NCBI RefSeq assembly: GCF_020523965.1
Contig: NZ_JAJAPX010000006.1
Location: 124,001-188,000, forward strand
Origin: Neotamlana sargassicola
Lineage (GTDB): Bacteria > Bacteroidota > Bacteroidia > Flavobacteriales > Flavobacteriaceae
DNA length: 64,000 nt
Reading direction: 5' to 3'
The position numbers were made by a program, and so were the translations under genes. Positions 1-64,000 of the stretch are shown here, in pieces; positions within the stretch are counted from its first letter, which is position 1, and the number at the start of each line of letters is the position of its first letter. Under the pieces are notes generated by a model. It was not told the DNA's origin. It was given only the letters and a program-made list of their open reading frames with translations, and ran no database searches.

Positions 1-65
1 CTGTAATTGGTTTTTTTGTTGGTGGTTTATTAATGATTCATATTATATTTCCTTTAATTTTTTAA
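1..65 (+). CDS. YeeE/YedE-type membrane protein, C-terminal end only (partial)
   Basis: An open frame runs in from the left edge and stops with TAA at 63-65. The visible 20 residues are strongly hydrophobic (ending in ...IIFPLIF) and look like a last transmembrane segment. The next gene starts 2 bases later and encodes a short YeeE/YedE-type protein. In many Bacteroidota two such proteins are encoded in tandem as two halves of a transporter for sulfur compounds, so this is probably the first half. The assignment rests mainly on that neighbour. Confidence 0.5.
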   Translation, partial: VIGFFVGGLLMIHIIFPLIF

Positions 66-67
66 AC

Positions 68-484
68 ATGAAAAAGTATTTAACATATTTATCCATTGGT
101 ATTTTAATAGGAATCACTCTGTTTAAGTCGGAAGCTGCCTCATGGTTTCGTATTTATGAAATGTTTAAATTTCAATCGTTTCATATGTATGGCATCATTG
201 GTTCTGCATTATTTTTAGGTATTATTTTTATTCAAATTATAAAACGAAAAAATTTAAAATCGTTTTATAAAGAAGCTATCATAATTCCTGCCAAAGAAAA
301 AGGCTTTTATCGGTATTTTATTGGTGGCAGCATTTTTGGCTTAGGTTGGGCGCTTGCTGGGGCTTGCCCGGGCCCAATGTATGTGCTCTTGGGCGCCGGA
401 TTTTTTAATATTTTAGTGGTAACGGCATTCGCACTTTTAGGAACTTATTTGTACGGTGTTTTTAAAAACAAATTACCTCATTAG
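68..484 (+). CDS. YeeE/YedE family membrane protein (DUF6691-like half-transporter)
   Basis: 138 residues with about four hydrophobic segments and the motif GLGWALAGACPGP near residue 95. The conserved Cys in a G-x-C-P-G-P context is typical of the YeeE/YedE family, thought to move thiosulfate or related sulfur species across the inner membrane. It is about half the size of full-length YeeE, as expected for a split two-gene form. It starts 2 bases after the preceding frame ends, so the two are translationally coupled. The exact substrate cannot be read from sequence. Confidence 0.75.
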   Translation: MKKYLTYLSIGILIGITLFKSEAASWFRIYEMFKFQSFHMYGIIGSALFLGIIFIQIIKRKNLKSFYKEAIIIPAKEKGFYRYFIGGSIFGLGWALAGACPGPMYVLLGAGFFNILVVTAFALLGTYLYGVFKNKLPH

Positions 485-626
485 TTTAAATTTACAACTT
501 GTAGTTGTTAGTTGTTTAATAAAAATGAAGTATTTCTTTTAATTTCAATAAACCATTAAAATAAAAGTCAATCAGTCTTTTGTTTACTATTTAAATTCAA
601 TAGAAAATAAATAGTTCATAAATAAA

Positions 627-658
627 AAAAGCCAGAAACAAATGTTTCTGGCTTTTTT
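627..658 (-). terminator. Intrinsic terminator of the tRNA-Ser/tRNA-Pro unit
   Basis: The stem GCCAGAAAC / GTTTCTGGC is flanked by A and T runs on both sides, so it works on either strand. It lies directly 3' of the minus-strand tRNA-Pro. An almost identical hairpin follows the second tRNA-Pro copy at 51880-51914. Confidence 0.85.
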
Positions 659-659
659 G

Positions 660-734
660 TCGGGGTGGCAGGATTCGAACCTGCGACCTCCGCGTCCCAA
701 ACGCGGCGCGATAACCGGGCTACGCTACACCCCG
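660..734 (-). tRNA. tRNA-Pro (anticodon TGG)
   Basis: 75 nt on the minus strand. The acceptor stem CGGGGTG pairs with CACCCCG, the anticodon loop is TTTGGGA (TGG) between CGCG stems, and the T loop is TTCGAAT. CCA is not encoded. The sequence is identical over all 75 nt to the tRNA at 51915-51989. It lies downstream of tRNA-Ser and is probably co-transcribed with it from the promoter at 932-962. Confidence 0.97.
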
Positions 735-811
735 TACTTGAGTATTTAAAAAATATCTAACAGACATTTTTAGCGAAAAACAAGCCGGCGCTTGGCTTTT
801 CTAAACTCTAG

Positions 812-895
812 CGGAGAGACCGGGACTCGAACCCGGGCAACACTTACGCGTTGACAGATTAGCAATCTGCTCCATTACCACTCTGGCACCTCTCC
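812..895 (-). tRNA. tRNA-Ser (anticodon GCT)
   Basis: About 84 nt on the minus strand. The acceptor GGAGAGG pairs with TCTCTCC, the anticodon loop is TTGCTAA (GCT), and there is a long variable arm (AACGCGTAAGTGTT region) as required for class II tRNA-Ser. The T arm is CCGGG-TTCGAGT-CCCGG. CCA is not encoded. It reads the AGC/AGU serine codons. Confidence 0.96.
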
Positions 896-931
896 TATTC
901 TTTTAAGAACTTCGCAATAAATTTGCGGTTG

Positions 932-962
932 CAAATGTAACTTTTACTTAACAGTTGCGCAA
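932..962 (-). promoter_or_regulatory. Bacteroidota-type promoter of the tRNA-Ser/Pro unit
   Basis: On the minus strand TTG (962-960) is followed after 20 bases by TACATTTG (939-932). This matches the -33 TTG / -7 TAnnTTTG pattern of the Bacteroidota primary sigma factor. The start site is expected near 925, about 30 nt before the tRNA. Confidence 0.8.
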
Positions 963-987
963 CTATTTTTATTTATTTTTTTAAAAA

Positions 988-3036
988 TTATTCTGGATAT
1001 TCAATTCTTAAATGGTAAATGTTTGCTAGCTTGTACTTTAGTACTTTTTTAATTGATTGAATTTCTTTAAAAGTAATATTAGCATTTAAAAATTGTTCCT
1101 CCTCTATTTGTTTATTTATAATATTTTCTACGAACGCTTCAATTTTTGTAGTCGTTGGCTCCTTTAAGCTTTTCGAGGCTGCTTCAACACTATCGCACAT
1201 CATTAAAATAGCAGTTTCTTTACTAAATGGTTTTGGTCCAGGATAACTAAAATCGGTTTTATTTACCTTTTCAAATTCCTTCTTCTCTTTCGCATAAAAA
1301 TAATACACTAAGCTTGTACCATGATGGGTACGAATAAAATCTATAACGCGATCTGGCAGATTGTATTTTCGAGCAATTTCAATGCCATTTATTACGTGAT
1401 TTACTATTATCTCAGCGCTTTCTTTATTCGATAATTCTTGATGCGGGTTAATGCCTGTAGATTGATTTTCGGTAAAATACGTCGGGTTTTTCATTTTACC
1501 TATGTCGTGATACAAGGCTCCTACACGTGCTAACATCGCATTTGCTCCTATTTCGTTCGCGCTGGCTTCAGCTAAATTAGCAACATTTAAAGAGTGATGA
1601 AATGTTCCTGGTGCTTTGTTCGATAGTTCTTTAAGTAACTTCGAATTTGTATCAGACAATTCTAACAAGGACACATCCGATACCAAACCAAATAATTTTT
1701 CGTAAGCATAAATTAAGGGCTGAACAAACAATGTTGCTAATCCGCATAAAATAAACCAAATAAAAGTTTCCCATTTTAATTCGGTAACACTACCTTCATG
1801 AATCACAAAAAACGCAAAATAGGCTATAATATAAATTAATGTAATTTGCCCTACAGAAATAAATAAATTAGCCCTTTTATAAAGCTCGGAAACCGTTAAT
1901 ATGGTTACAATACCGGCTATAATTTGTAAAAACATATACTCGTAACTGTTTGGCACTATAAAACCAAGTAATAGAACGGTTAGTACATGCGCAAACAAAC
2001 CTAAGCGCGCATCGAAAAAAGCCTTAAAAACCAATGGTAAAATACAAATAGGAACCACATAAATGTATTTTGAATTGTAATTAACAACCATTGTTGAAAT
2101 TAAAATAATCAAGGCTATATTAAAAAATATAAAAGTAACTTTCGTGTTATCATCGAAAACTGCAACACGGTATTTTTGTAAAAAAAGTAGCAACATCAAT
2201 AATGCCAACGCCACTAAAACGGTATATGCAATTAAAACCCATATGTAATTAGATTTATTCCAAACTTGCGACTCGTACTCCTGTTGCAACGATTTAAGTA
2301 TTTGGTAAGTACCCTCATCAACAACTTCTCCTTTCGAAATGATAAGTGTTTCTTTGGCTATGCTGCCTCGTGTAAACGAAATTTTATTAAGTTCGTTAGC
2401 CTTTACTTTATTTGTAAAAGAGCTATCAAACACTAAATTAGGTTCAACCAAATCAAAAAACAAAGCCGTAAACTCATTTCTATAATTTAATAAATTATTT
2501 CGTTTTAAAATAGTATTAATCACGGCAGATACATCGTCTTGACGAATTAAGTTTGCTATAAAACCTTCCTTTATCTGCTCTCGATTATTGAGTAAAATAA
2601 TTTGCCTTTCGGCGGAAAAATTGTGATTTTCCTTTAAAATACCATAATCGTATAAATTATTAATTATTTCATTTCCAACTTTTTTTATTTCAACTAAATC
2701 TGAAGCCGTAATAGAATCGTTAAATGCTTCCTTGTACTTTAAATAAAAAGCATTTTCAACTTTAGTTTTAACAGTATAATCTACATCAAAATACAACGGA
2801 ATTTGAGCCTCAACCTGCTCTTTTTCCGAAGCAATTTCTGCTTCAGTTTTCTTTATTGCAAAATTAAATGGTGCTTGTAAATTTTCCGATTGCCAAGGTT
2901 TTCCTTTTTCGAAATCGTATTTAAATTTTCCACTCTTCGGAAATAAATAAACAATAAAAAAAGTCGTTGCAACAAACAATAGTGCTTTATAAATTAAGGC
3001 ATGGTTTCTGTAAAGTTTGTTTATAAAATCTTTCAT
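988..3036 (-). CDS. pgpH: 7TM-HD family c-di-AMP phosphodiesterase (PgpH-like)
   Basis: 682 residues. An N-terminal membrane anchor (residues 15-32) is followed by an extracytoplasmic domain to about 265, then a block of about seven transmembrane helices (265-450), then a cytoplasmic HD domain with HDIG at residues 510-513 and the downstream HH pair (THHGTS). This is the 7TMR-HDED + 7TM + HDc order of PgpH, which in Listeria hydrolyses c-di-AMP. The family match is strong; c-di-AMP as substrate here is inferred. It is monocistronic and divergent from the thiolase. A TACATTTG -7 element lies at 3055-3062. Confidence 0.9.
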   Translation of the reverse strand: MKDFINKLYRNHALIYKALLFVATTFFIVYLFPKSGKFKYDFEKGKPWQSENLQAPFNFAIKKTEAEIASEKEQVEAQIPLYFDVDYTVKTKVENAFYLKYKEAFNDSITASDLVEIKKVGNEIINNLYDYGILKENHNFSAERQIILLNNREQIKEGFIANLIRQDDVSAVINTILKRNNLLNYRNEFTALFFDLVEPNLVFDSSFTNKVKANELNKISFTRGSIAKETLIISKGEVVDEGTYQILKSLQQEYESQVWNKSNYIWVLIAYTVLVALALLMLLLFLQKYRVAVFDDNTKVTFIFFNIALIILISTMVVNYNSKYIYVVPICILPLVFKAFFDARLGLFAHVLTVLLLGFIVPNSYEYMFLQIIAGIVTILTVSELYKRANLFISVGQITLIYIIAYFAFFVIHEGSVTELKWETFIWFILCGLATLFVQPLIYAYEKLFGLVSDVSLLELSDTNSKLLKELSNKAPGTFHHSLNVANLAEASANEIGANAMLARVGALYHDIGKMKNPTYFTENQSTGINPHQELSNKESAEIIVNHVINGIEIARKYNLPDRVIDFIRTHHGTSLVYYFYAKEKKEFEKVNKTDFSYPGPKPFSKETAILMMCDSVEAASKSLKEPTTTKIEAFVENIINKQIEEEQFLNANITFKEIQSIKKVLKYKLANIYHLRIEYPE

Positions 3037-3054
3037 TTATTACTAAGTGTAAAT

Positions 3055-3062
3055 CAAATGTA
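3055..3062 (-). promoter_or_regulatory. -7 element before pgpH
   Basis: TACATTTG on the minus strand, about 20 bases before the ATG. No clear -33 TTG at standard spacing. Confidence 0.5.
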
Positions 3063-3129
3063 ATAAAATTATAACCTTATACCGCGTTTTATATTCAACT
3101 TATAGCTTATTTATCTCTTAAAAAAACCT

Positions 3130-3137
3130 TACTTTCG
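3130..3137 (+). promoter_or_regulatory. -7 element before the thiolase gene
   Basis: TACTTTCG, one mismatch from TAnnTTTG, 26 bases before the thiolase ATG. No TTG is seen at the -33 position. Confidence 0.45.
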
Positions 3138-3163
3138 CGAGTACTAAACTATACATTTAGCTC

Positions 3164-4342
3164 ATGAATAACGAAGTCGTAATAGTATCTGCAGCAAGAA
3201 CACCAATTGGTAGTTTTTTGGGAGCACTATCTACAATACCGGCGCCAAAATTAGGTGCCGTTGCGATAAGAGGAGCGCTCGATAAAATAAATTTAAACCC
3301 CAATTTGGTAAACGAGGTTTTAATGGGACATGTGGTTCAAGCCGGATCTGGACAAGCGCCTGCGCGGCAAGCCGCTATTTTCGCTGGAATTCCAGATACA
3401 GTACCTTGTACAACAATAAATAAAGTTTGCGCTTCTGGAATGAAAGCGGTTATGCAAGCGGCACAAAGTATTGCCTTAGGTGATGCCGAAATTATTGTTG
3501 CAGGTGGTATGGAAAATATGAGCTTAATACCCCATTATTTTAATGCACGAACAGGAAAAAAGTTTGGACCTGTAACCCTTGAAGATGGCATGCAAAAAGA
3601 TGGTTTAGTAGATGTGTATAACCAAAACGCTATGGGCGTTTGTGCCGACGATTGCGCCATAAAATATAATTTTACTAGAGAAGAGCAAGATGCTTTTGCC
3701 ATACAATCGTACAAACGTTCGGCCGAAGCTTGGGCTAATGGAAAATTTAACAACGAAGTTGTACCTGTTGAAGTACCACAACGTCGTGGAGAACCTATTG
3801 TAGTAAGCCAAGACGAAGAATTTACCAACGTAAAACTCGATAAAATACCAACGTTACGTCCTGCATTTTCTAAAGACGGAACGGTAACAGCAGCAAACGC
3901 TTCAACCATAAACGACGGTGCTGGGGCTGTTGTGCTAATGAGCAAACAAAAAGCAAACGAGTTAGGAATAAAACCTTTAGCTACCATAAAAAGTTATGCC
4001 GATGCAGCGCACGAACCAGAATGGTTTACTACGGCGCCTGCCAAAGCATTACCAAAGGCTTTAGAAAAAGCAAATTTAAATATTGAAGATGTGGATTACT
4101 TTGAATTTAACGAAGCATTTTCTGTAGTTGGTTTGGCTAATATGAAAATTTTAGGATTAACAGACACCAATGTAAACGTAAATGGTGGTGCAGTTTCTCT
4201 TGGGCATCCATTAGGCTGTTCGGGTGTTAGAATTTTAATAACTTTACTTAACGTATTAAATCAAAATAATGCCAAAATTGGTGCAGCAGCTATTTGTAAT
4301 GGTGGTGGTGGCGCTTCGGCAGTTATTATAGAACGAAATTAA
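3164..4342 (+). CDS. Acetyl-CoA C-acyltransferase (thiolase)
   Basis: 392 residues, full thiolase length. The catalytic triad is in place: nucleophile Cys89 in [11 protein letters not shown], His348 in LGHPLGCSG, and Cys378 in CNGGGGASA. The enzyme condenses two acyl-CoA units or cleaves 3-ketoacyl-CoA. An acetoacetyl-CoA thiolase (AtoB-like) role is likely, since a 3-hydroxybutyryl-CoA dehydrogenase lies at 19704. It is followed after 5 bases by the NlpC/P60 gene, so the two are probably co-transcribed although unrelated in function. Confidence 0.95.
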
Positions 4343-4347
4343 TTTAA

Positions 4348-5097
4348 ATGCAGTACGGAATTTGTAATTTAAGTATTGTACCGCTTAGAAGTGAAGCTTC
4401 AGATAAAAGTGAACTTATCTCCCAAGTGTTGTACGGTGATATTTTTAAAATTATTGAACCTAGAAAAAAGTGGAGTAAAATCCGTTTAGCTTTCGATAAA
4501 TATGAAGGTTGGATAGACAATAAACAGTATTTCGAACTTACTGAAGAACAATACAAAACGTTTAACGCAGAAAGCCCTGTACTTACCTTAGACTTGGTTG
4601 AATTTATTGAAGATCAAAACAATCAACTTCACCCCATAGTTATGGGATCTACACTAAATGGTTTGAGCTTATTAGGGCATCAATACGACGGAAATAGTAC
4701 TAACTTAAAATCACCTAAAGAAAATTTATTAAATACCGCGTTTTTATATTTAAACGCGCCCTATTTATGGGGTGGCAAAACACCTTTTGGTATAGACTGT
4801 TCGGGCTTTACACAAATGGTTTATAAGTTAAATGGCTATAAATTGCTGCGCGATGCATCGCAACAAGCTACCCAAGGTGAAGCTTTAAGTTTTATAGAGG
4901 AAAGCGAACCCGGAGATTTAGCGTTTTTTGATAATGATGAAGGCATAATTACTCACGTTGGTATTATAATGCCCGATAATTATATTATTCATGCTCATGG
5001 CAAAATACGCATCGATAGAATTGACCATTCTGGAATATACAATGTGGATACTAAAACGCATTCGCATAAATTGAGGGTTATTAAAAAAATAATTTAG
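4348..5097 (+). CDS. C40 family peptidase (SH3b + NlpC/P60)
   Basis: 249 residues. An N-terminal bacterial SH3-type domain spans residues 1-75 (RSEASDKSELISQ, then WSKIRL and GWI). An NlpC/P60 domain spans about 125-245, with catalytic Cys151 in GIDCSGF, His203 in ITHVGI and a third polar residue at His215 or His217. Such enzymes cleave D-glutamyl-diamino acid bonds in cell-wall peptides. No signal peptide is visible, so a role in recycling cytoplasmic muropeptides (YkfC-like) is plausible. It converges on the DUF2589 operon with only 4 bases between stop codons and no terminator. Confidence 0.9.
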   Translation: MQYGICNLSIVPLRSEASDKSELISQVLYGDIFKIIEPRKKWSKIRLAFDKYEGWIDNKQYFELTEEQYKTFNAESPVLTLDLVEFIEDQNNQLHPIVMGSTLNGLSLLGHQYDGNSTNLKSPKENLLNTAFLYLNAPYLWGGKTPFGIDCSGFTQMVYKLNGYKLLRDASQQATQGEALSFIEESEPGDLAFFDNDEGIITHVGIIMPDNYIIHAHGKIRIDRIDHSGIYNVDTKTHSHKLRVIKKII

Positions 5098-5101
5098 CAA
5101 A

Positions 5102-5647
5102 TTACATTTCAATTTCTTCGGCTAGTATTTGAATGCCGTCTGCCATCCCAATTAATGCCTTAACATTATTCATACCATTGCGTAACTGTTCGTGAGCCAC
5201 TAAAATACTCCATACGTTATACACGTAGCTATTAAAATCTTGTGGCGTTGCTTCCGGTAAAATGCCTAAGCTTATAGCCACATTTAATATTTGTTTTAGT
5301 AAACCTTTAGCCTGTTCAATTTTTTCTTCTAAGGGCAAAATAATTTGAGAAACCACCTCTTGTGCCGGATGAATTATTTCCAAGGCCTTACTAATCTGTC
5401 GTTTTTTGCGCTCGTTGGGTTTCCCATTCAATACAAACTTTTGTTGTGCTAGTTGTGCGCGTAAACCAGACACTTCGGCACATTGCGTATAATTTAAAGT
5501 TTTTAAAGTATCCTCGGTTGTTTCAAGCCATGTAAACAAAGTATCAATAGAGCTAAATTTTTTTTGATGAATATCGGTTACCAACCTAGGAAGCTCCATT
5601 AATTTAGGTTTTAATTGATTTATAATATATAAAGACGACTTTTTCAC
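5102..5647 (-). CDS. Uncharacterised helical protein, third gene of the DUF2589 operon
   Basis: 181 residues, no signal peptide or membrane segment. The composition is mainly helical (Leu, Glu, Gln, Lys), with probable coiled coil in residues 55-125 including NERKKRQISKALE. The C-terminus is acidic. I do not recognise a family. It starts 8 bases after the stop of the gene at 5656-6339, so it is translated from the same message. The three-gene context suggests a partner of the DUF2589 protein; this is inference from position only. Confidence 0.7.
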   Translation of the reverse strand: MKKSSLYIINQLKPKLMELPRLVTDIHQKKFSSIDTLFTWLETTEDTLKTLNYTQCAEVSGLRAQLAQQKFVLNGKPNERKKRQISKALEIIHPAQEVVSQIILPLEEKIEQAKGLLKQILNVAISLGILPEATPQDFNSYVYNVWSILVAHEQLRNGMNNVKALIGMADGIQILAEEIEM

Positions 5648-5655
5648 AAGATAAT

Positions 5656-6339
5656 TTATTCTGGTAATAACTTAGTTTCAACCTCACCATTATCGCGCTC
5701 AATGGTTTGCCATTCCATACCCTCTTCAACTAAAGTCATTTTAATGCGTACAATATTTTCTGGTGGAATTTCTTTTAATTGATGCGATTGTACTAAAACC
5801 TTAGTATTATCCATATCAATTGTTTTTTTAGGCTCTTGAATTTTGGAAATTAACGATTCTTGTAATTGAGTTGTTAATTTGCCCTGAATCTCTTTATCAT
5901 CATTTTTAGTTGCTGTTATAAAAAAACGAGAAACACTAGTAGCAAATTTATTTAACGATTTTCGAATATCTTCTTTAGCTTTTAAGTCTTTTTCTAATAC
6001 ATCGGTATCTGCAGCAATGCGTTTTCTTAATAAATCGGATTGTTTTCTATCAAAGCTATCAACCCTCAAAACATCTTTAAACACATTATACGCATACGAG
6101 TTGAAGCTTTTATTATCGATTGGCTGATAATTTTTTTCTTCAACTTCATTCAATTCATCAATAGCAATAGGAATATCCAATTCTATATTAGAAGCCTTAA
6201 ATCGGGGCACCGAAAAGTTTTTTAATATAGAATTGGCAGCATAAGCCTCGGCTATTTTGGCCGATTCTACATCGGCCATAGCACGGGCTTGATTTATTCC
6301 AGACACTAAAGACCCTAAATAATCTTTTAAAAGTGGCAT
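5656..6339 (-). CDS. Conserved uncharacterised protein, second gene of the DUF2589 operon
   Basis: 227 residues, cytoplasmic by appearance. An Ala-rich amphipathic helix (residues 1-40, SLVSGINQARAMADVES) is followed by a short strand-forming segment (FSVPRFKASNIELDIPIAI, 41-59), a long charged helical part (80-150), and a C-terminal piece with alternating hydrophobic residues (180-227). The helix-then-strand start resembles the layout of the upstream DUF2589 protein. The gap to that gene is 11 bases. No catalytic motif is visible and the function is unknown. Confidence 0.7.
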   Translation of the reverse strand: MPLLKDYLGSLVSGINQARAMADVESAKIAEAYAANSILKNFSVPRFKASNIELDIPIAIDELNEVEEKNYQPIDNKSFNSYAYNVFKDVLRVDSFDRKQSDLLRKRIAADTDVLEKDLKAKEDIRKSLNKFATSVSRFFITATKNDDKEIQGKLTTQLQESLISKIQEPKKTIDMDNTKVLVQSHQLKEIPPENIVRIKMTLVEEGMEWQTIERDNGEVETKLLPE

Positions 6340-6350
6340 AATGTATAGGA

Positions 6351-7301
6351 TTATTGATTTGCTGGTAAGCCAACAATAGACTCTTCAAGAATATTTAAAA
6401 TCTTCTCCATACCTCCAGGCATTTCGTCTTGACTTGCTTTAACATTTACACCTAACTGATAGGTTTTTTCTACTTTACTACCAGCACGCGATGTTCTTTT
6501 ATAAGAAGCATTCACCTTAAAACTAACTGAGTTAGTAAAACTAGTTGACGCACTACCTTTAGCTAATAATGAACTTAAACCGCTTGTACCCGCAGAAACA
6601 CTACCTTTTACGGTATTTTTCATAGCAAAGCTACTGGATGCGTTAAACTCTGAAGCAACATTGCGATACTCCATAGAGTTAATTTTTGCATTAAAATCGA
6701 TAGTAGCCTCGTCTATTCGAATAAAAGGAATTGGCACCATAGTTAATAAAGGTACTTCCAGTTTCATTTCGTCGTAAACCGCTGGTACAGCTACTTCATC
6801 TCTTGTTGTTAAAGAAGCTTCAGCAGTTTCAACTGCCGACGGGTCTGCTGTACTGTTGTACGTTATGGTAATAGTATCGTCATCTGAATAACCTTCTCCT
6901 CCACTTTGCAATGCTAAATCGATACCATTAGAACCGTTTACAGAAGCGACTACATTGCCACCTGTACCCGTCGATGTTGTAATTATTACGCTAACAATAG
7001 AATCGGCATCGCTTACACTTCCGCTTAGCGAAACACCATCAATAATTCCATTTTTAGCGGGTATATAAGGCGCGACTTGTTTAGGGTATTTAAACTGAAC
7101 ATACACTGGTCCTCCCGGAGTAATTTCACCAGTTGTTGGATCTTCAGAATCTTGTTCGAAACCAACACTTTTAATAAAACCTACAGTTGAAAGTGCTGCT
7201 TGAGCTTGGGCTTCTACAACTGCTGTTAATGGACCACCAATCATGGAACGAAAATCGATGGATGATAGCTCTTGCCCTGGATTATAGTTTGAAACTGCCA
7301 T
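6351..7301 (-). CDS. DUF2589 domain protein with an inserted beta-rich segment
   Basis: 316 residues. The N-terminus (SIDFRSMIGGPLTAVVEAQAQAA...) carries the IGGPL...AVxEAQAQAA signature of DUF2589. The C-terminal half (175-316) has the rest: VPLLTMVPIPFIRIDEATIDF, then Ser/Ala/Asn-rich strands and a final MPGGMEKILNILEE helix. Residues 82-170 are an extra Gly/Ser/Thr/Asp-rich segment with GGEGYSDDDTITI, not typical of the short family members I recall and similar in style to beta repeats of tail-fibre or adhesin proteins. There is no signal peptide. It is first in a three-gene operon with a leader of more than 100 bases. DUF2589 has no established function. Confidence 0.8.
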   Translation of the reverse strand: MAVSNYNPGQELSSIDFRSMIGGPLTAVVEAQAQAALSTVGFIKSVGFEQDSEDPTTGEITPGGPVYVQFKYPKQVAPYIPAKNGIIDGVSLSGSVSDADSIVSVIITTSTGTGGNVVASVNGSNGIDLALQSGGEGYSDDDTITITYNSTADPSAVETAEASLTTRDEVAVPAVYDEMKLEVPLLTMVPIPFIRIDEATIDFNAKINSMEYRNVASEFNASSSFAMKNTVKGSVSAGTSGLSSLLAKGSASTSFTNSVSFKVNASYKRTSRAGSKVEKTYQLGVNVKASQDEMPGGMEKILNILEESIVGLPANQ

Positions 7302-7465
7302 AATAAATTTAATTTAGTACCTACTCGTTTAAATACAGGCTTTTCGGTTAACGCCTTATTATGAAAAAATCTCGGGAAGAAGTATATACAAATGTCCTTT
7401 AAAAGTATTTACATTTCAAGAGGGAAAACACCCATTTGTTAAAAGAAAATACCCAAAAAACAAAA
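7302..7465. other. Intergenic region upstream of the DUF2589 operon
   Basis: 164 bases with no gene. On the minus strand it should hold the operon promoter and leader. Only weak TACTTTTA-type matches to the -7 consensus are visible, so I do not place a promoter. Confidence 0.4.
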
Positions 7466-7467
7466 AA

Positions 7468-7494
7468 CCCGAAGTAAAAACTTCGGGCTTTTTT
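7468..7494 (-). terminator. Terminator of the DUF4293 gene
   Basis: The stem CCCGAAGT (7468-7475) / ACTTCGGG (7480-7487) has an AAAA loop, with A and T runs on both flanks. It lies between the DUF4293 stop and the start of the DUF2589 operon. Confidence 0.85.
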
Positions 7495-7521
7495 CGCACT
7501 AATACTACTAAGATGTTAGGT

Positions 7522-7932
7522 TTATCGCAATCTATCTACAGATTTTACAAGATCTTCATCCTTTTTAATGGCCTTATTGGCTAAGGCTAAAAACACGATA
7601 GAAATAACAGGAAGAAGCATCCCAATACCTTTCTCAGAAACCGCCGTCTCTCCAGATACGTTTAGTGATTGATACACGAAAAATCCTAGTAAAATAAAGT
7701 TTAATATGATGTTAAGTCGCCCCAACATAAATTGAGACTTCCTATTTTTAAACATAAATATTGAAATAATTGATAATAAGGCAGAACCTAAAAACAAGCC
7801 CAAATACACTATTTCATCTTTGGCAAATATAGTAATATCATTTTCTGTAACCCATAAATTGAATACAAATATTAAGCCTGCCGAAACTAAAGCGGCACAT
7901 AACAGATAAATTGTTTGAATGCGTTGTAACAT
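7522..7932 (-). CDS. DUF4293 family membrane protein
   Basis: 136 residues with four hydrophobic helices (about 7-27, 42-60, 70-88, 103-118). It starts MLQRIQTIYLL, the usual start of DUF4293 proteins, which are confined to Bacteroidota and commonly lie next to rho, as here (divergent, 185 bases). Function unknown. A TATTTTTG element at 7955-7962 probably drives it. Confidence 0.88.
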   Translation of the reverse strand: MLQRIQTIYLLCAALVSAGLIFVFNLWVTENDITIFAKDEIVYLGLFLGSALLSIISIFMFKNRKSQFMLGRLNIILNFILLGFFVYQSLNVSGETAVSEKGIGMLLPVISIVFLALANKAIKKDEDLVKSVDRLR

Positions 7933-7954
7933 GTATTTTTTTAAAACTTGACCG

Positions 7955-7962
7955 CAAAAATA
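7955..7962 (-). promoter_or_regulatory. -7 element before the DUF4293 gene
   Basis: TATTTTTG on the minus strand, a perfect TAnnTTTG match, 23 bases before the ATG. The -33 TTG is not evident. Confidence 0.6.
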
Positions 7963-7995
7963 ACAGAAATTATATTAAAAATTAAAATAATGTTG

Positions 7996-8116
7996 TATAA
8001 TTGCAGTAATAATTCACAACAACCGTAAAAACAAACGGTTAATTCTTCAGAAGAAATAAATAATTCATTCTACAGAATAGCAAATTCTTATAATATACAT
8101 ATTCACTTATATATCA
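7996..8116 (+). promoter_or_regulatory. rho promoter and untranslated leader
   Basis: A -7-like TATAATTG lies at 7996-8003, giving a leader of about 105 bases. It can form hairpins AACCGT/ACGGTT (8021-8040), TTCT-TC-AGAA and ATTCT-AC-AGAAT. Rho is autoregulated through its leader in several bacteria; whether that applies here is unknown. Confidence 0.4.
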
Positions 8117-9733
8117 ATGTTTGAAATTTCACAATTAAAAGAAAAAAAACTTACTGAGTTACAAGAAATAGCAAAGAAACTAAGTATCCCAAAGTATCGT
8201 TCGTTAAAAAAATTAGATTTAGTATATCAAATTCTAGATCAACAAGCGGCCGACCCAAAAGCTGTTAAAGAAGCCGTAACACCGGCAGCAGATACAACAG
8301 AAACCAAGGAGAAACCTACTCCAGAAGCAAAAAAACCAAGACAGCGCATACAAAAACAGCCTAAAAATACGCCTCAAAAGAATAGCGAGGATAAAAGCCC
8401 AGCGCCACAAAAAAATAATGCTGAAAAAACTTCTGATAAAAAACAAAATAATCAGAACGATAAAAATCAAAATCAGCAAAAATCAAATCAAAGAAATAAC
8501 AACAACAATAATCACCAAAATAAAAATCAACATAAAAACCAAAAAAATAATGGTAATAACCATGTTGATAAAGGCAATAAAGATAACCGAAACCGTTATC
8601 GCGAGCCAGATTTTGAATTTGATGCTATTATTGAAAGTGAAGGTGTTTTAGATATTATGCAAGATGGATATGGTTTTTTACGTTCTTCGGATTATAACTA
8701 CCTATCTTCTCCAGACGATATTTATGTATCGCAATCGCAAATTCGTTTATTCGGACTTAAAAAAGGGGATACTGTTTTAGGGAATGTACGTCCGCCAAAA
8801 GAAGGTGAAAAATATTTCCCTCTTATTAAAGTGAATCTTATAAACGGACAAAAACCAGAAGTGGTTCGTGATCGTGTATCGTTCGAGCATTTAACGCCTC
8901 TTTTTCCAAAAGAAAAATTTAATATAGCCGAAAAACAAAGTACCATTTCTACTCGAATTATGGATTTGTTTTCTCCAATTGGTAAAGGGCAACGTGGTAT
9001 GATTGTTTCGCAACCTAAAACGGGTAAAACCATGTTACTTAAAGATGTTGCGAATGCCATTGCTGCCAATCATCCTGAAGTTTACCAAATGATTTTACTT
9101 ATTGATGAACGTCCTGAAGAAGTTACAGACATGCAACGTAATGTTCGTGGTGAAGTAATTGCTTCAACCTTTGATAAAGAAGCTCATGAACACGTAAAAA
9201 TAGCCGATATTGTTTTAGAAAAAGCAAAACGTTTAGTAGAATGTGGACACGATGTTGTTATTTTATTAGATTCTATAACACGTTTAGCAAGAGCTTATAA
9301 CACGGTACAACCTGCTTCGGGTAAAATTTTAAGTGGTGGTGTTGATGCCAATGCTTTACACAGGCCAAAACGCTTTTTTGGAGCTGCCAGAAATATTGAA
9401 AATGGTGGTTCTTTAACCATAATTGCTACTGCGCTTACAGAAACTGGCTCTAAAATGGATGAAGTTATTTTTGAAGAATTTAAAGGAACAGGTAACATGG
9501 AACTGCAATTGGATAGAAAAATATCTAACCGTAGAATTTTCCCTGCTATCGACCTTACATCTTCAAGTACGCGTAGAGATGATATTTTACTTGACGATAC
9601 CACTGTGCAACGTATGTGGGTAATGCGTAAATACCTAGCAGATATGAATCCTGTTGAAGCTATGGAGTTTATTAATGAGCGCTTCAAACAAACAAAAAAC
9701 AACGAAGAGTTTTTAATATCTATGAACGGATAA
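8117..9733 (+). CDS. rho: Transcription termination factor Rho
   Basis: 538 residues, longer than the ~420 of E. coli Rho. It has a Rho-N helical domain (1-45), then a low-complexity N/Q/K-rich insertion (about 55-160), a cold-shock type RNA-binding domain (168-250), and the RecA-like ATPase with Walker A QPKTGKT (299-305), followed by [14 protein letters not shown] and GGVDANAL. Rho is a hexameric RNA translocase that terminates transcription. Long disordered insertions at this place are known in Bacteroidota Rho, where they are linked to phase separation in some species. A hairpin terminator follows at 9765. Confidence 0.98.
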
Positions 9734-9764
9734 TTTAAATTCTTTTCTTAAAAATAACTAAAAA

Positions 9765-9790
9765 GCAAACTCTTGGAGTTTGCTTTTTTT
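9765..9790 (+). terminator. Terminator of rho
   Basis: The stem GCAAACTC (9765-9772) / GAGTTTGC (9776-9783) with a 3-base loop is followed by seven T. Confidence 0.88.
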
Positions 9791-9833
9791 ATTCACGAAA
9801 TACATTTTATAATAGTTTAAAGCATAAAAAAAA

Positions 9834-9857
9834 GCGAACCTAAAATGGTTCGCTTTT
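9834..9857 (-). terminator. Terminator of lpdA
   Basis: The stem GCGAACC (9834-9840) / GGTTCGC (9847-9853) has a 6-base loop. On the minus strand it is followed by a run of T. It lies 25 bases beyond the lpdA stop. Confidence 0.85.
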
Positions 9858-9881
9858 TAAACTTATATAATTTACCGTTGT

Positions 9882-11282
9882 TTAAGCGTGTAATGCTCTG
9901 TCATCTGTTGCAGCAAGAGCGGCTTCTTTTATAGCTTCAGTAAATGTTGGGTGTGCATGCGACATACGCGAAACGTCTTCTGCACTTGCGCGGTATTCCA
10001 TAGCTACAACCGCTTCTGCAATCATATCGGCAGCGCGAGCGCCAACCATGTGTACACCTAAAATTTCATCTGTTGTTTTATCGGCTAACACTTTTACAAA
10101 TCCGTCAATATCCATACTTGCTCTACTTCTACCTAAAGCACGCATTGGGAACTGCCCTGTTTTATATGCAATACCAGCTTCTTTAAGTTGCTCTTCTGTT
10201 TTACCAACAGCTGCCACTTCTGGCCATGTGTAAACTACACCTGGAATTAGGTTATAATCGATATGTGGTTTTTGTCCTGCTAAAGTTTCAGCTACAAAAA
10301 CACCTTCTTCTTCGGCTTTGTGAGCTAACATGGCGCCTTTTACAACATCGCCAATAGCATAAATATTAGACGCGCTAGTTTGTAAATGGTCGTTAACTTC
10401 AACACGACCTCTTTCGTCTATTTTAACTCCGGCAGCTTCAGCATTTAAACCATCGGTGTAAGGACGACGCCCAACAGACACTAAACAATAGTCTCCTTTA
10501 AACTCAACCTCCTCACCTTTTTTATTATCTGCTTTTACAATAACCTCATCGCCTACGCGCTCTACAGATTTTACTTTATGCGAAGCATTTATTTTAAACT
10601 TCTGTTTCTTTAAAACTTTATTTAATTCTTTAGAAACACCAGCATCCATAGTTGGTACAATTCTGTCGGCATATTCTATAACCGAAACTTCAGCGCCTAA
10701 ACGTTTGTATACTTGACCAAGCTCTAAACCAATAACTCCACCACCAATAACTATTAAGTGTTTTGGTATTTCTTTAAGTTTTAAAGCTTCTGTTGAAGTA
10801 ATAACGCGTTCTTTATCTAAATCAATAAATGGCAAGCTAGCAGGTTTGCTACCTGTTGCTATAATCGTGTTTTTGGCTTCAATTTCTGTGGTTTCTTCTC
10901 CAGAAATAGTAATATGTGTTGCATCTTTAAAGCTTCCTAAACCTTGGTAAACATCAATATTATTCTTTTTCATTAAATAATCGACTCCTCCGATAGTTTG
11001 ATCGACAACCGATTGCTTGCGCGCAATCATTTTCTCAAGATTTACCTTTATCTCACCTGGAATGTCAATACCATGTGCTTCAAAATGCTTAATAGCATCT
11101 TCGTAATGGTGCGACGAATCTAATAATGCTTTACTTGGTATACACCCAACATTTAAACAAGTTCCGCCAAGTGTTGCGTATTTCTCTATAATGGCTGTTT
11201 TCATGCCTAATTGTGCGCAACGAATAGCTGCTACATATCCTCCAGGTCCAGAGCCTATTACGGCTACATCGTATGAATTCAT
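9882..11282 (-). CDS. lpdA: Dihydrolipoyl dehydrogenase (E3)
   Basis: 466 residues. FAD-binding GSGPGG is at 10-15; the redox disulfide Cys42/Cys47 lies in GGTCLNVGCIPSK; an NAD-binding GGGVIGLE is near 180; the C-terminal catalytic pair is His444/Glu449 (HPTFTE). It reoxidises dihydrolipoamide in pyruvate and 2-oxoglutarate dehydrogenase and in the glycine cleavage system. It is single, with its own promoter at 11318-11347 and terminator at 9834, so it may serve several complexes encoded elsewhere. Confidence 0.97.
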   Translation of the reverse strand: MNSYDVAVIGSGPGGYVAAIRCAQLGMKTAIIEKYATLGGTCLNVGCIPSKALLDSSHHYEDAIKHFEAHGIDIPGEIKVNLEKMIARKQSVVDQTIGGVDYLMKKNNIDVYQGLGSFKDATHITISGEETTEIEAKNTIIATGSKPASLPFIDLDKERVITSTEALKLKEIPKHLIVIGGGVIGLELGQVYKRLGAEVSVIEYADRIVPTMDAGVSKELNKVLKKQKFKINASHKVKSVERVGDEVIVKADNKKGEEVEFKGDYCLVSVGRRPYTDGLNAEAAGVKIDERGRVEVNDHLQTSASNIYAIGDVVKGAMLAHKAEEEGVFVAETLAGQKPHIDYNLIPGVVYTWPEVAAVGKTEEQLKEAGIAYKTGQFPMRALGRSRASMDIDGFVKVLADKTTDEILGVHMVGARAADMIAEAVVAMEYRASAEDVSRMSHAHPTFTEAIKEAALAATDDRALHA

Positions 11283-11317
11283 AAACTAATGTTTGTATTA
11301 AAATAAAATTGGTTAAC

Positions 11318-11347
11318 CAAAAATACAAATGTTTTGTCGTAGCACAA
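11318..11347 (-). promoter_or_regulatory. lpdA promoter
   Basis: On the minus strand TTG (11347-11345), a 19-base spacer, then TATTTTTG (11325-11318). It is a full match to the Bacteroidota promoter pattern. The leader is about 30 nt. Confidence 0.8.
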
Positions 11348-11408
11348 TGGGAAAATTGCTTTTAAAACAGATTTATATTTTTTGTGAAGTATTTAAAATA
11401 ATTGATTT

Positions 11409-12992
11409 CTAGGATGCTATTTTATTTAACACCCATTCTAACTCTGGGTCTTTATTTAATTTTCGGTCGTTTTCAGTAGGAATAATATGTACATCGGGTT
11501 TAATTCCGAAGCCATCCGGTTGCTGTTTTTGTGGTGCTTCAATTTGCATCATACCAATTCTTATTTTTAGTTTGCTAGTTGGTAATTGATACACTTTATA
11601 AATACCAGCAACACAACCGTTATAAGCGCCTCCTGTTTCTTCTCCTACAAATATGGCTCGATTATTAGCTTTTAAATGTGTGGAAATTAATGAAGACGCC
11701 GAAAACGAGTTTCCGTTTATTAAAACATAAATATTACCTTTAAAATGTAAAGGTTTGGGTGATTTAATTTTGGTATATTTCTTAAACTTATAATATATTT
11801 TTCCGTCGTTTTTATATGTATTTAAAAAATTATGGGTGACTATAAATGGCGACAAAATACCAGATACTACTTTGGCCGTATTTGGCATAGTATTAGTCAT
11901 TAAAACTTTAAAAAAAGGCACACGGCTATTGACTTGGCTGGGGTTTAAAAATTGATAATCGGTTAATGTTAAGTAACTGTACAAATAATCTATTTCTGAA
12001 ATTCGACCACCACCGTTATCGCGAAGATCTATAACCAAATTTTGTGTTTTTAAAGAATCTAAGGTTTTAAAAACTTCTTTGTAAAACTTTTTATAATTAC
12101 CGTTTGTAAAGCTTCTTATTTTAACATAAGCCACCGTGCTATCAACTCCTTTAAATTCAAAATTCCTGGTATAAGTTTTACTTTTAGTTATAAACCCATG
12201 TTTTTTATTGTACTTTTTTCTTTTTCTTTTAGCTATTCGGTTATTCTGTTTCTCGGTCTTGGTTAATTTTAATGGTTTTTCTTTTTTAGTTGAAATGCTA
12301 TCGTTTAATTCTTTATTTTCTTCTTGAGTTATGCGTTTAAATTTCTTTACAAAGAGCGAATCATTTTGCTTTAAAGTCACGCTTAAACTATCTAAAAAAC
12401 CTTTATCTCTGGTGTAAAACACCGAAAAGGCTTTGGCAACATATCGATTATGCAGTGTGGTGTTAAAACCATCGGAAGCAAATCGGGTTTTATAAGTTTT
12501 AATTAGGTTAGAAACCGAATCGTCTTCAATTTTAATTATTTCGCTTCCTATAATAGTTGAATCTTTTCCATAATTATTTTTAACCCAGAGTTTATCGTCT
12601 ATAAATTCAAACTCTAAATTGTAAAAATCTAGTTTTTGTTTTTTTAATTTTTTCCGCTCTTTTTTCGTGAAACGTTTTACAGTATAACCAGTAGAAACAT
12701 GTCCTTGTTTTACATAGCTAACCACTGGAGCTATTTTTTTATAGAATGCTCTTGTACTTAAAGGCTTATTTATTGTTTGTTTTAAACTATCGAACTTATT
12801 ATTTAAATCGCTTTCTGTTGAATATTGATATAATTTTGGATGATGTTTTTTTAACTGATTATAAAGCTTATCTACATCTTCTTTTAAATGTTCTACACTG
12901 TGTAATGTATTAACTTGTTCGTTATATTTTTTTACGCTGTTACACGAAGAAAAACAGAATGCTATCAGAATTAAAATAAAAAAATACTTCAT
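11409..12992 (-). CDS. S41 family peptidase, lipoprotein
   Basis: 527 residues. The lipoprotein signal ends in the lipobox FSSC (Cys about 17). The C-terminal third is an S41 tail-specific protease domain: NLVIDLRDNGGG, then INGNSFSASSL with probable nucleophile Ser431, and GEETGGAYNG. The region 225-265 is very Lys-rich. No clear PDZ domain is visible. Such proteins degrade or trim envelope proteins. It is single and divergent from smpB. Confidence 0.88.
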   Translation of the reverse strand: MKYFFILILIAFCFSSCNSVKKYNEQVNTLHSVEHLKEDVDKLYNQLKKHHPKLYQYSTESDLNNKFDSLKQTINKPLSTRAFYKKIAPVVSYVKQGHVSTGYTVKRFTKKERKKLKKQKLDFYNLEFEFIDDKLWVKNNYGKDSTIIGSEIIKIEDDSVSNLIKTYKTRFASDGFNTTLHNRYVAKAFSVFYTRDKGFLDSLSVTLKQNDSLFVKKFKRITQEENKELNDSISTKKEKPLKLTKTEKQNNRIAKRKRKKYNKKHGFITKSKTYTRNFEFKGVDSTVAYVKIRSFTNGNYKKFYKEVFKTLDSLKTQNLVIDLRDNGGGRISEIDYLYSYLTLTDYQFLNPSQVNSRVPFFKVLMTNTMPNTAKVVSGILSPFIVTHNFLNTYKNDGKIYYKFKKYTKIKSPKPLHFKGNIYVLINGNSFSASSLISTHLKANNRAIFVGEETGGAYNGCVAGIYKVYQLPTSKLKIRIGMMQIEAPQKQQPDGFGIKPDVHIIPTENDRKLNKDPELEWVLNKIAS

Positions 12993-13062
12993 ATAATATT
13001 AAAATAACAGGAATATGCGTTTAATTTGAAAATACAACGTTTTACACCAATTTAAATTTATG

Positions 13063-13070
13063 TAGTTTTG
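13063..13070 (+). promoter_or_regulatory. -7 element directly before smpB
   Basis: TAGTTTTG, a perfect TAnnTTTG match, ends only 6 bases before the smpB ATG at 13077. If used, transcription would begin at or next to the start codon and the message would be nearly leaderless. Confidence 0.5.
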
Positions 13071-13076
13071 TGCTTT

Positions 13077-13535
13077 ATGCAAAAGAAAATTAACATACTA
13101 AACCGAAAAGCTCGTTTTAATTACGAGATTTTAGATAAATATACTGCAGGAATTGTACTTTCTGGAACCGAAATAAAGTCTATTCGAAGCGGTAAAGCAT
13201 CTATTGCCGAAAGTTTTTGTGAATTTAATGAACAAAGCGAACTTTTTGTAATAAATATGACTATTGAAGAATATTTATACGGCACCTATTACAACCATAA
13301 ACCTAAAGCACAGCGCAAGCTTCTTTTAAATAAACGCGAATTAAAAAAGCTTTTAAAAGAAGTACAAAACACCGGATTAACAATTATTCCGTTACGCCTG
13401 TTTATTAACGATAAAGGCTTAGCTAAACTAGACATAGCTCTAGCTAAGGGTAAAAAGTTATACGACAAACGCGAATCTATAAAGGACCGCGATAATAAGC
13501 GCAATTTAGATCGTGTAAAAAAAATATATAAATAA
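13077..13535 (+). CDS. smpB: SsrA-binding protein SmpB
   Basis: 152 residues from the ATG at 13077. An upstream TTG at 13068 is in frame but falls inside the promoter-like element, so it is not chosen. The SmpB hallmarks are present: ILNRKARFNYEI, GIVLSGTEIKSIR, the SFCEF segment, YNHKPKAQRKLLL and the basic tail YDKRESIKDRDNKR. It binds tmRNA and recruits it to stalled ribosomes. No tmRNA gene is visible in this window. Confidence 0.96.
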   Translation: MQKKINILNRKARFNYEILDKYTAGIVLSGTEIKSIRSGKASIAESFCEFNEQSELFVINMTIEEYLYGTYYNHKPKAQRKLLLNKRELKKLLKEVQNTGLTIIPLRLFINDKGLAKLDIALAKGKKLYDKRESIKDRDNKRNLDRVKKIYK

Positions 13536-13662
13536 TTTCAACTAAATTTTGGCTCTAAATTTACTTCAAAAGGGGTTCATTTTATATTTTTATGAAAACC
13601 TTAACGCTTCTTTTTAGGCCAAAACGGTACTTTGTAAACTTAATTATCCTTTATTTTTTATT

Positions 13663-14196
13663 ATGAAAAAGCTATCTCTTATTCTTTTCTTAGTTTTTTT
13701 TAGTACGGTTACTTTTGGACAGGAAAAACCAGAAGACAAATCGTTAAACTACCCAGAAAAAGTAAATACATTAGAATCTACTATACAAACTTTGTACGGT
13801 GTAATTTCTGGTGAAAAAGGTAAAGAACGCGATTGGAAATTATTTAAGTTTCTATTTAAGTCTGACGCTAAATTAGTTACCATTCTAAAAGAAAAAGACG
13901 ATAAATTATCTGTGCGTTATATGTCGCCAGCAGATTATATTAAATCTTCCAGTGATTGGATGTTTAGAAATGGATTTATAGAGCGCGAAATACATCGTGA
14001 AGTTCATGTTTTTGGGCATATAGCTCAAGTTTTTAGTACTTATGAATGTTACGAAAGTTTAAACGACGAAAAACCTTTTATGCGAGGTATAAACAGCATA
14101 CAATTGTTTAATGATAATGAACGCTGGTGGATTACCAATATACAATGGAGTCAAGAAAATGCCAAGTATCAAATACCAAAAAAATATTTAAGATAA
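13663..14196 (+). CDS. Exported NTF2-like / SnoaL-type protein
   Basis: 177 residues. A cleavable signal peptide (1-19, ending VTFG-QE) is followed by a fold rich in Trp and Tyr with ...HREVHVFGHIAQVFSTYECY... and WWITNIQWSQEN. This resembles the NTF2-like proteins with a nuclear-transport-factor type cone fold common in Bacteroidota. No catalytic residue can be named. It precedes the S15 peptidase by 12 bases and is probably co-expressed with it in the periplasm. Confidence 0.6.
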   Translation: MKKLSLILFLVFFSTVTFGQEKPEDKSLNYPEKVNTLESTIQTLYGVISGEKGKERDWKLFKFLFKSDAKLVTILKEKDDKLSVRYMSPADYIKSSSDWMFRNGFIEREIHREVHVFGHIAQVFSTYECYESLNDEKPFMRGINSIQLFNDNERWWITNIQWSQENAKYQIPKKYLR

Positions 14197-14208
14197 AAAC
14201 ATAGTGTC

Positions 14209-16038
14209 ATGAAAATTAATAAAAATAGTTTTTGCAAAACCTTATTTATTACTGCTTTTAGTTTTACAATATTAAACGCACAAGAAACAAAAACAGCAAA
14301 ACCTATTTTTATTGATGGTGAAGCACAAATTGTTGAAGCTTTTAACCATCCTAAAAAATGGATTAGACATGATTTATTTGTTGAAACCACCTTTGATTCT
14401 GATAAAGATGGAAATCTAGACCGCGTACATGTAGATGTTACAAGACCTTACCAAACAGAAACCCAAAATTTAAAACTACCTATAATTTACGAATCAAGTC
14501 CTTATTATGCTGGTGTTGCGCCAGATGTTGATGGTGTTTTTTGGAATGTAAACCATGAATTAGGTGAAATGGCCGAAGAGCGTGTTCATCCACCCGTAAC
14601 TCGCCGCGGTAAGCGTCCAATTATCTCTAATTCTCAAGTTAAAACTTGGGTACCTCGAGGTTACATTGTAGTGCATTCTTCTTCTCCAGGAACTGGTTTC
14701 TCGCAAGGTTCGCCAACCGTTGGCGGTAAAAACGAATCTTTAGCGCCAAAAGCAGTAATAGACTGGTTAAATGGAAGAGCTAAAGGTTTTACAGAACCTG
14801 AAGGAGGTGAAGAAGTTAAAGCTTTTTGGAGTACCGGAAAAGTTGGCATGACGGGTACATCATACAACGGTACTATTCCTTTGGCCGCTGCAACCACTGG
14901 TGTAGACGGTTTAAAAGTTATTATTCCTGTAGCGCCTAACACATCATATTATCATTATTACAGATCTAACGGATTAGTTCGATCTCCAGGTGGTTATTTA
15001 GGTGAAGATATAGATGTTTTATACGATTACATTCATAGTGGAGACGAAAGTAAACGAGCTAGCAACAATGCCAGAGTTAGAGATATTGAAATGAAAAACG
15101 GAATGGATAGAGTTACTGGCGATTATAACGATTTTTGGGCTGGTAGAGATTATTTAAACCAAATGGATAATATGAAAGCCGCTTTACTCATGTCTCATGG
15201 TTTTAACGATTGGAATGTTATGCCAGAACACAGTTACAGAATATATAAAAAAGCCAAAGATATGGGCTTAGAAACTGCTATTTATTATCACCAATTTGGT
15301 CATGGTGGTCCGCCACCTGTTGCTATGATGAATAAATGGTTTACACATTATTTACACGGTATAGATAACGACATAGAAAAAGATTCTAATAAAGCCTATA
15401 TAGTTCGCGAAGGTGAACTGCGAAGTAACCCCACAGCGTACAAAGATTATCCAAACCCAGAAGCCAAACCTGTTACATTTTACTTAACAAAAGGAGCACC
15501 TGAATTTGGCGGACTAACACTTGAGCCTCAAAAAAAACAAGCCAAAGAAACCTTAACAGACAATTACACCATTAACGGGGAAACTTTAGCTCAAGCTACA
15601 ACATCAAACAATCGTTTATTATATGTTACACCAACCCTAACTAAAGATGTACATATTTCTGGACTTGCTCAAGTAACGGTAACTTTAGCAAGCAGTAAAC
15701 CTGCGACAAATTTATCAGTTTGGTTAGTTTCACTTCCGTGGAATGATAACGAAGGCGCTATTATAACAGATAACATTATAACACGCGGTTGGGCAGATCC
15801 TCAAAACTACAAATCTATTACAGAAAGTGAACCTTTAAAACCAGCTAAATTTTATAAAGTTACTTTTAATCTTCAACCAGACGATCAAGTTATAAAAGCC
15901 GGACAACAAATTGGTTTAATGATTTTTTCAAGTGATAAAGATTTTACATTACACCCAAAACCGGGCACTGAATTAACTGTAGATTTAAATAAAACTTCAA
16001 TAACTTTACCTATAGTTAACGGATTAAGCAAATTTTAA
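14209..16038 (+). CDS. S15 family X-Pro dipeptidyl-peptidase / CocE-type hydrolase
   Basis: 609 residues. A signal peptide (about 1-24, ILNAQ-ET) is followed by an alpha/beta hydrolase with nucleophile Ser218 in GMTGTSYNG, Asp334 in HGFNDWN and His365 in FGHGG, then a C-terminal jelly-roll domain (about 425-605; PepX-C type). The family cleaves X-Pro dipeptides from peptide N-termini, or esters in CocE members. Export fits use of environmental peptides. It lies in a run with the NTF2-like gene before it and a flavin-fold protein after it. Confidence 0.88.
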   Translation: MKINKNSFCKTLFITAFSFTILNAQETKTAKPIFIDGEAQIVEAFNHPKKWIRHDLFVETTFDSDKDGNLDRVHVDVTRPYQTETQNLKLPIIYESSPYYAGVAPDVDGVFWNVNHELGEMAEERVHPPVTRRGKRPIISNSQVKTWVPRGYIVVHSSSPGTGFSQGSPTVGGKNESLAPKAVIDWLNGRAKGFTEPEGGEEVKAFWSTGKVGMTGTSYNGTIPLAAATTGVDGLKVIIPVAPNTSYYHYYRSNGLVRSPGGYLGEDIDVLYDYIHSGDESKRASNNARVRDIEMKNGMDRVTGDYNDFWAGRDYLNQMDNMKAALLMSHGFNDWNVMPEHSYRIYKKAKDMGLETAIYYHQFGHGGPPPVAMMNKWFTHYLHGIDNDIEKDSNKAYIVREGELRSNPTAYKDYPNPEAKPVTFYLTKGAPEFGGLTLEPQKKQAKETLTDNYTINGETLAQATTSNNRLLYVTPTLTKDVHISGLAQVTVTLASSKPATNLSVWLVSLPWNDNEGAIITDNIITRGWADPQNYKSITESEPLKPAKFYKVTFNLQPDDQVIKAGQQIGLMIFSSDKDFTLHPKPGTELTVDLNKTSITLPIVNGLSKF

Positions 16039-16044
16039 TATACC

Positions 16045-16587
16045 ATGGGAAAGCAATTACCAGAAATTACAACGGAGATTCAAAAATTTATTGAAGCTCA
16101 AAAAATATTTTTTGTAGGTACAGCAGCTGCCGAAGGCCGTGTAAATGTTTCACCTAAAGGGCACGATACACTTCGTGTTATATCTCCAAACAAGGTTATT
16201 TGGTTAAACCTTACAGGAAGTGGTAATGAAACCGCAGCACATCTTTTAAAAAACGATCGCATGACAATTATGTTTTGTGCATTTGAAGGTAAACCACTTA
16301 TTTTACGCCTTTACGGGCATGCAAAAATATATCATGAACGCGATGAAACATTTCAAAAACACATTGGTTTATTTGATGAAAATGTAGGTTCAAGACAGAT
16401 TATAGAGTTAGACGTAGAAATGGTGCAAACCTCCTGTGGCTACTCAATACCATTTATGGATTTTAAGGAAGAACGCGGACAACTCAACTCGTGGTCTGAA
16501 AAACAAGGAAAAGAACGTATTGAAGCATACTGGGAAGAAAAAAACTCAAAAAGTATTGATGGATTTGAAACAGGCATTTTAGAGTAA
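16045..16587 (+). CDS. Pyridoxamine 5'-phosphate oxidase family (FMN-binding fold) protein
   Basis: 180 residues. It has the split-barrel flavin fold of the PNPOx-like family: IFFVGTAAAEGRVNVSPKGHD, NKVIWLNLTGSGNETAAHL, MTIMFCAFEG, RLYGHAKI. These stand-alone proteins reduce various substrates with FMN or F420, or bind haem; they are not the vitamin B6 enzyme itself. It starts 6 bases after the S15 peptidase gene. The substrate is unknown. Confidence 0.85.
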   Translation: MGKQLPEITTEIQKFIEAQKIFFVGTAAAEGRVNVSPKGHDTLRVISPNKVIWLNLTGSGNETAAHLLKNDRMTIMFCAFEGKPLILRLYGHAKIYHERDETFQKHIGLFDENVGSRQIIELDVEMVQTSCGYSIPFMDFKEERGQLNSWSEKQGKERIEAYWEEKNSKSIDGFETGILE

Positions 16588-16669
16588 TTCCTTTTTTTAA
16601 TTACATAATAATCTTTAGGAGTTTACGTTTTAACAACTTAGACCCTATTTTAATAAAGGTTTAGTTAAA

Positions 16670-17932
16670 ATGAATAACATTAAAGATTTAAACATTGAAC
16701 ATGAAATTCTCCCCATCTTTAACTACTCCTTAAATAGCTTTTCAAAAAATAAAATTCTTGAAATACTAAAAAATCCGCTTCACTCTGTAAACGACATAGT
16801 TAATCGCCAAAATATATTAAAAGGATTTTCGAAAAACGAAGCGATATTAAAGGACTACTCGTATTCCGTATTATATGTAAACGAGGTATACTTTTTCTTG
16901 AATAGCGAAAAATTTGAGGATTTACCACAGAATAAAATAAAGTTTAAGTTAATTGGCTCTAAACAAGATAAAATAGCTTACAGAACTAAATTAAACCAAC
17001 TAGTTTTATTTTTTCATCGTATAAATTCTAGATATTTTAAGCGATTAAAACTAGAAGCTTTTCCAGAAGACTATGCATCAAACATAAAAGAAATTTTAGC
17101 CTTCTTATCTCATTTTGAACTTGAAAAATACGAATACATAATTCGAGAAAAAAGATTATCAAGTAACCATATTCTTCAATTAATTTCAAAAATTAATAAT
17201 TTAAAACAACAAGAGTTAATACAGCCTTTTTGGAATGCATTTTTTCTTTTTGAAGCTTACTTAGCTATTAATTGCGGAATAGAAAAAAACAACTTTACAT
17301 ACCCGATTTTTAGTGATAACCAAATTCGTTTAAACGAGTTTTATCATCCTTTAATTAAAAACCCTGTAAAAAACAGCCTTAGTACCACTAGCAATGTTAT
17401 TGTACTAAATGGGCCAAACATGTCTGGAAAATCTACTTGTCTTAAAGCACTTAGCTTATGTATATATTTCGGGCATTTAGGCTTTGGCATACCCGCTATA
17501 GAAAGCACCATTCCTTTTTTCAACTATTTCTCGATAGAAATTAATAAAAAAGATGATATTTTAAACGGCTACAGCCACTTTATGACGGAAGTTAAACATC
17601 TTAAAAATGTAGTGTTAAAAGCGAATAATGAGAAAAAATGTTTTGCAGTTTTCGATGAGCTTTTTAGTGGTACAAATGTAGAAGATGGTTTCGAAATTTG
17701 TAAAGCAACCATTAATGGGTTAAGTAAATTTAAAAATTCATTTTTCTTTATTTCTACTCATATTCAAGAGTTAAAACAAGTGTCTAGCAACGACATAGAA
17801 AACTATTTTATAGACTGTGAACTTATTGAAAACATACCAACCTTTACTTATAAACTAAAAAAAGGGTGGTCTGACGTTAAAATTGGTAAAGTTTTATTCG
17901 AAAAAGAAGGTTTAAATAAACTCCTGAAATAA
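16670..17932 (+). CDS. Short MutS-like ATPase (MutS core and domain V only)
   Basis: 420 residues. Walker A GPNMSGKST is at 248-256, Walker B is FAVFDE at 325-330, and the MutS-type ISTHIQEL switch segment is near 370. The N-terminal 240 residues are helical, like the MutS lever/clamp domains. The mismatch-reading domain I (with its Phe-x-Glu) and the Smr domain of MutS2 are both absent. It is therefore a third-type MutS homologue common in Bacteroidota and probably not the mismatch sensor. Its function is unknown; DNA junction or recombination control is a guess. Confidence 0.85.
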   Translation: MNNIKDLNIEHEILPIFNYSLNSFSKNKILEILKNPLHSVNDIVNRQNILKGFSKNEAILKDYSYSVLYVNEVYFFLNSEKFEDLPQNKIKFKLIGSKQDKIAYRTKLNQLVLFFHRINSRYFKRLKLEAFPEDYASNIKEILAFLSHFELEKYEYIIREKRLSSNHILQLISKINNLKQQELIQPFWNAFFLFEAYLAINCGIEKNNFTYPIFSDNQIRLNEFYHPLIKNPVKNSLSTTSNVIVLNGPNMSGKSTCLKALSLCIYFGHLGFGIPAIESTIPFFNYFSIEINKKDDILNGYSHFMTEVKHLKNVVLKANNEKKCFAVFDELFSGTNVEDGFEICKATINGLSKFKNSFFFISTHIQELKQVSSNDIENYFIDCELIENIPTFTYKLKKGWSDVKIGKVLFEKEGLNKLLK

Positions 17933-17938
17933 AGGCCC

Positions 17939-18580
17939 TTAGTTTTTATCCTCCAATAAAGGCACAAAACGAAATTCGCCAAACTCGTGTTGCTCAAATT
18001 CTTTGGGGCCTTTTCTAATAAACATTGTCATAATTTGCACATCATCTCCCACAGGAATTACTAACCTACCTCCTATTTTTAGTTGTCCTAAAAGCGGTTT
18101 AGGCACAAAAGGGGCTCCGGCAGTTACAATAATACTATCAAAAGGGGCTTCTTCTGGTAAACCTTTGTAGCCATCGCCAAAAATCAACTTTTTAGCACGA
18201 TAGCCTAGTTTAGGTAAAAATCTACTGGTTTTTTTAAACAACTCCTGTTGGCGTTCAATACTAAAAACACGAGCACCAAGTAAACATAATACCGCAGTTT
18301 GGTAACCACTACCTGTACCAATTTCTAAAACTTTATGTCCTGGTTCTATTTGCAACAATTCACTTTGAAAAGCTACGGTATAAGGTTGCGAAATAGTTTG
18401 GTCTGCAGCAATAGGAAACGCTTTATCTTGGTAAGCATGGTCTAAAAAACTAGAGTCCATAAACAAGTGGCGTGGTATTTTACCAATAGCCTGCAAAACT
18501 TTTTCGTTAGTAATGCCTTTGTTTTTTAACACATTAACAAGTTGTTGGCGTAAGCCTTGGTGTTTAAAAGTATCTTTCAA
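17939..18580 (-). CDS. pcm: Protein-L-isoaspartate O-methyltransferase
   Basis: 213 residues. The SAM-binding motif I is VLEIGTGSGYQTAVL, with the family-specific AFPIAADQTISQPYTVA upstream and VTAGAPFVPKPLLGQL downstream. It methylates isoaspartyl residues in aged proteins and so starts their repair. It converges with the MutS-like gene, 6 bases apart, with no clear terminator. Confidence 0.95.
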   Translation of the reverse strand: MKDTFKHQGLRQQLVNVLKNKGITNEKVLQAIGKIPRHLFMDSSFLDHAYQDKAFPIAADQTISQPYTVAFQSELLQIEPGHKVLEIGTGSGYQTAVLCLLGARVFSIERQQELFKKTSRFLPKLGYRAKKLIFGDGYKGLPEEAPFDSIIVTAGAPFVPKPLLGQLKIGGRLVIPVGDDVQIMTMFIRKGPKEFEQHEFGEFRFVPLLEDKN

Positions 18581-18714
18581 TTTTTGGGTGGGTTTAGTTT
18601 GCTAAAATTAATTAAACATTTTAAAGCTAAAAACTATTTACAAAGATTTTATTTTTAGCATTTATAATCCATAAAAAATCAATTTAAATCCCTAAATTCA
18701 ACCTTTAATTATGT

Positions 18715-18722
18715 TATTTTTG
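18715..18722 (+). promoter_or_regulatory. -7 element before the Gfo/Idh/MocA gene
   Basis: TATTTTTG, a perfect TAnnTTTG match, 18 bases before the ATG at 18741. Confidence 0.6.
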
Positions 18723-18740
18723 TTTAAAACGTAAAATATT

Positions 18741-19700
18741 ATGCTAAACGCCGGAGTACTTGGTGCTGGTCACCTTGGAAAAATTCATTTAAGACTATTA
18801 AATCAATCTAATAAATATAATCTTGTTGGTTTTTACGATGCCGACGAAGAAAACGGGAAAAAAGTAGAAGCCGAATTTGGATATAAATTCTTCCCAACTA
18901 TCGATGCTTTAATCGAGGCTGTTGATGTTGTAGATATTGTTACACCAACCTTATCACATTACGATTGCGCTAAACAAGCCATAGCTAAAGGCAAACACAT
19001 TTTTATTGAAAAACCAATTACAAACACTGTTGAAGAAGCAGAACATATTCGCGAGTTACTTGCCGAAAACAAATTACGTGGGCAAGTAGGACACGTTGAG
19101 CGTTTTAACCCTGCATTTTTAGCTGTAAAAGACGATATAAACTCACCAATGTTTATTGAAACGCACAGACTTGCAGAGTTTAACCCAAGAGGTACAGATG
19201 TTCCTGTGGTTTTAGATTTAATGATTCATGATATAGATATTGTTTTAAGCATTGTAAAATCTAAAGTTAAACATGTTTCGGCTAGTGGTGTTTCTGTTAT
19301 TAGCGACACACCAGATATTGCAAATGCTCGTTTAGAGTTTGAAAACGGTTGTGTAGCCAACTTAACAGCTAGCAGGATTTCACTTAAAAAAATGCGTAAA
19401 GCGCGATTTTTTCAAAAAGATGCTTACATTTCAGTCGATTTTTTAACCAAAAAATGTGAAGTTGTAAAAATGAAAGACGCTCCAGAATCCCCTGGTGATT
19501 TTGATATGATTTTGCAAAACGCAGAAGGTGTAAAAAAACAAATTTATTTTGATAACCCTGAAGTGTCTGACAACAATGCCATTTTAGATGAGCTTGAAAC
19601 CTTTGCCGATGCTATAAACAACAACACAACACCTGTAGTTACACTTCACGATGGTACAGAAGCGTTACGTGTTGCTAACCAAATTATAAACTGTTTTTAA
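18741..19700 (+). CDS. Gfo/Idh/MocA family oxidoreductase
   Basis: 319 residues. The N-terminal Rossmann fold has GAGHLGKIH (8-16), IVTPTLSH and the diagnostic EKPITNT; the C-terminal alpha/beta domain follows. This is an NAD(P)-dependent dehydrogenase of sugar-like or biliverdin-like substrates. The same gene commonly precedes the 3-hydroxybutyryl-CoA dehydrogenase gene in Flavobacteriaceae, and the gap here is 3 bases. The substrate is not known. Confidence 0.88.
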   Translation: MLNAGVLGAGHLGKIHLRLLNQSNKYNLVGFYDADEENGKKVEAEFGYKFFPTIDALIEAVDVVDIVTPTLSHYDCAKQAIAKGKHIFIEKPITNTVEEAEHIRELLAENKLRGQVGHVERFNPAFLAVKDDINSPMFIETHRLAEFNPRGTDVPVVLDLMIHDIDIVLSIVKSKVKHVSASGVSVISDTPDIANARLEFENGCVANLTASRISLKKMRKARFFQKDAYISVDFLTKKCEVVKMKDAPESPGDFDMILQNAEGVKKQIYFDNPEVSDNNAILDELETFADAINNNTTPVVTLHDGTEALRVANQIINCF

Positions 19701-19703
19701 AAC

Positions 19704-20591
19704 ATGAAAAACATTGCTGTAATTGGAGCGGGCACCATGGGAAATGGTATTGCGCATACTTTTGCGCAATTTGGTTTTAAAGTAAATTTAATTGATATTA
19801 ATGATGATGCTTTAAAATCGGGCTTAAACACCATTTTAAAAAACCTAGATAGGCAATTAGCCAAGGATAAAATATCTGAAGCCGATAAAACTAAAACTTT
19901 ATCTAATATTTCGAGTTTTACAAATATTGAAGAAGGTGTAAAGCAAACCGATTTGGTTATAGAAGCGGCCACCGAAAATCTCGATTTAAAACTTGAAATT
20001 TTTAAACAACTTGATACTTTTTGTTCATCTGAAACTATTTTAGCAACAAACACCTCTTCTATTTCCATTACGCAAATAGCAGCGATAACCAATAGAGCCG
20101 ATAAAGTTATTGGCATGCATTTTATGAATCCGGTACCTATAATGCCATTGGTTGAAGTAATTCGCGGTTACAATACCAGCAATTCGGTTTGCCAAACCAT
20201 AATGGAATTATCGAAAACTTTAGGTAAAACACCTGTTGAAGTTAACGATTACCCGGGTTTTGTTGCCAATCGTATTTTAATGCCCATGCTTAATGAAGCC
20301 ATTGAAACACTTTACAACGGTGTTGCTGGCGTTACAGAAATAGATACTGTTATGAAACTAGGAATGGCGCACCCAATGGGACCATTACAGTTAGCCGATT
20401 TTATTGGTTTAGATGTTTGTTTATCTATTTTAAACGTTATGTACACTGGCTTTAAAAATCCTAAATATGCACCTTGTCCATTATTAGTTAATATGGTTAA
20501 CGCAGGAAAACTGGGTGTAAAATCTGGCGAAGGCTTTTATGATTATTCCGAAGGAAAAAAAGCCGAAAAAATCTCAAAACAATTTAGTTAA
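19704..20591 (+). CDS. hbd: 3-Hydroxybutyryl-CoA dehydrogenase
   Basis: 295 residues. NAD-binding GAGTMGNGIAH is at 7-17, TNTSSISITQIA and HFMNPVPIMPLVEVI mark the 3-hydroxyacyl-CoA dehydrogenase family, with NDYPGFVANRILMPMLNEA and a catalytic His-Glu pair in this region. It interconverts acetoacetyl-CoA and 3-hydroxybutyryl-CoA, next to the thiolase reaction (gene at 3164). Its TAA overlaps the ATG of yggS by one base, so the two are coupled. Confidence 0.94.
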   Translation: MKNIAVIGAGTMGNGIAHTFAQFGFKVNLIDINDDALKSGLNTILKNLDRQLAKDKISEADKTKTLSNISSFTNIEEGVKQTDLVIEAATENLDLKLEIFKQLDTFCSSETILATNTSSISITQIAAITNRADKVIGMHFMNPVPIMPLVEVIRGYNTSNSVCQTIMELSKTLGKTPVEVNDYPGFVANRILMPMLNEAIETLYNGVAGVTEIDTVMKLGMAHPMGPLQLADFIGLDVCLSILNVMYTGFKNPKYAPCPLLVNMVNAGKLGVKSGEGFYDYSEGKKAEKISKQFS

Positions 20592-21259
20592 TGTATATTA
20601 CCCAGAATTTAAATACCATAAAAAACACTTTACCCGAACATGTAACTTTAGTTGCTGTATCTAAAACAAAACCTGTAAGCGATATTATGGAAGCCTACAA
20701 TGCCGGACAACGCATATTTGGTGAAAATAAAATACAAGAAATGGCAGAAAAGTATGAACAAATGCCAAAAGATATCGAGTGGCACATGATTGGGCACGTA
20801 CAACGAAATAAAGTGAAATACATGGCCAGTTTTGTAAGTTTAATACACGGTGTAGATAATTTTAAGTTACTTAACGAAATTAACAAACAAGCACTTAAAC
20901 ACGACCGAGTTATCAACTGTTTGCTTCAAATAAAAATTGCTGAAGAAGACAGCAAATTTGGAATGACAGCCAACGAAGCTTCAGAGATACTACAATCAGA
21001 AACATTTTCAGAATTAAAATACATAAATATTGTTGGTGTTATGGGAATGGCAACATTTACTGATAATGAACAACAAATTGAAAACGAATTTAAATATCTT
21101 AAAACAACTTTTAACGAGTTACAAAAACTAAATACTGAAAACTGCAAACTAAATACAATCTCCATGGGCATGAGTGGAGACTACGAATTAGCTATAAAAT
21201 GCGGCAGTAATATGGTTCGCGTTGGAAGTAGTATATTTGGTAGTAGAAATTATATTTAA
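20591..21259 (+). CDS. yggS: YggS/PLPBP family pyridoxal phosphate-binding protein
   Basis: 222 residues. It has a TIM-barrel of the YggS (PLPBP) family with the PLP lysine in LVAVSKTKP, then GENKIQEM, WHMIGHVQRNKVK and a C-terminal ISMGMSGDYELAIKCGSNMVRVGSSIFG. It regulates the pool of free PLP. The ATG overlaps the hbd stop. Downstream is a stretch of low-complexity DNA with the heptamer array. Confidence 0.95.
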   Translation: MYITQNLNTIKNTLPEHVTLVAVSKTKPVSDIMEAYNAGQRIFGENKIQEMAEKYEQMPKDIEWHMIGHVQRNKVKYMASFVSLIHGVDNFKLLNEINKQALKHDRVINCLLQIKIAEEDSKFGMTANEASEILQSETFSELKYINIVGVMGMATFTDNEQQIENEFKYLKTTFNELQKLNTENCKLNTISMGMSGDYELAIKCGSNMVRVGSSIFGSRNYI

Positions 21260-21327
21260 GTCAACGAACACTGTTAAGACACCTACAGTCAACAAAAAAC
21301 CATAAACTAAAAACAAACAACAAAATC

Positions 21328-21378
21328 ACTTTTAACTTTTAACTTTTAACTTTTAACTTTTAACTTTTAACTTTTAAC
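21328..21378 (+). repeat. Seven-copy tandem repeat of ACTTTTA
   Basis: Seven perfect copies of a 7-bp unit (21328-21376) plus two bases of an eighth lie just before the exonuclease gene. Each junction contains TAACTTTT, one mismatch from the -7 promoter element TAnnTTTG. The array holds TAA in every frame, so it is not translated. Confidence 0.95.
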
Positions 21379-21380
21379 AA

Positions 21381-22742
21381 ATCTACGCAATACTCGACAT
21401 AGAAACCACTGGCGGTAAGTACAACGAAGAAGGCATTACAGAAATAGCCATTTACAAATATGATGGGCATGAAGTGGTCGATCAATTTATAAGTTTAATA
21501 AACCCCGAACGCGAAATTCAGCCCTTTGTGGTTAATTTAACAGGAATAAATAGCAACATGCTGCGCAATGCTCCTAAGTTTTACGAGGTTGCAAAACGTA
21601 TTGTAGAAATTACTGATGATTGCATTATTGTTGCGCACAATGCGAAATTCGATTACAGAATTTTACAAACCGAATTCCGTCGATTAGGTTTTGAATACGA
21701 GCGTAAATCGTTATGTACCGTAGAGCTTTCAAAATATTTAATTCCAGATTTACCGTCATACAGTTTAGGGAAATTAGTGCGTTCGTTGGGTATTCCTGTA
21801 ACCGATAGGCACAGAGCTTCTGGTGATGCTTTGGCTACGGTTAAGCTATTTAAATTATTGTTAAGCAAGGATTCAGAAAAAAAAATAATTCAAGAATCGG
21901 TAAGACAAAACCCCAAACACCAATTAGAGCCAAGGCATTTAGATATTTTAAGTCAACTACCATCAATCACCGGAGTTTATTACATACATAATACCGATGG
22001 CGAAATTATATACATTGGTAAAAGCAACAACATAAAAAAACGAATTAATCAGCATTTCACAGGAACAAATCCAAAATCTAAAAAAATACAATCTAAAGTT
22101 TACACAGTAACCTATGAAGCTACAGGTAGCGAACTCGTTGCTTTACTAAAAGAAAGTGAAGAAATAAAACGAGTTAAACCTATTTTAAACAGGCAATTAA
22201 GACGCTCAATTTTTACACACGCATTGTATAGCTTTAAAGATGAAAACGGTTATATTAATTTAAAGATTGATATAGCCGATGGGCGTAAAAAACCAATAAC
22301 AACTTTTACCAACAGACAAAGCGGAAAAAGTTTTTTAACCAAAGCGGTTGAAGATTATTCACTTTGCCAAAAGTTAGCGGGTTTATATAACACAAAATCT
22401 AGTTGTTTTAATTACGAAATTAAAGCCTGTGAAGGTGCTTGTATTCAAAAAGAATCTCCAGAAAGTTACAATAAACGTGTCATGGCTTTAATTGATAAAA
22501 ATAGCTACACCAATAAAAACATGGTAATTATAGATAGAGGTCGAGATGTAGATGAGCGCAGTGCTATTTTAATTGAAAACGGTGTTTTTAAAGGCTTAGG
22601 GTTCTTCAACTTAAATTATCAAATTAACAATATTGAAGTGTTAGAATCTATTATAACACCAATGCAAAATAATAGAGATACACAGCATATAATTCAAAGT
22701 TATATCCGTAAAAATAAACGCTTAAAAATTATTACCCTTTAA
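21381..22742 (+). CDS. DnaQ-like exonuclease fused to a GIY-YIG (UvrC/Cho-type) nuclease
   Basis: About 453 residues if read from ATC at 21381. The DEDDh exonuclease domain opens with YAILDIETTGG (Asp6, Glu8) and continues with HNAKFD (near 86-91) and HRASGDA (144-149). A GIY-YIG domain follows (GVYYIH at 198, then IIYIGKSNN). Cysteines 329, 342, 350 and 354 are spaced x12-x7-x3, close to the UvrC Fe-S site. The family is a known Bacteroidota fusion, presumed to act in DNA repair. No ATG, GTG or TTG precedes the catalytic motif after the last stop; starting at GTG 21474 would remove Asp6 and Glu8. Confidence 0.85.
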   Translation: MYAILDIETTGGKYNEEGITEIAIYKYDGHEVVDQFISLINPEREIQPFVVNLTGINSNMLRNAPKFYEVAKRIVEITDDCIIVAHNAKFDYRILQTEFRRLGFEYERKSLCTVELSKYLIPDLPSYSLGKLVRSLGIPVTDRHRASGDALATVKLFKLLLSKDSEKKIIQESVRQNPKHQLEPRHLDILSQLPSITGVYYIHNTDGEIIYIGKSNNIKKRINQHFTGTNPKSKKIQSKVYTVTYEATGSELVALLKESEEIKRVKPILNRQLRRSIFTHALYSFKDENGYINLKIDIADGRKKPITTFTNRQSGKSFLTKAVEDYSLCQKLAGLYNTKSSCFNYEIKACEGACIQKESPESYNKRVMALIDKNSYTNKNMVIIDRGRDVDERSAILIENGVFKGLGFFNLNYQINNIEVLESIITPMQNNRDTQHIIQSYIRKNKRLKIITL

Positions 22743-22751
22743 CGTAAAAAC

Positions 22752-24713
22752 ATGAACAAAACTTTACTACTACTAGCTTTCTTAAGCTATTTTGCTTTGT
22801 CTGCCCAAACATTTAATTCTACAGACCTACGTGTTACCAAAGACGATTTAACTTTAAACACTTACGAGAAAGACTCTACTGCCAATGCCTTAGTACTTTA
22901 CGAGCAAGGTAATAGCTATTTTCATAAACATGATCATGTTTTAATTACAGAAGAAAAACATAAAGTTAAAATTTTAAAAAATGAAGGGTTCGAAAAAGCA
23001 ATCATCGAAATTTATTTATACAAAAATAATTCTGGCACATCAAAAGAAGAAATTAAAGATATTATTGCCACAACTTACAATTTAGAAAACAACGAATTAA
23101 TCACCTCTAAATTAGATAAAAACAACATTTTCACAGAAAAGTATAACGACAATTACAGCATTATAAAATTTACACTGCCCAATGTAAAACCCGGTTCGGT
23201 AATTACTTATAGTTATACATTAATGTCTCCGTTTATGTGGAATTATAAAGATTGGGAATTTCAAAGCGATATACCAAAACTTTACAGCGAATATAGAGCC
23301 AGCATACCAGGTAATTGGTTGTACCATAAAAAGCTTATTGGTACAGAAAAATTTGTAATCAATAATTCCGAAATTAAAAAAAACTGCTTAACTAGTTTTA
23401 ATGGTGGTAAGGCAGATTGCGAAGAAAGTATCTATGCCATGAAAGATATACCCGCTTTTATTGAAGAAGATTACATGACCTCGGAGCGCAACTACTTAGC
23501 CCGAATAGATTATACCTTAAAAACCTTTAAATCCATGGATGGCATAGTAAAAAACTATACCAAAACGTGGAAAGATGTTGATAAAGAATTTAAAACAGAA
23601 AACGGCATTGGCCGTCAACTTCGAAAAAAAATCGATTTTGAAACACTTTTAAGCCCAGAAATTATAAACAACAAAGATGCCTTAGAAAAAGCGAAAGCCA
23701 TTTATAATTATGTACAAAATAATTATACCTGGAATGGCGACTACAAACTTTTTTCAGACTTTACAATTAAAGAGCTTACCAAAACAAAAACCGGTAATGT
23801 TTCTGCTATAAATATTTTGCTTCATAATTTGTTAAATCAAACCGGAGTAAGTGTAAAACCCGTTTTACTTTCTACAAGACCAAACGGCTATCCTACAAAA
23901 ATTTTTCCTGTAATAGACGATTTTAACTACCTTATAGTAAAAGCAACAATTAATGGTAAAGATTATTTATTAGATGCCACAAATAAGTTTTTAGCATTCG
24001 GCGAATTACCATACAAATGCTTAAATTATTTTGGTAGACAATTAGACTTTAAAGAAGGTAGCCAATGGATAGATATTGAACCACAGTCGCTATCTAGAAT
24101 AATTTACATGGCAAACGCAACTATAAACGAAAATGATGAAATTACGGGTACAGTAACAGACAAACTTACTGGATATGATGCCTATTTTAAAAGAAAATCA
24201 TATTTTGAAAATCCAGAAGAATACGTAGACGAGCTTATAAACAACACACCATTTATAGATATTTACAACCACGAATCGAGCACAACTAAAAAAACAGAAA
24301 ACTCATTTTCTGAAACTTACAATTTCGAATATACCATAGACGATAACATCAATTTAATTTACCTAAACCCTTTTATTGTTAAGTTTTTTAAAGAAAACCC
24401 TTTTAAACTTCAAGAACGCACCTACCCCGTAGAGCTTGGCTACAAAAGAAACTATTTATACAATTATGTTATCGATTTAAACAATAAATATAAGGTGCAA
24501 GAATTACCAAAACCTACGGGAATTGTTTTACCTAACAATGCTGGCGACTTTTCATTTTCAACACAGCAGTTAGGTACAAAAGTTATCGTAAATTTTAAAC
24601 TCAGCTTAAAATCAGTTATTTACCCAACTGAATATTACCCGTACTTGAAAGAATTTATGAGTAAAGTAGTCGATATTCAAAAAAATTCCATAATTGTACT
24701 AAGTAAAAATTAA
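22752..24713 (+). CDS. DUF3857 / transglutaminase-like exported protein
   Basis: 653 residues. A signal peptide (1-18, ALSAQ-TF) is followed by a DUF3857 beta domain (about 45-230) and a transglutaminase-like core (about 300-400, with AIYNYVQNNYTW). A C-terminal beta domain then ends at 653. In the core the usual catalytic Cys position reads ISAINILLHNLL-like (SAINILLH), without Cys, so enzyme activity is doubtful; DUF3857 proteins of this group are mostly uncharacterised. It starts 9 bases after the exonuclease gene. Confidence 0.85.
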   Translation: MNKTLLLLAFLSYFALSAQTFNSTDLRVTKDDLTLNTYEKDSTANALVLYEQGNSYFHKHDHVLITEEKHKVKILKNEGFEKAIIEIYLYKNNSGTSKEEIKDIIATTYNLENNELITSKLDKNNIFTEKYNDNYSIIKFTLPNVKPGSVITYSYTLMSPFMWNYKDWEFQSDIPKLYSEYRASIPGNWLYHKKLIGTEKFVINNSEIKKNCLTSFNGGKADCEESIYAMKDIPAFIEEDYMTSERNYLARIDYTLKTFKSMDGIVKNYTKTWKDVDKEFKTENGIGRQLRKKIDFETLLSPEIINNKDALEKAKAIYNYVQNNYTWNGDYKLFSDFTIKELTKTKTGNVSAINILLHNLLNQTGVSVKPVLLSTRPNGYPTKIFPVIDDFNYLIVKATINGKDYLLDATNKFLAFGELPYKCLNYFGRQLDFKEGSQWIDIEPQSLSRIIYMANATINENDEITGTVTDKLTGYDAYFKRKSYFENPEEYVDELINNTPFIDIYNHESSTTKKTENSFSETYNFEYTIDDNINLIYLNPFIVKFFKENPFKLQERTYPVELGYKRNYLYNYVIDLNNKYKVQELPKPTGIVLPNNAGDFSFSTQQLGTKVIVNFKLSLKSVIYPTEYYPYLKEFMSKVVDIQKNSIIVLSKN

Positions 24714-24729
24714 ATTTCTTTTTTTTAAG

Positions 24730-24737
24730 TACTTTTG
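24730..24737 (+). promoter_or_regulatory. -7 element before the K+ channel gene
   Basis: TACTTTTG, a perfect TAnnTTTG match, 5 bases before the ATG at 24743. If used, the message would be leaderless or almost so, as for smpB. Confidence 0.5.
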
Positions 24738-24742
24738 ATGGT

Positions 24743-25588
24743 ATGAGTAAAACCAAAAAAAACTGGAAGAAACAACTTCATGAAATTATTTATGAAGCCG
24801 ATACACCTGCCGGAAAACTATTCGATGTTGTACTTTTAATAGTTATTTTGGCAAGTATTCTATTGGTTATGCTCGAAAGTGTAAAAAGTATTGATAATAA
24901 ATATCACGACTTTTTAAACATATCAGAATGGGTAATCACCATTTTATTTACCATCGAATATATTGCCAGAATAATTACCGTAAACAAGCCAACTAAATAC
25001 ATTATTAGTTTTTACGGCATTATCGATTTTCTATCAACCATCCCAAAATACATTTCACTCTTTTTTGGTGGTATTCATGCGTTAGCAGCACTACGCGCAT
25101 TACGATTACTTCGCGTATTTCGCATATTAAAATTAGCACGCTATTTAGGCGCATCAAATAACTTAGTACGTGCCATAAAAGCCAGTAGAGCCAAAATCGC
25201 TGTATTTTTATTTGCCGTGTTAATCGTAGCCATAATTTTAGGCACCATTATGTACTTGGTCGAAGGCGAAGAAAACGGCTTTACAAACATACCTCGAAGC
25301 GTATATTGGTGCATTGTAACCCTAACAACCGTAGGTTTTGGCGATATTGCACCACAAACACCCTTAGGCCAGTTTTTAGCTTCATTAGTCATGATTTTGG
25401 GCTATGGCATAATAGCAGTGCCAACAGGTATAGTTTCAGCCGAATATTCAAATCAAAATAAAACCCCAAGTACAAACAATCCCACCCCGCAAGTACATTT
25501 AAACTCGCAATCGTGCGCCAACTGTTTAGCCAGTAAACACCAAGATGGCGCAAAATTTTGCCATAATTGCGGCCACCCATTACATTAA
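24743..25588 (+). CDS. Voltage-gated potassium channel with C-terminal zinc ribbon
   Basis: 281 residues. Four voltage-sensor helices include an Arg-rich S4 (RALRLLRVFRILKLARYL, 118-135); the pore has the K+ selectivity filter TVGFGD (196-201) between S5 and S6. The C-terminus has four cysteines (258, 261, 273, 276) as CxxC...CxxC, a small zinc ribbon. It is a KvAP-like tetrameric channel. The zinc ribbon tail is a known variant and may sense redox state or zinc; that is inference. Confidence 0.93.
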   Translation: MSKTKKNWKKQLHEIIYEADTPAGKLFDVVLLIVILASILLVMLESVKSIDNKYHDFLNISEWVITILFTIEYIARIITVNKPTKYIISFYGIIDFLSTIPKYISLFFGGIHALAALRALRLLRVFRILKLARYLGASNNLVRAIKASRAKIAVFLFAVLIVAIILGTIMYLVEGEENGFTNIPRSVYWCIVTLTTVGFGDIAPQTPLGQFLASLVMILGYGIIAVPTGIVSAEYSNQNKTPSTNNPTPQVHLNSQSCANCLASKHQDGAKFCHNCGHPLH

Positions 25589-25596
25589 AAAAACTA

Positions 25597-25680
25597 GGGC
25601 GTTACCACAAGGGTCGGGCTTTCGCTACTCGCTGCCTTCTGCGGCGGCGAGCTCAAACATGCCGCTCAATCCCTAACGCA
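25597..25680 (+). repeat. Structured intergenic repeat, copy 1
   Basis: About 84 bases opening GGGCGTTACC and closing AATCCCTAACGCA, so GCGTTA and TAACGC form a terminal inverted repeat. Inside are GGGTCGGGCTTTC and a hairpin CTCGCTGCC / GGCGGCGAG with one G-U pair. Related copies lie at 33591-33676 and, inverted, at 46351-46436. It sits between the channel stop and the miaA promoter. Confidence 0.85.
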
Positions 25681-25712
25681 GTAAAACCACTTAGTTAATC
25701 ATTACAAATAAC

Positions 25713-25742
25713 TTGTAAAATCGTTAATTCAAACTAAATTTG
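25713..25742 (+). promoter_or_regulatory. miaA promoter
   Basis: TTG (25713-25715), a 19-base spacer and TAAATTTG (25735-25742) give a full Bacteroidota promoter. The start site is expected near 25748, about 11 bases before the proposed ATT start of miaA. This argues that the coding region cannot begin much further upstream. Confidence 0.8.
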
Positions 25743-25758
25743 TAAAAAAATTAAAACT

Positions 25759-26673
25759 ATTAATACAAACCCTAAATATTTAATATCAATAGTTGGCCCA
25801 ACGGCAATAGGTAAAACTGCATTAAGCATAAAATTGGCCAATTATTTTAACACCGAAATTATTTCGGCAGACTCTAGGCAGTTCTTTAAAGAAATGCATA
25901 TAGGCACTGCTGCACCAACACCAGAAGAATTAGCAGCGGCTAAACATCACTTTATACATCATAAATCTATTCAAGATAATTACAGTGTAGGTGCTTTCGA
26001 GAAAGAAGCCATAAGTCGTTTAGAAAAATTGTTTACCAAACACAATGTTGTAATAATGGTTGGTGGTTCTGGTTTGTACGTGGATGCCGTAACAAAAGGT
26101 TTAGACTATTTCCCCGATGTAGATAAAAGCATCCGCGAAAAATTAAATAGCGACTTAGAAACCTTTGATCTAGAACACCTTCAAAATCAATTAAAACAAC
26201 TTGACGAAGCGTCATACAACACCATCGCTATCGATAATCCGCACCGTGTAATTCGCGCTTTAGAAGTTTGCATTGGTACAGGTAAACCCTATTCATCCTT
26301 TTTAAATAAAGAAAAAAACAGCCGAAACTTTAAAACCATAACCGTAGGTTTAACAGCCGACAGAGAAATAATTTACAACCGCATCAATAAACGCGTCGAT
26401 ATTATGGTTAACGAAGGCTTACTCGATGAAGTTAAAAATCTCATCTCGTTTAAACACCTAAACGGACTAAATACGGTTGGTTATAAAGAACTCTTTAATT
26501 ATTTCGATGGTACTTGGGAACTCGACTTTGCAGTTTCCGAAATAAAGAAAAATACACGTAGGTTTGCAAAACGACAACTTACATGGTTTAAACGAAACGA
26601 AAACACCCTTTGGTTCGACTACAAAACCGAATTAGATCATATAATAAAAACTATAAAAACAAATCTAAATTAA
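25759..26673 (+). CDS. miaA: tRNA dimethylallyltransferase MiaA
   Basis: About 304 residues from the ATT at 25759 (would read MNTNPKYLISIVG). The P-loop GPTAIGKT is at 13-20, followed by ISADSRQFF, MVGGSGLYVDAV, and the tail KKNTRRFAKRQLTWFKR. The enzyme adds dimethylallyl to A37 of tRNAs reading UNN codons. The frame opens after TAA at 25735 and holds no ATG, GTG or TTG before the P-loop; the first standard start codon, TTG at 25834, lies beyond it. An AUU start is the simplest reading. ppnP follows within 2 bases. Confidence 0.9.
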   Translation: MNTNPKYLISIVGPTAIGKTALSIKLANYFNTEIISADSRQFFKEMHIGTAAPTPEELAAAKHHFIHHKSIQDNYSVGAFEKEAISRLEKLFTKHNVVIMVGGSGLYVDAVTKGLDYFPDVDKSIREKLNSDLETFDLEHLQNQLKQLDEASYNTIAIDNPHRVIRALEVCIGTGKPYSSFLNKEKNSRNFKTITVGLTADREIIYNRINKRVDIMVNEGLLDEVKNLISFKHLNGLNTVGYKELFNYFDGTWELDFAVSEIKKNTRRFAKRQLTWFKRNENTLWFDYKTELDHIIKTIKTNLN

Positions 26674-26675
26674 CA

Positions 26676-26954
26676 ATGATACAGGTAAACGAATATTTTG
26701 ATGGAAAAGTAAAATCGTTAGGCTTAAAAAACACACAAGGCAATTTTACAATTGGCGTTTTAACAAAAGGCACTTACGAGTTTAATACCTCTACAAAAGA
26801 GTGGATGACTTTAACCGCTGGAACATGGGAAATAGAGTTACCAAATAGCGAGAAGAAAATATTTGCTATTAACGAAACTTGCGAAATACCGTCGGGTATT
26901 ACGTTTAAGGTTTATGCACTAGAAGATTCGGCCTACTTATGTAAATACGAGTAG
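26676..26954 (+). CDS. ppnP: Pyrimidine/purine nucleoside phosphorylase PpnP (DUF1255)
   Basis: 92 residues from the ATG at 26676, the family's usual length. The frame is open further upstream but that part overlaps miaA and has no family similarity. A small cupin fold: VNEYFDGKVKSLGLKN, IGVLTKGTYEFNT, AGTWEIELP, CEIPSGITFKVYA. It phosphorolyses several nucleosides. It sits 2 bases after miaA. Confidence 0.93.
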   Translation: MIQVNEYFDGKVKSLGLKNTQGNFTIGVLTKGTYEFNTSTKEWMTLTAGTWEIELPNSEKKIFAINETCEIPSGITFKVYALEDSAYLCKYE

Positions 26955-26965
26955 TAAACGTAATT

Positions 26966-28507
26966 TTATTCCATAATAACATTACAATATTTGGCATTTA
27001 TCATAATGTTTTTGCCACTGGCTAAGCTTCCATTCGAAAAACTAGCGCTGTTATCATTGGTTACTTTTTCAGGATGTGAAAATTTGGAGCGCGTACCCTT
27101 ATACTGAAAATTACAAGCCGCTTTGGGTAATGCAATTATAGCATCGGTATTTTGAATAATAATATTTAGGTTGCTAAATGTATCGGCAATATTTAAAATA
27201 TTTAAGTTACCAATATTACCATCAACCATAGCCGCACCAGTTAAATTTTCAATATTCACATTCGACGATATCGCGTTTAAAACCAAATTGTTTACATTTT
27301 TTAAATGCACATCTTCGGTATAATTTAAATTTAGTTCACCTAAATTCCAATTATTTACAATTACTGGCGAATATGAAGCATTAATGGAAGTATGAGTTCC
27401 ATTAATGCTATTCGCTGTAAATTTTGTATATGCTAAATTAGCTTCCAGATTATCTACGCTTGAAGCAAATTGTATTTCGCCATGTTTTACATTTACCTTT
27501 AATTTAGCGTCTTTAGGCATTTTAATAATAATTGTTTTTTTAATCTTGGAGTTTGATTTATGTTCAACCGTTTCTTCAATTAATAAACGACGCTTTTCTG
27601 CCAATTTTGCACGCTCTTTAGCGCGAAGTTTTTGAGCTTCTATACGCGCTTTATTAGCTTCTTCCCTAGCTTTACTAGCTTCTAACCTTGATGCATTTGC
27701 TTCCAAGCTTGCCGCAAAACGTTCGCCCCAAGCCTCCATTTGTTTACCAAATTGTTCTCCAAATTTCTCGCCCCAAGCTTCCATTTTTTCTTCAAAATCT
27801 GAGCTTTCAAATTTTTCTTCAAGAGCTTTACCCCATTCTTCCATTTCTTTGCCATACTTCTCGCCCCATTCTTTACCAAATTTTTCGCCCCAGGCTTCCA
27901 TTTTTTTGGCATAATCGTCGCCATACACTTTTTCGAAGCGTTTGCTATATTTTTCTAAGTATTTATCGCCCTCCTTTTTATAAGTATCATAATCGAACAC
28001 AAAAGCATCACTATTTTCTGGTAACTCAGGTAACTCCGGCATTACAGGCATTGGTGGCACAGGAGGTATTTCTGGAACTACAGGCATACTTAAAATCATT
28101 TCTGGTAAATCGGCCAATTCAAATTGTAATTCATGTAATAAGGCATTTACCATATCGTCTTCATCATTGTTCTTGGAAATATAAATAACCTTCGACGCTT
28201 TTCCGCCACGTGCATTAATGTTAACTTTTTTACTAGAAGCATCTACATCTACACCCCAAGCGTCTAAAACAGATTCTAACTCGTTTTTACTTACTTTTTC
28301 GCCTTCAATAAAGGCTTCTATTTCTACTGTTCGTTTGTTCCAAGTGTCTATAACAATATTGGTGTTACTGGTATTTAAGTCTACTACAACATCGTTATCT
28401 ACTTTTATTGATTGTGAAACTTTAGTCAACTTTTGCTGTGCCACAACACTTCCCGTAATTGTAAAGCATAGCGTAAAAAGTAACGTTTTTATAATGGATT
28501 TGTTCAT
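26966..28507 (-). CDS. Exported DUF4097-like protein with Pro-rich and WGEKFG-repeat segments
   Basis: 513 residues. The order is: signal peptide (1-24), an N-terminal domain with hydrophobic strands (25-115), a Pro/Met/Glu-rich linker (141-165), an amphipathic repeat zone (200-266) with MEAWGEKFG twice and MEAWGERF plus variants, an Ala/Glu/Arg/Lys coiled coil (270-312), and a C-terminal DUF4097-like beta-helix (322-513) of short LNLNYTEDVHLKNVNNL-type strands. It follows the sigma/anti-sigma pair and is probably their target or effector at the envelope. The repeat zone has no family I recognise. Confidence 0.7.
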   Translation of the reverse strand: MNKSIIKTLLFTLCFTITGSVVAQQKLTKVSQSIKVDNDVVVDLNTSNTNIVIDTWNKRTVEIEAFIEGEKVSKNELESVLDAWGVDVDASSKKVNINARGGKASKVIYISKNNDEDDMVNALLHELQFELADLPEMILSMPVVPEIPPVPPMPVMPELPELPENSDAFVFDYDTYKKEGDKYLEKYSKRFEKVYGDDYAKKMEAWGEKFGKEWGEKYGKEMEEWGKALEEKFESSDFEEKMEAWGEKFGEQFGKQMEAWGERFAASLEANASRLEASKAREEANKARIEAQKLRAKERAKLAEKRRLLIEETVEHKSNSKIKKTIIIKMPKDAKLKVNVKHGEIQFASSVDNLEANLAYTKFTANSINGTHTSINASYSPVIVNNWNLGELNLNYTEDVHLKNVNNLVLNAISSNVNIENLTGAAMVDGNIGNLNILNIADTFSNLNIIIQNTDAIIALPKAACNFQYKGTRSKFSHPEKVTNDNSASFSNGSLASGKNIMINAKYCNVIME

Positions 28508-28519
28508 TTTTTGATTGAT

Positions 28520-29098
28520 TTAAATTGATTGTTTAACGTCTGTTGATGCAGACGGATGTAATTCTTGTAATTGTGTTCTTAAACGATACAAAAGGTTTAA
28601 GCGCAATTTTAAATTATCGATTAAAGCGTTAACCGTAAGCTCGTTTAAACCTGTTTCGGTTAAATCGGTAGAAAGTCTTTTATATTCCTTATCAAGCGCA
28701 TCGAGTTGCACCAAATAATCGTCGAACATTTCTTTGGTTTCTGGCGTGTATTTAATTTTACTCAACTCCAAATTTATACTCGCCAAATAGTAATCTTCTA
28801 CCTTTTTTAGCCCTGGCGAAAAGTCACCTAAAGTTTTAATTGTTTCTGGTTTTGTTTCAGCGACCTCAATTTTAGGTGTATCACTAGCACTATTGGATTG
28901 GAAAAACTTAAAAGCACCAAAACTTAAACCCAAAATAACTACAACACTAGCTGCAATTTGCATCCAATTAAAACTACGTTTTTTCTGTTGCGGTAAGGTT
29001 GCATCTAACTTTTCCAGAAAACGTTCTTGATGGTTATTAGGCATTTTTTCAAGGCTTACCTTATCGTTTTTAAACAGTTCTCTAATATCTTGTGCCAT
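28520..29098 (-). CDS. Anti-sigma factor (membrane-bound)
   Basis: 192 residues. A cytoplasmic N-terminus (1-44; ELFKNDKVSLEKMPNNHQERFLEKL) is followed by one transmembrane helix (about 46-64) and an outer domain that is mostly helical. It starts inside the sigma factor gene (17-base overlap), the usual arrangement for an ECF sigma and its inhibitor. No zinc-binding HxxxCxxC motif is present, so it is not of the ZAS type. Confidence 0.8.
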   Translation of the reverse strand: MAQDIRELFKNDKVSLEKMPNNHQERFLEKLDATLPQQKKRSFNWMQIAASVVVILGLSFGAFKFFQSNSASDTPKIEVAETKPETIKTLGDFSPGLKKVEDYYLASINLELSKIKYTPETKEMFDDYLVQLDALDKEYKRLSTDLTETGLNELTVNALIDNLKLRLNLLYRLRTQLQELHPSASTDVKQSI

Positions 29099-29663
29099 TA
29101 TTCTTAAGTGTTAAAATTTCTTGTAATTTCGCTTTTCCTCGCGATAGTTGTGTACGCGAAGCTACTTCGCTAATGCTTAAAATTTTAGATATTTCTTGAT
29201 GGTCATATCCTTCAATTAAATACAACATCACAACGTATTGATATTTGCTTGGTAATGCGTTTATAGCTTTTTTTACATCGTTTATAGTGATAGTATCGGC
29301 TACCAACCATTTGTCGTCTTTTGGCGTATCAATAACTTTAAGGTGCACCTCATCTAACTCAACAAGTTCTTGTTTTTTAGATTTTAAAAAATCGATACTT
29401 TTATTAACGACAATACGTTTTAACCAAGCTCCAAAAGTAACCTCCGCTTTATATTGATGCAGTTTTGTAAAGGCCTTAATAAAGGCTTCTTGAACCACAT
29501 CTTCGGCGTCGGCAGCATCTTTTAAAAATCGTTTTGCAACAATATACATACCATCGCAGTACTGGTTGTATAACTGCATTTGTGCTTTGCGATTGTTTTG
29601 TTTACATTGTTCAATAATGTCAACTTGAAACATGCTTTTTTCTTTTGGTTGGTTATAGTTCAT
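29082..29663 (-). CDS. ECF-type RNA polymerase sigma factor
   Basis: 193 residues. Sigma region 2 is at about 30-95 (DAEDVVQEAFIKAFTKL, WLKRIVVNKSIDFLKS) and region 4 at 128-183 (LPSKYQYVVMLYLIEGYDHQEISKIL, VASRTQLSRGKAKLQE). It directs transcription to a stress or envelope regulon and probably controls its own operon. An in-frame Met at residue 11 (MFQVDIIEQCKQNN) is an equally good start. A promoter of housekeeping type lies at 29727-29758. Confidence 0.93.
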   Translation of the reverse strand: MNYNQPKEKSMFQVDIIEQCKQNNRKAQMQLYNQYCDGMYIVAKRFLKDAADAEDVVQEAFIKAFTKLHQYKAEVTFGAWLKRIVVNKSIDFLKSKKQELVELDEVHLKVIDTPKDDKWLVADTITINDVKKAINALPSKYQYVVMLYLIEGYDHQEISKILSISEVASRTQLSRGKAKLQEILTLKNNGTRY

Positions 29664-29726
29664 CTTAAAGACGAATTAAAAAACGGAGTGTTGCAAAAAA
29701 TTTAAATATTTTTAAAAAAATTATAA

Positions 29727-29758
29727 CAAAGCTAGATAAATAGACGTTTGTATTTCAA
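29727..29758 (-). promoter_or_regulatory. Promoter of the sigma/anti-sigma operon
   Basis: On the minus strand TTG (29758-29756), 21 bases, then TAGCTTTG (29734-29727). The leader is about 55 nt. The match is to the primary sigma factor pattern, so basal expression does not need the ECF factor. Confidence 0.65.
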
Positions 29759-29805
29759 TAATTATTACTTTTTAAAGTATATTTACAGCTAAAAAATTGC
29801 TCTGC

Positions 29806-30360
29806 ATGAACACCGCTTTAAAACGAATTTTAGTTTTTTTATCTATTGTTGCCTTAGGTTTATTATTATATTCTGTATTTGTTGAAAATATTTTTGCGCC
29901 ACGATTAAGCCCAAAAGACACTGTAAAATTCGAGTTAAACGATTTAAAATTAAAAGTGTTTTACAACCGTCCGTCTAAAAAAAACAGAGCCATTTTTGGA
30001 GCTTTAGTCCCATTCGATCAGGTTTGGCGAACAGGAGCAAACGAAGCTACTACTTTCGAAACTAACAAAAATCTTGAAGTAAACGGAATGCCTTTAGCTG
30101 AAGGTAAATATACGTTATGGACAGTTCCAAGAGATTCTGTTTGGACCGTTATTTTTAATTCGAAACAATACGCTTGGGGTGTAAATGCCCAAATGCAACC
30201 CATGTGGGATCCTAATTACGACGTTTTAAATATTGATGTTCCTGTACAAAAATTAAACACTACGGTTGAACAATTTACGATTGCTTTCGATAACTCCACA
30301 GACAACTTGTTTTTAACCATGGCCTGGGATGATGTTAAAATTTCGGTGCCTTTGAAGTAG
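29806..30360 (+). CDS. DUF2911 family protein
   Basis: 184 residues from the ATG at 29806 (an upstream TTG at 29797 is not needed). An N-terminal membrane anchor (about 7-28) is followed by the DUF2911 fold: VFYNRPSKKNRAIFGALVPFDQVWRTGANEAT, LAEGKYTLWTVP, FNSKQYAWG. This domain is common in exported Bacteroidota proteins and has no known activity. It is single. Confidence 0.88.
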   Translation: MNTALKRILVFLSIVALGLLLYSVFVENIFAPRLSPKDTVKFELNDLKLKVFYNRPSKKNRAIFGALVPFDQVWRTGANEATTFETNKNLEVNGMPLAEGKYTLWTVPRDSVWTVIFNSKQYAWGVNAQMQPMWDPNYDVLNIDVPVQKLNTTVEQFTIAFDNSTDNLFLTMAWDDVKISVPLK

Positions 30361-30427
30361 ATTTGGTTTGCAGTTCTTAGTATCCAGTAGCTAGCAGCAA
30401 TACCTTAAATACAGTCCGCCGACCTTC

Positions 30428-31072
30428 ATGAATTATAATAAATTTTTGTCAGTCAAATTAACCCGTTTAATTATTTCGCTCTGTATTCTTATAAGTCTGA
30501 ATTCATGTGATAAAAAAGATAAGAAAACTTATAATGACGAGATTAACTACAGTGATTTCAACTACTACAAAATTATAAACACTAAAAATAGAGAGAGTAG
30601 TACTGATCAATTAATTGAACTTGAAATTTACGGAACTACCAAAGAAAATATGTTCGTAAATCAAGTAAAATCGTTTTTAAAAACAGATGTTGATATAGAC
30701 TCTTTGAATAGTCATTTTTATACACTTAAGTTTAATGAATATAAACCATTAAATTATAAGGGCTACATAGATATTGTTTATGGAAAAGAGAAAGTAATTG
30801 ATATTGAATTTAAGGTAATTACATCTACAAATAATGAAAAAGAAGAGATTTTATCATTTAAATCAATTGACTCAAATAGGGTAAATTTTAATTTCATTAA
30901 TGTTGATTCAAAAAATCCAATTAAAGGAGTTTTATGCATTAAGATTGAGTCAGAACTTATAGTTGAAGAAGGTGAAGAAAAGATAGTCGGGTATTATTTT
31001 GAATACATGTTTGTTGATACCAAAAAATTCACAAACAATTCTTTTATAGAGGAATATAAAAACAAAAAATAA
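30428..31072 (+). CDS. Hypothetical lipoprotein
   Basis: 214 residues. The signal peptide ends in the lipobox LNSC (Cys27), followed by a charged linker (DKKDKKTYNDE) and a soluble domain rich in Lys, Glu and Ile. No family recognised. There is no partner gene nearby. Its codon use and AT content are somewhat higher than in the neighbours, and the following 460 bases are gene-poor, so the area may be variable. Confidence 0.65.
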   Translation: MNYNKFLSVKLTRLIISLCILISLNSCDKKDKKTYNDEINYSDFNYYKIINTKNRESSTDQLIELEIYGTTKENMFVNQVKSFLKTDVDIDSLNSHFYTLKFNEYKPLNYKGYIDIVYGKEKVIDIEFKVITSTNNEKEEILSFKSIDSNRVNFNFINVDSKNPIKGVLCIKIESELIVEEGEEKIVGYYFEYMFVDTKKFTNNSFIEEYKNKK

Positions 31073-31536
31073 TACTACTGCTAACACCGCATATAATTTA
31101 TTACTAGTTCTAGACTGTTTATAAAAATACTTACAATTTTTCTATTTCCTTTAAAAATAAAAAAATAAATCTGTAACAACAGAAATTAATTTGAGACTTA
31201 TACCACAACAAATTATTATATCAAATAGATTATTTTTATATTTTATTATTAGTTATTGCTAGTATTCTAACCATTAAAGGAGAAAGAAACTCTAAAAGAA
31301 AAAAACTTTTTATTCTAATTTACATTGTTTTAATTGGCGTCGCCCTTCTGTATAATTTTGGATATTTTTTTGGACAAATGGTCTATGAATTGATAAATAA
31401 TTAAAGGAGTCCAAACTGGATACTTAAGAAAAGTAAATTTAGATTTGTAGCTAGTGCGAAATTTTAACTCTGCAATTTATTTTCTTGTTTTTTGGCTCTA
31501 TAAAAATTTGTAACTTTCTACAAACAATCTGTAGTT
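31073..31536. other. Gene-poor intergenic region
   Basis: 464 bases between the lipoprotein gene and meaB. Apart from the small membrane-protein frame at 31195-31404 I see only AT-rich DNA and a weak TAACTTTC (-7-like) at 31511-31518 before meaB. Confidence 0.5.
31195..31404 (+). pseudogene. Small membrane-protein reading frame without a start codon
   Basis: A frame open from 31195 to TAA at 31402-31404 encodes about 69 residues with two convincing membrane helices (YILLLVIASILTI and ILIYIVLIGVALLYNF) separated by a basic loop (KGERNSKRKKL). This is positive-inside logic, unlikely by chance. There is no ATG, GTG or TTG before the first helix. It may use a rare start or be a gene with a destroyed 5' end. 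Confidence 0.4.
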
Positions 31537-32589
31537 GTGGCTTCAAAAGAAAATAAAGAAGGAATTTCAAAATTTACCAACAAAGTTTCAATTAAATCTT
31601 TTCAACAAAAAAGAAAGACAACAATTAATGCCGACGACTTAGTAAAATCGGTATTAAATAAAAGCATTTCGGCATTAAGCAGAGCCATAACTCTAATTGA
31701 AAGTAACAACCCCGCGCATCAAGAAAAAGCCAATAAAATTATTAAAAACTGTTTGCCACATGCAAACAAATCGATTAGAATTGGTATTACTGGTGTTCCT
31801 GGAGTTGGTAAAAGCACATTTATAGAAACCCTTGGAAATCACCTAATTTTACAAGGCAAAAAAGTAGCAGTTTTGGCTGTAGACCCGAGTAGCACGGTAA
31901 CCAAAGGCAGTATTTTGGGCGATAAAACCCGAATGGAGAATTTAGCAAAAAATCCGAAAGCATTTATTCGGCCTTCAGCTTCTGGAAATACGCTTGGTGG
32001 CGTTGCAAAAAAAACACGCGAAACTATTATTTTATGCGAAGCCGCAGGTTTCGATGTAATAATTATTGAAACAGTTGGTGTTGGCCAAAGCGAAACTACC
32101 GTTGCTAGTATGGTAGATTTCTTTTTACTTTTAAAATTAGCAGGTGCAGGCGATGAATTACAGGGTATTAAACGTGGTATTATTGAAATGGCCGATACCA
32201 TTGCCATAAATAAAGCCGACGGAAACAATATTAAACAAGCAAAACTAGCAAAGGTAGAATTTAACCGTGCACTGCACTACCTACCTCGAAAAGCATCGCA
32301 ATGGCAACCACAAGTACTAACCTGTAGCGCCTTACAAAACGAAGGAATCGTAGAAATTTGGGAAGCCATTTTAAACTACTTTGAAATCACAAAAGCGAAT
32401 CAATATTTCTCGCACAAACGACAAGAGCAAGATAAATATTGGCTTATGCAAACTATTGAAAATCAACTAAAAGCTAACTTTTTTAATTCACCAAAAATAC
32501 AAACTGCCTTAAAAGAACAACTCACTTTAATGGCTCAAAATCGTACAACGGCTTTCGCCGCAGCAAACTATATTTTAAATCTTGACTAA
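31537..32589 (+). CDS. meaB: Methylmalonyl-CoA mutase-associated GTPase MeaB
   Basis: 350 residues with a GTG start (no ATG nearby). The P-loop GVPGVGKSTFIE is near 88, followed by LAVDPSSTVTKGSILGDKTRM, FIRPSASGNTLGGVA, ETVGVGQSE and INKADG. It is a G3E-type GTPase that loads and protects adenosylcobalamin in methylmalonyl-CoA mutase, encoded 25 kb away at 57136-61305. The next gene begins 3 bases later. Confidence 0.95.
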   Translation: MASKENKEGISKFTNKVSIKSFQQKRKTTINADDLVKSVLNKSISALSRAITLIESNNPAHQEKANKIIKNCLPHANKSIRIGITGVPGVGKSTFIETLGNHLILQGKKVAVLAVDPSSTVTKGSILGDKTRMENLAKNPKAFIRPSASGNTLGGVAKKTRETIILCEAAGFDVIIIETVGVGQSETTVASMVDFFLLLKLAGAGDELQGIKRGIIEMADTIAINKADGNNIKQAKLAKVEFNRALHYLPRKASQWQPQVLTCSALQNEGIVEIWEAILNYFEITKANQYFSHKRQEQDKYWLMQTIENQLKANFFNSPKIQTALKEQLTLMAQNRTTAFAAANYILNLD

Positions 32590-32592
32590 ACC

Positions 32593-33000
32593 ATGGCAAA
32601 AAAAACTTGGATAGAAAAACGCGATGCAAAAAAAGAATTTGTAGTTAAAACCATAGATAAAAAATTCGCCGATATTCCTGAGGGCAGTCGCATGCTTATT
32701 GCAACGCCTCAAATAATAAATACCTACGTAAACAACATTCCGTTTGGTAAAACCCGGGAATTAACCACCATGCGAACCGACTTAGCAGCAACCTATAACA
32801 CCGATAAAACTTGCCCAGTAACAGCAGGAATATTTTTAAGAATTGTAGCCGAAGCGGCCTATGAAGAACTCGAAAACAACGGATCTATCGAACAAATAAC
32901 ACCCTTTTGGCGTATAGTAAGCCCTAATTCAAAATTGGCAAAAAAACTAAGTTGTGGCGAAGCATTTATTATAAATCAACGTATTAAAGAAGGCTGTTAG
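32593..33000 (+). CDS. Conserved hypothetical protein (weakly MGMT/ATL-like)
   Basis: 135 residues, soluble and basic. Segments GSRMLIATPQIINTYVNNIPFG, TCPVTAGIFLRIVAEAAYEEL and ITPFWRIVSPNSKLAKKLSCGEAFI look strongly conserved in style. The latter part vaguely recalls the C-terminal half of alkyltransferase-like proteins, but the active-site P-C-H-R motif is missing. It is tightly coupled to meaB (3 bases). Its stop overlaps the stop of the convergent PAP2 gene by 4 bases. Function unknown. Confidence 0.75.
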   Translation: MAKKTWIEKRDAKKEFVVKTIDKKFADIPEGSRMLIATPQIINTYVNNIPFGKTRELTTMRTDLAATYNTDKTCPVTAGIFLRIVAEAAYEELENNGSIEQITPFWRIVSPNSKLAKKLSCGEAFIINQRIKEGC

Positions 33001-33578
33001 GCATCAGCGTTTACAGCCCCATATTTTCCCACTAAAAACAGAGCTATTTTGTAAAATAAAAATCCGGACAAAGCTCCAAACGCCATTCCACAAACAATAT
33101 CCAAAGGAAAATGTACCCCAACATAAATTCGGCTATAAGCCACTGTTCCGGCCCAAAATAACAAATAAAAAATTAAATTTTTATAGTAAGGTTTTAGCAA
33201 CAGCCCAATAAAAACAGCCGCCGCCATAGAGTTCGACGAATGTCCAGAGAAAAACCCATACTTACCGCAATAGCCAGCAATCATGCGCATATATTCCATA
33301 ACACCTTCTGTTCTGCAAGGTCGTAAACGTTCAAATCCTCGTTTAAAAACGTTAGTAATTTGGTCGGTAAATGTCACCATTAACACAATGGTTAAAATAA
33401 AAATCAATAACCCTTTTAACCCAAATTTTTTATACAGCAAAAATAAAAGTACTGCATACAACGGTATAAAACTAAGCTTATTGGTAATTACCAACCACAG
33501 CGTGTCCCATGTAGTCGAACCTAAATTATTCAAAAATAAAAAAAGCGCTTCATCCTGATTAATAAGTTGATCTATCAT
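32997..33578 (-). CDS. PAP2 family phosphatase
   Basis: 193 residues with five to six membrane helices. All three PAP2 motifs are present: KRGFERLRP (motif 1), FFSGHSSN (motif 2, His) and SRIYVGVHFPLDI (motif 3). It probably dephosphorylates undecaprenyl pyrophosphate or phosphatidic/phosphatidylglycerol phosphate. Its 3' end overlaps the convergent gene. Confidence 0.93.
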   Translation of the reverse strand: MIDQLINQDEALFLFLNNLGSTTWDTLWLVITNKLSFIPLYAVLLFLLYKKFGLKGLLIFILTIVLMVTFTDQITNVFKRGFERLRPCRTEGVMEYMRMIAGYCGKYGFFSGHSSNSMAAAVFIGLLLKPYYKNLIFYLLFWAGTVAYSRIYVGVHFPLDIVCGMAFGALSGFLFYKIALFLVGKYGAVNADA

Positions 33579-33590
33579 TATTTACAATTT

Positions 33591-33676
33591 GGGCGTTACC
33601 CCGAAATTTGGGGTCGGGCTTTCCGCTAAATCCCCGAAAAAAAAAATCGGGGGATACCGCTGCAATCCCTAACGCA
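33591..33676 (+). repeat. Structured intergenic repeat, copy 2
   Basis: 86 bases opening GGGCGTTACC and closing AATCCCTAACGCA, with terminal GCGTTA / TAACGC. Internal hairpins are CCCCGAAATTTGGGG and ATCCCCGA / TCGGGGGAT around a poly-A loop. It shares GGGTCGGGCTTTC with copy 1 at 25597. It lies between the PAP2 start and the stop of the next minus-strand gene. Confidence 0.88.
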
Positions 33677-33678
33677 AT

Positions 33679-33906
33679 TTAATCTTCGTATTTAGCTATT
33701 TCGGCATCATAAAAAGCGGTAGCTTCTTTAATGGCATTTTGGGTTTCGGTTTCTAATTCCTTTTGGTCTTCGGCATCAAAATCTTCAAACCATTCCACTT
33801 CATCATCTTCTAAATTAATGATAAATCGAGGAAACTCGGTGTGTATAATATATATAGCATTTGGAAATTCGCTATTGTCGCCTAAAATAAATTTTGGAAG
33901 TGTCAT
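33679..33906 (-). CDS. Small acidic hypothetical protein
   Basis: 75 residues, very acidic (Asp/Glu about one third in the second half). It opens MTLPKFILGDNSEFPNAIYIIHTEFPRFIINLE, a compact beta-like start, and ends in a helix. I recall similar short proteins in Flavobacteriaceae but no function. It starts 3 bases beyond the MATE stop, so it is the downstream partner of the exporter gene. Confidence 0.75.
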   Translation of the reverse strand: MTLPKFILGDNSEFPNAIYIIHTEFPRFIINLEDDEVEWFEDFDAEDQKELETETQNAIKEATAFYDAEIAKYED

Positions 33907-33909
33907 TTT

Positions 33910-35292
33910 TTAAGTTTTACTGTGAAACAAAATTAAGCGTTTAGTTAAATAATTAAACCTAAAAAACAATAAAATTGCGGCTGTACTTAAACCTGCCAAT
34001 AAACCTAACCAAATTCCAAAACTTCCTAAGTTATCTGCTTTACCAAAATACCAACAAATAGGAAAACCAACTACCCAATACGAAAAAAAGGTTATTAATG
34101 TTGGTATTTTTACATCTTGCATACCTCGTAATGCTCCTAAAGCTAAAATTTGCAAGCTATCGCTCACCTGAAAAATGGCAGCAGCAATTAATAATTTAGA
34201 AGCAATACTAACAACCTCCGTATTATCGACAAAGTTTTTTGCATCATTAATATCTACATATAATTTAGGTAAATGCTCGTGCAAAGCAAAAAACAGTAGC
34301 GCAAAACAACAGGCAAAAAGTGCTCCTAGAAAAAATATTGAAAAAGCAATACGACGCAAATCTTTGTAATTCTTTAAACCTTTTTGGTTTCCAACACGTA
34401 TCATGGCTGCAACATTAAGTCCCATAGCCACCATAAATGTCATCGATGCCAAATTCAGTGCGATTTGGTTTGCAGCCTGCGGGTTTTTACCTAATAAACC
34501 ACTTAACCAAATAGCTGCTGTAAAAATAGCAACTTCAAAAAACATTTGCATCGCACTTGGTGTGGCGAGGTTTAATATTTTTTTTATCATTAACTTATCA
34601 ATTACAAAAAATTTAATTTTTGTAACAAAAGGCTTCGATTTATCTTGTTTAAACAATAAATACCATAAATAAAACACCATTATAAAACGCGATGCCAATG
34701 TACCATAGGCAGCACCAACAATACCCATTTCTGGGCAACCAAAGTTTCCAAAAATTAATAAATAATTTAAAACCACATTAACCACATTAGCTACAAGGGT
34801 GGCATACATGGGGTATCGTGTTAAAGACAAACCATCGCTAAATTGCTTAAATGCCTGAAAAACAATTAAGGGAATAAGTGAAAATGACACTAAATTTAAA
34901 TACGGAATAGCCAATTCTACCACCTCAATGGGTTGTTTCATTAAGTACATAAATGGTTTCGCAAAAAAGACTAATAAAAACAATAGAATTCCTAAAAACG
35001 TACATAAAAATAAACCATTTTTAAAGTAGGCTTTTCCATTTATAAAATCTTTTGCAGCATCGGCCTCGGCAATTAATGGCGTTATTGCAGTTGAAAAACC
35101 AATACCCAACGACATGGCAATAAACATAAAACTATTACCTAAAGAAACGGCTGCTAATTCGGCAGTACCTATTTGACCCACCATTATATTATCGATAAAA
35201 CCAACAAAGGTGTGCCCCAACATGCCCAACATTACTGGTGAGGCAAGCATCCAGTTATACTTAAATTCTCTGGTGTAGTCGCTAAAATTCAT
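33910..35292 (-). CDS. MATE family multidrug/Na+ exporter
   Basis: 460 residues from the ATG at 35292 (an in-frame GTG 5 codons upstream is unlikely). Twelve membrane helices form two homologous halves. Signatures: PVMLGMLGHTFVGFIDNIMVGQIGTAELAAVSLGNS in the first half and LNLATPSAMQMFFEVAIF in the second. This is a NorM-type cation-coupled efflux pump. The drug range cannot be predicted. Confidence 0.94.
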   Translation of the reverse strand: MNFSDYTREFKYNWMLASPVMLGMLGHTFVGFIDNIMVGQIGTAELAAVSLGNSFMFIAMSLGIGFSTAITPLIAEADAAKDFINGKAYFKNGLFLCTFLGILLFLLVFFAKPFMYLMKQPIEVVELAIPYLNLVSFSLIPLIVFQAFKQFSDGLSLTRYPMYATLVANVVNVVLNYLLIFGNFGCPEMGIVGAAYGTLASRFIMVFYLWYLLFKQDKSKPFVTKIKFFVIDKLMIKKILNLATPSAMQMFFEVAIFTAAIWLSGLLGKNPQAANQIALNLASMTFMVAMGLNVAAMIRVGNQKGLKNYKDLRRIAFSIFFLGALFACCFALLFFALHEHLPKLYVDINDAKNFVDNTEVVSIASKLLIAAAIFQVSDSLQILALGALRGMQDVKIPTLITFFSYWVVGFPICWYFGKADNLGSFGIWLGLLAGLSTAAILLFFRFNYLTKRLILFHSKT

Positions 35293-35401
35293 GGCGTAAA
35301 AGTACACTTAAGCCCATATAAAACCAATTGAACAAAGTATTAAATTCTTAACATATGTTAAAATAATTCTGAAAATCTGATTTAATTACGATTTTTTTTG
35401 C

Positions 35402-35552
35402 TAATTTTGCTATAACGTTTTGACAATCAATAAATTTACCAACGTAAACATAAAGTAAGAAAACTAAAAAGCAAGTATTTTAAAGGGATTAAAAATTTAA
35501 GCTAGAAAGTTTTCATAAAAAAGGAGAAAATGTAAATTTTCTCCTTTTTTTT
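35402..35552 (+). ncRNA. Candidate small RNA (promoter-like element to terminator)
   Basis: On the plus strand TAATTTTG (35402-35409) is a perfect TAnnTTTG match. It is followed after about 110 bases without an open frame by the intrinsic terminator at 35523-35552. The transcript would be about 135 nt. No plus-strand gene lies near. No clear -33 element is seen and I recognise no RNA family. Confidence 0.3.
35523..35552. terminator. Bidirectional terminator
   Basis: The stem GGAGAAAA (35523-35530) / TTTTCTCC (35537-35544) has a 6-base loop and eight T on the plus side, with six A before it, so it works on both strands. It ends the nitronate monooxygenase transcript and possibly a plus-strand small RNA. 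Confidence 0.87.
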
Positions 35553-36492
35553 AAATGTTTTTAACCTGTTGTTTTGCTTTTTCAAAGTCGTCAATAATCT
35601 CATTTACAATTTCGGAAACTGGTTTTATACTATGAATTAGTCCAGATATCTGACCAATTTCTAGTTCTCCTTCATTTAAATCGCCTTCAAACATCCCCTT
35701 TTTAGCTCTTCCTCGGCCCAGTAAAGTTTTTAAATCGTTTACTGTTGGAGCTGTTTTGTATAAGTCTTGAACTTGTAAATAAAAATCGTTTTTTATTAAT
35801 CGAACTGGTGCTAACTCTTTTAAGGTTAATTGCGTATCGCCTTCTTTGGCGTTAACAACCACCTCTTTAAATTTTTGATGGGCCGAACTTTCTTCGCTAG
35901 CCACAAAACGGCTCCCTATTTGTACGCCATCGGCACCTAAAATCATAGCGGCTAACATACCGCTTCCTGTTGCAATACCGCCAGCTGCAATTATTGGAAT
36001 GTTAATTTGCTCCTTAACCATAGGAATTAAAGTAAAGGTAGTTGTTTCGTCTCTACCATTATGGCCGCCAGCCTCAAAACCTTCGGCAACAATAGCATCA
36101 ACACCCGCATCTTGAGCTTTTAAAGCAAACTTTAAGCTGCTTACAACATGTACTACGGTAATACCTTTGTCTTGCAACCACTTAGTCCATGTTTTTGGGT
36201 TTCCTGCCGATGTAAAAACAATTTTTATACCTTCTTGAACAATAACATCCATTAATTTATCTATCTCTGGATACAACATAGGTACATTAACACCAAAAGG
36301 TTTATTTGTTGCTTTTTTACATTTAATAATATGTTCTCGCAAAACCTCTGGATACATACTGCCTGCACCTAAAATACCCAAAATACCTGAGTTACTTGCG
36401 GCTGAAGCTAAACGCCATCCACTATTCCACACCATTCCTGCTTGAACAATAGGATATTTAATATTGAATAGTTTTGTAACTCTATTTTCCAT
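35551..36492 (-). CDS. Nitronate monooxygenase-type flavoprotein
   Basis: 313 residues. TIM-barrel FMN enzyme of the 2-nitropropane dioxygenase/FabK group: YPIVQAGMVWNSG at the start, FGVNVPMLYP, IVAEGFEAGGHNGRDET (the catalytic-His region), IPIIAAGGIATGSGMLAAMILGADGVQIGSRF. It oxidises alkyl nitronates or reduces enoyl substrates; the exact one is not certain. Its start codon overlaps the stop of the secreted protease gene by one base. Confidence 0.87.
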   Translation of the reverse strand: MENRVTKLFNIKYPIVQAGMVWNSGWRLASAASNSGILGILGAGSMYPEVLREHIIKCKKATNKPFGVNVPMLYPEIDKLMDVIVQEGIKIVFTSAGNPKTWTKWLQDKGITVVHVVSSLKFALKAQDAGVDAIVAEGFEAGGHNGRDETTTFTLIPMVKEQINIPIIAAGGIATGSGMLAAMILGADGVQIGSRFVASEESSAHQKFKEVVVNAKEGDTQLTLKELAPVRLIKNDFYLQVQDLYKTAPTVNDLKTLLGRGRAKKGMFEGDLNEGELEIGQISGLIHSIKPVSEIVNEIIDDFEKAKQQVKNI

Positions 36493-38084
36493 TATTGTTT
36501 TAGGAATTTAAAGGTTTTTACAGTTTCATTTTGACTCACTTTTACAAGATATAATCCTGATTGTAAAGTTGATAAATCAATCTCCGGAGCTTCAGCGGAC
36601 ACCGTATATTCTCCAACAAATTTTCCTAAAACACTAAAAACCGTTATTTGTAAATCGCCATTTGGTACTTTAAAGAAAACCTTTCCGCTTGACGGGTTTG
36701 GATACAATTCTATTTGTAAATTATTTTGAGACTCAACTAATAACCCCGCATTAAAAGCTGCGAATAAATTAGGAATGCCATAACCTAAATAATTGTCTGG
36801 AGAAGCATATTGAGATGCCGACTCGCGCACCAATTGCATAATTTCTGCATTAGAAAAATTAGGTAAAGCTTGCCATAAACAAGCTATTCCTCCGGCCAAA
36901 ATTGGAGAACTAAAAGATGTTCCATTAGCTGTTGCAATCACGTTATTTTCTGTTATTAAAGCACTTGATTGCCCTTGAGCCACAACATCTGGTTTTTGTG
37001 TAGGTTGAAAATTACTACCAACAGAACTAAACCATGCAGAATTACCGCTGGCATCGACTGCTCCAACGGTTAAGGTATTTGGTGAATCTCCCGGCGCGGT
37101 AATACCATCTTCTCCTTCGTTACCTGCCGAAGTAACCAATAAAAGCCCTTTTTCGAATGCCGTATTTGCACCACGGGAAATAAATGCAGTAGATCCATTC
37201 ATTTCCGCATCGCTGTAGGTGTAGTTCGCATTATCAAACGCTTTATATCCTAAAGATGTGTTTATAATATCAACACCTAAACTATCGGCACGTTCGGCAG
37301 CTTCAACCCAATAACTTTCCTCTACAGGCGTTTCGCTACTTACATCTTCTGTAATAAACAAATAATACGAGGCGTCTGGTGCGGTGCCAACAAACTCGTT
37401 TTCAATATATCCAGCCATTGTGCTTAAAACCAAAGTGCCATGATTATGCTGTGAAGTGTTATACACATCTAAATCGCGATTTACAAAGTCGTAAACTCCT
37501 TTAATATTACCTGCATTTCGTAAACGTTCGAAACCATCAATCGTGTTAACATTTGGAAATCCGGCATCGAGTACTGCAATAGTAATACCTACTCCTGTAT
37601 AATCGTTTAAATGCAGATTATTAACATTAATCATTTCTGTTTGATTGGTTGCATTACCATAATTAAACGTAACCAATTCCTCTTGAAATTTATTGGTATT
37701 CTTGACTAGTTTTGCTTTCGTAGTATTTAAACTATTGTTGGCAAAATCTACACGTTCCACAAAACTTAAAGCAGATAAAGCATTAATATCTGTTTCGCTC
37801 CCTCGAACATGAACAGCATTAAACCATTTAGACTTGGCTAAAACAGTAATACCTGATTGCGATTTAAGTTGACTTATATAATACTCATTTACAGGAACAT
37901 CACGTACATCAATCGGGATATTAAAATTTTGTTTTCTATCGATTGCCTTTTGAGTTAAAATAGAAATAGGATTAGCTATTGATGCTTCTACGTCTTCTTT
38001 GTCTGTTAAATACACCCAAGCATCTTCATTTTGAGAGAAAAGAAAACTAGGGCAAACAAATAAAATTAAAACTAAAAATTTCAT
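36492..38084 (-). CDS. Secreted S8 (subtilisin-like) peptidase with T9SS type A sorting domain
   Basis: 530 residues. It has a signal peptide (1-17), a propeptide (to about 150), and a catalytic domain with Asp173 (AVLDAGFP), His215 (HNHGT), oxyanion Asn322 (SAGNEG) and Ser390 (NGTSFSSP). The C-terminal 75 residues (ELYPNPSSGKVFF ... LQSGLYLVKVSQ) are a Por secretion tail. It should be exported by the type IX system and held at the surface or released. Translationally coupled to the nitronate monooxygenase gene. Confidence 0.95.
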   Translation of the reverse strand: MKFLVLILFVCPSFLFSQNEDAWVYLTDKEDVEASIANPISILTQKAIDRKQNFNIPIDVRDVPVNEYYISQLKSQSGITVLAKSKWFNAVHVRGSETDINALSALSFVERVDFANNSLNTTKAKLVKNTNKFQEELVTFNYGNATNQTEMINVNNLHLNDYTGVGITIAVLDAGFPNVNTIDGFERLRNAGNIKGVYDFVNRDLDVYNTSQHNHGTLVLSTMAGYIENEFVGTAPDASYYLFITEDVSSETPVEESYWVEAAERADSLGVDIINTSLGYKAFDNANYTYSDAEMNGSTAFISRGANTAFEKGLLLVTSAGNEGEDGITAPGDSPNTLTVGAVDASGNSAWFSSVGSNFQPTQKPDVVAQGQSSALITENNVIATANGTSFSSPILAGGIACLWQALPNFSNAEIMQLVRESASQYASPDNYLGYGIPNLFAAFNAGLLVESQNNLQIELYPNPSSGKVFFKVPNGDLQITVFSVLGKFVGEYTVSAEAPEIDLSTLQSGLYLVKVSQNETVKTFKFLKQ

Positions 38085-38109
38085 GGGGCAGTATGTTATT
38101 TACTGCAAT

Positions 38110-39297
38110 TTAAGAAATTACGCCCGAACCGACTAACTCATCGTTTAAATACCAAGCTACAAATTGTCCTTCTGTAATTGCCGATTGATGGTTTTTAAAC
38201 ACAACATACAATCCTTTTTCTACTTTATGCAGAGTAGCTTCCTCTAAAGTTTGTCTGTAGCGAATTCGTGCTTTAACAGGCATGGTTTCATTAGTATTTA
38301 ATGCCAGGTCTTCTCTTACCCAATGCAACTCCTCATTTGCAACAAAAAGGGCCTTTTTAAATAATCCTGGATGTAATTTTCCTTGGCCGGTGTATATTAT
38401 ATTTTCTTCAACATTCGTATCTATAACAAACAATGGCTCTACTGTACCGCCAACGGCTAAACCTTTTCGCTGACCTTTTGTAAAGTAGTGCGCTCCTTGA
38501 TGCTTACCAACCACTTTACCTTGATTTTTTGAATATTTTATTTTCCGTGATAAATAACTTAATTCCTCTTCTTTTGAATTAAAGCTTGTTTCAGTTTGGC
38601 TATAAACCTCTAAATTGTTTGGGATTTCAACAATTTCGCCTTCTTTTGGTTTAAGCTGTTGCTGAAGAAACTCAGGCAACTTCACTTTACCTATAAAGCA
38701 CAGTCCTTGAGAATCTTTTTTATCTGCAGTAATTAAATCTAATTCCGAAGCTATTTCACGAACCTCTGGTTTTGTTAATTCTCCTATTGGAAAAAGCGAT
38801 TTTGCGAGTTGTTCCTGAGATAATTGACATAAAAAGTACGATTGATCTTTATTACCATCGACACCAGCCAATAATTGGTAAACTTCCTTTCCGTCTTTCT
38901 CTATTGTGCCTTTACGGCAATAATGACCTGTAGCAACATAATCTGCTCCTAAATCGAGTGCAATCTTCATGAATACATCAAACTTTATCTCACGATTGCA
39001 TAGTACATCTGGGTTTGGTGTTCTACCTTTTTCGTATTCATTAAACATATAATCTACAATGCGCTCTTTGTACTGAGCACTTAAATCTACTGTTTGAAAT
39101 GGAATACCTAACTTTTCAGCTACTAGCATAGCATCATTACTATCGTCTAGCCAAGGGCATTCATTGGATATGGTAACCGAATCGTCGTGCCAATTTTTCA
39201 TAAACAATCCAATAACCTCATAACCTTGTTGTTGTAACAAATAAGCTGCAACACTTGAATCTACACCTCCGGAAAGCCCTATTATTACCCGTTTCAT
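38110..39297 (-). CDS. mnmA: tRNA 2-thiouridine(34) synthase MnmA
   Basis: 395 residues from the ATG at 39297 (an in-frame TTG 3 codons upstream is not needed). PP-loop SGGVDSS is at 9-15, with catalytic Cys100 ([10 protein letters not shown]) and Cys200 (GLCFIG). The C-terminal beta-barrel spans 290-395. It makes s2U34 in tRNA-Lys, Glu and Gln. mnmD, which completes the mnm5 side chain of the same base, is also in this window (63471). A TATATTTG -7 element lies at 39318-39325. Confidence 0.96.
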
Positions 39298-39317
39298 ATA
39301 TACCAATTTTTAGGCTG

Positions 39318-39325
39318 CAAATATA
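39318..39325 (-). promoter_or_regulatory. -7 element before mnmA
   Basis: TATATTTG on the minus strand, a perfect TAnnTTTG match, 20 bases before the ATG. No TTG at standard spacing. Confidence 0.55.
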
Positions 39326-39445
39326 CGCATAAATATCATTTTTTAACCTTCCCAACTTAATGACCTAAAGGTGCGGAAAAACAACTTTTGTTTAAATTTT
39401 AACAAATTTTAATAAACAAAAAATTAATTCTGTTTAATTTTTAAC

Positions 39446-39453
39446 TATTTTTG
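39446..39453 (+). promoter_or_regulatory. -7 element before the FAS1 lipoprotein gene
   Basis: TATTTTTG, a perfect TAnnTTTG match, 24 bases before the ATG at 39478. Confidence 0.6.
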
Positions 39454-39477
39454 TTAAACAAAATAAAATCTAACAAC

Positions 39478-40446
39478 ATGAAAAAGTTAAATTTCTTAAA
39501 ACCATTAGTAATTGTATTTGCTCTAATCTTATCATCTTGTAATAGTGATGACGAAGGCACTACCCCACAAGAATTAAACATTGTAGAAACCGCCCAGAGC
39601 GTTTCAGATTTAAGTATTCTAGTTGAAGCTGTTATACAAGCAGACTTGGTAGATGCTTTATCTGCTGCCGGTGATCGAACAGTTCTAGCACCAACTAACG
39701 CTGCATTTACATCATTTTTAAGCGACAACGGTTTCAGTTCGCTATCGGAAGTTCCAGATGATGTACTAACTCAAATTTTATTAAATCACGTTATTCCAAG
39801 TGTTAACATTGAATCGTCTGCATTAATTGGTAACACAGGTTATACCACAACAATGGCAGATGGACCTAGCTCAACCAATTTGAGTATTTTTTATGACGGC
39901 ACATCTGGAGTAACTTTTAACGGAATGGCAACAGTTACAACTGCAGATGTAAGTACATCAAATGGTGTCGTGCACATTATTGATGAAGTTATTACGCTAC
40001 CAACAATTGCTACTTTTGCTACAACTAATTCGGCATTATCTACTTTAGTTAGTGTTTTAGCTTACGCCGATACTGGTAGCCCAACTGTACCTTATATTGA
40101 AACAGTTTCGGACAGTGAAGCGGGGCCTTTTACTGTTTTTTCGCCAACTAATGATGCGTTTACTAATTTACTAGAAGAACTTGGTGTTGATGAGTTAACA
40201 GATATTGATAAAGATACCGTTGATGCTGTTTTATTAAATCATATAGTTAATGCAAATGTACAATCTAGCCAACTTACGTCTGGAACTGTTACTACTCTTG
40301 GAGGCGATGTAACTGTTGATGCTACAGCTTTTACAATTACAGATATGAATGATAGAGTAAGTAATATTATTACAAGTTTAGTTGATATACAAGCTACTAA
40401 TGGTGTTGTTCATTTTATAGATAAAGTAATTTTACCTGCGCAATAA
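39478..40446 (+). CDS. Lipoprotein with two fasciclin (FAS1) domains
   Basis: 322 residues from the ATG at 39478; the longer frame starting at 39451 would run through the promoter element. The lipobox is ILSSC (Cys about 20). Two FAS1 repeats follow (about 37-175 and 190-322), each with the signature T-V-x-A/S-P-T-N-x-A-F and an HI-LNH-region ending in NGVVHxID. FAS1 domains mediate adhesion. It is single and convergent with the MORN-type gene, sharing the terminator at 40478. Confidence 0.93.
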   Translation: MKKLNFLKPLVIVFALILSSCNSDDEGTTPQELNIVETAQSVSDLSILVEAVIQADLVDALSAAGDRTVLAPTNAAFTSFLSDNGFSSLSEVPDDVLTQILLNHVIPSVNIESSALIGNTGYTTTMADGPSSTNLSIFYDGTSGVTFNGMATVTTADVSTSNGVVHIIDEVITLPTIATFATTNSALSTLVSVLAYADTGSPTVPYIETVSDSEAGPFTVFSPTNDAFTNLLEELGVDELTDIDKDTVDAVLLNHIVNANVQSSQLTSGTVTTLGGDVTVDATAFTITDMNDRVSNIITSLVDIQATNGVVHFIDKVILPAQ

Positions 40447-40477
40447 AAGGGAGAAAAATTGATTATGAAAAAGAAAT

Positions 40478-40505
40478 AACGCCTTAAAATTAAGGCGTTT
40501 TTTTT
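40478..40505. terminator. Shared terminator of convergent genes
   Basis: The stem AACGCCTTA (40478-40486) / TAAGGCGTT (40491-40499) with an AAAT loop is followed by seven T on the plus strand. The stop codon of the minus-strand gene (40492-40490) lies within the hairpin, so both genes end on it. Confidence 0.87.
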
Positions 40506-41197
40506 ATTCTTTTTGGTTTAGCACTCATATCTTTTTCTTCAACTAAATTACCATTTTTATAAAATTTCCAAATCCCTACTTTTTTGTCATTTTTATAAAA
40601 GCCTTCAGAAATTAATCCTCCTGAATTATTATAATATTTTGCCTCTCCATTAAACATATCATTTTCGTAATTAATTGATTTTAATAATATTTTACTATCG
40701 GTAAACCAATTAGCGAGACCATGCAATTTACCATTTACATACTGTTTTTTCTCAGCTATAATTTCGTTTGGATAATACACTAAGCGTTCACCATGTAACT
40801 CTCCGTTTTTGTTGTAATTCTCTAATGTTAAAAGAGCATCACTATTTTTTTGATAATATTTCCAAGTTCCAATATATTTTTTACCATCCATTTGGCCTTC
40901 GCTAATAACTTTACCCGAAGATGCTAAAAACTTTACTTCGGCTATGTTATTGTCATGATTAAATTGTTTAGTCGCCGATAAAACAGCTTTTCCGTCTATC
41001 TTTTTATAAAATTTAAAAAGTCCCGATTCTTTACCATGAAAAAACGCCCCTTCGTAACGTAAAACTTTTGTATCGCCGTAATACTTTTTGTAAACACCAT
41101 GACGTTTTCCGTTAGGATCTAATTGATTAATGCTTTGCGAAAACCCTAAAAAATTAATAAAGAAAACTAATATTAAAACAAATTTAAAAACGTTCAT
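40490..41197 (-). CDS. Exported MORN-variant repeat protein (YwqK-like)
   Basis: 235 residues. A signal peptide (1-20) is followed by repeats of about 22 residues of the form NGKRHGVYKKYY, HGKESGLFKFYKK, NGELHGERLVYYPN, NGKLHGLANWFTD and KVGIWKFYKNGN. This is the MORN_2 motif, often labelled 'YwqK family antitoxin' by annotation pipelines. No toxin gene is adjacent. It follows the yidC terminator and has its own -7 element (TAAATTTG, 41254-41261). A surface-structural role is more likely than antitoxin. Confidence 0.85.
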   Translation of the reverse strand: MNVFKFVLILVFFINFLGFSQSINQLDPNGKRHGVYKKYYGDTKVLRYEGAFFHGKESGLFKFYKKIDGKAVLSATKQFNHDNNIAEVKFLASSGKVISEGQMDGKKYIGTWKYYQKNSDALLTLENYNKNGELHGERLVYYPNEIIAEKKQYVNGKLHGLANWFTDSKILLKSINYENDMFNGEAKYYNNSGGLISEGFYKNDKKVGIWKFYKNGNLVEEKDMSAKPKRIKKTP

Positions 41198-41253
41198 AAA
41201 TATTCCTTTTAAATAGATTAATACTTACTTTTTAATTGTTGAAAATTAAACGA

Positions 41254-41261
41254 CAAATTTA
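41254..41261 (-). promoter_or_regulatory. -7 element before the MORN-type gene
   Basis: TAAATTTG on the minus strand, a perfect TAnnTTTG match, with a leader of about 50 nt. Confidence 0.5.
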
Positions 41262-41284
41262 ATACCAAATTGCATAAATAGAAA

Positions 41285-41314
41285 AAGCTGCTATTAAAAT
41301 TTTAATAGCAGCTT
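41285..41314 (-). terminator. Terminator of yidC
   Basis: A perfect 30-base palindrome (AAGCTGCTATTAAAA and its complement). On the minus strand it is followed by TTTTTC. It lies 23 bases beyond the yidC stop. Confidence 0.88.
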
Positions 41315-41336
41315 CTTAAAATACGTATAAACAAAA

Positions 41337-43223
41337 TTACTTGCGCTTGTTTTGTTGTGCTTTTTGTTGTTGTTCGGCTTGCTCCATCATTTCAGCCATT
41401 TTTCGTTGAAAACGATTTTGCTTACGCGGCTGTTTCTTTTTCTCTTGAATTTGGGCGTGTATTTTATCTTCGTCCAAAATAAAGTTTTTTATTACAAGGA
41501 TAATTCCAATACTAATTAAGTTCGAAATAAAATAATATAAACTCAACCCTGATGCATAATTATTAAAGAAAAACAGCATCATTATTGGTGAGAAATACAT
41601 CATATATTTCATCATTTTTGCCATATCGGGCATACCTTCTTGTTGTGGTGCGGTCTGTACATTTTGCCCTGTAGTTAATCGCATGTAAAAGAATATAGCT
41701 ACAGATGCTAAAATTGGAAACAAACTTACGTGGTTACCATAAAAAGGAATATGGAATGGTAAATCTGCAATAACATCGTAAGACGATAAATCGTCTGCCC
41801 AAAGGAAACTTTTTTGTCTTAAATCGAAGGCTGAAGGAAAAAATTGAAATAACGCATAAAATACAGGCAATTGTATTAAAGCTGGTAAACAACCCGCCAT
41901 TGGGCTAGCACCTGCTTTGGTTTGTAAAGCCATTGTTTCTTGTTGCGCTTTCATCTTATTATTCTTGTACTTTTCGCGTATAGCATCTAACTCTGGCTTT
42001 AAAATTTTCATTTTTGCCTGAGACAAGAATTGCTTGTATTGTACAAACGATAAACATATTTTAACTAAAATTGTCATTACAATAATAGCTATACCGTAAG
42101 GCAACCAATTACCTAACATACCAAATAAAGGCATGAAAATGTAACGGTTTATCCAACCAAAAATACCCCAACCAAATGGTACAATTTCATCTAAATTACG
42201 GTCGTAAGCGTTTAAAGTTTTAAATTCACTAGGACCAAAATAGAAATCCATTGGTTGATTAATTTCGCCACCTTGCAGCTCTAAAGGCATTTTTGCAGCG
42301 AAGTATTTAGTATAAACTGTATCTATTTCTTCGTCTTCAACTAAATTTTCAGCTTTAATGTTTGCTGTTTTAAAAGCTTTATCGGTAAGTAAAACCGATG
42401 TAAAGAAATGTTGCTTATAGCCAATCCAGGTAACATCTTCTAACTCGTCATCTGCATCTCTTGCACCTGTATAATCGGCTTTTCCACCTTCGTATTCGTA
42501 ATGAATGTCTGTATAACGATTTTCGTAAGAAATACTTTTAGCATGACGATATCCTTTTAAATCCCAATTTAAATTGATGTTTTGAGAACTGTTAATTACA
42601 TCGCTTAAGCCTTGAGAACGGATGGTAAAATCCATCATGTAATCGTTATCTTTAATTTCGTAACGGTATTCTAAAAATTTACTTTCTGAAACTTTTAGCT
42701 TCATAGACACAACAGTAATATCTTCATTTTTAGTTACTGTTGGTACAAAAGGTAAATCTTTAGTATTTAAAACACGGCTATCTGTAGTTCCAAAATTAAT
42801 ATTGAAACCAGAGTTGTTATCTTTTATTAAATAGATAGGAACCGAATCGAAATCAACAAACTTTTTTAAGCGTACTTCACTTAAATAACCGCCTTTATTA
42901 CTAAATTTTAAAGCTAATAAATCGCTCTCAACAGTAGTTTCGTTGTTAGATGATTGTGTTGCAGAATATGCAAATGCTCCTAATTTGTTTTTAAGCTGCA
43001 CTAATTGAAGTGAATCTATTCCGCTGCCTACATTATAGGTTTCGGCATCGACAACTTTAGTTTCATTAGCTTTCTTCTGGGCTTCAACTTTTTCTTGTTT
43101 TGCTTTTTCTTCAGCTTCAAGTTCTTCTTGTGTTGGCTGGTTTTGCCACAACATGTACATTAAAATACCAAAAATTAGTATAAAACCAATTATCGAATTA
43201 ATGTCTAACTTCTTTTCTTCCAT
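41337..43223 (-). CDS. yidC: Membrane protein insertase YidC
   Basis: 628 residues. One N-terminal helix (about 12-25) is followed by a large periplasmic beta domain (50-345) and five C-terminal helices (from about 365), with QYKQFLSQAKMKILKPELDAIREKY and GCLPALIQLPVFYALFQFF. The C-terminal tail is rich in Lys/Arg and Gln. It inserts inner-membrane proteins with or without Sec. It lies 79 bases downstream of pyrG, a common Flavobacteriaceae pair. Confidence 0.97.
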   Translation of the reverse strand: MEEKKLDINSIIGFILIFGILMYMLWQNQPTQEELEAEEKAKQEKVEAQKKANETKVVDAETYNVGSGIDSLQLVQLKNKLGAFAYSATQSSNNETTVESDLLALKFSNKGGYLSEVRLKKFVDFDSVPIYLIKDNNSGFNINFGTTDSRVLNTKDLPFVPTVTKNEDITVVSMKLKVSESKFLEYRYEIKDNDYMMDFTIRSQGLSDVINSSQNINLNWDLKGYRHAKSISYENRYTDIHYEYEGGKADYTGARDADDELEDVTWIGYKQHFFTSVLLTDKAFKTANIKAENLVEDEEIDTVYTKYFAAKMPLELQGGEINQPMDFYFGPSEFKTLNAYDRNLDEIVPFGWGIFGWINRYIFMPLFGMLGNWLPYGIAIIVMTILVKICLSFVQYKQFLSQAKMKILKPELDAIREKYKNNKMKAQQETMALQTKAGASPMAGCLPALIQLPVFYALFQFFPSAFDLRQKSFLWADDLSSYDVIADLPFHIPFYGNHVSLFPILASVAIFFYMRLTTGQNVQTAPQQEGMPDMAKMMKYMMYFSPIMMLFFFNNYASGLSLYYFISNLISIGIILVIKNFILDEDKIHAQIQEKKKQPRKQNRFQRKMAEMMEQAEQQQKAQQNKRK

Positions 43224-43302
43224 CTAAATTATATTCGTAAATATTAAAAAATTCCTGCCATTACACAGGAATATACTTAGCTTATCAAAAAACTAACCAG
43301 TT

Positions 43303-44952
<1,650 letters not shown>

Positions 44953-44963
44953 TTAAACGCAGG

Positions 44964-44971
44964 CAAATTTA
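44964..44971 (-). promoter_or_regulatory. -7 element before pyrG
   Basis: TAAATTTG on the minus strand, 20 bases before the ATG. The nearest TTG upstream has a 23-base spacer. Confidence 0.55.
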
Positions 44972-45147
44972 CAAAATTAAACCAGTTAATAAAGCAATTA
45001 AGTTTAGTTATTTACTTAGGAGTTGTTAACAAGTCTTACTGTTTGATTTTCAAAGAATTAAAAATCAAGAGTTTTTATAATTTTTAATTTTAGTTTAAAT
45101 AGTTAATTGCACTCAATTGAGTCTATAATTATCCCAAACAATTAAAT

Positions 45148-45155
45148 TATCTTTG
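45148..45155 (+). promoter_or_regulatory. -7 element before trmD
   Basis: TATCTTTG followed by CA, a perfect TAnnTTTG match, 19 bases before the ATG at 45175. Confidence 0.6.
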
Positions 45156-45174
45156 CAATCTATATTAGAATTTT

Positions 45175-45852
45175 ATGCGCATTGATATTATAACGGTTTT
45201 ACCGGAATTACTTAAAAGTCCTTTTGAAGCTTCAATTTTAAAGCGAGCTATTGAGGCTGATTTGGTTGAAGTTCATTTTCATAACCTACGCGATTATAGT
45301 AATAACAACTATAAAAGTGTAGACGACTACCAATTTGGCGGCGGCGCAGGCATGGTTATGATGATTGAACCTATTGATAAATGTATAAGTAAACTAAAGG
45401 AAGAACGCCATTACGACGAAATTATTTATATGACACCCGATGGCGAAACCTTAAACCAAGGTATTGCCAACCAATTATCGTTAAAAGAAAACATAATTAT
45501 TTTATGCGGACATTATAAAGGTGTAGACCAACGTGTGCGCGATCATTTTATAACCAAAGAAATATCTATTGGCGATTATGTACTTTCTGGTGGCGAATTA
45601 GGTGCTGCTGTACTGTGCGATGCTGTTATACGGTTAATACCTGGCGTTTTAGGAAATGAAACCTCTGCCCTAACCGATTCGTTTCAAGATAATTTATTGG
45701 CACCTCCAATTTATACCAAACCTCGCGAATATAAAGGCATGAAAGTTCCTGAGCTATTATTTAGCGGTAACTTACCGGAGATTGAAAAATGGCGCGAAGA
45801 ACAAGCCTACCAGCGTACCAAAGAGCGTCGTCCAGATTTATTAGAAGATTAA
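45175..45852 (+). CDS. trmD: tRNA (guanine(37)-N1)-methyltransferase
   Basis: 225 residues. SPOUT-fold Trm[14 protein letters not shown] start, [49 protein letters not shown] (knot), [20 protein letters not shown]. It methylates G37 to prevent frameshifting. rplS is 720 bases downstream; in many bacteria trmD and rplS are in one operon, but here rplS has its own promoter. Confidence 0.97.
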
Positions 45853-45855
45853 ATC

Positions 45856-46344
45856 ATGGAAAATCCTGAAATTGTAACCATTCCAGAAACGTTACTTGTT
45901 GGTATGCAAACTAACATGTCGCTTACAGAAAATAAAACCTTTAATTTATTTTCTGCTTTTATGCCTAAACGAAAAACAATTAAAAATGCTATTAATACAG
46001 ATGTTTTTGAAATATGCATATATAAGGATGGTTATTTTAAAAACTTTAACCCGAACAACACATTTACAAAATGGGCGACTTTAGCAGTTAAAAATTTTGA
46101 AAATATTCCAGAGAATATGGAAACTTTTAATATTGAATCTGGTTTGTACGCTAAATTTAATTACAAAGGTTTACCACAAGAAATAGGTGGTTTTATGGGA
46201 TATATTTTAGGAACTTGGTTGCCAAACTCTGCGTATATTCTAGACCATCGACCACATTTTAATGTTCTTGGAGATTCTTATAAAAGTAATGCCCCAGCAT
46301 CGGAAGAAGCTATTTTTATTCCTATAAAGCCAAAAACATCCTAA
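45856..46344 (+). CDS. GyrI-like / effector-binding domain protein
   Basis: 162 residues. SOUL/GyrI-type fold: ETLLVGMQTNMSL, then DVFEICIYKDGYF, KWATLAVKNFENIP, SGLYAKFNYKGLPQEIGGFMGYILGTWLPNSAYILDHRPHFNVLG. The latter part matches the C-terminal effector-binding domain of AraC-type regulators and of GyrI. No DNA-binding part is present. It starts 3 bases after trmD. Function unknown, perhaps small-molecule binding. Confidence 0.85.
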   Translation: MENPEIVTIPETLLVGMQTNMSLTENKTFNLFSAFMPKRKTIKNAINTDVFEICIYKDGYFKNFNPNNTFTKWATLAVKNFENIPENMETFNIESGLYAKFNYKGLPQEIGGFMGYILGTWLPNSAYILDHRPHFNVLGDSYKSNAPASEEAIFIPIKPKTS

Positions 46345-46350
46345 AAAGCT

Positions 46351-46436
46351 GTGTTAAGGATAGTAACGGCATCCTTTTTTGAAGTATGAAAAAAAGATAT
46401 AGTGGATAGCCTGACCCCGAGATAACGGGGTAACAC
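46351..46436 (-). repeat. Structured intergenic repeat, copy 3 (inverted, diverged)
   Basis: Read on the minus strand it opens GGTGTTACCCCG and closes ATCCTTAACACAG, with GGGGTCAGGCTATCC inside. Compared with copies 1 and 2 the terminal pair GCGTTA/TAACGC has become GTGTTA/TAACAC, with both arms changed together. Inner hairpins CCCCG...CGGGG and ATCTTTTTT / AAAAAAGGAT are kept. Confidence 0.8.
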
Positions 46437-46487
46437 CAAAAGCATTAAAATTTTAAAACTTTTACTTTTTAGTTATAACTTTTTAAT

Positions 46488-46495
46488 TATCTTTG
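46488..46495 (+). promoter_or_regulatory. -7 element before rplS
   Basis: TATCTTTG followed by CAG, a perfect TAnnTTTG match, 77 bases before the ATG. Confidence 0.6.
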
Positions 46496-46499
46496 CAGC

Positions 46500-46572
46500 C
46501 AATTTCGGGTTAACCTCTGGCGAGAATCGTGAATGTTGTTTCGAATTAACTCATAATTAATATTTTAAAGAT
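46500..46572 (+). promoter_or_regulatory. rplS leader, possible autoregulatory RNA
   Basis: About 70 bases of leader, long for this genome. GGGTTA (near 46507) can pair with TAACTC (near 46548), enclosing a small CGA/TCG hairpin. Ribosomal protein leaders often bind their own product; this is only a structural hint. Confidence 0.3.
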
Positions 46573-46923
46573 ATGGAATCTTTAGTAAAATTTGTACAAG
46601 ACGAATTTGTAACAAGAAAAGAATTTCCAGAGTTTAGCGCTGGAGACACAATAACAGTTTACTACGAAATTAGAGAAGGAGAAAAAGTACGTACTCAGTT
46701 CTTTAGAGGTGTAGTAATACAACGTAGAGGTTCGGGAACTTCTGAAACTTTTACAATTAGAAAAATGTCTGGAACTATTGGTGTAGAACGTATTTTCCCA
46801 GTGAATTTACCAGCATTACAAAAAATTGAAGTAAATAAGCGTGGTAAAGTTCGTAGAGCTAGAATTTACTACTTTAGAGGCTTAACTGGTAAGAAAGCTA
46901 GAATTAAAGAAGTAAGACGCTAA
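46573..46923 (+). CDS. rplS: 50S ribosomal protein L19
   Basis: 116 residues, standard length: FPEFSAGDTITVYYEI, FFRGVVIQRRGSGTSETFTIRKMSGTIGVERIFPVNLP, GKVRRARIYYFRGLTGKKARI. L19 sits at the 30S-50S interface. It has a strong terminator at 46949-46977. Confidence 0.98.
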   Translation: MESLVKFVQDEFVTRKEFPEFSAGDTITVYYEIREGEKVRTQFFRGVVIQRRGSGTSETFTIRKMSGTIGVERIFPVNLPALQKIEVNKRGKVRRARIYYFRGLTGKKARIKEVRR

Positions 46924-46948
46924 TATTATACTGCTTTTGCAGATTTAA

Positions 46949-46977
46949 AAGCCTTGGTTTATAGCCAAGGCTTTTTG
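46949..46977 (+). terminator. Terminator of rplS
   Basis: The stem AAGCCTTGG (46949-46957) / CCAAGGCTT (46965-46973) has a 7-base loop and is followed by TTT. Confidence 0.85.
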
Positions 46978-46979
46978 TG

Positions 46980-47329
46980 TTATTAACAATTGTTGATAAG
47001 TATGGTTTATAACCAGTTGATATTTAAACTAATAAAACAACAGATGCTTTGAAAGATTTTTTGTAATTTAGTATCAGAGATAATAACCAAATACGTTTGG
47101 TTTTCATTTACCGACGATGAATTTATATTATGCTCTAAATAAGGTAACGTTCTTATACAAATTAATTGTTTTTTTTTGAGATTTTAAATGGATAACGTTT
47201 AGGCGTTGAATTTAAAAATCTATAACGTCTTAAAACCTAGTTAGTGTTAACCTATTAAAGTATTTTAAGGCGTAATGTTTGAAAATTGTATTTACAATAG
47301 TAAAAACAACCAGTAAAATAATGCTTAAA
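46980..47329. other. Intergenic region after rplS
   Basis: 350 bases without a credible gene. It contains one small hairpin with a T run, AACCAAA-TACG-TTTGGTT (47085-47102), which may be a second terminator. Otherwise it is AT-rich sequence with many short stop-limited frames. Confidence 0.4.
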
Positions 47330-49983
<2,654 letters not shown>

Positions 49984-49989
49984 AAATTA

Positions 49990-50017
49990 AGCTCCTATTT
50001 ATCAGGAGCTTTTTTTA
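49990..50017 (+). terminator. Terminator of icd
   Basis: The stem AGCTCCT (49990-49996) / AGGAGCT (50004-50010) has a 7-base loop and is followed by seven T. Confidence 0.88.
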
Positions 50018-50081
50018 CTTATTTCAGATAACAAATTTTAATAATGTTTTGTACTTATTAAAATTTGTTATTTTTAAGCAT

Positions 50082-50903
50082 ATGAGTTTTATTAAAACTA
50101 CCGAGCAAGATTCTAAATACAATCATCTTGAAAAGATGAACACCAGAGAATTGCTCGAAAATATTAATAACGAAGATAAAACAGTGCCTTTAGCTGTTGA
50201 AAAAGCCTTACCTCAAATTGAAATGCTTGTAGACCAAGTTGTTTCTAAATTAAGTAATGGCGGTCGTTTATTTTACATTGGTGCAGGCACGAGTGGACGT
50301 TTAGGGATTTTAGATGCTTCGGAATGCCCTCCAACTTTTGGTGTTTCTCCCGAACTAGTAATAGGAATTATTGCTGGAGGCGACAATGCCATTAGAAATG
50401 CTGTTGAAAATGCCGAGGATTCTACAAACCAAGGTTGGGAAGATTTAAAAAAGTTTGAAATTTCGTCGAAAGACATCGTTATAGGTATTGCAGCATCTGG
50501 AACAACACCTTATGTGATTTCTGCTTTAGAAAATTGTAATGCCAATAACATTGTAACAGGTAGTATTTCATGTAACCTTAACAGCCCATTATCTCAGGCT
50601 GCTCAATTTCCTATTGAAGTTATTGTTGGTCCTGAATTTGTTACTGGAAGTTCAAGAATGAAAGCTGGAACCGCTCAAAAATTGGTATTAAACATGATTA
50701 CCACCTCATCGATGATTAAACTAGGACGTATAAAAGGCAATAAAATGGTCGATATGCAACTTAGTAATAATAAATTGGTTAACCGAGGTACAAAAATGAT
50801 AATGAGCGAACTTAATTTACCAGAAACCGAAGCAAAACAACTGCTTCAAAAATATAAAAACGTTAGGTTAGCTATTCAAAACTACAATAATGGAAAACAA
50901 TAA
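50082..50903 (+). CDS. murQ: N-acetylmuramic acid 6-phosphate etherase MurQ
   Basis: 273 residues from the ATG at 50082 (the longer frame from 50049 runs into the probable promoter). Two SIS-like motifs: FYIGAGTSGRLGILDASECPPTFG (with the catalytic Glu) and the tail LVNRGTKMIM. NAIRNAVENAEDS and GIAASGTTPYVISAL are also typical. It removes lactate from MurNAc-6-P in cell-wall recycling. The 3' end overlaps the DUF6095 gene by 14 bases. Confidence 0.95.
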   Translation: MSFIKTTEQDSKYNHLEKMNTRELLENINNEDKTVPLAVEKALPQIEMLVDQVVSKLSNGGRLFYIGAGTSGRLGILDASECPPTFGVSPELVIGIIAGGDNAIRNAVENAEDSTNQGWEDLKKFEISSKDIVIGIAASGTTPYVISALENCNANNIVTGSISCNLNSPLSQAAQFPIEVIVGPEFVTGSSRMKAGTAQKLVLNMITTSSMIKLGRIKGNKMVDMQLSNNKLVNRGTKMIMSELNLPETEAKQLLQKYKNVRLAIQNYNNGKQ

Positions 50904-51123
50904 AACAGACAAAAAAACGCTATTTAAAGGCATTAAAATAATGGTTTTTTCCTTATTTAGTTTTTTTATTGGTCCAACCTTTATGCACATGGCTTTAAAT
51001 AATAAAGAAAAACCACTATATATGCCTATGCTAATTGTTGGTTGCCTAATTTGTGCTATGGCTGTTATTTTGGCTTTTCGCGGAATAAATACTATAATGA
51101 GTAGTATTTTTAAAAAGAAATAA
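50890..51123 (+). CDS. DUF6095 family membrane protein
   Basis: 77 residues with two membrane helices (about 15-35 and 43-64). The pattern KGIKIMVFSLFSFFIGPTFMHMAL is typical of DUF6095. It overlaps the end of murQ and is co-transcribed with it. Function unknown. Confidence 0.82.
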   Translation: MENNKTDKKTLFKGIKIMVFSLFSFFIGPTFMHMALNNKEKPLYMPMLIVGCLICAMAVILAFRGINTIMSSIFKKK

Positions 51124-51144
51124 CCCGCTTCCCTATTTTAAAAT

Positions 51145-51627
51145 CTAACCTTTTGGTGTAGACGGATTGTAGCCAAACTCGGAATCGTTTACCTTAATAC
51201 CTAATTGATCTATAATATAATTAATTATAGCGTAATGATGAATGGTGTGGCTGTTGGCTTGGGCAAACAACGCTTCAATTGTATAATTTATTTTTGTTTT
51301 ACCGGTGCCTAAATCATCAATTACAACAATATTTTTATTTTCGGTATTAAAATCACTCAGCTTATTTACAATATAAGTTAAATGTTCTGAAGCTGTTAAA
51401 CAGCAAGATTCCACCTTTGTATTTCGTTCTCTCGAAGTTAAATCAATCACTCCTTTTTCTTCACAAAAAATACAATTGTAAAAATCGAAGATATGTCTTA
51501 AATGAGACCCAATACTAGAATAATATGGGCCAATGGAAATATTAGTTAATTCTTCGTTAGATAGCTGCGATAATAAGGTTTCAGATTTCTTTAAAGTGTT
51601 TATCGAAGCGTTTAGAATTACTTGCAT
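51145..51627 (-). CDS. DinB-like (DNA-damage-inducible/YfiT-type) four-helix protein
   Basis: 160 residues. Four-helix bundle with metal-binding histidines in GSHLRHIFDFYN and ANSHTIHHYAIINYI, the pattern of the DinB/YfiT metal-hydrolase or thiol-transferase superfamily. It is not the polymerase DinB. It is convergent with the DUF6095 gene. The substrate is unknown. Confidence 0.83.
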   Translation of the reverse strand: MQVILNASINTLKKSETLLSQLSNEELTNISIGPYYSSIGSHLRHIFDFYNCIFCEEKGVIDLTSRERNTKVESCCLTASEHLTYIVNKLSDFNTENKNIVVIDDLGTGKTKINYTIEALFAQANSHTIHHYAIINYIIDQLGIKVNDSEFGYNPSTPKG

Positions 51628-51720
51628 GCAAAGAATTTTCGTTTAAAATAATAAAAATATTCCATAGTTAGTCTTGATATTTAAAACTCCTTACAGATTT
51701 TAATACTTATTTCTAAACTA

Positions 51721-51863
51721 ATGTTAGGTTTTAACAAAACGATTATTAAGCTTACCGAACATTACTTGAAAGAATTGTTTAACAACATTATGTTTACTCT
51801 TTTGGAATAACTGACGCCGTACAAATTAATGAACAATTCGAAAATAAACTTAAAATAGCTTAA
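51721..51863 (+). pseudogene. Possible frameshifted remnant of a small gene
   Basis: ATG at 51721 opens 29 codons (MLGFNKTIIKLTEHYLKELF...) ending at TAA 51808-51810. In a different frame the sequence then continues as SFGITDAVQINEQFENKLK to TAA at 51861-51863. Both pieces have protein-like composition and abut, as expected for a broken gene of about 50 residues. No family recognised. Confidence 0.3.
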
Positions 51864-51879
51864 ATGTGCTTTAAAATAA

Positions 51880-51914
51880 AAAAGCCAGAAACTTATGTTT
51901 CTGGCTTTTTTTTG
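51880..51914 (-). terminator. Terminator of the second tRNA-Pro
   Basis: GCCAGAAAC / GTTTCTGGC, nearly identical to the hairpin at 627-658, with A and T runs on both sides. Confidence 0.85.
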
Positions 51915-51989
51915 TCGGGGTGGCAGGATTCGAACCTGCGACCTCCGCGTCCCAAACGCGGCGCGATAACCGGGCTACGCTACACCCCG
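51915..51989 (-). tRNA. tRNA-Pro (anticodon TGG), second identical copy
   Basis: Identical in all 75 positions to 660-734. The anticodon loop is TTTGGGA, the acceptor CGGGGTG/CACCCCG, with no encoded CCA. It has its own promoter at 52049-52079 and terminator at 51880. Confidence 0.97.
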
Positions 51990-52048
51990 AAGAATAAAAA
52001 AAGTAGTCTTAATAATTATAATTAAAGCCCTTTTATTATTACGGGGTG

Positions 52049-52079
52049 CAAATATAAGTTATTTATTATAATTACAAAA
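52049..52079 (-). promoter_or_regulatory. Promoter of the second tRNA-Pro
   Basis: On the minus strand TTTTG (52079-52075), 18 bases, then TATATTTG (52056-52049). A full Bacteroidota promoter; start expected near 52042, about 53 nt before the tRNA. Confidence 0.78.
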
Positions 52080-52314
52080 TTTAGTTGGCATTAATTTAAT
52101 GGAAATAATCTCACTAATAAAAACCAGCTAAGATTTGTCGTAATACTTATTAATATATTTCAATGCTTTCGAATTAATTCAAAATACGCCATCCAAGAAT
52201 CTTATTTTTTAAAATGTATTTTAAATTATATACTTCAGGTAATATTAAGTTCTATTTCACTTTTACTAAACCCTAATTTAATTACTACCTTTATGCTAAT
52301 AAATAAAATTGGCA
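52080..52314. other. Intergenic region before the TonB receptor gene
   Basis: 235 bases without a gene, AT-rich. TACCTTTA near 52286 is one mismatch from TAnnTTTG and is the best candidate promoter for the receptor operon. Nothing else is seen. Confidence 0.4.
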
Positions 52315-54609
52315 TTGAAATTAACAAAAAGACTACTCTACTTATTACTTTTTTCAGGTTTATTTGGCTACACTCAAAATACCATAAATGGAAAAATTAT
52401 TGATGCCGAAACAAACGCAGCTATAGCTTTCGCTGAAATAATAAAAACTCAAGAAGGAAACTCAATAACTTCAGATATAAATGGAAACTTTCAATTAACC
52501 TCTTTAGGTTTATATACTTTTAAAAAGTCGGGGTATTTACCTGTAACTATTAAGGTATCTACATTTAAAAAAAAGGTTGTAAAACTCAATATAAATCCTT
52601 CAGAATTAAACGAAGTTATTGTAAACAGTAATTTAATTCCGCAAAGTTTAAAGCTAACCTCGGCGGCAATCAACATTATTACACCTCAAGATATTGAACG
52701 CTCAAACAACATTAATTTTGTTTCAGTTTTAAACAGAACGCCCGGTGTTTTTATGCAAACTGGCTCGTTAAATACAAACAAAATATCTATTCGAGGTATA
52801 GGTGCTAGAAATCAATATGGCACATCAAAAATTAGAGCCTATTTTAAAGATATACCACTAACTAACGGTAGCGGCGAAACTAATATTGAAGATTTTGAAC
52901 TTGGCAGCATTAGTAGTTTACAAATTACCAAAGGTGCCGTTTCTAGTATTTATGGTGCTGGTCTGGGAGGATTAATTCAATTAAACCCAAAATCGTCAAA
53001 TTTTAAGTCTAGTACGCTTTCAAACACATTTACTTTCGGTTCTTTTGGCTTGTTTAAAAACTTGGTTCAATTAAACACCAACACCACCAAAACTGGTATA
53101 AATGCTATTTACAGTTATACAGAACATGATGGCTACCGCGATAATAATAACTATAACAGACAAACACTTACCTTAAATGCAAACCACTACATAAACCCGA
53201 ATAACGAATTACATTTTTTAATGAGTTATGTTGATTTAAAAGCCTTTATACCAAGCTCGATTGATGAAGATAGCTATTTAAACACCCCAACGAGTGCTGC
53301 ATTTACATGGGAAGCTTCACAAGGTCTTGAAGATTTTAACCGAGGTGTCTTCGGGTTGTCTTGGGAGCATCTATTTTCAAAAAACACAAAACAAATTACA
53401 AGTGTATTTACTTCATTTAAAAACAATTACGAACCCAGACCTTTTAATATTTTAACCGATGACAATGTAGCCTTTGGTATAAGAACACGAACCATGGGTA
53501 ACACAAAATTGTTTAAAAACACCTTAAAATGGACTACTGGAATAGAATTGTTTACAGATAATTACGCTTACAAAACTTTTGAAAATTTATATGAAGATTT
53601 TCCGCCTAACACCGGCAGTGTAAAAGGTGAAGAACTTTCAAATTTTAAAGAAAATCGTAGCTATTTCAATCTTTTTTTTGAAGCCAACCAAAATTTAAAC
53701 GATGATACAGTGTTAAACTTTGGCATTAATTTGAATCAGACTTGGTATAATTTAGAGGATAATTTTCCAGCTTCAAACGAAAACCTAGACCAATCGGGCT
53801 CATTTAATTATAAAACCATTATTTCTCCAAAATTGGGTATTACGCATCAATTTCATAAAAACACATCTGTTTATGCAAGTTTAAGTCACGGTTTTTCACC
53901 AATAACACTATCTGAAACCTTATTACCAAACGGACAAATAAATAACGACCTAAAACCTGAAACCGCTTGGAACTACGAAATTGGAACTCGACATTCCTTT
54001 TTTAAAAATAAGCTTCAATTAAACACATCCATTTACAGTTTACAAGTTAAAAATTTACTGGTTGCACGCCGAACTTCTGAAGATGAATATATTGGTATAA
54101 ACGCCGGAAAAACACAACATAATGGCCTAGAACTTAATTTGAATTATCAACTTATTTCAAATTCACAAATTCAAATTGCAACAACCTCAAATTTTAGTTT
54201 AAACTACTATAAGTTTAAAGATTTTATAGATGATGAAAACGATTATTCTGGAAATGAAGTAACCGGTGTTCCAAAGAATATGTTTAACTTTATTGTAGAT
54301 TTTAATAGTATGCTTGGAATATACGGAAACATCAATTTTCAACATGTTGGCAAAATACCAGTAACCGATGCAAACACGCTTTATTCAAAAAATTACAACC
54401 TATCGCATAGTAAAATTGGTTTTAAAAAAGCATTAGGCAAAAAACTTAAAACCGATATTTTTGCTGGCATAAATAATATTTTTAATACAAAATATGCATC
54501 ACAAATTTTAATAAATGCCACAGGTTTTGGCGCAAGCGCACCAAGATATTACTACCCAGGCAATCCCGTAAATTATTTTTGCGGTGCCAACTTAAAATAT
54601 CAATTTTAA
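52315..54609 (+). CDS. TonB-dependent receptor
   Basis: 764 residues from TTG at 52315 (would read MKLTKRLLYLLLFSG); TTG at 52309 is two codons earlier. No in-frame ATG exists. A signal peptide (to about 22) is followed by a carboxypeptidase-like regulatory domain (25-95, INGKIIDAETNAAIAFAEI), a plug (115-215, with GIGARNQYGTSKIRAYF) and a 22-strand barrel ending in a terminal aromatic residue (LKYQF). No SusD partner is adjacent. The next two genes encode a PQQ-type dehydrogenase and cytochrome c, so a role in cofactor uptake is possible. Confidence 0.92.
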   Translation: MKLTKRLLYLLLFSGLFGYTQNTINGKIIDAETNAAIAFAEIIKTQEGNSITSDINGNFQLTSLGLYTFKKSGYLPVTIKVSTFKKKVVKLNINPSELNEVIVNSNLIPQSLKLTSAAINIITPQDIERSNNINFVSVLNRTPGVFMQTGSLNTNKISIRGIGARNQYGTSKIRAYFKDIPLTNGSGETNIEDFELGSISSLQITKGAVSSIYGAGLGGLIQLNPKSSNFKSSTLSNTFTFGSFGLFKNLVQLNTNTTKTGINAIYSYTEHDGYRDNNNYNRQTLTLNANHYINPNNELHFLMSYVDLKAFIPSSIDEDSYLNTPTSAAFTWEASQGLEDFNRGVFGLSWEHLFSKNTKQITSVFTSFKNNYEPRPFNILTDDNVAFGIRTRTMGNTKLFKNTLKWTTGIELFTDNYAYKTFENLYEDFPPNTGSVKGEELSNFKENRSYFNLFFEANQNLNDDTVLNFGINLNQTWYNLEDNFPASNENLDQSGSFNYKTIISPKLGITHQFHKNTSVYASLSHGFSPITLSETLLPNGQINNDLKPETAWNYEIGTRHSFFKNKLQLNTSIYSLQVKNLLVARRTSEDEYIGINAGKTQHNGLELNLNYQLISNSQIQIATTSNFSLNYYKFKDFIDDENDYSGNEVTGVPKNMFNFIVDFNSMLGIYGNINFQHVGKIPVTDANTLYSKNYNLSHSKIGFKKALGKKLKTDIFAGINNIFNTKYASQILINATGFGASAPRYYYPGNPVNYFCGANLKYQF

Positions 54610-54611
54610 TT

Positions 54612-55733
54612 ATGAAAAAACTCAGCTTAATACTCATTACGTTCATAACTTGTTTGGCCTGTGCTCAACAAAAAGAAACCGAAATTATTGCCGAAACGCC
54701 CACTAATATTAATTACACTACAGAATTAATTGTTCCGGATTTATTTAACCCTTGGGGAATGGCATTTTTACCAGACGGAAGTATTTTAATAACCGAAAAA
54801 TCTGGTGAGTTAATTCAATACAAAAACGGAAAAACAACTTCAATCTCTGGTTTACCCGAAATATATGTTCGTGGTCAAGGCGGATTTTTAGATATAGAAG
54901 CTCACCCAAATTATAAAAATAATGGCTGGATTTATTTTACATATGCATCACCCGAAGGTGAAGACAGCGGCGGTAACACAGCGCTTATGCGCGCAAAAAT
55001 TAAAAATAACACTTTAGTAGAAAAAGAACTTTTATACAAAGCCACACCAAACACAACTCGTGGCCAACACTTTGGGTCACGCATAGCTTTTGATAATGAC
55101 GGTTATTTATATTTTTCTGTGGGAGAACGCGGACAGCGTGATGTAAACCCTCAAGATATAACAAGAGATGGTGGCAAAATTTACAGATTAAATGATGATG
55201 GTTCTATCCCTAAAGACAACCCTTTTGTAAGCACAAAAAATGCAAAAACAGCTATTTATAGCTACGGGCATCGTAATCCGCAAGGCATGATAAAACATCC
55301 TTATACCGGAGCAATTTGGGTACATGAACACGGTCCAAAAGGTGGAGATGAGATTAATATTATTAAAAAAGGAGCTAACTTTGGTTGGCCTGTAATTTCG
55401 TATGGTGTAAATTATAGTGGCACATCTTTTACAGATATTACAGTAAAAAAAGGCATGGAACAACCACTTTTTTACTGGGTGCCTTCTATAGCACCAAGCG
55501 GAATGGCTTTTGTAACTTCAGAAATATATCCAGACTGGAAAGATAACATTTTGGTTGGCTCTTTAAAGTTTATGTATTTAGAGCGCTTAATATTGAAAAA
55601 TGATAAAGTTGTTAAGCGTGAAAAACTATTTGAAGGTTTAGGCAGAGTTAGAAATGTAGTTCAAGCTCCTGATGGATACATTTACGTAGGCATCGAAAAT
55701 TATGGCATAGTTAAAATAGTTCCTAAAAAATAA
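54612..55733 (+). CDS. PQQ-dependent sugar dehydrogenase (soluble, Gdh-B/YliI type), lipoprotein
   Basis: 373 residues from the ATG at 54612, 2 bases after the receptor stop; longer in-frame starts lie inside the receptor gene. The lipobox is LAC (Cys17). The six-bladed propeller signatures are FNPWGMAFLPDGSILITE, GQGGFLDIEAHP, QHFGSRIAFDNDGYLYFSVGERG, and YSYGHRNPQGM with WVHEHGPKGGDEIN. Family members oxidise aldose sugars with PQQ. Electrons would pass to the cytochrome c encoded next. Confidence 0.93.
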   Translation: MKKLSLILITFITCLACAQQKETEIIAETPTNINYTTELIVPDLFNPWGMAFLPDGSILITEKSGELIQYKNGKTTSISGLPEIYVRGQGGFLDIEAHPNYKNNGWIYFTYASPEGEDSGGNTALMRAKIKNNTLVEKELLYKATPNTTRGQHFGSRIAFDNDGYLYFSVGERGQRDVNPQDITRDGGKIYRLNDDGSIPKDNPFVSTKNAKTAIYSYGHRNPQGMIKHPYTGAIWVHEHGPKGGDEINIIKKGANFGWPVISYGVNYSGTSFTDITVKKGMEQPLFYWVPSIAPSGMAFVTSEIYPDWKDNILVGSLKFMYLERLILKNDKVVKREKLFEGLGRVRNVVQAPDGYIYVGIENYGIVKIVPKK

Positions 55734-55736
55734 AAT

Positions 55737-56144
55737 ATGAAATCAACTTCAATTTTTATAGTAATTCTAATTTCAGTTCTGTCTATTAACAATTTACAAG
55801 CACAAGATAAAAAACTCGAAGAAATTGTAAAACGTGGTGAATCTGTTTATCAAGATTTCTGCATGACTTGTCACATGGCTAACGGCGAAGGTGTGAAACG
55901 TGCATTTCCGCCTTTAGCAAAATCTGATTATTTAATGCAAAACAGAGAAGCCAGCATTAAAGCTATTAAATATGGCCTTAGTGGCACCATTGAAGTAAAC
56001 GGAAACACGTACAAAGGCATGATGGCTCCTATGGGCTTAAGCGATAAAGAAGTAGCCGATGTTATGAACTATATTACCAATAGTTGGGGTAACGAGAATA
56101 AAAAAATAATTACAGAAACAGAGGTTTCTAATATTAAAAAGTAA
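55737..56144 (+). CDS. Class I cytochrome c, periplasmic
   Basis: 135 residues. A signal peptide (1-22) is followed by one haem site CMTCH (42-46) and a distal Met candidate in GMMAPMGLSDKE. The layout (GESVYQDFCMTCHMANGEG...FPPLAKSDYL) is that of small c-type cytochromes that accept electrons from PQQ or alcohol dehydrogenases. It starts 3 bases after the sugar dehydrogenase gene and is its likely electron acceptor. Confidence 0.94.
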   Translation: MKSTSIFIVILISVLSINNLQAQDKKLEEIVKRGESVYQDFCMTCHMANGEGVKRAFPPLAKSDYLMQNREASIKAIKYGLSGTIEVNGNTYKGMMAPMGLSDKEVADVMNYITNSWGNENKKIITETEVSNIKK

Positions 56145-56175
56145 AATTCTTTTTAGCTTTAGCTTAGCAAATAGT

Positions 56176-56183
56176 TAACTTTG
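56176..56183 (+). promoter_or_regulatory. -7 element before udk
   Basis: TAACTTTG, a perfect TAnnTTTG match, 22 bases before the ATG at 56206. Confidence 0.6.
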
Positions 56184-56205
56184 TAACCTAAAAAAATTAC
56201 TTTTT

Positions 56206-56811
56206 ATGTTAGTTATTGGTATTGCAGGCGGTACAGGTTGTGGTAAAACAACGGTGGTAAATCAACTTTTAAAAGAGCTTCCAGAAGGCGAAGTTGGTAT
56301 ATTATCACAAGATTCTTATTATAAAGATACGTCTCACCTATCGTTCGACGAGCGTGTTAAAATAAACTTCGATCATCCAAGATCTATAGATTTTGATTTA
56401 ATTGAAGAGCACCTAACCGAATTAAAAAAAGGTAATGCCATAGACCAACCTGTGTATTCGTTCGTTAAACATAATAGAACTGGCGATACTATTCATACAT
56501 TACCAAGAAAAGTAATGATTGTTGAAGGTATTTTGGTATTAAGTAACCCCGAATTGCGTAAAATGTTCGATATTAAAATATTTGTACATGCCGATAGCGA
56601 CGAACGCTTAATTAGACGTTTAAGACGAGATATTACAGAGCGCGGACGTGATTTAGACGAGGTTTTAAACCGATATAAAACCACATTAAAACCCATGCAC
56701 TCGCAATTTATTGAGCCCATGAAAGAGTATGCAGATATTATAATACCTAACAACCACTACAATACTGTTGCTATAGATATTGTAAAAACTATAATTAACG
56801 ACAAACTGTAA
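56206..56811 (+). CDS. udk: Uridine kinase
   Basis: 201 residues. Walker A is GGTGCGKTTV (9-18), followed by SQDSYYKD, NFDHPRSIDFDL, and VEGILVLSNPELR; RRLRRDITERGRDL is the lid. It phosphorylates uridine and cytidine in salvage. First gene of the run leading to methylmalonyl-CoA mutase. Confidence 0.96.
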   Translation: MLVIGIAGGTGCGKTTVVNQLLKELPEGEVGILSQDSYYKDTSHLSFDERVKINFDHPRSIDFDLIEEHLTELKKGNAIDQPVYSFVKHNRTGDTIHTLPRKVMIVEGILVLSNPELRKMFDIKIFVHADSDERLIRRLRRDITERGRDLDEVLNRYKTTLKPMHSQFIEPMKEYADIIIPNNHYNTVAIDIVKTIINDKL

Positions 56812-56818
56812 TAGTACA

Positions 56819-57133
56819 ATGAAAACCTTCAAAAATAAATACCTAAAACCATTTAAAAATTGGTTTATACTTATACTGGTTATTTTTGCGGTTTGGATGT
56901 TTTTTTTCGATGCTAACTCGTGGCTTATTCATCATGAATTAAATACAGATATTGAAAATTTAGAAAAAGAAAAAGAGTATTACAGAAAAGAAATTGAAAA
57001 AGATAAAAAAGCCTTAAAAGAATTAAGTACAGACGAAGGCTTAGAAAAATTTGCTCGCGAAGAATATTACATGAAACGCGAAAACGAAGAAATATTTATT
57101 ATAGAATACGAAGACAGCCTTAAAACCGAATAA
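56819..57133 (+). CDS. FtsB/DivIC-like septum formation initiator
   Basis: 104 residues. One N-terminal membrane helix (about 15-32) is followed by a coiled coil (NLEKEKEYYRKEIEKDKKAL) and the FtsB-like C-terminus LEKFAREEYYMKRENEEIF. It joins FtsL and FtsQ in the division complex. It lies 7 bases after udk and 2 bases before the mutase gene. Confidence 0.92.
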   Translation: MKTFKNKYLKPFKNWFILILVIFAVWMFFFDANSWLIHHELNTDIENLEKEKEYYRKEIEKDKKALKELSTDEGLEKFAREEYYMKRENEEIFIIEYEDSLKTE

Positions 57134-57135
57134 CA

Positions 57136-58494
57136 ATGAGCCAAAAGTTGTTTAACGATTTTAATGCTGTTTCAGCCAAACAGTGGAAACAAAAAATTCA
57201 GTTTGATTTACAAGGTGAAGATTATAACGATGCCTTGGTATGGAAAACTAATGAAGATATTTTAGTTAAACCCTTTTATCATGCTGATGATTTTAAAACA
57301 CCACCTCCACTTCACAACACCAAAGCTTCAGAATGGAAAATAGGGCAAAATATTTTTGTTGCAGATACTAAAAAATCTAACTTAAATGCTATTACAGCTA
57401 TTGAAAATGGCGCAGAAAGTATTGCTTTCACTATTGCTTCAGATGAAGTTTTAATAACAGAACTGCTACAAAATATAGATTTAAATTTAGTTGAAATACA
57501 CCTGAACTTAAAATTTTCATCAGAAGCTTATTTAAAATCAATTCCTTTAAATACTAACGTTTTTGTTCATACAGATATCATTAATAATTTAGCAGAAACA
57601 GGGAATTGGTATAAAAATTTAAACCACGATTTTTCATCATTTTTAAACAGTTACACATACATAAATAGTATAACAGTTAACTCAACTTTGTACCAAAATT
57701 CGGGTGCTAATATGGTGCAGCAATTAGCCTATGCTTTAGCACATGCTAACGAATACATTAACCAATTAGAAATTGCTGGTAAAAACCTAACTCATATTAT
57801 ACCTAATTTTAAGGTCGCAATTGGTTCCAACTACTTTTTTGAAATTGCTAAGTTAAAAGCCTTAAGATTACTTTGGGATTCACTTGCAAAAGCTTACAAC
57901 ATAAAATCAAAATGTAATATTATAGCAATACCAACCAAACGAAATAAAACGCTATTGGATAAAGAAAATAATATTACCCGAACCACTACAGAATGTATGA
58001 GCGCTATACTTGGTGGAGCAAATACTATTTTTAATCTTCCGTTTGATGCTATTTATAAAAAAACAAATGCGTTTAGTACCCAAATAGCAAGAAATCAATT
58101 ATTAATTTTAAAACATGAAAGTTATTTTAACAAAGTAAATAACCCAACAGACGGTGCTTATTATATTGAAACAATAACCCAGCAATTGGCAGAAAAAGCG
58201 CTTGATTTATTTAAAAATATTGAAAAAAACGGCGGCTTTTTAAAACAATTAAAAACAGGAACTATACAACGTAAAATAAAAGAAAGTGCCCTAAAGGAAG
58301 AACAACAATTTAAAAACAACCAACTTATTATTGTTGGCACTAACAAATATGAAGCCAACGAACATAACATAAAGAACAACATAGAAATTTATCCGTTTGT
58401 TAAAACCAAACCAAGAAAAACTTTAATAGAACCCATAATTGAAAAACGTATTACCGAAAACTTTGAAAAATCACGATTAAATTATGAAAACTAA
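57136..58494 (+). CDS. mutA: Methylmalonyl-CoA mutase, small (beta) subunit
   Basis: 452 residues. The N-terminal half-barrel resembles the large subunit; NTT...TTECMSAILGGANTIFNLPFD and SYFNKVNNPTDGAYYIETIT are typical. It lacks a cobalamin-binding domain, as expected for the shortened small-subunit form of Bacteroidota. It supports the catalytic large subunit in the (R)-methylmalonyl-CoA to succinyl-CoA rearrangement. It overlaps the following lipoprotein gene by 11 bases. Confidence 0.92.
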   Translation: MSQKLFNDFNAVSAKQWKQKIQFDLQGEDYNDALVWKTNEDILVKPFYHADDFKTPPPLHNTKASEWKIGQNIFVADTKKSNLNAITAIENGAESIAFTIASDEVLITELLQNIDLNLVEIHLNLKFSSEAYLKSIPLNTNVFVHTDIINNLAETGNWYKNLNHDFSSFLNSYTYINSITVNSTLYQNSGANMVQQLAYALAHANEYINQLEIAGKNLTHIIPNFKVAIGSNYFFEIAKLKALRLLWDSLAKAYNIKSKCNIIAIPTKRNKTLLDKENNITRTTTECMSAILGGANTIFNLPFDAIYKKTNAFSTQIARNQLLILKHESYFNKVNNPTDGAYYIETITQQLAEKALDLFKNIEKNGGFLKQLKTGTIQRKIKESALKEEQQFKNNQLIIVGTNKYEANEHNIKNNIEIYPFVKTKPRKTLIEPIIEKRITENFEKSRLNYEN

Positions 58495-59140
58495 AATTAC
58501 ATTTTTAACACTAGTTTTATCTATTTTACTAATTAACTGTAAAGAAAAACCAGAATTTAAAAATTATAAATTTGCAGATAAACCGTTGGTTTTTAATTGC
58601 CCTACCATAAACGAAAGACTATTTAGTGAAGCGGTTTACGCCTTCGAGCAAGATATTTATAATCATTATAACAAAAACAGAAAAACCCCATCTTTACCTG
58701 TAGCTTACTCGCAATTTCTAAGAAATAGCTTGTATGGAAATGTTCCCTTTTCAGAAATAATTACACCACATACTTTAGAAATATTAAATGTATTAAAACA
58801 AGATGAAGATTTATGGCAGTTAACAGAAAATAGCAACTTAAATTACAACAGTAACTTATTAAAATGTATATCTTCTGGAATAAAAGATACAAATTTAAGA
58901 ACCACGTTAAATGCTTTAATTGAAACTAATAGTATGTCTCCAAAACTTTTTGGCACACCTTTAATGAGTCGCTATAAATTTTTAAATTCAGATAAACTCT
59001 TGTCTGCCTATGTAGCCTTCGATATGTATTATGCCAAAATGTATAATGAAGATTTTACTAACATAACATTTAAAAACACAGACTCGTTAACACCAAAAAC
59101 GCAAGAAAACCAAAAATTACCAATACCAAACAAACACTAA
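58484..59140 (+). CDS. Hypothetical lipoprotein between the mutase subunits
   Basis: 218 residues. The lipobox is INC (Cys about 19), with a mature protein rich in Asn, Lys and Tyr ([40 protein letters not shown]). It overlaps mutA by 11 bases and is followed by scpA after 8 bases, so it is tightly embedded in the mutase operon although it should be outside the cytoplasm. No known family; presence in related genomes in the same place is my recollection only. Confidence 0.75.
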
Positions 59141-59148
59141 TTTTTTTT

Positions 59149-61305
59149 TTGAGAAAAAACCTTCAACATATAACATTAAACTCCGAAATTATAAAGGAAA
59201 ATATCGATTCGTCTGTATTTAAAACCGCCGAAGACATCGAGGTTAAGTCTTTATATTCACATAAAGATATTGAAGGTTTAGAGCATATAAATTTTGCTGC
59301 TGGAATTCCTCCATATTTACGTGGTCCATACAGCACCATGTATGTAAAAAAACCATGGACTATTAGGCAATATGCAGGTTTTAGCACTGCAGAAGATAGT
59401 AATGCATTTTACCTAAATAGTTTAAAAGCTGGTCAAAAAGGCTTATCGGTTGCTTTTGATTTGGCTACGCATAGAGGCTACGATTCCGACCATTATCGTG
59501 TGGTTGGCGATGTTGGTAAAGCTGGAGTGGCTATTGACACTGTTGAAGATATGAAAATATTATTCAACAACATTCCGCTCGATAAAATTTCAGTATCAAT
59601 GACCATGAATGGTGCTGTTCTTCCTATACTAGCCTTTTATATTGTTTCTGCAGAAGAACAAGGTGTTAAGCCTGAGAAATTATCTGGCACCATTCAAAAC
59701 GATATTTTAAAGGAATTTATGGTGCGCAACACCTATATTTATCCGCCAAAACCATCAATGAAAATTATTTCAGATATTTTTGAATATACCAGCAAATTCA
59801 TGCCAAAATTTAACAGCATCAGTATTTCTGGATATCATATTCAAGAAGCCGGAGCAACCTGCGAAATAGAATTAGCCTATACCCTAGCCGATGGATTAGA
59901 ATATATTAGAAAAGGACTTGAAGTAGGCTTAAATATAGATGAATTTGCTCCAAGACTTTCCTTTTTTTGGGGAATTGGAATGAATCATTTTATGGAAATT
60001 GCTAAAATGAGAGCTGCCAGAATGTTATGGGCAAAAATTGTAAAACAATTTAATCCAAAACATCCTAAATCTTTGACTCTACGCGCTCATTGCCAAACTA
60101 GTGGCTGGAGTTTAACAGAGCAAAACCCTTACAATAATGTAGCCAGAACTACTATTGAAGCTACAGCCGCTGTATTTGGTGGCACGCAAAGTTTACACAC
60201 AAATGCATTAGATGAAGCCATTGCACTCCCAACCGATTATACGGCTAAAATAGCACGTAACACACAAATATATTTACAAGAAGAAACCGGAATTACTAAA
60301 AGCGTAGACCCTTGGGCAGGTAGTTATTTTGTTGAAACACTCACTAACGATATTGCTAAACAAGCTTGGAAGCATATTGAAGAAATTGAAAGCTTAGGCG
60401 GCATGACCAAAGCACTTGAAACAGGTATTCCTAAACGACGTATTGAGGAAGCTGCAACAAAAAAACAAGCACGAATAGATTCTGGTAAAGATATAATTGT
60501 AGGTGTAAATAAATATCAAACTCAACCTGAATCGTCTTTAGATATTTTGGAAGTTGATAACCAAAAAGTAAGACAACAACAATTAGAACGTTTACAAAAA
60601 ATTAAGGGTTCACGAGATGAAAAACTGGTGCAAGAAGCTTTAAATAATTTAACTGCAGCAGCAAATAATTTTGTAAATTCAACAACAAAATCGGCTGGTT
60701 ATAATCCAGATTCTAATTTACTAGCTTTAGCCGTTATTGCTGCAAGAGCACGTGCTACATTAGGCGAAATAAGTGATGCACTTGAAGTGGCCTTTGGACG
60801 TTACAAAGCCGAGATAAAACCATTTTCGGGCGTGTACAGTAAAGAAATAAAAGACGATAGTAGTTTTAAAAAAGCACAAGTTTTAGCAGATAGTTTTGCC
60901 GAACAGGAAGGCAGACGTCCACGTATCATGATTTCTAAAATGGGGCAAGATGGCCACGACAGAGGCGCCAAAGTAGTGGCCACAAGTTATGCCGATATGG
61001 GTTTTGATGTTGATATTAGTCCGTTGTTTCAAACACCAAATGAAGTCGCCAAACAAGCTGTAGAAAACGATGTTCATATTTTAGGAATTTCTAGTTTAGC
61101 AGGAGCGCATAAAACCTTACTTCCGCAGGTTATTGAAGCGCTTAAAAAAAACGGACGTGACGATATTATGGTTATTGCTGGTGGTGTTATTCCGAAACAA
61201 GATTATCAATTTTTATTTGATGCTGGCGTTGTAGCGGTTTTTGGCCCAGGTACAAAAATTAGCGATACGGCCATTCAACTTTTAGAAATTTTGATTGATT
61301 ATTAA
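59149..61305 (+). CDS. scpA: Methylmalonyl-CoA mutase, large (alpha) subunit
   Basis: 718 residues with a TTG start directly after ten T; no ATG is near. The N-terminal TIM barrel includes [37 protein letters not shown] and [22 protein letters not shown]. The C-terminal B12-binding domain carries DGHDRG (601-606, base-off His603). It catalyses methylmalonyl-CoA to succinyl-CoA with adenosylcobalamin. MeaB at 31537 is its likely chaperone. No cobalamin riboswitch is seen upstream of the operon. Confidence 0.97.
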
Positions 61306-61441
61306 TTAATTGATTCGTTTTAAATTCAGCCAGAACATCAACTTTTTTTTATTGTTCTATTAACATTTACTCAAATTGAGTATTGATTTCCTACTGTTTA
61401 AAGATTAATTTTAATCTGTGTTTTTAACAGTTTAAATCTCA

Positions 61442-62011
61442 ATGAAAAAGTTAGTTCAGTTCTTAATACTCTTAATTACTACTTTTTTAAGTTGTAGTAC
61501 TCATGATGACAATTCCACTTCTATCGATCCTTCTAGTTTATCACCAGAAGAAGGAGAATTAATTGCCATTATAAATGGCTCAAAAATAACATTTACCGCA
61601 GACGAGATAACTTTAATTTCTAGTGAAAATTTAGTGCAGCCAAAAGAATTTAAAGCCGAAAGAGTTTTAGAATCTGGATATATCGAAACCATACAATTTA
61701 ATTCGTTTATTTTCGATTATCCCTTTGCAAAAAACACTTACAACTTGTCAACATTTGCAGCAAGCTATAGCATAACTAATCCTGAAGATTCAGACAAGAT
61801 TGTAGATAACCAATTATACTATACTTCTACTTTTAACAACACACCATCCGGAAATCTATCTATAACCGAATTAGAATTTGGCCTTTTTGGTAAGATAGCA
61901 ATGGTATCGGGAACTTTTGAATTTACCGCCTATAAAGATTATACAAACAAAGTTTCAGATTCAATAAAAGTAATTGGCGCCTTTAAAAATATAGTTTCCG
62001 ATAATATTTAA
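61442..62011 (+). CDS. Hypothetical lipoprotein (DUF6252-like)
   Basis: 189 residues. The lipobox is LSC (Cys18) followed by an Asp/Ser-rich linker (STHDDNSTSIDPSS), then a beta-sandwich-like domain with INGSKITFTADE and a final VSGTFEFTAYKD...DSIKVIGAFKNI, the pattern of small Bacteroidota DUF6252 proteins. Single gene after the mutase operon. Function unknown. Confidence 0.7.
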   Translation: MKKLVQFLILLITTFLSCSTHDDNSTSIDPSSLSPEEGELIAIINGSKITFTADEITLISSENLVQPKEFKAERVLESGYIETIQFNSFIFDYPFAKNTYNLSTFAASYSITNPEDSDKIVDNQLYYTSTFNNTPSGNLSITELEFGLFGKIAMVSGTFEFTAYKDYTNKVSDSIKVIGAFKNIVSDNI

Positions 62012-62271
62012 AGATTAAATCTCTAAATATCATTTTTTTAAAAAGCCTTCAACCGAGTTTAAAAACTTTAAAATTTCCAAATTAAGCGATTTTAAAATAG
62101 GATAATTAACAATTTATTCAGTATTGGTTTTAGAAATTTTAGCTAAACTGCATCACATGCGTTATTAAAACGTCTAGACTCTTTTCTGGCTTTATAAGAA
62201 ATAACTAAATCGTCATAATCTTTATAATATGATCTTGTTATGATTCTTTCATATTAAAAAAGAAAAACGGC
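62012..62271. other. Intergenic region with a small start-less frame
   Basis: 260 bases. Minus-strand codons 62253-62146 are open and end in TAG at 62145-62143, giving the protein-like ITRSYYKDYDDLVISYKA and ESRRFNNACDAV but no ATG. It may be a decayed small gene; otherwise nothing is visible. Confidence 0.35.
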
Positions 62272-63177
62272 TTAACTTAAGATATTACTTAATGCTGGTT
62301 GTAAATAATTGTACTTAAAATTAAACCCCTTATTTTCCATTTTTTTCGCACTTACACGCTGACTTTCGAATAAGATAATATGCATTTCTCCCAAAGCCAA
62401 TTTCATAATTATCTTTGGAATTCCTGGTAAAAAACAAGGCATTTCTAAAGTTTTAGCAATTGTTTTAGTTAGCTCTTTATTTGTTACTGGGTTTGGTGCC
62501 ACAGCATTATAAACGCCATCTAATTTATATTTTAACACATACATAAAACATCGTGCTAAATCTGTAATATGAATCCAGGATTGCCACTGTTTACCTATTC
62601 CAAAAGGTGCCGACAACCCGTATTTGGCAGGTTTAACCATTTGCACTAAAGCACCTCCATTTTTAGCTAAAACCAAACCAATTCGAATTTTTGCAACGTT
62701 AATATTTAAGGTTTTAAATGCATTTGCCGATGCTTCCCAAGCTGTTACCACTTTTGCTAAAAAAGTAGTATTAGCATTTTTATCATCCTCGCTGTAATAA
62801 TTTGTTAAAGAATCTGGATAAATACCAATGGCACTTGCCGAAATAAAATGCTTGACTTGATGTTTTTCTGTTTTTAAAGTTTCAAATAATAATTTAGCAG
62901 ATTGTGTTCTGCTATCTAGAATTATTTTTCTGTTTGCAGTGGTCCATCGTTTAGCAATATTTGCCCCAGCCAAATGAATTATAGTGTCCACTTGCTCTAA
63001 ACAATTAACGTCTATTTCTCCTTTTGAAGGATTCCAATAAAATCCTTGATAATTGGTGTTTCGCTCTAATTTAGATTTATTTGTAGTTAAATAATTTACT
63101 GCAATTTCTTTTTCTTTACAAAGTTTTACAATTTCGCTTCCAACCAAACCCGTTGCCCCTGTTATTAAAACTCGCAT
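62272..63177 (-). CDS. TIGR01777-type SDR epimerase (YfcH family)
   Basis: 301 residues. Extended SDR fold with GATGLVGSEI (7-16), VDTIIHLAGANIAKRWT, SASAIGIYPD, and the C-terminal YNAVAPNPVTNKELTKTIAKTL. The family (YfcH) consists of NAD(P)-binding proteins with unknown substrates, some linked to cell division. It is single. Confidence 0.93.
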   Translation of the reverse strand: MRVLITGATGLVGSEIVKLCKEKEIAVNYLTTNKSKLERNTNYQGFYWNPSKGEIDVNCLEQVDTIIHLAGANIAKRWTTANRKIILDSRTQSAKLLFETLKTEKHQVKHFISASAIGIYPDSLTNYYSEDDKNANTTFLAKVVTAWEASANAFKTLNINVAKIRIGLVLAKNGGALVQMVKPAKYGLSAPFGIGKQWQSWIHITDLARCFMYVLKYKLDGVYNAVAPNPVTNKELTKTIAKTLEMPCFLPGIPKIIMKLALGEMHIILFESQRVSAKKMENKGFNFKYNYLQPALSNILS

Positions 63178-63421
63178 ATTCTTTTTTTATTAAAATTACG
63201 AAAAAGTATAGGCTCTTCCTTTTGTTTTAATGAAGGTTTAACAATTTAATTTATGCTGAAATTATTAGCTAAAAAATGAAATAATTAAAATATAACACCA
63301 CGAGTTTGTATTAAATACCACAAGGCAAACTTGCGAGCAAGGTTTTTATAAAAACACGCAGATTATTTGATTTTAACTACTAACTCAATTAAAAAAACAT
63401 GGTTGCTGTCTATATTTAGCG
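63178..63421. other. Intergenic region between the SDR gene and mnmD
   Basis: About 240 bases, AT-rich. No gene, promoter or terminator is convincing. It ends where the mnmD-derived duplication begins. Confidence 0.4.
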
Positions 63422-63516
63422 TTTCATGGATTCAGCGTGAATGCTTCGTTGCCCTTAGCATTTAGCGCTTTCATGGTATTCGGCGTGAATGCTTCGTTGC
63501 CCTCAGCATTTCACGT
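63422..63516 (+). repeat. Two-copy tandem duplication of the 3' end of mnmD
   Basis: Unit 63422-63468 and unit 63469-63516 share GCGTGAATGCTTCGTTGCCC, the flanking TTTCATGG and AGCATTT. The second unit is the real 3' end of mnmD on the minus strand; the first is its decayed copy downstream of the stop. Confidence 0.9.
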
Positions 63517-64000
63517 TTTCCGGGAGGACCGGGAAGTTTTTCTACTAAAAAGCCTACCGCCTGCATCGCTCTACGCACGCTTCCTTTTGCTGCATAAGTT
63601 ACTAGAACACCATTATTTTTTAAAGCTTTATACATTTTTTGAAATATTGTTTCTGTCCACAATTCAGGTTGAACACGAGCTCCAAATGCATCAAAATAAA
63701 TGATATTAAAGGCGTTTTCATCTTCAATGGCATCAAAAAATTTTTCTTGCTTTACTAATGAAAAATATGGTGTAATGTTATGTTTTTCTTCCCAAGACAC
63801 TTTATGTATTTCTCTAAAAATTTCTTCGGATTGCTGAATTTCTTTAGCATAATTAAGTTTTTCAACTTCATTTACCGCAACTGGATAACCTTCAACACCA
63901 AAATAATCTATTTTTAAGTTTAATTTTTCAGCTTCAAAAAGGGTTATGAAGGCATTTAGGCCTGTACCGAAACCAATTTCTAGGATAGAAACGGAGTTGT
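63471..64000 (-). CDS. mnmD: tRNA mnm5s2U biosynthesis methyltransferase MnmD (partial, N-terminus off window)
   Basis: 176 residues are visible, open through the right edge. The SAM motif EIGFGTGLNA is near the edge, followed by IDYFGVEGYPV, IIYFDAFGARVQPELWTETIF and the typical end GSVRRAMQAVGFLVEKLPGPPGKREMLRATK. MnmD adds the last methyl group to nm5s2U34; mnmA at 38110 thiolates the same base. The normal family end is RATK, but eight further residues (HSRRIP included) come from the duplicated 3' segment. Confidence 0.92.
   Translation of the reverse strand, partial: NSVSILEIGFGTGLNAFITLFEAEKLNLKIDYFGVEGYPVAVNEVEKLNYAKEIQQSEEIFREIHKVSWEEKHNITPYFSLVKQEKFFDAIEDENAFNIIYFDAFGARVQPELWTETIFQKMYKALKNNGVLVTYAAKGSVRRAMQAVGFLVEKLPGPPGKREMLRATKHSRRIP

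Follow-up and report, generated by a model that had tools for sequence, protein, structure and literature searches.

A conserved three-gene DUF2589 module in Neotamlana sargassicola and its possible link to cell lysis

Results

Organisation of the locus

The window analysed here, a stretch of 64,000 nucleotides of the Neotamlana sargassicola genome (NZ_JAJAPX010000006.1, positions 124,001 to 188,000), carries three co-directional genes that we refer to as P1, P2 and P3. The ORF coordinates agree with the preliminary description of three tightly packed minus-strand frames, with 11 bases between P1 and P2 and 8 bases between P2 and P3. The genes and the features discussed below are the following.

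6351..7301, minus strand: P1, DUF2589 protein of 316 aa, ATG start (ORF; PF11655 match)
7161..7253, minus strand: P1 residues 17-47, conserved helix rich in Ala that bears the motif IGGPL..A..AQ (alignments A4 and A6; model)
6792..7055, minus strand: P1 residues ~83-170, inserted glycine-rich beta domain (alignment A4, PHROG match, model)
6441..6707, minus strand: P1 residues 199-287, predicted extended beta hairpin made of two long strands (model)
5656..6339, minus strand: P2, 227 aa, ATG start, partner protein without a named family (ORF)
6130..6237, minus strand: P2 residues 35-70, motif like the DUF2589 strand motif (hhalign)
5848..6114, minus strand: P2 residues 76-164, predicted four-helix insertion that varies between relatives (model, alignment)
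5102..5647, minus strand: P3, 181 aa, GTG start (ORF)
7462..7493, minus strand: terminator-like hairpin of 14 pairs, between the upstream gene and the trio (sequence)

The flanks have a housekeeping look. By eye, we take them to include Rho, a thiolase and a DUF4293-like gene, the last being the gene that the hairpin separates from the trio. An SH3-NlpC/P60 peptidase recognised by Pfam adjoins P3 on the opposite strand. As a partner of the trio this gene was rejected, since it is convergent and does not adjoin the trio in genomes G150 or G138; it is a cell-wall peptidase, and no activating protease adjoins the trio in the window. Nor is any lysis, fibre or protease gene of the kinds found beside the trio in relatives (see below) adjacent to it here, and the genome to which the window belongs has no match to CHAP, M15_4 or GH25.

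Sigma-70-like sites between positions 4900 and 7700 numbered 8, against 10.3 in shuffled sequences, with none upstream of P1, and no Bacteroidota-type consensus site was found there; the promoter common to the three genes that had been proposed is therefore plausible but unproven. In line with the preliminary description, inspection by eye shows no evident signal peptide in the trio, and over 19-residue windows the Kyte-Doolittle mean peaks at 1.23 across the three proteins. The Pfam scan recognised no NTPase or sensor domain in any of them, and NCBIfam and PADLOC searches to an E-value of 0.01 returned no match for P1, P2 or P3.

The DUF2589 protein

P1 is a clear member of DUF2589 (PF11655), a family without known function. 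Its Pfam match scores 91.8 bits where the cut-off is 23 (E 7.2e-26) and bears out the earlier assignment. The only PHROGs match was weak, to a head-closure family (E 8.8e-4), and spanned residues 82-261; we read it as a property of the inserted repeat and not as a trait of the DUF2589 family. The fold model of P1 (m6eb1150dd398) is poor, with a pLDDT of 60.5. It consists of a 31-residue helix, several strands, a very long two-stranded hairpin (residues 199-227 and 259-287) and a C-terminal helix. The glycine-rich beta domain at residues ~83-170 is missing from most relatives in alignment A4 and has a pLDDT below 60. The hairpin tip, which is also an insertion relative to most aligned relatives, is Ser/Gly-rich and of low confidence. 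These two insertions probably account for part of the poor quality of the model; the P1 of Flavobacterium sp. 9AF (L107) is free of them.

Searches for known structures gave little. The P1 sequence found nothing convincing in the PDB (best E 0.033) and its profile found nothing. With the weak model (pLDDT 60.5), Foldseek gave no significant match in the PDB (best E 7.6) and VIA none at Z >= 2 among 8 chains; from this same model, neither tool returned a significant match to a gasdermin fold, and no match to an HK97 fold was obtained. One viral protein matched the model in BFVD (E 3.3e-4).

The partner proteins P2 and P3

When P2 and P3 were searched against curated families, as had been suggested, neither matched any Pfam family above its cut-off, and P2 gave no match to PF11655 listed up to an E-value of 1. 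In PHROGs, P2 had one match (E 0.017) and P3 none. The fold model of P2 (m0aceb10e3413) is good, with a pLDDT of 86.6 and a pTM of 0.56, and comprises a 32-residue helix, a long strand, a four-helix insertion and three strands. Foldseek found no significant match to it in the PDB (best E 0.056). The best VIA match (Z 6.7, rmsd 3.8 over 98 residues) is located on the predicted helical insertion and falls within the range of common arrangements. At the profile level, nothing convincing was found in the PDB for P2 (best E 0.007, a designed helical protein) or for P3 (best E 0.23).

P1 and P2 had been described as sharing a similar helix-then-strand start. A comparison of their alignments with hhalign (A5 for P2, A4 for P1/DUF2589) lends this likeness weak profile support (E 0.0019, probability 14%); with earlier, smaller alignments the probability was 0.8%. 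In this weak match the strand motifs of P2 and DUF2589 are paired with each other, and P2 might therefore be a divergent paralogue. P3 appears helical from the look of its sequence, and its GTG start is kept in two congeners.

Conservation and selection

Among 395 genomes of the phylum, DUF2589 was found in 28 and P2 in 17, and none of 14 well-known control genomes had DUF2589. The two genes adjoin each other in 16 of the 17 genomes with a P2 match in this sample, the exception being G439, a genome without DUF2589 whose P2 match is weak (E 7e-4). P3 is present in 15 of these 16 genomes; G225 lacks it, and gene order differs in G400. We also scanned contigs with the P1 alignment and kept the best 80 of 262 relatives, a choice biased to near relatives. 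These 80 loci hold 80 copies of P1, 80 of P2 and 79 of P3, the locus without P3 (L171) being one whose sequence ends soon past P2, and they include six from Lysobacteraceae/Lysobacterales and one from Alteromonas halophila. The trio is thus kept in Bacteroidota and in Pseudomonadota (Gammaproteobacteria). In the 77 single-copy loci, P2 and P3 abut, with a median gap of 3 bases including the stop codon (range 2-17), and the median spacing between P1 and P2 is 62. The distance matrices of the three proteins over these 77 loci correlate at 0.93-0.96, as expected when genes travel together, and trio loci are syntenic across many Chryseobacterium species.

The preliminary description had staked its operon on the three genes occurring together elsewhere, and P1, P2 and P3 do so in dozens of genomes, within Bacteroidota and outside it (Lysobacteraceae, Alteromonas). 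They are a genuine three-gene unit, far beyond chance, to which P3 belongs as much as P1 and P2. Their joint conservation, along with the abutting P2 and P3 genes of the 77 loci measured, gives good support to the view that the three proteins act as one unit; that they form one physical complex is likely. This arrangement represents one branch of DUF2589, with P2 and P3 lying outside the Pfam model and the P1 of the window bearing its two insertions. Elsewhere, DUF2589 ranges from an archaeon to Vibrio plasmids. Searches of virus and plasmid sequences gave few matches, two of them returning five and four plasmids in overlapping records and the others one match each or none.

Within the genus, P1 is present in three of four genomes, that of the window counted. 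The congener G149 has an empty site, where the DUF4293-like and metallophosphoesterase-like genes abut with match ends 68 bases apart; in G150 and G138 the metallophosphoesterase-like gene lies after the trio. Such a site, occupied or empty within one genus, together with phage- or integrase-like genes beside three loci (L187, L225 and L079), would be compatible with a hitchhiker, that is, a mobile or prophage remnant maintained through transfer and without a selected role in its host. Against this stand the dN/dS values among three congeners, which lie at 0.03-0.08 (P1 0.040-0.045, P2 0.045-0.075, P3 0.027-0.051), and the reading frames, which are intact in nearly all 80 loci except for a split P2 in L179 and a split P3 in L130. 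Selection on P1, P2 and P3 is strongly purifying, and this test largely refutes the hitchhiker reading, which we regard as very improbable.

Gene neighbourhoods in relatives

We classified 134 P1 loci, some genomes having entered twice by different routes: 50 are trios with a subtilisin, 25 are trios with an M15 peptidase and a patatin, 42 are trios without either (the CHAP loci described below being counted here), 12 hold P1 alone and 5 are incomplete. Neighbour families were scanned through one representative each. The M15 neighbour is of phage-endolysin type (phrog_2649, 1.3e-30), and the pair of endolysin-like M15 and patatin accompanies the 25 trio loci and one more at a contig end. The Tenacibaculum-branch loci L081 and L131 (which belong to one genome), L105, L121 and L136 have after P3 a gene for a CHAP protein (PF05257, 8.7e-9; phrog_1259 'baseplate hub subunit and tail lysozyme', 2.4e-31), and the P2 of the window shares a 17-row clade with these loci. 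A holin (PF05105, 2.1e-13) was seen once in the neighbourhoods read, in L121; it adjoins a CHAP ORF of 126 aa, shorter than the 143-156 aa of its relatives. No spanin was identified, the 195-aa ORF after the L121 holin being without match.

Further neighbours include a peptidoglycan-binding protein after P3 (L084), a DUF5675 protein before P1 (L164) and a phrog_3000 protein on the opposite strand, one gene away from the trio (L079). Some DUF2589 loci of other arrangements, which hold two or three paralogues, likewise stand next to peptidoglycan hydrolases: the neighbour is a GH25 protein in L088, a muramidase with a peptidoglycan-binding domain in L188, a peptidoglycan-binding protein in L215 and a phrog_3000 protein in L010. 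Fibre- or head-decoration-like proteins adjoin trios in Chryseobacterium and Tenacibaculum. Three of the five candidates scanned match PHROGs of this kind and two have no PHROG match; the N-terminus of one candidate matches a structural protein of Flavobacterium phage vB_FspM_lotta8-1 (45% over 63 residues, E 2e-4). In L076, a TcB-like gene follows the trio.

Phage-like or integrase-like genes were noticed by eye next to L187, L225 and L079; the tail-like genes at L187 are on the other strand and we took them as a neighbouring prophage. Two-component regulators lie near several loci. LytTR regulators were set aside as a general partner, and among the matches listed they are near DUF2589 in G077 and G484.

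How much weight can be given to the hydrolases? In 24 genomes of about 84.6 Mb (rounded sizes), comprising G077 and 23 of the 28 genomes in the phylum sample that bear DUF2589 (all but G166, G205, G276, G295 and G522), there are 27 DUF2589 loci, counted by hand, and 37 hydrolase matches (CHAP 15, M15_4 10, GH25 12). Five of these 37 lie within 5 kb of a DUF2589 locus (CHAP 2, M15_4 2, GH25 1) against 0.12 expected, which makes three events when counted by lineage. The enrichment supports the hydrolase link, though it is not an independent test and is partly circular, because CHAP, M15_4 and GH25 were picked after they had been noticed.

These data also bear on the idea that the trio forms a cellular complex with a structural or regulatory role, made constitutively or under stress, which has nothing to do with death and for which the lytic enzymes would be regulated clients or chance neighbours. 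The strong purifying selection is what such a complex would show, as are the 42 of 134 P1 loci that are trios without subtilisin or patatin/M15, the two-component regulators and the trios of Lysobacteraceae and Alteromonas, in which no lysis gene was recognised by eye. However, neither chance nor simple regulation explains well why unrelated hydrolase families recur beside unrelated DUF2589 lineages, and so sporadic a spread is unusual for a core structural role; this reading is possible, though we consider it doubtful.

Subtilisin, patatin and defence models

The subtilisin neighbour has an S8 domain (E 1.4e-53 for one representative), and its D, H and S motifs can be seen by eye in the translation. 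In the same loci, P1 carries an N-terminal extension of ~95 aa. Extension and subtilisin are both present in 50 of the 117 trio loci and both missing in 67, with no mixed case. A quick tree of 88 P2 proteins, several of whose branches are long, gives the subtilisin type one origin (a contig end is the sole exception) and the patatin type likewise one. The coincidence of extension and subtilisin is therefore one event, not many, kept over Weeksellaceae, Dysgonomonadaceae, Saprospiraceae and the window's own family (Flavobacteriaceae). A separate small protein follows the subtilisin in 48 of these 50 loci and resembles, by eye, an I9 propeptide. We do not claim it as an inhibitor: its profile match to the prodomain of the subtilisin itself is weak (E 0.0069 over 11 columns), and a profile search of the PDB yielded no relative.

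The patatin neighbour, again from one representative, matches the PADLOC model PDLC00758 (1.7e-60) and NF041079 of NCBIfam (158 bits, below the cut-off of 200); by this similarity, the patatin beside 26 loci may be called CapV-like. Inspection of L078 by eye showed no cyclic-nucleotide synthase. Among 144 neighbours of the relatives, a set that leaves aside those of the window, the only PADLOC models matched by more than one member were subtilase and IetS, and these matches are taken to be the eight S8 proteins. Single neighbours match the candidate defence families PDC-S05 and PDC-S23.

Taken from the side of these enzymes, the trio might be a suicide or anti-phage module that senses infection or damage and switches on an adjoining killing enzyme, be it a patatin, a subtilisin, a trypsin-like protease or an endolysin; in a variant drawn by analogy with gasdermins, the subtilisin might activate P1 by cutting off its N-terminal extension. 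Such a module would account for the match of the patatin to CBASS phospholipase models, the perfect coincidence of P1 extension and subtilisin, the Trypsin_2 neighbour at L214 (a DUF2589 locus without P2), the PDC matches, the patchy spread over 28 of 395 genomes and the clean empty site in a congener. It fits less well with the silence of PADLOC on P1, P2 and P3, with a patatin that stays below the NCBIfam cut-off, with the restriction of repeated PADLOC matches among the 144 neighbours to subtilase-type models, with a trio in which no NTPase or sensor domain is recognised, or with the synteny of the loci in many Chryseobacterium species. We therefore hold this reading to be unlikely.

Discussion

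We tentatively propose that the trio makes up the core of an assembly in the cytoplasm and that this assembly acts, or is released, in a manner coupled to self-lysis of the producer cell. P1, P2 and P3 would join in one cytoplasmic multi-protein assembly. Its DUF2589 subunit, P1, would contribute a long helix and an extended beta hairpin; P2, perhaps divergently related to P1, would bring a helical insertion, and P3 would be a helical partner produced in step with P2. The action or release of the assembly would be tied to programmed lysis of the cell, and several lineages encode opening enzymes alongside it, either an endolysin-type hydrolase, joined by a holin in one case, or a phospholipase. 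Tail-fibre-like proteins are encoded beside the trio in some lineages. A further clade encodes an intracellular subtilisin with the trio, and this enzyme may process the additional N-terminal domain found only on the P1 of that clade. The complex suggested in the preliminary description is partly supported, as a three-gene module, and could be a particle, a pore or a scaffold; the neighbours in relatives point to a role linked to lysis.

The lysis link is our best reading of the recurring neighbours. For the window it is weaker, because its clade mixes loci with and without CHAP; with no lysis gene adjacent, any lysis partner would work in trans, and it is from relatives that we infer the role of this copy. 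We favour a lysis-coupled assembly over a suicide module because of the lack of a sensor or NTPase, the phage-structural flavour of the P1 insertion and the fibre-like neighbours, whereas the CapV-like patatin and the proteases keep the suicide reading alive. A more specific proposal, in which DUF2589, P2 and P3 would build an undescribed fibre-bearing particle or weapon, assembled in the cytoplasm, matured on P1 by subtilisin in one clade and released by endolysin or phospholipase, seems to us improbable. Against a lysis-coupled assembly in general stand the lack of recognisable genes for a capsid, sheath or tube around the trio, the lack of a significant structure match for the P1 and P2 models, the 42 trio loci with neither subtilisin nor patatin/M15, and the single origins of the subtilisin and patatin associations. 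No sheath, tube or baseplate genes of a contractile injection system or tailocin were recognised by eye in the flanks of the window or in the neighbourhoods of relatives that were read.

Several known systems offer points of comparison. Type 10 secretion is the release of large cytoplasmic toxins by a lysis cassette, for example in Yersinia entomophaga (PMC10847048). The trio resembles it in that its proteins have no evident signal peptide, in the phage-type lysis enzymes encoded alongside in relatives and in the TcB-like gene that comes after the trio in L076. Unlike that system, the trio itself is no lysis cassette, a holin was seen once and no spanin was recognised, and the window has none of these genes. 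The CapV-type phospholipase of CBASS has its likeness in the patatin at 26 loci, which is, in contrast, below the NCBIfam cut-off and missing from the window.

In bacterial gasdermin operons, a pore-forming substrate is encoded beside a protease, and proteases activate gasdermins. The subtilisin-type loci could share this logic of substrate plus protease, but no homology or fold match was detected and no protease of this sort stands beside the trio of the window. Phage prohead maturation likewise involves a protease and an N-terminal delta domain, and here the ~95 N-terminal residues of P1 go together with a protease encoded at the locus; the differences are that the weak P1 model gave no capsid fold, that the protease is a subtilisin and that the association has one evolutionary origin.

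Lysis-coupled modules are already known; the three core proteins are those for which no characterised relative was found here. In the open-licence PMC literature searched, DUF2589 is mentioned in a single sentence, in PMC3949148, and PF11655 is not mentioned. The passage concerns the genes AF0414-AF0417 of Archaeoglobus fulgidus, which are reported to be up-regulated with lactate. A module of unknown function thus spans Bacteroidota into Gammaproteobacteria, and its recurring cell-opening neighbours make that function testable. If the trio proved to be an assembly released on lysis, or else a novel suicide module, DUF2589, a family found from an archaeon to Vibrio plasmids, would gain a function.

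Genomic surroundings of the DUF2589 trio

On the side of P3, the 181-aa member of the trio, only 4 bases separate its stop codon from a convergent gene pair. The same gene order is found on this side in genome G151. The trio of the two congeners G150 and G138 has P3-side neighbours that differ from those of the window, and therefore a rearrangement has occurred on that side. Three tRNA genes were also mapped, including two widely separated tRNA-Pro genes with identical anticodon.

Window 3164-5097, thiolase and SH3-NlpC/P60 pair, convergent to P3
Window 659-734, tRNA-Pro (anticodon tgg)
Window 811-895, tRNA-Ser
Window 51914-51989, tRNA-Pro (anticodon tgg)

In genome G240 (locus L076), the trio is followed by a co-directional TcB-like gene. 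Elsewhere, small ORFs carrying His-Gly and Ser-Thr-Cys motifs adjoin DUF2589 genes; a Pfam scan of these two ORFs returned nothing convincing, and the motifs, judged by eye, are reminiscent of a caspase-like peptidase.

L076:2622-6815, same strand as the trio, TcB-like gene with SpvB and TcdB_toxin_mid domains
L220:7597-8022, small ORF adjoining a DUF2589 gene
L216:4134-4496, small ORF adjoining a DUF2589 gene

Short, plasmid-borne and virus-classed DUF2589 genes

Four genomes of one genus (G166, G205, G276 and G295) have, as their only DUF2589 matches, ORFs of 97-115 aa that span just the first 41-51 positions of the domain and are perhaps decayed or split copies. DUF2589 genes are also carried by the Vibrio plasmids pFP31 and pVDT1 (L226 and L228), on each of which the top-scoring DUF2589 stretch adjoins an annotated DUF2589 gene and is itself absent from the gene table.

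Finally, DUF2589 modules are present on two contigs classed as viral. On the human gut contig MT839761.1 (L188), HMM matches identify P1 and P2 along with another DUF2589 gene; the contig also encodes an endolysin, and a zinc-ribbon-like ORF was recognised by eye. The IMG/VR contig (L225) encodes a similar P1, and visual inspection of its ORFs adds P2, another DUF2589 gene and a gene for a tyrosine recombinase. Both contigs may represent host fragments rather than virus.
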